Below are positions 1 through 20,211 of a stretch of DNA of 20,211 nucleotides, piece after piece. Below the pieces are notes generated by a model that saw nothing but the letters and a program-made list of their open reading frames with translations, had not been told where the DNA came from and searched no databases. Origin of the DNA: a virus. Where the stretch lies: the IMG/VR virus record IMGVR_UViG_3300045135_000561, positions 1 to 20,211 of that record; one strand, written 5' to 3'. The translations under genes and the position numbers were made by a program. The first letter of the stretch is position 1; every line of letters starts with the position of its first letter.

Positions 1-35
1 ATGCTGTAGTTTCCGCTTGTCGATTTTGAAACCCC

Positions 36-317
36 CTATCCCTCGTGCGCTTCGCGGCCTGACTTGGCATTGTGGCACCTCTCGCACATGCTCTGCCAGT
101 TGCTGCTGTCCCAGAACTCACCGCCTAGCCTAACTGGTTGTATGTGGTCCACCACTTTGGCCAGCCTGTCGCACACCACGCAAGTCGGATGCTTCTTGAT
201 GTAAGCCAGCCGTGCACGTCGCCAAGCGCCAGACCAGTAGCGTTTGTCTTGTGGCCGATCGCGTTGCTGCTTCTTCTTGCGTGGGTCGGGCGTCTGCTTA
301 CGGGGTATTGTGGGCAT
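36..317 (-). CDS. HNH endonuclease
   Basis: This 93-residue protein has a lysine/arginine-rich N-terminus (about residues 6-35) and an HNH core. It shows CVVC (C46, C49), the catalytic-type VVDHI (D57, H58), LGGEFWDSSN ending at N73, and CERCHN (C78, C81, H82). The four cysteines should bind a structural zinc, and D57/H58 with N73 and H82 form the beta-beta-alpha metal nuclease site. The ATG overlaps the TAA of the preceding small gene as TAATG. In tailed phages such short HNH proteins commonly lie directly before the terminase genes and assist cleavage during packaging. That role is inferred from position, because the next gene is outside the window. Only 35 bases remain beyond the TAG stop, and no ATG start is visible in them on this strand. 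Confidence 0.93.
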   Translation of the reverse strand: MPTIPRKQTPDPRKKKQQRDRPQDKRYWSGAWRRARLAYIKKHPTCVVCDRLAKVVDHIQPVRLGGEFWDSSNWQSMCERCHNAKSGREAHEG

Positions 318-484
318 TAGCTCAGGTTGTATCCGTTGTGCTTTGTCATTTGATATAGCGCGTCATTCAACCGCTTCAGTGTCTGCTTGTGCGCTCTATT
401 GTCCTGCACACTGTCTGCATTGCAGCGAAGTATTGCCCTGCGTGCCGTGCGCATTAACTCAATTAGGAGGTCGTCCTTCATCAT
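317..484 (-). CDS. small hypothetical protein (55 aa)
   Basis: The product is a charged, helical-looking protein of 55 residues that begins MMKDDLLIELMRTARRAILR; I recognise no family. Two adjacent ATG codons at 484 and 481 can start it. The frame is open much further upstream, to 853, but that part runs antiphase through the NinG-type gene and looks like a shadow, so the start is placed at the ATG pair. It overlaps the end of the NinG-type gene by 26 bases, and its TAA overlaps the ATG of the HNH gene. This tight coupling and the lack of any other gene at 317-458 support a real gene. Its role is unknown. Confidence 0.65.
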   Translation of the reverse strand: MMKDDLLIELMRTARRAILRCNADSVQDNRAHKQTLKRLNDALYQMTKHNGYNLS

Positions 485-893
485 CAACTCTTTCTCGATG
501 TTGTGCGTATAGTCTACGGTAGTGCTGCAACAGTTTTCCAAGGTCAGCTCTGCTAAGTTGGCCGCCTCTTCGAGCCTTGTCCATAAGTCTTTGTGCCCGT
601 CCTCGTTCCACTCTCTCCAGCGCTTGCCCAAATAAATACTGTTCGCCTCGACCATATTTCCCGAAGCGGTTACAATATCGACATTGCGGGGCAACGTTAT
701 GCTCATCATATCGTAGGCACTCGATTCGCCTGCCGATAAAGTGCCCGCAGTCCATTTGTGCGATGGGCAGATGTCTTTGACACGTAATGCAGGTGACGTG
801 TCCGTCACTGTCTGCGTTCGAATGAAGGATGTATTTGCTAAATATCGCATCAAGCTGGCGTTTCAGTGTTTTCTTCTTCGGTTGTTTGGGCAT
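459..893 (-). CDS. NinG/Rap-type recombination protein
   Basis: This 144-residue protein carries the cysteine/histidine pattern of the NinG (Rap) family: CITC (C35, C38), then MDCGHFIGRR (C49, H51), then an R-x-D-x-x-N stretch leading to APQCRYCN (C71, C74) and a GKYGRGEQYLFG segment. Lambda Rap is a structure-specific nuclease that acts on recombination intermediates, so a Holliday-junction or D-loop processing role is likely. The N-terminus is lysine-rich (KQPKKKTLKR) and the C-terminal third is arginine-rich and helical. The gene overlaps the preceding gene by 44 bases and the next by 26. Its place in the replication and recombination operon, beside an SSB-like protein and a putative annealing protein, agrees with this function. 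Confidence 0.9.
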   Translation of the reverse strand: MPKQPKKKTLKRQLDAIFSKYILHSNADSDGHVTCITCQRHLPIAQMDCGHFIGRRIECLRYDEHNVAPQCRYCNRFGKYGRGEQYLFGQALERVERGRAQRLMDKARRGGQLSRADLGKLLQHYRRLYAQHRERVDDEGRPPN

Positions 894-1233
894 GGTCCAA
901 TATTACGCCGCGAATCTTTGCCGCCAATGCTGCACGCTCTGCCTTGCCTTTCTTGTACTCAGGGTAGCTCTGTGCCTTGATCTTGTTCTTGGTCAGGCGG
1001 TCCTCGTACGCCAGCCGCTTGTGTCCGTACATGCGTTCACACATATCCCAAAAACTACGGGTGTGCTCTGAAACCTCGATGCTGTACGATACGCGCCCGT
1101 TGTTAGCGAGAAAGTATTCTTTCTCCTTTGGATGCGGCCTGTATCTGAGCATAGCCTCGTTCCCATACACTTCGTTGATGATGTAGCGCCGACCGTCGAT
1201 AAGGTCGTGCCAAAAGCGTTCAAGGTCAGTCAT
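850..1233 (-). CDS. hypothetical protein (127 aa)
   Basis: I do not recognise a family. The 127-residue product is rich in aromatic and charged residues in its first half (FWHDLIDGRRYIINEVYGNE) and has a lysine/alanine-rich helical region at about residues 80-110. It ends in an acidic threonine/glutamate tail. Its ATG overlaps the stop of the upstream oxygenase gene as ATGA, and its 3' end overlaps the NinG-type gene by 44 bases, so it belongs to the same operon. A DNA-metabolism role can be guessed from position only. Confidence 0.8.
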   Translation of the reverse strand: MTDLERFWHDLIDGRRYIINEVYGNEAMLRYRPHPKEKEYFLANNGRVSYSIEVSEHTRSFWDMCERMYGHKRLAYEDRLTKNKIKAQSYPEYKKGKAERAALAAKIRGVILDHAQTTEEENTETPA

Positions 1234-1646
1234 AAGAAAAAAAGTAGTACACGACGGTCGCCCGTGTGTGGTTCAACTTTGTGCCGCACGTCACTGGTGT
1301 GATATATCAGCTCGTTTTGATTGAGTCCAAGCGTGAACCCGTCGTAGCATATCCAACCGCCTGCGTACTGCGTAATTTTTGACAGCATCACAATCACGCC
1401 GACTTGACACCACTGCATATGTCCCATTGTGCCTGTGTCGGTGTGCCATTCGTGGCCGTTTGGGTTGCGCTCTACGCACATGTACGCTTTTTCGTGCGGT
1501 CTGACGGGTATGATGGCCGCCAGCTTGTTGATAACGCTTTTCTCGTGTTCGTGTAAGGCGTTTTCGAGCTGTTTGCGCATCCTTACGTTGTCGTAAAAGT
1601 ATTGCAGCTCGTCGTCGCTCAGAAATTGTGTGTGTAGGCGTTTCAT
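1230..1646 (-). CDS. 2OG-Fe(II) oxygenase-like protein
   Basis: This compact 138-residue protein has the signature of the 2-oxoglutarate/Fe(II) double-stranded beta-helix dioxygenases. It shows an iron-binding H-x-D at H68 and D70 (GHEWHTDTG), a distal histidine H122 in DVRHKVEPHTGDRR, and an arginine at 131 or 132 placed to bind 2-oxoglutarate. The strand-rich VGVIVMLSKI and GGWICYDG segments fit the fold. Family members hydroxylate proteins, nucleic acids or small molecules; the substrate here is unknown. The N-terminal 50 residues are helical. Its ATG overlaps the stop of the upstream gene (ATGA). A base- or host-modifying role would be a reasonable guess in a replication operon but is not shown by the sequence. 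Confidence 0.78.
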   Translation of the reverse strand: MKRLHTQFLSDDELQYFYDNVRMRKQLENALHEHEKSVINKLAAIIPVRPHEKAYMCVERNPNGHEWHTDTGTMGHMQWCQVGVIVMLSKITQYAGGWICYDGFTLGLNQNELIYHTSDVRHKVEPHTGDRRVLLFFL

Positions 1647-2392
1647 TCGTTGTCTTTTGGTGGTGTGTAAATGTTGTGTACCTCTTGCCAGCGTTTTTGC
1701 TTTTGTCTGTTCTCCATCTCCTCGCGCTCCGTGTACGTTAGGCGGTTCTCGCCTCGCATCCAGTCCTGTGGTGACACGCGTGCCGCGATCGGGTTTATTT
1801 CGGTTGCAAACTCAGGCGTGATGTGTCGAAGCGCCTCCGTTCGCATGCGTTCAAAGTCCGCCGCTTCGTCCTGCCGTATTTTGGTCACTACTGGTTGCTT
1901 CAGTTGCTCGTACTTGGTAAAGCACTCCACAAATTGCGCGAGTTTCAGGCGCTCGTAGTAGCCTCCAAAGGTCTCCTTGGCCATCATGTACAGGCACAGC
2001 CGCCAGTCTTCAATTGTAAACGTCGGAAAGCCTTTGACCAGCTCGTCCAACACCATCTTGTATTCGTCGCCCTCGGTCAGCGTCTTGTTTGCGTCTACGA
2101 ATCGCACGCACTTTGCCAGCATAGCAATAAGCGCCGCACGGGTCGCCTGCTCGTCTAGCTTGAGCGCTGTGCGGACGTTAGTGCCTTTAAAGGCGGTTTC
2201 GATTGTCACCTGAGATATTTCCTGTTTCTGCAAGCTCTCTAAGCTGATCGCCAAGCTCGCCTCCTTCAAGCGCTGCCTTTCCGCTGGTTCGAGTTCGCCT
2301 GCTCTTGGATGGACCAAATACGAGGCCTTTCCATCCGTTTGCAATTGCTGTATGAATTGCCTCGATTGCTCTGCTTTCTGTAGTGTGTTCAT
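1643..2392 (-). CDS. replication-module protein, possible helicase loader
   Basis: This 249-residue, mostly helical protein directly follows the initiator gene. I cannot assign a family with certainty. The central part (about residues 75-170) contains KCVRFVDANKTLTEGDEYK and TIEDWRLCLYMMAKETFGGYY. The C-terminus is rich in charged and aromatic residues and ends in YTPPKDNE. Being next to an initiator with an intragenic origin is the arrangement of lambda O and P, which suggests, by position only, a helicase loader or replisome adaptor. There is no Walker motif, so it is not DnaC-like. A TAG lies two codons upstream of the ATG at 2392, so the frame cannot start earlier. The first 68 residues overlap the initiator gene out of frame. 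Confidence 0.75.
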   Translation of the reverse strand: MNTLQKAEQSRQFIQQLQTDGKASYLVHPRAGELEPAERQRLKEASLAISLESLQKQEISQVTIETAFKGTNVRTALKLDEQATRAALIAMLAKCVRFVDANKTLTEGDEYKMVLDELVKGFPTFTIEDWRLCLYMMAKETFGGYYERLKLAQFVECFTKYEQLKQPVVTKIRQDEAADFERMRTEALRHITPEFATEINPIAARVSPQDWMRGENRLTYTEREEMENRQKQKRWQEVHNIYTPPKDNE

Positions 2393-2918
2393 TTGCTAGT
2401 GTCATTAGTGCACGTTGTTCGCTCTGTGCAGTTTTGTATTGGAAGCGGTGATCGGTGCGCTTGTACTCCAGCCACTCGGTCCATGCTTCTCTAAATTTTT
2501 CGGTTTCATACGGCAACACCACACCGCGCACTTGTGCGCTTTTAGTAATTGACTTAGTAGGTGTATTAGTATATGTATTAGTATGTGCTGAATTCTGCGC
2601 ATTCGTTTGCGTAGATTTACGCACTCGTTTGCGCGGATTTACGCACTCGTTTGCGCTATTTTGCGCATTCGTTTGCGCAGATTTACGCAGTCGTCGGTTG
2701 TATCTGCTGCCCTCTCGGATAAGGTATCCGCGCTTTATGAGGTTGCTGATGTAGCCTCTGGCGGTCGCCTCGGATACGTTCAGCAGCTTCGCGAAGTGAT
2801 CGTTTCCTGCAAAGCACTCTTTAAAGCTGGCGACCTCAGCAAGCAGCACCCGTTCGTTGGGGTGCAGCTCGCTCAGGTTCCAGATGTCAATCGGTATGCT
2901 CACGTACTTACGCTGCAT
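2187..2918 (-). CDS. replication initiator, winged-helix, with intragenic origin
   Basis: This 243-residue protein has three parts. The N-terminal 75 residues form a helix-turn-helix/winged-helix domain (HPNERVLLAEVASFKECFAGND, then FAKLLNVSEATARGYISNLIKRGYLIREG). This arrangement is typical of phage replication proteins and of the DnaD/RepA class. Residues 76-128 are a low-complexity linker of repeated asparagine, serine, threonine and basic residues. Residues 135-200 form a C-terminal helical domain ending IANGWKGLV, which resembles the C-terminal domain of DnaD-like proteins. The linker DNA carries five 22-bp iterons and an AT-rich repeat, so the gene probably contains its own origin, as lambda O does. 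The ATG at 2918 is preferred to an in-frame TTG at 2921. It overlaps the upstream small gene by 11 bases. Confidence 0.85.
   Translation of the reverse strand: MQRKYVSIPIDIWNLSELHPNERVLLAEVASFKECFAGNDHFAKLLNVSEATARGYISNLIKRGYLIREGSRYNRRLRKSAQTNAQNSANECVNPRKRVRKSTQTNAQNSAHTNTYTNTPTKSITKSAQVRGVVLPYETEKFREAWTEWLEYKRTDHRFQYKTAQSEQRALMTLANEHTTESRAIEAIHTAIANGWKGLVFGPSKSRRTRTSGKAALEGGELGDQLRELAETGNISGDNRNRL
2563..2584. repeat. AT-rich direct repeats GTATTAGTAT
   Basis: Two copies of GTATTAGTAT at 2563-2572 and 2575-2584 form a 12-bp period within the AT-rich stretch 2540-2593. They are the likely easily melted part of the origin next to the iterons. In the protein they encode a threonine/asparagine/tyrosine linker (NTYTNTPT). 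Confidence 0.7.
2594..2703. repeat. five tandem 22-bp iterons
   Basis: Units start at 2594, 2616, 2638, 2660 and 2682, an exact 22-bp spacing. The plus-strand core is rCGCAyTCGTTTGCG, two GCGC-like arms either side of TCGTTT. Units 1-4 are nearly identical, and unit 5 keeps only the first half. The period is not a multiple of three, so successive units encode different residues while the DNA stays conserved. This points to selection on the DNA as a protein-binding site. Confidence 0.88.
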
Positions 2919-3075
2919 CAATCTTAGCGCTGTGATACTTTAAAGCACCTCTATTTGCGTACTTTACAACTTCGCAGGCAATACTACCTACATGCTCAAT
3001 GTCATCTGCAATCAATTCTCCTTCGATATGGATTGCGTACAGCATTTTAAAAATTTCAAATTCGCGATCATTCAT
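2908..3075 (-). CDS. small hypothetical protein (55 aa) upstream of initiator
   Basis: This short frame encodes 55 residues beginning MNDREFEIFKMLYAIHIEGE and ending in KIDAA, a soluble helical-looking acidic protein of unknown family. Its ATG overlaps the TGA of the HTH gene (ATGA), and its TAA at 2908-2910 lies 11 bases inside the initiator gene, so it is coupled on both sides. It fills what would otherwise be a 150-base gap. It is supported by these junctions and by the balanced amino-acid composition. Confidence 0.7.
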   Translation of the reverse strand: MNDREFEIFKMLYAIHIEGELIADDIEHVGSIACEVVKYANRGALKYHSAKIDAA

Positions 3076-3287
3076 GACGCTTGGTTTTTAGTTGTTTCTA
3101 CCGCTTGGACGAGTTCCTGCGGCTTTATGTTTTCATTCTTCATGAGGCGGCTGGTGTGTCGCAGCACGCCCTCTGGGTCCTTGGTCACGTAGTTGTGCAA
3201 GGTGCTCCTGCTTACCTCGATAGCCTCAGCGCATGCCGTCAGGCTACCGTAGTGGTGTTGCAGGTACATTTTCAGGTTCATCTCCAT
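3072..3287 (-). CDS. small HTH DNA-binding protein
   Basis: The product is about 71 residues from the ATG at 3287. ATGs at 3281 and 3272 are alternatives, and an upstream TTG at 3308 is less likely. The segment from MYLQHHYGSLTACAEAIEVS through RSTLHNYVTKDPE is a Cro/XRE-like helix-turn-helix: an alanine-rich first helix, a turn at EVS, and a recognition helix RSTLHNYV. A regulator of the early operon or of the nearby origin is plausible. Its stop overlaps the next ATG (ATGA), and its start lies inside the upstream 55-codon gene by about 40 bases. No cognate repressor gene is visible in the window. Confidence 0.75.
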   Translation of the reverse strand: MEMNLKMYLQHHYGSLTACAEAIEVSRSTLHNYVTKDPEGVLRHTSRLMKNENIKPQELVQAVETTKNQAS

Positions 3288-3411
3288 CTCTCTCAAATTG
3301 TAGTTCAAACTTTACGCCTTGATCGTTCAGGCGCTGGATGTATCGCAGCATGCTGTCGGTTCGTTCAAAGCGTATGCTGGTGCGTTGTTGGTGCAGCTTG
3401 ACCTTATACAT
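3244..3411 (-). CDS. small hypothetical protein (55 aa)
   Basis: The frame begins MYKVKLHQQRTSIRFERTDS and ends ATPLR, 55 residues. A short beta-alpha-beta pattern is suggested (KVKLHQQ, a helix around MLRYIQRLND, then VKFELQFE), but no family is recognised. Its ATG shares a base with the stop of the DUF3127 gene (TGATG), which is the usual junction style here. Its end overlaps the HTH gene by about 44 bases. Without it, about 120 bases between neighbouring genes would be empty, unlike the rest of the operon. Confidence 0.65.
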   Translation of the reverse strand: MYKVKLHQQRTSIRFERTDSMLRYIQRLNDQGVKFELQFERDGDEPENVPATPLR

Positions 3412-3770
3412 CACCAAGGCATGTCGTCCACCTGTGGTGGGTTCTTCTTGCTGTCCTCGATCACGGTTTCGCGGATGCTCTTAGGCTCGACTATCTCGTA
3501 CTTCCAAGGCACCAGTGACAGGAACGCCTTGACCTCGCCAGTGCTTTCCTTTTTCCACTCCTTGCCTCGCACGTTGCAACGCATCTTGATGTTTGCACCC
3601 ACGGTCAGGCCAAGCGCTTCGTCCACGTCGTCCTTTAGGAACTCCACGGGTATCGTCTGCGGATATTGTCCGTCTGCTACTACGATGTGCACCTCGCACT
3701 TTCGAAATCCGCTGTCAAACTCGATGGGTTTGCAGATGCGGTGAATAACGCCCTCAATTGTCAACTCCAT
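3411..3770 (-). CDS. DUF3127 family SSB-like protein
   Basis: This 119-residue protein matches what I know of DUF3127, an OB-fold-like family widespread in Bacteroidota and their phages. It has an N-terminal strand (MELTIEGVIHRI), a basic middle strand run (GFRKCEVHIVVAD, then TIPVEFLKDD), a DEALGLTVGANIKMRCNVRGKEW segment and an aromatic FLSLVPWKYEIVE end. The C-terminus is acidic and ends DDMPW, like the acidic/aromatic tip by which bacterial SSB recruits partner proteins. It probably binds single-stranded DNA during replication or recombination. Its start overlaps the upstream gene by 17 bases and its stop is TGATG-coupled to the next gene. Confidence 0.82.
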   Translation of the reverse strand: MELTIEGVIHRICKPIEFDSGFRKCEVHIVVADGQYPQTIPVEFLKDDVDEALGLTVGANIKMRCNVRGKEWKKESTGEVKAFLSLVPWKYEIVEPKSIRETVIEDSKKNPPQVDDMPW

Positions 3771-4038
3771 TGTCTTTGTATGATTTGTTAAATGATGTTT
3801 GTGACCAGTTAGGCAGGTCGATTGTCCGTAGTTGGTTGAGCTTCAAGCGCTCAAATATCTCTCGCCAGCGCTCCAGCGTTGGCTCCGTGTCAATTATCTC
3901 GTCTTCAAGGCCGTCGTCGTCGTCGCGCATGGTGCTGTTCTCCAGCAGGTACAGCGCGTAGTCTTTGAGGGTCTCCTGATGCGCCTGCTGATCAGCCTCG
4001 ACGTCGTCAAAGAAAGCGTCCAGTTCATTGAAGTTCAT
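3754..4038 (-). CDS. acidic hypothetical protein
   Basis: From the ATG at 4038 the product is about 94 residues and strongly acidic (FDDVEADQQ, and MRDDDDGLEDEIIDTEPTLE). It has a helical C-terminal half containing TLERWREIFERLKLNQLRTI. I do not recognise a family. An in-frame start at 4074 is possible but would lie deeper inside the upstream gene; the chosen ATG overlaps that gene by 14 bases. Acidic phage proteins near SSB genes can be partners or DNA mimics, but nothing specific is visible. Confidence 0.7.
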   Translation of the reverse strand: MNFNELDAFFDDVEADQQAHQETLKDYALYLLENSTMRDDDDGLEDEIIDTEPTLERWREIFERLKLNQLRTIDLPNWSQTSFNKSYKDNGVDN

Positions 4039-4396
4039 CCTCTCCGTATACTTCAAGCTGGTAAAATCCTGCAAGCTTCAGGATGGCTCTAGATAGCGCT
4101 CGCTTCTCGGCCATGGCGATGGGGTACGCATTGCGGTTGTTGCTCTTGCTCACCTCGCCGTATGTCTCAACGTGCCCTATTTCGCATTTTGCGTGCGCTT
4201 TAACGCAATATCTCCCTTCGCTGGGGTCAGACCATTCGGGCACCGTTTCGAAGGTCACCACGGCCTTTATTTTGGCTTGTACGTGCTCGACGCCTCGGCG
4301 CGTCATAATCACAAAGCCTCGTGGGTCCTTGTGGAAGTGATCAGGTCGCATGTCGTACTTTTTCGACAGCGCCTTGAGTTCATCAATTACGCTCAT
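4025..4396 (-). CDS. putative ssDNA-annealing/recombination protein
   Basis: The product is 123 residues. The N-terminus (SVIDELKALSKKYDM) is helical. A strand-rich middle (FVIMTRRGVEHVQAKIKAVVTFETV) leads to a helix, YPIAMAEKRALSRAILKLAG, which resembles the conserved helix of Rad52/ERF-type single-strand annealing proteins, where an alanine- and arginine-rich segment ends in LxLxG. The C-terminus is acidic (YGEDELQ). The call rests on this helix and on the company of SSB-like, NinG-type and HNH proteins. It could instead be an uncharacterised Bacteroidota phage family. It is joined to the upstream gene by ATGA. Confidence 0.5.
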   Translation of the reverse strand: MSVIDELKALSKKYDMRPDHFHKDPRGFVIMTRRGVEHVQAKIKAVVTFETVPEWSDPSEGRYCVKAHAKCEIGHVETYGEVSKSNNRNAYPIAMAEKRALSRAILKLAGFYQLEVYGEDELQ

Positions 4397-4548
4397 GCTT
4401 TTTTCGTGTATGCCGCAATCAGGTCGGCTTTGAATTGTTCCATCAATCGTTCGAAGCGCTTCTGTTCAGCAAGCTCCTGCTGCTGGTGGTTAAAGTCGCG
4501 CGTGGGTTTAACGTGCACACTGCTGCGCACACAGATAGGCTTGTTCAT
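4393..4548 (-). CDS. small hypothetical protein (51 aa)
   Basis: Starting from the ATG at 4548, just after the TAA of the previous gene, the protein has 51 residues. It has a helical, charged C-terminal half (HQQQELAEQKRFERLMEQFK). An ATG at 4575 in the same frame would add nine residues but overlap the upstream gene. The stop overlaps the next ATG (ATGA). No function can be assigned. Confidence 0.65.
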   Translation of the reverse strand: MNKPICVRSSVHVKPTRDFNHQQQELAEQKRFERLMEQFKADLIAAYTKKA

Positions 4549-4550
4549 TA

Positions 4551-4805
4551 TTATTGGTTTTCGAGGTGTTCCCATATTTCTTGTTCAATGCGTTCGTGGT
4601 TCCAGTCCAGCAAGTTGTCGTCGGCACAGGTGATGTCGATCCGTTCAAAGCTGGTGTGATTCTTTTGCCAGAGCACCACACGCAGAATGCGCACGGTTGC
4701 TGGATGGCTCGGTGAGATGTGTGTGGCCTCCTCGCCAGCTTCGACTTCAAAAGTCACGACCATCTCAAGGCCGTCGTCAAGTTTCAGCAGGATTTGGTCT
4801 TCCAT
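4551..4805 (-). CDS. hypothetical protein (84 aa)
   Basis: The 84-residue acidic product starts MEDQILLKLDDGLEMVVTFE with alternating hydrophobic residues, suggesting a beta-hairpin. It then has a histidine/serine/proline turn and ends in an aromatic, acidic helix (NHERIEQEIWEHLENQ). No family is recognised. It begins three bases after the stop of the first gene of the operon, so it is the second gene behind the promoter at 5005-5035. Confidence 0.75.
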   Translation of the reverse strand: MEDQILLKLDDGLEMVVTFEVEAGEEATHISPSHPATVRILRVVLWQKNHTSFERIDITCADDNLLDWNHERIEQEIWEHLENQ

Positions 4806-4808
4806 TGC

Positions 4809-4982
4809 TTACAGGTTTTGCAACTGTTTGCTGGCTCGCATAGCTTCCTCTTGACCTGTCGCTTGTATCCAGTGCTCGCGTCCTTTGTAATGATTGACAC
4901 AAACATGGTATGTCACGTTAAACGTTAAATCCGTTCGTGTTTCAATGCTGCCAATTGGTGCTAAGTTCTTCTTTTTACTCAT
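4809..4982 (-). CDS. first small gene of leftward operon (57 aa)
   Basis: This short frame encodes 57 residues with a basic start (MSKKKNLAPIG), a strand region (DLTFNVTYHVCVNHYKG) and a helical end (EEAMRASKQLQNL). No family is recognised. It is the first open frame behind the Bacteroidota-type promoter, with about 20 bases between the -7 element and the ATG. A gene in this place is normally expressed first after infection and may be a host-directed or regulatory small protein, though that is inference. Confidence 0.7.
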   Translation of the reverse strand: MSKKKNLAPIGSIETRTDLTFNVTYHVCVNHYKGREHWIQATGQEEAMRASKQLQNL

Positions 4983-5004
4983 CGTAAATGTTTAAAGGTT
5001 TCTA

Positions 5005-5035
5005 CAAATGTACAACTTTTTACACAAACATACAA
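5005..5035 (-). promoter_or_regulatory. Bacteroidota-type promoter
   Basis: On the minus strand a TACATTTG (5005-5012) matches the -7 consensus TAnnTTTG, and a TTG (5033-5035) lies 20 bases upstream, within the usual 17-23-base range for the -33 element. A second, overlapping -7 match (TATGTTTG, 5025-5032) lacks a well-placed TTG. The promoter directs transcription toward the small gene at 4982 and the whole replication operon, and starts just past the terminator of the late operon. Confidence 0.72.
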
Positions 5036-5045
5036 ATGCTTGCAC

Positions 5046-5080
5046 AAAAAAAGCGGCACTCCCCGTTGGAAATGCCGCTT
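5046..5080 (-). terminator. Rho-independent terminator of lysis/late operon
   Basis: On the minus strand an 8-bp stem (AAGCGGCA with TGCCGCTT, 5073-5080 and 5051-5058) is extended inside by TCC/GGA and followed by seven T residues. The plus strand has no T-run after the hairpin, so the orientation is clear. It closes transcription coming from the holin-like gene. Confidence 0.9.
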
Positions 5081-5143
5081 AAAACCTAATGAAAACGATG
5101 AAAAACTGTCCTACTTGTTCTTGAACCGTTACAAATATAGGAC

Positions 5144-5317
5144 TTATTCCTTATTGCGCCGCTTGCTGCGTCCAAGGACTACAGCGTTGACGATGCGCTT
5201 GAGAATGTCCACGACCTTGTCGTCCTTCTCGGTTTCAGTCAGTGCAGTGATGGTACCAGCTGCAGTCAAAACGGCCAGTGCAATCTCGGCCCAGTATTGT
5301 GTGATGAGTTCGTTCAT
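5144..5317 (-). CDS. small membrane protein, putative holin
   Basis: From the ATG at 5317 the protein has 57 residues: a short aromatic N-terminus (MNELITQYW), one transmembrane helix (AEIALAVLTAAGTITALTE), then KDDKVVDILKRIVNAVV and a basic tail GRSKRRNKE. Similar small proteins, with a single helix followed by a TExxKDDK-type motif, are common near the lysis genes of Bacteroidota phages and are usually suspected holins. It is the last gene before the terminator. The in-frame TTG at 5326 is a weaker start. Class III-like topology (one helix with a cytoplasmic tail) is inferred. Confidence 0.65.
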   Translation of the reverse strand: MNELITQYWAEIALAVLTAAGTITALTETEKDDKVVDILKRIVNAVVLGRSKRRNKE

Positions 5318-5341
5318 GTCTAACAATTTGATGCAAGGTAG

Positions 5342-5710
5342 TCAATACATGGCAGCCACTTGCGCATTAACACCATAGTCAAGCAACACGGTGCGATTGT
5401 TATAGTATCCCCAGTTAGCAGGGTTGTGCAGATCGCAGCGCTCAATGTCTAGTGCAGGAATTAAATTCTTTAGCGCTTGTATGTGGTGCAGACCTACGAA
5501 GTGTAATTGAGTTACGCGAACCATGCACACGATGCCACCAAAGCCCCAGAGCAAAGGCGCAAGTCGTTTACTATCCTTGTAACGCTTCCACGCTTTGCGC
5601 TCATTTAGTCCTTGCAACCAGCCGCGACGGTTGACAGGTATCTTGTAAACGCGCGTAGGTGTTATAAATACGACGCGGCTGCTGGTTCGAATGGTGTACT
5701 TTGGCTTCAT
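5342..5710 (-). CDS. miniature protein-kinase-like protein
   Basis: This 122-residue protein carries the landmarks of the kinase fold in the right order. RVYKIP holds K23, placed as the ATP-binding lysine. NERKAWKRY holds E37, placed as its partner glutamate on helix C. A strand, GIVCMVRVTQL, follows. DLHNPANWG (D93, H95, N98) resembles the catalytic loop of aminoglycoside-phosphotransferase and HipA-like kinases. LLDYG (D111) resembles the DFG magnesium motif. The protein is far shorter than a normal kinase (about 250 residues), so it is either a minimal kinase or a derived ATP-binding pseudokinase. Its ATG overlaps the metallophosphoesterase stop (ATGA). The function and substrate are unknown. 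Confidence 0.6.
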   Translation of the reverse strand: MKPKYTIRTSSRVVFITPTRVYKIPVNRRGWLQGLNERKAWKRYKDSKRLAPLLWGFGGIVCMVRVTQLHFVGLHHIQALKNLIPALDIERCDLHNPANWGYYNNRTVLLDYGVNAQVAAMY

Positions 5711-6543
5711 TGCGCTTCTTCGACCTTCCAGTAAGGTTGATCATGGTGAGAGTTATGCAAAGTAACAAACCAACCGCCCAGCCGTGGCGTGTTAAATCCT
5801 TTCTCGGTAGCCCAACCAGCAAAGCGGTCGCCGAGCATCTTGTAGCTGCCCAGCTGCAGGTGGTGGACGCTGTCTTGGTACAGCTTACCAAAACGGCTGA
5901 TGCGGTCTGAGGTGATTGGTACGTGCCACTTCTGATGTGTATGGCCGCGCACAATTAGGCTGGCGTCCTTAAACTGCATCTGGTCAATGTCAACTCTGAG
6001 GACACCCTTTGACCGTGGTGCGTTGCCGCCCATGCCGTGGTGATAGTGCACGAACGTCGAGCTGCGCCGCTTGCTATTAGTGTACATCTGCATCCAAAGC
6101 CAACCAGAATAACCAGCCACTGTGATGTTGCCGCCGTTCTTGTTTACGATGTACGCCACGCGGTCAAGCGGACTGGTGTGCATGCGCTTCTCGATGTTCG
6201 TCTCGTGGTTGCCACGACAAAAGAACTTGATGACGTCCTTGTACTTAATAAGGAACTCGGCGCTGTCTTCGATGACGTCGTCGAGGTACGTGATACTCTT
6301 GTACTCTGGGCGTATATCGCTGTAACTAGACCGCGGATCGTACTTACCACCCATAAGGTCAAACCAGTCGCCAAATATGAACACAGGCGTGTTGGTGCGC
6401 TTAGCTTCATCGAGGTGCCTGCGCAGCATTACGCGGTCGCATTTTACGCTGTCGTAGTGGACGTCAGAAATAAACAGCATACGCTGCGGGTGTTTGTCCA
6501 ACTTTACGCTGTGGACGGTGCGGCTGATTTGTTCAATCTTCAT
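5707..6543 (-). CDS. calcineurin-like metallophosphoesterase
   Basis: This 278-residue protein shows all five metal-binding blocks of calcineurin-like phosphoesterases: SDVHYD (D27, H29), GDWFD (D59), GNHE (N112, H113), FVHYHHG (histidines 166-169) and GHTH (H201, H203). Together these bind two metal ions and hydrolyse phosphoester bonds. The remaining residues 204-278 are basic and aromatic-rich. The family includes nucleases, nucleotide phosphatases and protein phosphatases; nothing here selects one. It is coupled by ATGA overlaps to the endolysin gene upstream and the kinase-like gene downstream, so it is made with the late proteins. Confidence 0.92.
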   Translation of the reverse strand: MKIEQISRTVHSVKLDKHPQRMLFISDVHYDSVKCDRVMLRRHLDEAKRTNTPVFIFGDWFDLMGGKYDPRSSYSDIRPEYKSITYLDDVIEDSAEFLIKYKDVIKFFCRGNHETNIEKRMHTSPLDRVAYIVNKNGGNITVAGYSGWLWMQMYTNSKRRSSTFVHYHHGMGGNAPRSKGVLRVDIDQMQFKDASLIVRGHTHQKWHVPITSDRISRFGKLYQDSVHHLQLGSYKMLGDRFAGWATEKGFNTPRLGGWFVTLHNSHHDQPYWKVEEAQ

Positions 6544-6899
6544 GTGTATAGCCAGATCACGTCTGGGTCCTTGCTTGGGTCGTCGTCAACGTGGATAAAT
6601 GTCTTTGCTATGCCAATGCGATTGAATCCTGCCTCTACCAGTCCGCCAATGATGTACGCGCGGCTCCGTGAATCTACGCAGTGTATGTCTGCAGCCAAGC
6701 CTTTAAGGTGTGCGCTGTCTTTTTTGCCGCCTACCTTGCGATTTCTGTCGGGCGTTCTGTATCCCGAGTTTATGCGAAAGGGTATGCCGCTGAGGTGTCG
6801 GGCTTTGTCCAGCATCTCCAGAAATACCTCGTCCATCATTTGCTCGCCGCTGCCGATTGCGTCGGGGCTGTCGAACTCATGATAATTGAAGTATCTCAT
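6540..6899 (-). CDS. M15 family peptidase endolysin
   Basis: This 119-residue protein matches the zinc D,D-peptidases of family M15 (subfamily M15A, as in phage lysins and the VanY/DacB-like group). It contains RINSGYRTPDRN, then GGKKDSAHLKGLAADIHC with the zinc ligands H64 and D71, and TFIHVD with the third ligand H103. It should cut the peptide cross-links of peptidoglycan and release progeny. There is no signal peptide, so it needs a holin; the 40-residue membrane frame directly upstream is a candidate. Its ATG overlaps that gene's TGA, and its stop overlaps the phosphoesterase ATG. Confidence 0.93.
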   Translation of the reverse strand: MRYFNYHEFDSPDAIGSGEQMMDEVFLEMLDKARHLSGIPFRINSGYRTPDRNRKVGGKKDSAHLKGLAADIHCVDSRSRAYIIGGLVEAGFNRIGIAKTFIHVDDDPSKDPDVIWLYT

Positions 6900-7018
6900 T
6901 GTAGGGCTATTGAGAAAGCTGCAATAAAAATAATGACGTCAGCCACATCACCACGGCCATAAATATAGGCCTTGTATATCATGTTAGCTAAAACTGTGGC
7001 TAAGATAATGTATATCAT
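6896..7018 (-). CDS. 40-residue membrane microprotein, possible holin
   Basis: This short frame encodes 40 residues. A first hydrophobic helix (MIYIILATVLANMIYKAYIY) is followed by a turn, GRGD, and a second hydrophobic helix (VIIFIAAFSIALQ). Both junctions are ATGA overlaps: its ATG with the stop of the tail-tip gene (7015-7018) and its stop with the endolysin ATG (6896-6899). Two helices, small size and a place immediately before an endolysin without a signal peptide suggest a pinholin or class II-type holin. The alternative is a structural membrane peptide. No homology is claimed. Confidence 0.72.
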   Translation of the reverse strand: MIYIILATVLANMIYKAYIYGRGDVADVIIFIAAFSIALQ

Positions 7019-9408
7019 TTTTCCTTTTTCTGGATGATGAACCACTTGCTGTCATGGCACAAGATACTCAGTCCGTCGTAGCTGCGGTCAAAGTCGTAAG
7101 AGGTCGCGCCGTCAATTGTCTCACTGACGTCGTCAGGTCTAATACGCACGTAATTATTTGCAGATATGGTGCTGTCACTTTTAAAGCGTATGATGCGGCC
7201 CTCGTTTCCAGACGTTGGTGGCAAGTTGATCGTGCTGCTGCCATTAGGTCCAGCCCATGAATTAAATATTAAGGTGTCAGTGCTGCGTATATCATACGTC
7301 CCGCCGTCGCGATTTTCGACATCTGTGATTGGCTGCTGCAGAAACCGCTGGAAAATGTTGGGCGGTATGTCGCCTTCTGACGGCGTAAATGTATTGCGCA
7401 AGTCGTACACTGGCTCACTGTCGTCAATCGGCGTGTGGTCGTCTATGATTTCGACGTCTGGCGTGCTCACGTTGGTGTTGTCAGTCGTAATGTGGAAAGC
7501 CTCATATTCAGCCTCAACAGCGCGAGCTAGAAACGATGTTTCAAACGGTAAGAAATTGCGAGTATTGAACAGCAAAGCATGAAACGGACTAACGAACGCT
7601 TTGTAAAAACTGCCGCGCTTTACTCGCGTGCTAAAGTTTTGGCCTGATATTACCTCCTTGACGCCAAGCTGGTGAATGCTCAACGTCGCCGAGCTATTTG
7701 CAAAGCTGGCAAAGCTGTCAACTGGTTGTGCTGGTGAGCTGTTGTTCTCGTAAATGTTGCGGTAATCTTCGAATGCGCTTGATCCAATCACTACCTCGTC
7801 CTGCGTCAGCGTTTCTTGGTTGTTTGCCGTCGTCACGGCCGCATACACTACGCGGTCGCCGTTCGTTGCATTGCCGTTAACAATGTGCATACTAAAGTCA
7901 GACAGCTTACCATATGCGTCTGTGCCTGTTACGTCCGTGATTAGCGTGCCATCGTGGTCGTAACCTTCTACGTTGACCGTAACTGTTACGCCTGTTTGCG
8001 CACTTGTTATGCCATTCAAGTCAATTAGCACGGGTTGATTGTATTGAGCGATGCTTGCAAAGCCTTGCGGCGTGAACGTCATATTGTAGAACAGGCCGTT
8101 GTTCCTGTTTAAATATGCTGGTGTCGGCGTCACGGCAAAGTAGAAATAGCCTGCACTTCCTGACCATGCTGGTGCACTAAACGTCATCGTGTCTAAGGTG
8201 TACGTATCACCAAAATACCCTACATTCACAGTGCTTGGGCCAAAGGTCACCGCGTTGTTGTAGTACAAGCTTCCAACCTTGATTTGCATCTTAAGTAAAA
8301 TGCGTGCAGGAACGTCTTGACCTGTGCTTGTGCCGTCACCGTCATAAGCATGTGTGTACCTAAATCGCAAGCGGAACTCCGTACCGTTATCATACAGCAG
8401 GTTGTTGTCATTTATTTCTGTACCCAGTTCTGTCTGCTGTGATGTAGCATTTAGGAATTGGGTCTTAGGGCCGACCATAGGCAAGTTAGCATCGGTGCGC
8501 CAAGTACGCAGCACTTTATTGAGCGGTGGCAAGAAGGTCTGCACACCGCCGCGCATGCGCACCATGTCAGTGTCGACGGTCAGCTGTGTATCTGTAGCTG
8601 TAGCTGAAGCGCTTACTGTGCCTGCCTTGGTAACAGTGTAAAGGTTGACCGTTGTGCTGTTTATCACAGCGCCAATGGGCACAAAGTAAAAACAGCCCTC
8701 GTGCAGGAACACGCGAGCATTAAACGTGATAGCAAAATTCTTGAGCACTTCGAAGCAGTCCATGCCGCGCGTGCTGCCGCTTTCGTCAATGTTGTAAAAA
8801 GCAGCGTGCCCAACCTCCAGCTCGATCAGCGGGTTGACGCTTGCAAACGTCGTAGGCTTAAAGTCATTGGCATAACGCAGGAACACGTCGGTACTGTCAA
8901 ATACGTGCAGTGCACGCGTTTTATTAAGCAGCTTTACGAGGTGCTCGGCTACGGTGTCGCGGCCTGTGTACAGCGTGCCGTTGTTATCGTAGTTGATATT
9001 TTTAAGGTTGCCCAAGTCGTCCACAGCCGTCATGCTGTTCTGGACTGGGTAGGCTTCATCTTGCAGCTGGACCTGCTCGTGCAGCAGCACGCCAGTCCAG
9101 AACAAAGTGTTAGCGCCGTCAGGGTCCTTGTAAATGCTGACCGAATAGTCGGCATCTTCGCCTGTTGCTAATGCCTCTAAAAACGTCGTGTGCGCTTGTA
9201 CGTTTTCAACGAGCGTAAACGTCATCTCGCTGCCGATGATAGGCTGCATGCGGTCCTCATTGTTGCCGCTGTAGCGTAAGGTAAAGCCGTCAGCGCCGAG
9301 GTTGAACTCGGTCGAGCTGCCAACAAAGCCAGCCTGATGGATGTTGAGTTTGTACGATGTGCCGAGGTCGTCCTGAAACTCGGCGTGTAGACGTATTGGA
9401 TCAGCCAT
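7015..9408 (-). CDS. tail-tip/baseplate protein with fibre-like C-terminus
   Basis: This 797-residue protein follows the tape measure gene, the place of distal-tail and baseplate-hub proteins. The N-terminal 100 residues (RLHAEFQDDLGTSYKLNIHQ onward) resemble beta-rich distal-tail proteins. The middle is beta-rich with many threonine, asparagine and aromatic residues. The C-terminal 120 residues (DGGTYDIRSTDTLIFN, INLPPTSGNEGRIIRFKSD, YDGLSILCHDSKWFII) have the form of a phage fibre or spike tail domain in which a polysaccharide-binding beta structure ends in an IRFK/SDS-type cap. Similar proteins occur in Bacteroidota siphoviruses. It probably attaches the tail tip and helps recognise the host. 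Confidence 0.7.
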   Translation of the reverse strand: MADPIRLHAEFQDDLGTSYKLNIHQAGFVGSSTEFNLGADGFTLRYSGNNEDRMQPIIGSEMTFTLVENVQAHTTFLEALATGEDADYSVSIYKDPDGANTLFWTGVLLHEQVQLQDEAYPVQNSMTAVDDLGNLKNINYDNNGTLYTGRDTVAEHLVKLLNKTRALHVFDSTDVFLRYANDFKPTTFASVNPLIELEVGHAAFYNIDESGSTRGMDCFEVLKNFAITFNARVFLHEGCFYFVPIGAVINSTTVNLYTVTKAGTVSASATATDTQLTVDTDMVRMRGGVQTFLPPLNKVLRTWRTDANLPMVGPKTQFLNATSQQTELGTEINDNNLLYDNGTEFRLRFRYTHAYDGDGTSTGQDVPARILLKMQIKVGSLYYNNAVTFGPSTVNVGYFGDTYTLDTMTFSAPAWSGSAGYFYFAVTPTPAYLNRNNGLFYNMTFTPQGFASIAQYNQPVLIDLNGITSAQTGVTVTVNVEGYDHDGTLITDVTGTDAYGKLSDFSMHIVNGNATNGDRVVYAAVTTANNQETLTQDEVVIGSSAFEDYRNIYENNSSPAQPVDSFASFANSSATLSIHQLGVKEVISGQNFSTRVKRGSFYKAFVSPFHALLFNTRNFLPFETSFLARAVEAEYEAFHITTDNTNVSTPDVEIIDDHTPIDDSEPVYDLRNTFTPSEGDIPPNIFQRFLQQPITDVENRDGGTYDIRSTDTLIFNSWAGPNGSSTINLPPTSGNEGRIIRFKSDSTISANNYVRIRPDDVSETIDGATSYDFDRSYDGLSILCHDSKWFIIQKKEK

Positions 9409-11702
9409 TAGAAACCTCTTACACGATTACGGTCAATTGCATTGCGCTCGCTGGTCAGCAAGATGTCGCGTCCAGAAATCTTACCTGTTACCTGTACCTG
9501 CTGGCCGCCCATCATGTCCTGCAGCTTGCTCAGTGGTGCAATGACCTCAGGGTCAACTCCTGCGCCTTGGTTGTCACCTACCATAGCAAGCGTAGGACCA
9601 AAGGCAAGGCCACCCTGTGCAAGCGCTGGCGGTTTGCTCTCCATTCGTGCCTGCAGGCCTTTGATGACTGCACCAGCTGCTACCAAACCGACACCTGCAG
9701 CAATTGCCGCTGGCGGGTTTGCAATCAGGTTAGCGTAGAATGCCGTCGCAGCTACACCAGCTGCAATGAATTGCGCACCTAAATCAATTAACAGGTTTGC
9801 CAGTCCTGCAATAGCTTGGCCAAACACATCGGCCATGGTCATCGTGCCAGTAATTAGACCAGCAAGGGCCATACCTATGCCCACATATGCCGACTCCATT
9901 TGCGACGCCATGCTTATGCTTATGCCGATTTCGTTATTAAGGTCGCCTTGACTGTCAGCTAAGTCGCTGACGGCAGTACTTGACTGTTGTATTAATTGCG
10001 GCTCAGGTATGCCGTTGTCAGTTGGTTGCAAGCCAGCACCACCTGCACCACCGCCGCCACCTGTAGCGCCAGCAGTTCCTGCTCCGCCGCCACCGAGTGT
10101 TGGTATCAGCTCGGTTAAACCAAACAAAGTTTCTGCTGTTTTTCTTACGCTTTCCTCACTCACCAAGCTGTATGGCTCGCGCTCAATGTGATCCTGTACA
10201 GCCGTATTAAAGTCCTCAGCCGCTTTTTTGCCAAACTCGCTCATGCGATCGACTGCGTTCGAAAAGGCATTGCCAATGGCATCACCAATGGCCGACAAGT
10301 CGCCAGTCATTAGAGCCTGAATGATGGTGCCTAAATCTTGAAAGGCGCCGATGACACTATTGACCGCAAACAAGAAAAAGTCAAACACCACTTGAACGGT
10401 GCCTTGTATGCCACCAATGATGCCACGCACAAGGCCGGATTCATTGTAGAGCGTGATGAAGTAGTTGATGACGTCCGTGATGTATGGCGCAATCTCATCG
10501 GCAAAGGTCACGATGGCAATGCCCAAGCCAACGATGGCGGCAATCACTAAGCCAACAGGCGACAGCAGCATGGTGAGCCCTGAAATAATCGACGGCAGTA
10601 TCACTAACAGCGGACCAATTGCAGCAGCAATAGCTACAAATTTTATGACGCTTTCGCGCGTCTCACTGTTCATGTTGGCAATGCCGCTGGCGAGATTAGT
10701 GATGAATTTGGCTACCTTGTTAACAGTTGGCATCAACGCCTGACCCATTGTAATGCTTGCCGCTTCCGCCGCACTTTGTAAGGCAGCAAAGCCGCCCATC
10801 GCTGTGTCCTCTAATACTTTTCTAGCGTTATTTGCAGCGCCTGAAGAATTCATGAGCTTCGTTTGAAGCTCCGCGAGCTTTTCGCCGTTCTTGCCTAAGA
10901 TTGGTCCAAGAATTGCCGCACGTTTACCAAAGACGTCCATGGCTTCGGTGTAGGATATATTTCCTTTCAAAAGCTGTACGAACGTATCTTTGACTCCGTC
11001 GCCTTCCTCAGCCAATTCTGACAGCGCCATCTTAAACTTGGTCCCCGCATCTGAGCCGCTTATTGCGCTATTCGCAAGCGTACCCAGTACAGCAGTGGTC
11101 TCTTCTAGTGAAAACCCAAATTCGTTGGCTACAGGCCCCGCCACCTTCATAGATTCGCGGAATCGTTCAAGGTCGAGCGAACTGCTACCAAAAGCCGTAG
11201 CCATCACGTCAGCGACTCGGCCTGATTCGCTGGCATCAAGTCCGAATTGATTTAACGTCGATCCGACCGTTTCCGCGACCGCTCCTAAATCCTCATCAAA
11301 AGCGATACCAAGGCTCAACACGCTTTCGGTCATGCTTTCAATTTCCGTGCTACTCTTACCTAACTTGGCAAGTTCCAATTGAAGCGCAGCAACCTCCGAG
11401 GCGCTTTTTGAGGTGCTAGCGCCAAGCTGTTTAGCCTGTTCTTCTAGCCTGCCAACTTCTTCCGCGGTGAATCCGCTGACAGCTTTGACTTTAGCCATCG
11501 CAAACTCAAAGTCAGCTGCAGCCTTTACAGCAAAGCCGCCCATCGCTGCAATGGGTGCGGTCAGGTTGCGTGATAACGATTTGCCCAGCGCTTTGGTGTT
11601 CTTGCCAAACGTGCGCATTTTGCGCATAGCCTTGCCAAGCCCTTTGTCAAAATCGCGCGTTGTTGCGCCTATCGTTACTATGAGATCGTTCAGCTTTGCC
11701 AT
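9408..11702 (-). CDS. tail tape measure protein
   Basis: This 764-residue protein is a TP901-type tape measure protein. Residues 1-50 are basic (MRKMRTFGKNTKALGKSLSRN). The next 270 residues have the family's alanine/serine/glycine-rich helical pattern (FEFAMAKVKAVSGFTAEEVG, TAFGSSSLDLERFRESMKVAG, LGTLANSAISGSDAGTKFKM). Hydrophobic segments follow at about residues 350-400, and a glycine-rich linker lies around 550-570. A second hydrophobic region (about 610-680) precedes a basic end. The length would predict a tail of roughly 115 nm, by the usual 0.15 nm per residue. The start overlaps the chaperone T frame by 13 bases, and the stop overlaps the next ATG (TAATG). Confidence 0.95.
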   Translation of the reverse strand: MAKLNDLIVTIGATTRDFDKGLGKAMRKMRTFGKNTKALGKSLSRNLTAPIAAMGGFAVKAAADFEFAMAKVKAVSGFTAEEVGRLEEQAKQLGASTSKSASEVAALQLELAKLGKSSTEIESMTESVLSLGIAFDEDLGAVAETVGSTLNQFGLDASESGRVADVMATAFGSSSLDLERFRESMKVAGPVANEFGFSLEETTAVLGTLANSAISGSDAGTKFKMALSELAEEGDGVKDTFVQLLKGNISYTEAMDVFGKRAAILGPILGKNGEKLAELQTKLMNSSGAANNARKVLEDTAMGGFAALQSAAEAASITMGQALMPTVNKVAKFITNLASGIANMNSETRESVIKFVAIAAAIGPLLVILPSIISGLTMLLSPVGLVIAAIVGLGIAIVTFADEIAPYITDVINYFITLYNESGLVRGIIGGIQGTVQVVFDFFLFAVNSVIGAFQDLGTIIQALMTGDLSAIGDAIGNAFSNAVDRMSEFGKKAAEDFNTAVQDHIEREPYSLVSEESVRKTAETLFGLTELIPTLGGGGAGTAGATGGGGGAGGAGLQPTDNGIPEPQLIQQSSTAVSDLADSQGDLNNEIGISISMASQMESAYVGIGMALAGLITGTMTMADVFGQAIAGLANLLIDLGAQFIAAGVAATAFYANLIANPPAAIAAGVGLVAAGAVIKGLQARMESKPPALAQGGLAFGPTLAMVGDNQGAGVDPEVIAPLSKLQDMMGGQQVQVTGKISGRDILLTSERNAIDRNRVRGF

Positions 11703-12312
11703 TCGTCGCGCTCTTTAATTGCTTTGATGAGTTCCTGTTTGCTTAATTTTTTTGCGTTCTGCTTTGGTCGCTCCCACGGGAACTGCATCAAATCCTTTGG
11801 TCGCAATTTACGGCCTTTCCGCAGATGGGGCTGCATGTAGATTGTAGCCAGCCATCTAGTGCGCTCCCACTGAAACCGCTCGGCCATCTCTGCCGTCTCA
11901 CGGTTGGCGTCCAGCGCGAGGCTTAACTCGCCAAACGTCATATCCCAGAATGCAGAAGGGGACAGGTGCAGCACACCCATCCCCATCCGTATAACATCAG
12001 GCCATCCAACTGGCTTGTCCTCCCCGTTTACGCTTTTTTTTGGTCGCTGTATTCACCAAGCACATCAAAGCATTGTGTGACGTGTGCAAGCGTAATGTGC
12101 TCCTCGAACTCCTGCAACTCCATGTCGAACTCGACACCTTCGAAGTTGCAGCCGCATTCTACGCCCACAAAGCATAAGAAAGCGCAGGCATCGGCTGAGA
12201 GCTTTGAAGGATCTGATAAGCTAAACACGTTGACTTTCGCCTTGCGTTCAAACTTCTTGAGCGCCTTCATCGAGTAGCGCACAGGGTACTCGTTGCCGTT
12301 AATTTCAATCAT
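11690..12312 (-). CDS. tail assembly chaperone GT (-1 frameshift product)
   Basis: The second chaperone frame ends at 11690 and is open back to the slippery site. A -1 shift at A AAA AAA (12040-12034) joins the first 93 residues of the G protein to SVNGEDKPVGWPDVIRMGMG and then the T domain, giving about 207 residues. The T domain (VLHLSPSAFWDMTFGELSLA, then a helical, basic end with KLSKQELIKAIKERDEW) closely follows the TIGR02216-like tail chaperone pattern W...GLG.L.LSP..FW.MT..EL. In siphoviruses the G and GT forms coat the tape measure protein and recruit tube subunits. The T frame also has its own ATG at 11986, so separate T translation is possible. Confidence 0.82.
12028..12312 (-). 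CDS. tail assembly chaperone G
   Basis: The unshifted product is 94 residues, ending EYSDQKKA. It begins MIEINGNEYPVRYSMKALKK and contains an acidic helical region (FEGVEFDMELQEFEEHITLA). Its place between the tube protein and the tape measure gene, its small size, and a downstream frame reached by a -1 shift are the hallmarks of the G-type chaperone. Its ATG overlaps the TAA of the tube gene (TAATG). Confidence 0.85.
   Translation of the reverse strand: MIEINGNEYPVRYSMKALKKFERKAKVNVFSLSDPSKLSADACAFLCFVGVECGCNFEGVEFDMELQEFEEHITLAHVTQCFDVLGEYSDQKKA
12034..12040 (-). other. slippery heptamer for -1 frameshift
   Basis: Read on the minus strand, the zero-frame codons are CAA AAA AAA GCG TAA. 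The heptamer A AAA AAA lies at 12040-12034, two codons before the G stop. After a -1 slip the next codon is AGC, and the T frame then stays open to 11690. An A8 run directly before the stop of the first of two chaperone frames matches known siphovirus practice. Confidence 0.8.
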
Positions 12313-12734
12313 TAAATAGTGGCCTCAGTTACAGTACCAGTGATTTCAAAAGTAGCGCTATAGGTAGCTGTGTCCTCAGTGCCGCCTGACTGCTCCAAGC
12401 TAGTCAAGAAACCGCTGAAGCTGTACTTCTCATCACCTGGTGTGTTGCTGCTGAAAACCAAAGACAATGATGTGCGGTTCTCCCAAGCTGCGTACAAGTC
12501 CGTGACGTCTTGGTTTGACGCGTCTTGGTAGTCAATCAAACCGCTGACGCTTACAGAACCTGATCGCAAGCCGCCGAGCAGCTCACGGTATCCAGAGGAA
12601 TCTTTGGTTGTGATGTCGATGGTCTCCATGTTGAGAGACAGTGAGCAGTCGGTAGCTGCTGCGATGAGCACGTCAGCGGCTGGTGATCCAGTCGTGATGT
12701 ACACACCCAAATTAGTGCCGTTGAAAATAGCCAT
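12312..12734 (-). CDS. major tail tube protein
   Basis: This 140-residue beta-rich protein has the TP901-1/lambda V-like tube pattern. It begins MAIFNGTNLGVYITTGSPAA with a conserved early strand, has SLSLNMETIDITTKDSSGYRE (the usual loop of tube monomers that precedes a turn), then RSGSVSVSGLIDYQDAS, and ends in SATFEITGTVTEATI. It should polymerise into the tail tube around the tape measure. The gene lies directly before the G/GT chaperone genes, as usual. Its stop overlaps their ATG (TAATG). Confidence 0.9.
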   Translation of the reverse strand: MAIFNGTNLGVYITTGSPAADVLIAAATDCSLSLNMETIDITTKDSSGYRELLGGLRSGSVSVSGLIDYQDASNQDVTDLYAAWENRTSLSLVFSSNTPGDEKYSFSGFLTSLEQSGGTEDTATYSATFEITGTVTEATI

Positions 12735-12736
12735 GA

Positions 12737-12853
12737 TTATTCGGTGTTATCTTTTTCTTCTTTCTTTTCTGACGCTTTCTTGCGCGGTGCAGGTTCGGCC
12801 TTGGGTTTCTTGGCCTCTTTCTTCTGCAATTCGATCCAGTGCTTGAGCTTCAT
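12737..12853 (-). CDS. 38-residue lysine-rich microprotein
   Basis: A frame with an ATG at 12853 and a TAA at 12737-12739 encodes 38 residues. After MKLKHWIELQ it is composed almost only of lysine, glutamate, alanine and proline (KKEAKKPKAE, PAPRKKASEKKEE). An in-frame stop lies four codons upstream, so the start is well bounded. It fills the gap between the coiled-coil membrane protein and the tube gene, ending two bases before the tube ATG. The role is unknown; a highly charged tail or a small nucleic-acid-associated protein are possibilities. Confidence 0.55.
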   Translation of the reverse strand: MKLKHWIELQKKEAKKPKAEPAPRKKASEKKEEKDNTE

Positions 12854-12885
12854 GGGTGCAATTTACGGCAAAATCATTGATTGCA

Positions 12886-13098
12886 TCAAATGCCTTTCTT
12901 CGCCAGAAGTATCTTAAGTTCATTGACGGCCTCCAGTAAAGTGTCAAGCTTCTTGGCCATGTCGTTTTCACGCTTCTCAAGGTTGATGATGCGCGACTTG
13001 AGCACGGTCACCTCTTGGTTGATTTTTGTCCATGCTGCGATGCCTCCACCCAGCAATGCAATGAACTCGAATATCATTGCCGCCGTTATCTGTTCCAT
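12886..13098 (-). CDS. small membrane protein with coiled coil
   Basis: From the ATG at 13098 the product has 70 residues. Residues 5-24 form a transmembrane helix (TAAMIFEFIALLGGGIAAWT), followed by a heptad-patterned coiled coil (VTVLKSRIINLEKRENDMAK, then LDTLLEAVNELKILL). The layout resembles XhlA-type or other holin-associated proteins, but with the helix first. It stands between tail genes rather than in the lysis group. Its ATG lies just after the upstream TGA; the in-frame TTG at 13104 is less likely. Confidence 0.7.
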   Translation of the reverse strand: MEQITAAMIFEFIALLGGGIAAWTKINQEVTVLKSRIINLEKRENDMAKKLDTLLEAVNELKILLAKKGI

Positions 13099-13100
13099 GT

Positions 13101-13499
13101 TCAAATATCGTCAATTTCAAACCAACCGTTGTCAATCATATACTGCTGATCCCGAACGGTTACAGTGCTGGGTATGATCGCAGCGAATGGAAAGCTGTGG
13201 CTGTTCAGCACGTATGACTGCAATGCAAACCGCTCGTCTGCTGTCAGCTCTGGAAAAAGGCTCACCAGCTTTTCCAGCGTCGCCTGTTCGTGTACGGGAA
13301 TCATGTACTCCGTATCCACCTGCAAAGCGAATTGTACGCCGTCGGGGTGTTCAATCACACCGAACACCGTCCCGTCCTTTTGGTACGGCTCCTGCACGGC
13401 CAGCGGCGTTGTAATGTTGTAGAGTTCGCGCGTAATTGATTTGGCGCGTTTCTCGCTTGTTAGCGTTCCTTCGGGTAGGACTATGATGTACTGCGCCAT
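13101..13499 (-). CDS. hypothetical protein (132 aa)
   Basis: This 132-residue protein begins MAQYIIVLPEGTLTSEKRAK. It has strand-like segments (GVIEHPDGVQFALQVDTEYM), a helical middle (EQATLEKLVSLFPELTADER) and a strand-rich end (IPSTVTVRDQQYMIDNGWFE). No family is recognised. It follows the large tail-completion/adhesin gene and overlaps it by one base (TAATG). A structural role is likely from position. Confidence 0.75.
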   Translation of the reverse strand: MAQYIIVLPEGTLTSEKRAKSITRELYNITTPLAVQEPYQKDGTVFGVIEHPDGVQFALQVDTEYMIPVHEQATLEKLVSLFPELTADERFALQSYVLNSHSFPFAAIIPSTVTVRDQQYMIDNGWFEIDDI

Positions 13500-16400
13500 T
13501 AGTAGATGCTGTAAAAGGTGTTGATGTTGTCCTCGATGTTCGTGCGGTTGCTTGATTGGTCGGAATTGAAAATTACTATTTCTTGAAATTTTCCGTCATA
13601 AAATAGCGACGCTTGGTTACGTGAAAAGAAATTCAATTCATCTGTCGCGCTTGAATCGCCTAAATCGGAGCCGCTTATTAAACTCCAACTGACCGCGCTT
13701 CCGTTTTGGTATAATTCAGGCGTTGCTTTTGAAATTAAAGTGGCAAGATTTTGATTCGTTCCTATCCAACCGCTTGCGGCATTCCATTTGTAATTGGAAC
13801 TTCGACGGATGTTAAAGGTGTTTCCAGTCGATGCGTGGAAATAAAAACCATCGTTCGAATTCGATGTTTCGCTTTGCTCTAATAAAAAACCTGCTGCAGC
13901 ATCGGGATTTGTTACAATGCAAACAGTCATATATGTATTTAATGTAATTGATGCAACTCTAAAGGAATCACCTGAATTTATATCCATGGCAGGCTTCCCG
14001 TTATCGGTCACCACGCCCGTAGTCCCGTCGTAAATCTTTGGCTGATTCGCCGCCGTCGTTTGCGTCGCGTCTACGCCCGTACCGACTTGCGAGTACCAAG
14101 TTTTTACAAAGCCGTCAGAACTACCGCAGAAGGCCGCCAGTTCTACCGTTGAAAGCTCGCCAAATACATTGAACCCGATGTCAGATTCGGCGTTGTCGCT
14201 TGCCCGTCGTACCCGTATCGCTGACCCGCTGTACGAGCTTGAGAGCTTGCGGAGTGAGTAGGCCGCCGCCGCTCCTGTATACGTGTCGAGTAGTGGCGTG
14301 TTTTGGGTGAAGTAGTCGCCGACGTTGGATTCGATGCTGGTGCGGTCGGTGGATTTGTCGGAGGCGTAGAAAATAAGTTCTTGGTGCTTGCCGTCAAAAT
14401 ATTGTGACGCTCCGCCATTCGTCCACCATCCTATCGCACTATCTCCGCCAATAGCATTCCAATTCTGTACGCCCGTCAATGATAAACTTTGCCCGTCTTC
14501 CCACATAAATACGTCAGTCGCCGCAGTACCCGCACCGTCGTAGATATTGGTGTGCAAGTGTTGGTTAGTATTAACAAGAACCGTGTCGTTGGGCGCGGCT
14601 TTATTTCCAAGTATTGCGCCTTTGGTGTCGTATGAAGTGTTGCCGCTAAATTCTAAACCAAAAACATTCGTGCCTCCTGTATTCTTAACGAAATACGAAT
14701 GCCAAAAATCTGATGTTGCAGGCGAGCTGTTGAGAGCGTAAATATTAAAAGCGGAAATGCCCGACGCAAAATCAAAATTTGAAAAGGTTAGGTAAGTACT
14801 TGCGCCATCAAAACTAACTGCCGCTTGGCCTGCTTCCTTCACAATCGCGCTGCCCGTGTAAATAGTCGGCTGGTTTGCGGCGGTTGCTTGTGTGGCATCA
14901 TTCCCGTTTCCGCTTTGGTCTTTCCAAGTTTGAACCGTGCACGTAGTTCCTGAACAGAAAGTATTGATAGCCGCCTCGTCGATGTTTCCGTTTGAGTCAA
15001 ATCCTATCGTGGTAGTCGTAGAATCGGAAGCCCTACGGATCACCATGCAATCGGTATTATCTCGCTTGAGTTGTCTTACCGAATATGCCGCTGCTGCATT
15101 CTCTCCGTATTGCTCGTCTAGGAGTTTCGCGCTTTGGTAGTACCCCGAAACATTGCCCTCGATGGATGTTCTGTTGGTGCTTTTGTCGGATTGCCAAATA
15201 ATTAACTCTTGATAATCCACCTGTGTTTCGTTTGAACCCGTAGAAAACGCTCCTATCCTTATGGGGTCAAGGCTGCTAATTGCGCCCTTTGTAAAACTCG
15301 AACCAATAGATGCGCTATTTTTATAAAATTGCGCGTTTGTTGTATCGGTGTAGAAACTGATAATATTTTGGTTCGTATCAGCAGATACTGTTGAGGTTAC
15401 ACCTCTATAATGCAAGTCCCAATTACCTGTAGTATTATTCCAAAGGACATACAATTGCTCATTAGGTTTTCGCGAAATCGTTGTGCTGACCTGACCGCCA
15501 GCAACATTTTCAAATTTCTGTACTGTACTGACTGCAATGTTCGTTGTGCTTATTGTTAACGCGCTGTCCAAAAAATCGTCACTTCCATCAAATTGCAACG
15601 CCAAACGCCCGCCATCTTTTACCAAGGCTCCCCCCGTGTAGATAGTCGGTTGATTCGCTGGTGTCGTTTGGCTTGCGTCGTTACCGCTTCCCGTCGCTCC
15701 GCTTTGGCTTTGGTCGTGCCACACCTGTACCGTACACGTAGTGCCAGTACAGAAGGTTGTAATAGCTGCCTCATCGATGTCTTCACCATCGAAGCCAATC
15801 GTTGTGGTCGTGCCGTCCGAAGCTCTGCGGATAGTCATGCAAGCCCCCGTGTAATTTCCATTCAAGCGACGGGTTCCGTATGCCGCCGCAGCTCCGCTTC
15901 CGTACGATTCATTCAGCAAGCCCGTGAACGTGGGAGCTTCCGCTACCTCCTCCCACGTCATTTTCAGGCTAATAGGAACCGTGCCGCCTGTGCGTGCCTT
16001 CAGGTACGCAAGCAGCGTAGCCTTGGCGCTTGCATACGTCGTGTCATCAGCGATGTCTGCAAATTGCGTCCAGTCGCCGCTGGTGTTCGGATCGGCCTGC
16101 GCCTTCTCTGCATAGTACAGCTTTCGGCGAATGTCAAAGCCCGTTGTTGCCGTGTCCGTCTGCGCGTCTTCGTGCAGTCCGTCGCCGTCAGCCTGTGCCG
16201 TATAGTACAGTTCCACCGTTTCCGTAGCGCCGTCCAGCAGAGTTTCCGCTTCGCTGTCGTAGTTGCCTGTGTATTGCTCACCATTACGGCCAACGATTAG
16301 CGTGCTGTTTTGCCATGTGCCCGACGCCGAATCATATTGCAAATAGTCATTGTCAGCAAGGCCGCTGATGGTTACGTCCGTCAGCTCGCGCAAATTGTCG

Positions 16401-17083
16401 GGCGCTGCATCTAGTGCCGCCTGTAAACCCGTTACGTTGCTTATCGCGATGTTGTCATTCACGAACTCGCCGCCGCTGTAAATGAGCACCTCACCGTCGC
16501 TCGGTAGGCTTACACTTGCATCGCTTAGGTCGCTCAGTTCGTTAGCACCTCCTGCGTCATTCGCTGGCTCCCAGTTGCCGCTCGTGCTGTTGTATGCGAT
16601 TAGCTGACCGTTCGTAACTCCAGTCACATCCACGTCGCTCAGATCACCAAGCACCGCACCCGTCACTGGCGTTCCCAGAGCAATGGTCACGTCGTCGCGC
16701 TTGATGCGAAAGGTGAACGTCAGCACCTGACTGTAGCGGCGTGGGTCGTATTCAATGTTCACGTCGACGTCATTGAACTGGATGCTTTCAACGTGCACGC
16801 CGTTGTATGTGCCGCTCACACGATCGAGTGCAGCACGGACCGCCACACCCAAGTCAGCCGCCGCATTGTAGCTGTCAGCGTAGCACAGAAATTCAAAGCG
16901 TACCTCATCGAGCTTCGACGGTCCATCGTGCGTGTCGTCTGGGTCTACGCTCTGCAACTGGTACACGACGAACGGCACAGCGGTCTCCTGCTCTGCAATC
17001 TCTGGAAAGATGTTAGTGCCTACAATGTCAGTGACGCCGCTGTTGGCGCTAAGAATACCATATACTGCCTTTCCTGCGTTCAT
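13499..17083 (-). CDS. tail-completion-like protein fused to fibre-like region and three GH54-like modules
   Basis: This 1194-residue protein has three parts. Residues 1-130 resemble DUF3168 tail completion proteins (MNAGKAVYGILSANSGVTDI, EQETAVPFVVYQL, RYSQVLTFTFRIKRD). Residues 131-390 are low-complexity fibre-like sequence with repeats of the form LSDLSD...GQLIAYNSTSGNW. Residues 389-650, 654-928 and 931-1194 are three copies of one module. Each has AAAAYxxRxL, IRRASDxTTTTIGFD, TFCxGTTC, a DQSGxGNDA-like stretch and ANQPTIY, then a beta-rich half ending in a DGKxQEIVxF-type strand. As I recall, fungal GH54 arabinofuranosidases share GSD-TTTTI, FCANTTC and YDQSG, so sugar binding or cleavage is likely. 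The gene is ATGA-linked to the gp10-like gene. Confidence 0.78.
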   Translation of the reverse strand: MNAGKAVYGILSANSGVTDIVGTNIFPEIAEQETAVPFVVYQLQSVDPDDTHDGPSKLDEVRFEFLCYADSYNAAADLGVAVRAALDRVSGTYNGVHVESIQFNDVDVNIEYDPRRYSQVLTFTFRIKRDDVTIALGTPVTGAVLGDLSDVDVTGVTNGQLIAYNSTSGNWEPANDAGGANELSDLSDASVSLPSDGEVLIYSGGEFVNDNIAISNVTGLQAALDAAPDNLRELTDVTISGLADNDYLQYDSASGTWQNSTLIVGRNGEQYTGNYDSEAETLLDGATETVELYYTAQADGDGLHEDAQTDTATTGFDIRRKLYYAEKAQADPNTSGDWTQFADIADDTTYASAKATLLAYLKARTGGTVPISLKMTWEEVAEAPTFTGLLNESYGSGAAAAYGTRRLNGNYTGACMTIRRASDGTTTTIGFDGEDIDEAAITTFCTGTTCTVQVWHDQSQSGATGSGNDASQTTPANQPTIYTGGALVKDGGRLALQFDGSDDFLDSALTISTTNIAVSTVQKFENVAGGQVSTTISRKPNEQLYVLWNNTTGNWDLHYRGVTSTVSADTNQNIISFYTDTTNAQFYKNSASIGSSFTKGAISSLDPIRIGAFSTGSNETQVDYQELIIWQSDKSTNRTSIEGNVSGYYQSAKLLDEQYGENAAAAYSVRQLKRDNTDCMVIRRASDSTTTTIGFDSNGNIDEAAINTFCSGTTCTVQTWKDQSGNGNDATQATAANQPTIYTGSAIVKEAGQAAVSFDGASTYLTFSNFDFASGISAFNIYALNSSPATSDFWHSYFVKNTGGTNVFGLEFSGNTSYDTKGAILGNKAAPNDTVLVNTNQHLHTNIYDGAGTAATDVFMWEDGQSLSLTGVQNWNAIGGDSAIGWWTNGGASQYFDGKHQELIFYASDKSTDRTSIESNVGDYFTQNTPLLDTYTGAAAAYSLRKLSSSYSGSAIRVRRASDNAESDIGFNVFGELSTVELAAFCGSSDGFVKTWYSQVGTGVDATQTTAANQPKIYDGTTGVVTDNGKPAMDINSGDSFRVASITLNTYMTVCIVTNPDAAAGFLLEQSETSNSNDGFYFHASTGNTFNIRRSSNYKWNAASGWIGTNQNLATLISKATPELYQNGSAVSWSLISGSDLGDSSATDELNFFSRNQASLFYDGKFQEIVIFNSDQSSNRTNIEDNINTFYSIY

Positions 17084-17595
17084 TTTACTCGTGTTGCGTT
17101 TACTGTCTTTGCTATTTCCTTGCGGTACTGCTCGCGCATCTTGTCAAATGCCTTCGGTGCAGCTGCTGTGATGGATTTGAAAAACACGTCCTTGTTTCGG
17201 TTGCTGCCCTTGATGAACTGGTCGTCACCTTCTACGATGTTAGCAAACCAGCCGTCCTCGTCTACTGGTGCGCGGCGGCCTACTTGTGGCCCGACCCAAT
17301 ACGAGTTGTGCTGATTGTCTATCAGCCAAACCTTGACCGACCTGCGCAGCGTACCGACTGGAATATCCATCTTGTAAGGCTTGCCAAAGGTCTCACTGCG
17401 CGCGGTGTGTCCACGTCGCAGGCGAATCGTCTCACGCGCATCGCGGATGTTGCCGATCATCTCCTTTTTGATGACGTTGCCAGCCGCGCGGTGAATCTTG
17501 CGCTGCGTCTTGCTATCCCTGATATGCTTGGCAATCTCTTTGAACTGCTTTTCAAGCGGCGTCGTGTGTGCAAATACTGTAGCTTTCCGTGCCAT
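17080..17595 (-). CDS. HK97 gp10-like neck/tail component
   Basis: From the ATG at 17595 the product is about 171 residues. The N-terminal half is basic and helical (FKEIAKHIRDSKTQRKIHRA, GNVIKKEMIGNIRDA), followed by GTLRRSVKVWLIDNQHNSYW and GPQVGRRAPVDEDGWFANIV. The GTLRRS and WVGP-type segments match the HK97-gp10 family, which helps join tail to head. The ATG shares one base with the stop of the head-closure gene (TGATG); the longer frame back to a TTG at 17616 is less likely. The stop is joined to the next ATG as ATGA. Confidence 0.82.
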   Translation of the reverse strand: MARKATVFAHTTPLEKQFKEIAKHIRDSKTQRKIHRAAGNVIKKEMIGNIRDARETIRLRRGHTARSETFGKPYKMDIPVGTLRRSVKVWLIDNQHNSYWVGPQVGRRAPVDEDGWFANIVEGDDQFIKGSNRNKDVFFKSITAAAPKAFDKMREQYRKEIAKTVNATRVK

Positions 17596-17927
17596 CAGGT
17601 GCCAGTGATTTGACAAAGCAAAACCAGCTGGTCCTGTCGGCCAACCTCCTCAATGCCTTGGATGTTGTAATACTTCGAATTGTACACCACGCGGTCGTCA
17701 GCCTTGATGCCTCGGCTGTCGCTGCTGCTGCGAACCTTAAACCGCACGCGCTGAATTGGCATGTCTTGGTTAGTGCTGATGCGCTCGGTCATACCTTCGC
17801 CCGTCTTCATCAGCTCGGCCCATACGGTCAGCAAGGTGCTCCACGTCTGCACGCGCTCGCCGTATGCGTTCGTGCTCGTGGTGTATCGCTCCACCGTTAT
17901 GCGTCGGTCGCTCTTGCCTATTCTCAT
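17595..17927 (-). CDS. head closure / head-tail adaptor protein
   Basis: This 110-residue protein matches the SPP1 gp16-like head-closure family. It begins MRIGKSDRRITVERYTTSTN, the usual strand with a basic start, and continues AYGERVQTWSTLLTVWAELM, then RFKVRSSSDSRGIKADDRV and YNSKYYNIQGIEE. The family forms a ring below the connector that closes the head. Its ATG overlaps the upstream stop (ATGA). Confidence 0.9.
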   Translation of the reverse strand: MRIGKSDRRITVERYTTSTNAYGERVQTWSTLLTVWAELMKTGEGMTERISTNQDMPIQRVRFKVRSSSDSRGIKADDRVVYNSKYYNIQGIEEVGRQDQLVLLCQITGT

Positions 17928-18496
17928 CGGTCAGAAATTACGCGGTAAGGATTTAGCAAGCTGTGGATCAGGTTCGGCACCTCTGCTGTGCTTGTGCCTA
18001 CTACCACGATATTTCGGTTCTCATAGAAGTGTGCGACCAGCAGCTTGACCGCATGAATCAAACCGTCGGGCACCTCGGCCTCAAGGTAGCCAAGTTCCAT
18101 CGTCACCTGCACGCCGTTGCTTGTATCTGGATGCACAGTTGGCGGTGAAATGGTGGTGATGCGTGCTGGCTTGCGCTTGAGGTCGCTGTAGTAGTTGTCC
18201 GTGCTCAAGGTTAGCGTTGTGCTCGGCGTGTTGTTGTAGACGATGCTTGTGATGCTGCGCACAGGACCCACAGGAATTTCCCACGTACCACGGAACTCGT
18301 CGAGATACATGACCGCCGTAACGTCGCCGAGCTGTACGTTGCAATAATTCTGCACGTACTCGATGGCCGCACTGCGTAGCGCCTCGATAAGCGTGTCCTC
18401 ATCGCTGTGGTCTACGCGCAAAAATGTCTTGAGGTCGGCGGTGCTGACAATGCTGGCCTCGGCAGCTGCGCCAGTAATCTCTAAAGTGTAGTACAT
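17924..18496 (-). CDS. gp6-like head-tail connector protein
   Basis: This 190-residue protein begins MYYTLEITGAAAEASIVSTA and has the gp6/DNA-packaging connector pattern in LKTFLRVDHSDEDTLIEALR followed by SAAIEYVQNYCN. Its C-terminal part includes DGLIHAVKLLVAHFYENRN, a helical segment that fits the ring-forming fold. It should sit on the portal. It is the first gene after the capsid terminator at 18508-18540. The next gene begins within its stop (ATGA). Confidence 0.88.
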   Translation of the reverse strand: MYYTLEITGAAAEASIVSTADLKTFLRVDHSDEDTLIEALRSAAIEYVQNYCNVQLGDVTAVMYLDEFRGTWEIPVGPVRSITSIVYNNTPSTTLTLSTDNYYSDLKRKPARITTISPPTVHPDTSNGVQVTMELGYLEAEVPDGLIHAVKLLVAHFYENRNIVVVGTSTAEVPNLIHSLLNPYRVISDR

Positions 18497-18507
18497 GGGT
18501 GCAAGAT

Positions 18508-18540
18508 AAAAAAAAGGCCCCGCATGGTTGCGAGGCCTTT
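18508..18540 (-). terminator. Rho-independent terminator after capsid gene
   Basis: On the minus strand an 11-bp stem (AAAGGCCTCGC with GCGGGGCCTTT, one G-U pair) with loop AACCAT is followed by eight T residues (18508-18515). It lies between the capsid stop and the connector ATG, 12 bases before the latter. Confidence 0.92.
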
Positions 18541-18560
18541 CTCATTCAATCAATCTAACC

Positions 18561-20211
18561 TTACGCGTCAGCGCCCAAGATAGTATCCTGTGCGAATACC
18601 ATAGCACCGAGTGATCCAGCGCGTCGGACTTTTGCGTCAAAGAAAGTGTCCACAACAATCTTAACAGTTCCAGCTGAGATGCCAGAGAATGGATCGACAG
18701 TTACGTCGAGGCCGCCCCAGTTAGCGTAAAACAAATCAGTCCAATCACCGTAGTACAAGAAACGCAAAGCTGAACCGTTTGAACCAAATGCTACATCTTC
18801 TGCGTTGCTCAAGAACTCAGAAGCGTAGACAGCAGTGGCGTCGATAGAAGGAACAGAACCGCTTGACAGTACATTGTAGCCAAACATGTTGCCGTTCTCA
18901 ACCAAAGCGCTTACGCTTGACACGTTAGCAAGGCCCATCAAGTAAGCCAAGTCACTTGGGTGAGCTACGAACTGCGTGTTATTCTCTGCACCGTTTGCAG
19001 TGATTGTGCTCCACAAGTCGCGAACGTTGTCAGCAGTCAATGCTGGAATGTCGTTGTCGCCAGCTTCAAGACGGCCTACAACCGTACCAGTTTGACCAGC
19101 CAAAGCAGTTGCACCACCAACACCGTGAATGCTGTTCAAAGCAATTTTGTCTTGAACATTTGCGATAGATCGGCCAAAATCAGCAGCGATAACTGCAGAC
19201 ATGTTGCCGTTCGTTTGGTTGATGGCCTCCTTGGTGACAATCATCTGCTGTGCGATGCGAGCAGGCGACAAAGTTTGTGAACCCATTGACCCAGTGTTGC
19301 CGCTGATAGCTGCTGCTTCTGCTGGCTCTTCTGCCGCGTCAGTTGGCAGTGATGGCATCTTGATGTCACCAACAAAGCCGTTGAGCTGAGTGGCGCCAGT
19401 AGCTGCCAATATTGAGTTAGAACGCAAAGCGCCAACCAATGCGGTTACTTCAGTGGCTACAGTTGTGACACCGTCATCAACTGAACCGCCTGCAGTTGTG
19501 CCGTATACGTTACGAGCTTCAATCAACATTGACTGTGGAATGCTGAAATCGCCGCGCAAGCCGAGGCCCAAAGCGCTGGCTTCCTTGCGTGCTTCCTGCA
19601 TCACCTCCTTTTCGAGGCCAGTCACGCCGCCTTGTGCAGCTTCGCGCAAAGCCTTACCAAAGTCAAACTTGGCGTTTGCCTTGATTGCCTCCTTGTCGCT
19701 TCGTACAACGGCATCTTGTGCAACGGCACGAGCCTTGAGGCGCTGTTCGTTTTTTGACAAAGCGTCGCGCTGCTGTTCAGCTGCTTCGAGCTTCGCGTGA
19801 ATGTCTTGCGTCTCTTCCAATTCTTCAGAAGTCAACGCGCGCTCCTCGGTTTCTGCGAGGGCGTTGATGTTCGCCAACTTGTCCTCAAGCTGAGAAACGT
19901 AGCGGGCCGCATCATTTGAGTTGCGAAAATTCATAATCTTAAATTGTTTTGCGGTCTTCTCCGCTGTTTGCTCAAAGGTACGCACTTCCTGCTTTTCAGG
20001 TTGCGCCTCTGAAATCGTTTGAGTTTCTTCTACTGGCTCAGGCTTTTGCTGCGCCATTTCCCGCGCTGCCACGGAGGTCGTAGGGTACGCGGCATACGTC
20101 ACTGGGCTTACGTCTAGGAGCCTAGCCATCTTTACCACCTTGCGCACGCTGCGGTCCTCGCTCCACTCTTGTTCGGCAATCGTGAATGCAAAGGATGACT
20201 GCGTGATGTCG
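18561..20211 (-). CDS. prohead protease-major capsid protein fusion (5' end outside window)
   Basis: The frame has no stop up to base 20211, so its start lies beyond the window. The visible N-terminal part reads DITQSSFAFTIAEQEWSEDR, then KMARLLDVSPVTYAAYPTTS and VAAR, the C-terminal half of the HK97-type (S78) prohead protease; the serine in SSFAF may be catalytic. After a proline/glutamate linker comes a charged coiled coil (RYVSQLEDKLANINALAETE through about DALSKNEQRLKARA) that fits the delta-type scaffold removed on maturation. The mature HK97-fold capsid follows: SIPQSMLIEARNV, PSLPTDAAEEPAEAAA, LSPARIAQQMIVTKEAINQT, and an end with VKIVVDTFFDAKVRRAGSLG. A GTG at 20147 is not a true start. 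A terminator follows. Confidence 0.92.
   Translation of the reverse strand, partial: DITQSSFAFTIAEQEWSEDRSVRKVVKMARLLDVSPVTYAAYPTTSVAAREMAQQKPEPVEETQTISEAQPEKQEVRTFEQTAEKTAKQFKIMNFRNSNDAARYVSQLEDKLANINALAETEERALTSEELEETQDIHAKLEAAEQQRDALSKNEQRLKARAVAQDAVVRSDKEAIKANAKFDFGKALREAAQGGVTGLEKEVMQEARKEASALGLGLRGDFSIPQSMLIEARNVYGTTAGGSVDDGVTTVATEVTALVGALRSNSILAATGATQLNGFVGDIKMPSLPTDAAEEPAEAAAISGNTGSMGSQTLSPARIAQQMIVTKEAINQTNGNMSAVIAADFGRSIANVQDKIALNSIHGVGGATALAGQTGTVVGRLEAGDNDIPALTADNVRDLWSTITANGAENNTQFVAHPSDLAYLMGLANVSSVSALVENGNMFGYNVLSSGSVPSIDATAVYASEFLSNAEDVAFGSNGSALRFLYYGDWTDLFYANWGGLDVTVDPFSGISAGTVKIVVDTFFDAKVRRAGSLGAMVFAQDTILGADA

Follow-up and report, generated by a model that had tools for sequence, protein, structure and literature searches.

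Why should a marine phage's gene for a replication initiator carry, in its middle, a tandem array of short repeats with a period of 22 bp? This question is raised by IMG/VR record IMGVR_UViG_3300045135_000561, which was analysed over 20,211 bp (hereafter, the window); the record has no end repeats and the window is therefore possibly a fragment. The original prediction was an iteron-type origin that mirrors lambda O and ori. As argued below, the region is very probably a phage replication origin of the lambda type, situated within the gene that encodes its initiator. The features concerned are as follows.

2187..2918, minus strand: initiator gene, 243 aa from the ATG at 2918; alternative TTG at 2921
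2730..2771, minus strand: recognition helix, residues 50-63 in the AlphaFold model
2754-2756, minus strand: codon of residue 55, within the recognition helix
2585..2690, minus strand: iteron array, five 22-bp units, the fifth weaker
2673-2690, 2651-2668, 2629-2646 and 2607-2624: 18-bp dyads; a weaker fifth at 2585-2602
2539..2584, no strand: AT-rich element, candidate unwinding site, carrying ACTAATACAYAT 12-bp repeats
2554-2587: 12-bp AT-rich array, in the initiator linker
2526..2539, no strand: perfect inverted repeat GCGCAC-TT-GTGCGC with 6-bp arms, accessory

The initiator and the repeats in its linker

The initiator consists of a winged-helix domain, a disordered linker and a helical C-terminal domain. 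In Pfam it matches HTH_36 (PF13730) over residues 18-67 with 29.1 bits (curated cut-off 25 bits), whereas no RepA_N (PF06970) domain at E up to 1 and no Rep_3 match were found; it also matches PHROG 270, a replication-initiator family. The AlphaFold model, whose mean pLDDT of only 61 leaves details uncertain, has helices at residues 10-63 and 140-194 and a linker at 72-130 with pLDDT below 50. The predicted placement of the repeats in the linker of a winged-helix initiator thus agrees with both the profile and the model. A PDB sequence search gave irrelevant matches only, and a fold search returned generic winged helices (Z 6-8), including N-terminal domains of DnaD, and was not discriminating.

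The relationship to lambda had been described as none, which goes too far. PHROG 678 ("replication initiation O-like") matches the window initiator (E 5e-12, residues 13-200, both domains) as well as lambda O (1.7e-35). Whereas Phage_rep_O (PF04492), which matches lambda O at 5.7e-36, has no match in the window initiator in Pfam at E up to 1, and hhalign of the two proteins directly gave no alignment. Since the Pfam test for the lambda O family failed, the claim made here concerns a lambda O/ori-like mode of action; the window initiator is not claimed to be a lambda O.

The five 22-mers start at 2594, 2616, 2638, 2660 and 2682 as predicted, with the unit at 2682 only partly conserved. Tandem Repeats Finder reports the array at 2598-2694 (period 22, 4.4 copies) with a score of 131, the best in the window. 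Besides, each 22-bp repeat holds an internal inverted repeat, TGCGY-N6-RCGCA, which the original prediction had overlooked; this pattern occurs exactly four times in the 20,211 bp, always inside the array, against 0.26 expected. The AT-rich 12-bp repeats and the perfect GCGCAC/GTGCGC inverted repeat were also found, and all three elements are situated within the disordered linker of the initiator. No other 46-bp segment of this DNA is as unstable as the one beginning at 2539. On the antisense strand, the inverted repeat together with a TTTT (2526-2543) resembles the hairpin of an intrinsic terminator, and relatives retaining the inverted repeat usually retain the A run ahead of the stem as well. 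Such a hairpin might stop antisense transcription into the origin.

Repeat classes and constraint on the DNA

Some 75 relatives emerged from two scans of viral contigs, the majority with identities down to 43%, and the best period is 22 bp in nearly all of them down to this level. Four repeat classes could be distinguished (RKSAQTNAQNSANECV, KNEPTKAQKCTNEGSK, RGVVQNEQGGTNRTLGW and RGVVANGQGGHKRTLGW), with the following members.

GCG class: includes the window
GCTC class: L023-L025, L027, L039, L090
GTGGTA class: L067-L071
GTGGG class: L072-L093

The prediction that the DNA rather than the protein is conserved was examined in two ways. None of 2000 synonymous-codon shuffles of the window gene reached the observed 22-bp score (42.5, against 26.5 for the top shuffle), and nine relatives gave the same outcome. 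Among divergent pairs of the GCG class, identity at third codon positions reaches 0.87 in the array, compared with 0.55 for the winged-helix part and 0.66 for the C-terminal part, while the corresponding amino-acid identities are 0.80, 0.78 and 0.63. The alignment of homologues, by which the original prediction could have been refuted, supported it: DNA period, dyad geometry and unstable stretch are kept, and the linker peptides are quite different between repeat classes. Both arms of the dyad change from class to class (GCGY/RCGC, GCTC/GAGC, GTGGTA/TACCAC), with complementarity and the 6-bp centre retained. With the GTGGG class left out, 74% of dyad positions are paired, compared with 7-38% for slid partners, and every one of the 82 distinct units has the G...C pair at dyad positions 3 and 16. 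For all 66 genes, the 46-bp segment with the lowest stability within the gene starts directly after the array.

The GTGGG class keeps the 22-bp period, but its dyad is poor (40% paired). In these arrays the right half-site has decayed. The sequences suggest a possible switch from dimer to monomer binding in this class, and dimer binding may not be universal given the poor dyad. As for the far inverted repeat, in many relatives a change in one arm is matched by a complementary change in the other; a universal role was rejected, as it is absent from two clades (L054-L064 and L072-L093). Further TGCGYN6RCGCA sites, 3-5 kb off the initiator in relatives, were explained by the coding sequences of a phosphatase (RGHTHQK) and a peptidase. 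No prophage relatives were found in genome contigs. Another iteron type is represented by a more distant HTH_36 initiator (L095:6001-6405) with longer linker repeats (GGTAGAAGCCAGCTTCTAGGGA). On L100, the 40-kb contig of L059, a second HTH_36 initiator-like gene (16578-17249) is located about 21 kb from the first and has linker repeats of its own with the dyad GCAAC-N4-GTTGC; this may mean that there are two origins or two elements, or that the contig is chimeric.

Joint exchange of reader and site

The repeat classes made it possible to follow the initiator and its sites together. The segment concerned is:

2520..2822 (approximate limits), minus strand: exchangeable cassette of recognition module, wing, iterons and AT-rich stretch

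Between the window and L039, nucleotide identity is 94% before the cassette (first 32 codons), 61-69% inside it and 97-99% after it (C-terminal third). Judging from this pattern, a cassette comprising the recognition helix, the wing, the iterons and the AT-rich stretch was exchanged. On trees, the repeat class changes three times (the minimum) for the recognition module, compared with five times each for the C-terminal domain and the first 32 codons, and a single clade for the GCG class is rejected on the C-terminal tree (p-AU 2.7e-68). The repeat class thus tracks the recognition module and not the C-terminal domain, so that reader and site travel as a unit. Within the recognition helix, residue 55 is G in 40 of 40 GCG-class rows, R in 4 of 4 GCTC-class rows and K in 22 of 22 GTGG-class rows (66 genes). 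The linkage of this residue to the repeat class, taken with the cassette exchange, is how a co-adapted protein and binding site would be expected to look.

These roughly 70 genes constitute a natural series in which initiator and site change together, so that a replicon's change of replication specificity, in protein and site at once, becomes directly testable. Matched initiator/site pairs for swap tests in vitro are offered by the window, L039, L023, L068 and L077.

Neighbouring genes and host

Three further genes of the window bear on the function and the host of this element.

1643..2209, minus strand: next gene, 188 aa, GTG start, 23-nt overlap with the initiator; position of lambda P
3411..3770, minus strand: DUF3127 single-strand-binding-like protein (PF11325, 45.6 bits; PHROG 4932), replication module
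459..893, minus strand: NinG/Rap-like junction nuclease (PHROG 5034, E 8e-18), replication/recombination module

The downstream gene is kept, with a 17-32 nt overlap, in the relatives in which the whole frame can be read. Its product is a candidate helicase loader, as yet unproven: profile searches including PHROG gave no recognisable family, and no phage record matched. A fold search was of no help, the best Z of 5.2 being under the level counted meaningful. Phage matches of the DUF3127 protein are confined to marine Bacteroidota phages (Cellulophaga, Nonlabens, Tenacibaculum), and among control genomes only a Bacteroides matched. The NinG-like protein has mixed best matches with a Bacteroides phage at the top. 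The predicted Bacteroidota host is thus likely, as far as the DUF3127 protein, the only one from which it is deduced, can tell. Elsewhere in the window, positions 13499-17083 (minus strand) encode a 1194-residue protein in which similar segments recur; its relatives are tail/virion proteins of cyanobacterial and actinobacterial phages.

A possible mechanism

The sequence itself establishes the repeats, their dyads, the constraint on the DNA, the unstable element, the linkage between class and reader and the exchange of the cassette. From the arrangement of these elements we infer binding, the dimer state, melting, helicase recruitment and a start of replication at the array. The N-terminal winged helix, probably as a dimer, would bind both halves of each 22-bp iteron, and as the units are about two helical turns apart, bound dimers would all be on the same side of the DNA. 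Binding of four to five dimers could fold the array and open the adjoining AT-rich stretch (2539-2584). The C-terminal domain would next recruit the helicase, probably via the product of the overlapping downstream gene. The little constraint on the linker as protein would leave its DNA free to double as origin. Joint replacement by recombination appears possible because the recognition helix and its sites are within about 150 bp of one gene, and such an event would confer a new replication specificity. The GC-skew check proposed with the original prediction gave no signal: over most of the coding strand G is in excess of C, and neither the window nor any of three longer contigs (40, 24 and 24 kb) shows a switch at the site.

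Comparison with known origins

Origins of this kind are already known from lambda, P22, L, SPP1 oriL and pSK41/pPR9. The likeness to lambda that had been predicted is supported. In the lambda O gene (NC_001416), four iterons at spacings of 20, 24 and 23 come first, then an AT-rich stretch and finally an inverted repeat. In ori-lambda and the O genes of Stx phages, as in the window, the origin is placed mid-way in the initiator gene and comprises at least four iterons, each of them an inverted repeat. The AT-rich stretch is promoter-distal with the inverted repeat beyond it, so that the order relative to transcription is identical, and a partner gene overlaps the end of the initiator gene (lambda P over O; here 1643-2209). 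Nevertheless, lambda iterons are irregularly spaced with a shorter centre, whereas those of the window recur at exactly 22 bp with a 6-bp centre; the lambda protein belongs to Phage_rep_O and that of the window to HTH_36, and the downstream gene here is not recognisably P.

The lambda iterons, being inverted repeats, are occupied by dimers of O (PMC7466680, PMC5043065), while in plasmids the iterons are direct repeats to which monomers bind (PMC5043065). The lambda-type trait of an iteron built as an inverted repeat is shared by the window and three of the four repeat classes. In Rep_3-type iteron plasmids, by contrast, simple direct repeats lie outside the gene, unlike the intragenic dyads of the window. 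Gene 18 of P22 and gene 18 of phage L encode initiators that are distantly related, and each of the two genes contains iterons of its own (PMC8022706). The repeats of these enterobacterial phages differ from those of the window, those of L being 11 bp long. The oriL of SPP1, located in gene 38, combines initiator-bound direct repeats with an AT-rich unwinding element, with loader and helicase genes next to it (PMC6316719). SPP1 has a second origin, oriR, whereas no second origin was found within the window, itself possibly a fragment. In the staphylococcal RepA_N plasmid pSK41, the Rep boxes are central in rep and encode the linker, and in the natural chimera pPR9 an HTH_36 (pfam13730) domain and its origin have replaced the RepA_N domain and origin while the C-terminal domain stayed (PMC5703833). 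Gene layout is alike in these cases; however, they are Firmicutes plasmids, and the exchange described here recurs within one phage family. No description of the window's initiator family, its repeat classes or the recurrent exchange was found in the literature searched. The lambda-style origin is thereby extended to an uncultured phage group, probably of Bacteroidota, in which the same literature describes no such origin.

Alternative explanations

Could the array instead be an operator through which the initiator represses or times its own and the following genes, with replication starting elsewhere? An autoregulator would equally show a winged-helix protein with dimer sites in its own gene, and the domain modelled by AlphaFold is as similar to transcription regulators as it is to DnaD. 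The sites, however, lie about 230 bp inside the coding sequence, in a region without any promoter-like signal above chance, and an operator needs no invariant adjoining stretch of least stability. Moreover, the protein families matched are replication initiators, and in cultivated phages whose HTH_36 initiators carry linker repeats, a gene for a helicase or a helicase loader adjoins the initiator gene. An operator in place of an origin is therefore improbable, though the two roles may coexist.

Still less probable is a centromere-like site, or one for packaging or recombination, bound by an initiator-like protein. Partition sites also show iterated dyads, and a distant HTH relative is encoded between parA and parB in Leptospira phage LE1; that gene itself lacks linker repeats, no ParA/ParB match was obtained among the neighbouring window proteins scanned, and the unstable AT-rich element and the replication neighbours favour an origin. 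The remaining proposal, a low-complexity disordered basic linker grown by slippage with no function for the DNA, can draw on the predicted disorder and on the repetitive look of SAQTNAQNSA. It is refuted by the synonymous shuffles, in which the period never arises, and by third-position identity, synonymous sites being more conserved in the linker than elsewhere; 22 is no multiple of 3, and unrelated linker peptides share the DNA period and the dyad geometry. We give it next to no credence, and an intragenic origin is the reading retained here.

Breadth among cultivated phages and the TAATACA motif

In 9 of the 12 cultivated-phage matches examined, a linker repeat of 22-24 bp matches or beats nearly all synonymous shuffles; two staphylococcal phages have a 15-bp AT-rich repeat instead, and Leptospira LE1 has no linker repeat. 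Repeats of 22-24 bp like those of the window are found in HTH_36 initiators of Lysinibacillus vB_LspM-01, Oceanospirillum GJ44, Pseudomonas HU1 and Flavonifractor Cormatin. Initiators of this group also have an AT-rich stretch behind the repeats, several with TAATACA, but they differ in repeat sequence and share 26-49% protein identity over partial length.

The motif TAATACA was found in 16 of 24 linkers (27 sites; synonymous shuffles give a mean of 4.4 and a maximum of 10) and in 7 of 10 cultivated phages, a number reached in none of 500 shuffles. As signs of a shared element, the motif and the repeats of cultivated phages are leads and not proof. It is conceivable, and we propose it only tentatively with the odds rather against it, that the intragenic origin is an evolvable specificity cassette far beyond the lambdoids, with HTH_36 linker iterons and a shared TAATACA-type unwinding motif in several phyla, repeated reader/site swaps of about 300 bp, and the iteron class indicated by residue 55 (G, R or K). 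If true, the initiator or its loader would recognise TAATACA as a single-strand element. As an idea only, it may be likened to the element recognised by DnaD, which consists of two TnnT motifs in single-stranded DNA (PMC10201434). For phage genomes in general, a rule for finding origins would be to inspect the linker of HTH_36 initiators. TAATACA is seen behind the iterons in the linkers of L106, L108 and L110-L114, from phages of different bacterial phyla, and at 2564-2585 of the window.

Follow-up and report, generated by a model that had tools for sequence, protein, structure and literature searches.

The fused gene and its neighborhood

The window analyzed here is the whole 20,211-nucleotide stretch formed by positions 1 to 20,211 of the IMG/VR virus record IMGVR_UViG_3300045135_000561. 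Between positions 13499 and 17083 it holds a single stop-free open frame of 1,194 aa on the minus strand; over the same interval the plus strand is full of stops. A sequence-only reading of this DNA had given the same gene limits, which we confirm with the specification that the coding strand is the minus strand. That reading had also proposed a tail-completion-like domain fused to a triple GH54-like adhesin, and the domain searches agree: PF11367 matches the N-terminus and PF09206 matches three further stretches, with PHROG matches to phrog_347 and phrog_10356. From N- to C-terminus, the protein comprises a terminator domain, a fibre-like linker, a conserved region (MID) and three GH54-like modules. 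Inside the gene, no ATG had a Shine-Dalgarno sequence fit to support a second start.

The surrounding genes, all on the minus strand, form a neck operon of normal layout, in the order Ad1, Hc1, Neck1, terminator, X13101, tube protein, chaperone, tape measure and Dist. Upstream of the fused gene lie the head-tail adaptor Ad1 (17924..18496; PF05135, 6.1e-13; phrog_442, 7.5e-30), the head closure protein or stopper Hc1 (17595..17927; PF05521, 2.5e-15; phrog_25, 2.9e-17) and an HK97-gp10/Neck1-like protein (17080..17616; phrog_5, 5.5e-4, with a Pfam match of 0.0096 that is below the cut-off). Downstream are X13101 (13101..13499), the major tail (tube) protein (12312..12734; PF06199, 9.1e-15; phrog_1407, 7.4e-24), the tape measure protein (9408..11702; PF10145, 1.9e-35; phrog_1533, 1.2e-80) and Dist (7015..9408), a 797-aa protein matching no Pfam family and presumed from its position after the tape measure to be the distal or tail-tip protein. 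The Dist of the window carries no GH54 module.

The N-terminal domain and its place in the operon

Residues 1-133 (16685..17083, minus strand) were assigned to the tail terminator family. PF11367 (Tail_completion_gp17) matches residues 5-127 at 2.3e-13 (50.8 bits against a cut-off of 24.5), and the PHROG match is to the tail terminator phrog_347 (1e-17). An AlphaFold2 model was obtained for residues 1-652 (mean pLDDT 72, the linker being poorly modelled). In this model, residues 1-129 align with chain 6tba_4A of a gene transfer agent virion (Z 15.6, rmsd 2.7, 126/134 residues aligned), and also with viral models labelled tail completion protein. From its length of 134 aa and the accessible text of PMC10747895, which concerns 6te9 (134 residues), we infer that 6tba_4A is the terminator of the gene transfer agent. 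The expectation that residues 1-130 fold like tail completion proteins was thus upheld by the model. The earlier naming needs refinement: the PF11367-type domain is borne out, but PHROGs names the family tail terminator and "tail completion protein" also denotes another protein. Both the fold and the gene position resemble those of the RcGTA, T5 and TP901-1 terminators (PF11367 and similar folds). Those terminators, however, are small proteins, whereas that of the window carries an adhesin arm. Larger terminators have been reported, and those described in the accessible part of PMC11784142 bear sheath-binding or duplicated domains, not adhesins.

The fused gene occupies the terminator slot between Neck1 and the tube protein, and neither the Pfam nor the PHROG search revealed a second terminator gene in the window. 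The same holds among relatives: in 13/13 records with a PF11367 match (15 searched; the records are fragments), the sole match was the fused gene, as it was in 3/3 further neck-type records with such a match. Neck passage structures and whiskers are separate proteins beside an intact terminator; here, no terminator was seen besides the fused gene. A match in BFVD to a "gp14 neck protein" of cyanophage metaG-MbCM1 was considered as a precedent and set aside, as the gene is 7,230 bases long, a separate Hc2 is present in the record and the name is doubtful.

Linker, conserved region and GH54-like modules

The fibre-like stalk noted earlier corresponds to two segments. Residues 134-262 (16298..16684, minus strand) form a linker with repeats of the LSDVDVTG..GQ...Y type, present in one or more copies among relatives; it is the low-confidence part of the AlphaFold2 model, and sequence identity jumps where it begins. 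Residues 263-385 (15929..16297, minus strand) form MID, a conserved 123-residue region that accompanies GH54 modules on several anchors. Collagen-like stalks, which would force trimers, were found in 0/93 ORFs with the terminator domain and in 0/76 ORFs of a second anchor type described below.

The remainder of the protein consists of module 1 (residues 386-652, 15128..15928), module 2 (residues 653-926, 14306..15127) and module 3 (residues 927-1194, 13502..14305), all on the minus strand. PF09206, the GH54 catalytic domain, matches three stretches (2.4e-27, 96.3 bits against a cut-off of 25); module 2 is also supported by self-similarity and has its best Pfam stretch at 664-767, and the best phrog_10356 stretch in module 3 is 933-1192. 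The modules share 31-40% pairwise identity (BLASTP 1e-29 or better). The model of module 1 can be superposed from end to end on the GH54 arabinofuranosidase AkAbfB (6sxt_A; Z 23.5, rmsd 2.8, 251 residues, 20% identity), so that the proposed GH54 similarity extends to the fold of the catalytic domain (1wd3, 6sxt). A similar fold is found in a phage attachment protein, the tailspike of cyanopodophage Pan3 (9vyh; Z 17.7, rmsd 3.4, 222 residues aligned), which according to its structure title is a podovirus tailspike and is only 12% identical to the module.

Unlike AkAbfB, the modules have no conserved catalytic carboxylate in their middle stretch. The sequence profile of the module matches GH54 at 2.7e-13, the significant part being profile positions 14-83 only. 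Among 234 distinct modules, the stretch that separates the conserved N-terminal portion from the C-terminal strand has no column with D or E at ≥75%, and the catalytic glutamate (E221 according to the title of 6sxr) has to lie there. D297, which we take to be the acid/base aspartate of GH54, sits opposite a non-acidic column, but in a non-significant segment of the alignment. Since the catalytic carboxylates are not conserved, the modules are likelier to be lectins than arabinofuranosidases. As to arabinose specificity, nothing past family resemblance speaks for it.

The PHROG 10356 profile is itself composite, partly Hc1-like and partly GH54: the Hc1 of the window matches positions 4-107, and the modules of isolates and of the window match about 281-639. 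This layout suggests that stopper-GH54 fusions exist elsewhere; a search for such a fusion protein found none.

Conservation of the fusion and exchange of tips

The fusion is common to many metagenomic relatives in this uncultured phage family, which carry 1-3 modules each on dozens of contigs from different samples. This terminator domain was found in 93 distinct ORFs, every one of which, where a stop is present, is at least 384 aa long; the search was seeded with fused members and is hence biased toward them. Searched by itself against a phage collection, the terminator domain hit a single record, which is unannotated. Phage records probed for distant DNA similarity yielded just one short match, close to the end of the query and in one record that is unannotated. 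A profile search of 84,980 species genomes for the host returned 187 pattern matches and no relative.

Some of the relatives' fused terminators end in unrelated fibre tips instead of GH54. PF11367 was retained in 10/10 alternative-tip proteins scanned, and one such tip matches Lcl_C at 1.8e-4, below the cut-off. Recombination shows in uneven identity along the chain: L022 is 46% identical in the terminator domain and 99% in MID, while L143 is 95% identical in the terminator domain and 35% in MID. As judged from these alignments, tips have been swapped as whole units by mosaic exchange. The MID-GH54 cassette also occurs on an unrelated-looking N-terminus (MITFNN..., anchor B). We do not claim anchor B as a second terminator: its AlphaFold2 pLDDT was 42.6, profile comparison gave an E of 0.14 and no phage record matched. 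The N-terminus of L030 resembles a terminator weakly (phrog_347, 0.019; E 4.9e-5 over 54 columns); it is likely a terminator by sequence and was left out of the counts.

Relatives with the cassette on the presumed tail-tip protein

In seven colinear contigs, MID-GH54 forms the end of a protein of 1,057-1,100 aa encoded at the Dist position, with X13101 as the next gene. A PF11367 terminator is present in 5/7 of these tip-type records and is standalone in all five (132-134 aa); the one in L324 matches the domain of the fused protein at 1.9e-23. Conversely, no GH54 was found in the full Dist proteins of loci with the terminator fusion. Since the cassette is on the tail-tip protein and the terminator is plain in tip-type relatives, a swappable adhesin cassette has changed place, and these phages appear to move it between tail tip and neck. 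The neck placement proposed in the sequence-only reading is strengthened by this comparison, together with synteny and the lack of a second PF11367 gene.

X13101, a 132-aa protein whose start is coupled to the adhesin stop, travels with the GH54 tip. It follows a GH54-terminated protein in 87/87 testable distinct cases and never a non-GH54 tip: with the terminator anchor, 42 GH54 tips have it and 16 other tips lack it, with zero exceptions, the figures on anchor B being 24 and 10. No convincing Pfam, PHROG or PDB match was found for X13101, known chaperone families included. It probably serves the assembly of the GH54 tip specifically, as a chaperone or cap. The X13101 tree implies at least 16 anchor changes; in this tree, built on a short alignment, well-supported branches force the tip-type move just once.

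Discussion

Taken as a whole, the best explanation is that the protein is a tail terminator with a C-terminal adhesin arm, to which we give a probability of about 80%. By analogy with other siphophages, residues 1-133 would form a six-subunit ring capping the tail tube beneath the stopper. The linker and MID would project outward from each subunit, or from trimeric bundles, giving two to six arms with three GH54-fold modules each, and up to 18 modules per virion. The modules are probably lectins binding glycans of the host or its matrix, given that the same region, module and X13101 occur on the relatives' tail-tip protein, that tips are swapped whole and that the middle of the module is hypervariable. 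Counted against a terminator arm is R7M, which has a normal terminator and, as a gene of its own, the suspected whisker.

Could the modules instead be active GH54-type enzymes, arabinofuranosidases or other glycosidases, that cut host polysaccharide from the neck? The whole-length fold match to AkAbfB, the profile match and the annotation of Gordonia and Aphanizomenon phage relatives as arabinofuranosidases all speak for activity. We nevertheless consider it improbable: the significant sequence match is confined to a short part of the profile, no conserved acidic column exists where E221 must fall, and three diverged modules per protein fit avidity better than catalysis. It is rather less doubtful, but still unlikely, that the arm is a decoration at the neck without a role in host recognition, serving instead to attach to matrix, particles or flagella, or to guide other fibres in the way of T4 whiskers. 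The accessible texts report that the carbohydrate-binding module of the Anabaena phage A-1(L) neck fibre, on gp80, did not bind its host (PMC10966104), that 936 neck modules bound weakly and that the TP901-1 neck collar was non-essential (PMC6669499). Such a role sits poorly with a cassette that replaces the tail-tip one and does not supplement it, and with tips exchanged in the manner of receptor-binding proteins. Nevertheless, because neck carbohydrate-binding modules elsewhere bind weakly or not at all, the arm may have a task other than primary host recognition.

Two further readings concern the N-terminal domain. It might be a mere assembly tether, the protein being cut after assembly or its N-terminus lying away from the neck. 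The cassette does tolerate many anchors, including the unrelated-looking one of anchor B, but the fused gene is each record's only terminator, in the canonical place, and tip-type relatives have a normal terminator instead; we regard a tether as very improbable. For an assembly artefact wrongly joining two genes we found no supporting point, and the identical fusion in dozens of contigs from different samples makes its probability negligible.

Neck fibres with carbohydrate-binding modules are known as separate proteins. The lactococcal neck passage structures (936 and P335 phages, e.g. TP901-1 ORF51) resemble the proposed terminator arm in being neck-attached and elongated, conserved at the N-terminus and equipped at the C-terminus with exchangeable carbohydrate-binding modules, in the portions of PMC6669499 and PMC10747895 available to us. 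They differ in that the neck passage structure is a separate protein at the portal or adaptor beside a normal terminator, whereas the arm of the window is part of the terminator. The A-1(L) neck fibres, gp82-gp81-gp80, likewise leave the neck and end in a distal carbohydrate-binding module; they are, however, three separate proteins on a 15-subunit neck ring in a phage with a contractile tail and a separate terminator (accessible text of PMC10966104). The evolved Dit and major tail proteins of lactococcal phages are, as here, structural tail proteins extended by a binding module, but they involve other tail proteins and other modules, and the available part of PMC6669499 reports no move to the terminator. 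No description of a terminator-adhesin fusion was found in the literature searched, where subscription journals were thinly covered; within that literature, the anchoring of an adhesin on the terminator and its move from tip to neck are new.

We tentatively propose, at somewhat less than even odds, that MID-GH54 and X13101 form a portable two-gene receptor-binding cassette that has moved between tip and neck, so that in the lineage of the window the main adhesin sits atop the tail and initial contact with the host comes from the neck or side. In the usual view, siphophages locate their host through the distal tail end. In the window, the near-end cap, a small assembly protein, bears an adhesin that colinear relatives bear at the tip, and the two types make a natural pair in which to study whether a neck fibre can stand in for a tip adhesin, what lets a terminator bear an arm of ~1,000 residues and by what route receptor-binding cassettes pass from one structural protein to another. 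Automatic annotation guided by either the N-terminal (terminator) or the C-terminal (arabinofuranosidase) domain misses half of each such protein.

Fusion of a tail terminator to three GH54-like modules

The fused gene (13499-17083, minus strand) is an uninterrupted open frame of 1,194 codons, present once in the 20.2 kb virus-fragment record. A Pfam profile scan matched PF11367 at residues 5-127 (2.3e-13), and three stretches matched the GH54 catalytic domain PF09206 (2.4e-27). With PHROGs, the N-terminus was a tail terminator (1e-17) and the modules matched phrog_10356, 'virion structural protein' (4.2e-32). The three modules lie in tandem, each of about 270 residues, with a mutual identity of 31-40%. 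A single-protein sequence search of solved structures gave no match; a profile of 30 modules matched AkAbfB, a GH54 arabinofuranosidase (2.7e-13), a match confined to profile positions 14-83.

Residues 1-652 were modelled with AlphaFold2 together with segments from 65 relatives (mean pLDDT 72; good in the terminator and across most of module 1, poor in the linker). Residues 1-129 resembled a chain from the virion of a gene transfer agent, chain 4A (126 of 134 aligned, Z 15.6, rmsd 2.7), which we take to be the terminator because its length equals that of the terminator named in the available text of PMC10747895. Viral models labelled tail completion protein also matched this part, with target TM-scores up to 0.88. 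For module 1, GH54 enzymes outranked all other matches (Z 23.5, rmsd 2.8, 251 residues); the lower-ranked Pan3 tailspike (Z 17.7), trypanosomal sialidases (≈17) and clostridial toxin binding domains (≈16) share the common general sandwich fold. The sequence-only reading, that a tail-completion-like domain continues into three GH54-like modules, is thus supported by both folds, and the relatives extend it: the fusion is real, conserved and unusual.

Searching 2.9 million viral contigs at the protein level yielded 57 loci. PF11367 and phrog_347 were found in 30/30 chosen proteins and PF09206 in 21 of the 30; as these proteins were chosen for having the terminator part, the 30/30 count is partly selection. 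The terminator-domain search retained the best 80 of 228 relatives, and over the loci collected 93 distinct ORFs, including that of the window, carry this domain, all stop-bearing ones being at least 384 aa long. In most of them the C-terminus consists of one to three GH54 modules; the remainder combine the same terminator with other fibre tips (PF11367 in 10/10 of those scanned), one of which is a weak Lcl_C match. Whole-record searches found PF11367 in 13 of 15 records, always as a single match within an open frame of 670-1,067 aa, with no match in L030 and L038; in three of the 13 (L174, L185, L193) the fused terminator has a non-GH54 tip. The terminator was also fused in 3/3 further records with the adhesin predicted at the neck (L431, L363, L345), and L415 is cut.

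Relatives carrying the adhesin on the presumed tail-tip protein

The window is transcribed in the order protease-capsid protein, head-tail adaptor (Ad1), head closure (Hc1), Neck1-like protein, fused terminator, X13101 (a 132-aa gene), small gene, tube protein, small gene in the chaperone position, small gene, tape measure, the presumed distal protein Dist (7015-9408, minus strand), and a gene that we take, from its sequence, to be endolysin-like. The protease-capsid protein (18561-20210, minus strand, 5' end open) matches PF04586 prohead protease and PF05065 HK97-type capsid in a single frame; the same fusion occurs in L429, L345 and L363 as ORFs of 603-658 aa. The gene at 1230-1646 (minus strand) may encode a 2-oxoglutarate/iron oxygenase, judging by its motif pattern.

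In seven contigs (L247, L414, L386, L377, L395, L429 and L403), the conserved region MID and the GH54 modules form the C-terminus of a 1,057-1,100 aa protein straight after the tape measure. X13101 comes next and then, where the contig extends so far, the endolysin-like gene. The N-terminal part of this protein is similar to the window's Dist in five of the seven; L377 and L395 agree by position alone. PF11367 matched in five of these records, each time (5/5) as an unfused gene of 132-134 aa, in the order Ad1-Hc1-Neck1-terminator-tube, as in the window; the two records with no PF11367 terminator are both fragments. The plain terminator of L324 and the fused domain align at 1.9e-23. None of the stop-bearing Dist proteins in fused-terminator loci (757-797 aa, or split 632 + 130) carries GH54. 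Since complete Dist proteins are without GH54 in these fused-terminator loci, and the terminator, where found, is plain in the contigs with the adhesin on the Dist-position protein, the adhesin moved rather than being added.

The split Dist (L017:9818-12105 and L024:12484-14771) consists of two ORFs of 632 and 130 aa overlapping by a few bases, which looks like a frameshift or a divided gene. The small gene after X13101 (12886-13104) has a homologue after Dist in other loci (e.g. L010:12277-12510) and may be a co-mover of the cassette.

X13101 and exchange of the cassette

We collected 131 ORFs homologous to X13101 (13101-13499, minus strand). With repeats removed, 87 lie directly after a GH54-ended protein and 11 at a locus start, with no preceding gene to judge. 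X13101 follows 42 complete terminator proteins tipped with GH54 and is absent after 16 others (4 are too close to an edge); for proteins with a second anchor, B (N-terminus MITFNN...), the same tally is 24, 10 and 5. It is absent in L189, L196 and L198, where a terminator-fibre protein without GH54 is directly followed by a separate single-module GH54 gene of 253-262 aa (L189:5462-6250, L196:5666-6427, L198:2383-3156), possibly a separate tip subunit. A search for known relatives of X13101 found none; because the basis is its place and strict pairing, 'chaperone' is a role that we only infer.

Identity to the window varies along the protein: for L022 the terminator is at 46%, the linker at 86% and MID at 99%, and for L143 the corresponding values are 95%, 67% and 35%. 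A tree of X13101 (88 proteins, 131 columns, many forks unresolved), labelled by anchor as terminator, B, tip or other, required at least 16 anchor changes vs 35.5 under shuffling. On well-supported branches alone, 7 changes were forced for the terminator label and only 1 for the tip label. Exchange between terminator and anchor B is therefore frequent, and relocation between tip and neck, in either direction, could have been a single event.

Anchor B carries the same cassette in L038:7386-10424, L031:4321-7515 and 74 other distinct ORFs; it occurs in ≈261 viral contigs, never in a short form. Some contigs have two such adhesins (L044:4713-6548 and 7323-10181; also L019:3495-4154), and both of those in L044 have collagen-like repeats and lie close to a portal gene.

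Enzyme or lectin

Across 234 distinct modules, the conserved columns fall within the first ≈105 residues and the final 35, whereas the stretch between them is variable and has no conserved acid. The catalytic Glu of AkAbfB is residue 221 (title of structure 6sxr), a position that must lie in this middle stretch. We conclude from the alignment that, taken as a whole, the family is apparently not maintained as an enzyme; individual members could be active.

Cultured phages and published neck adhesins

The GH54-like genes of isolates are never on a PF11367 protein (PF11367 in 0/10 records searched, R7M included). In five of nine isolates examined, the gene lies inside the neck or proximal tail cluster: immediately before Hc1 in KBS-S-2A, two genes past the terminator in REQ2 (both weak GH54-like matches), and also in Giantsbane, Fizzles and CL131. 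It is located elsewhere in S-CBS4, Lucky10, Eileen and Bolt007. In the actinophages REQ2 (L065:5581-7523) and Fizzles (L061:5473-7706), an alpha/beta hydrolase or esterase gene directly follows it.

According to the available text of each source, lactococcal neck passage structures bear carbohydrate-binding modules, which as GFP fusions showed weak binding to cells (PMC6669499); five fibres leave the neck of A-1(L), and their terminal module gave no host binding (PMC10966104); ORF28 is the suspected gene for the whiskers of R7M (PMC8265664); and some terminators are enlarged by sheath-related or duplicated domains (PMC11784142). In R7M the suspected whisker gene (3,465 bases) is separate from the terminator gene (423 bases). 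An adhesin on the terminator is not described in the available text of these four papers. The fused terminator is predicted to be a new form of neck-attached adhesin.
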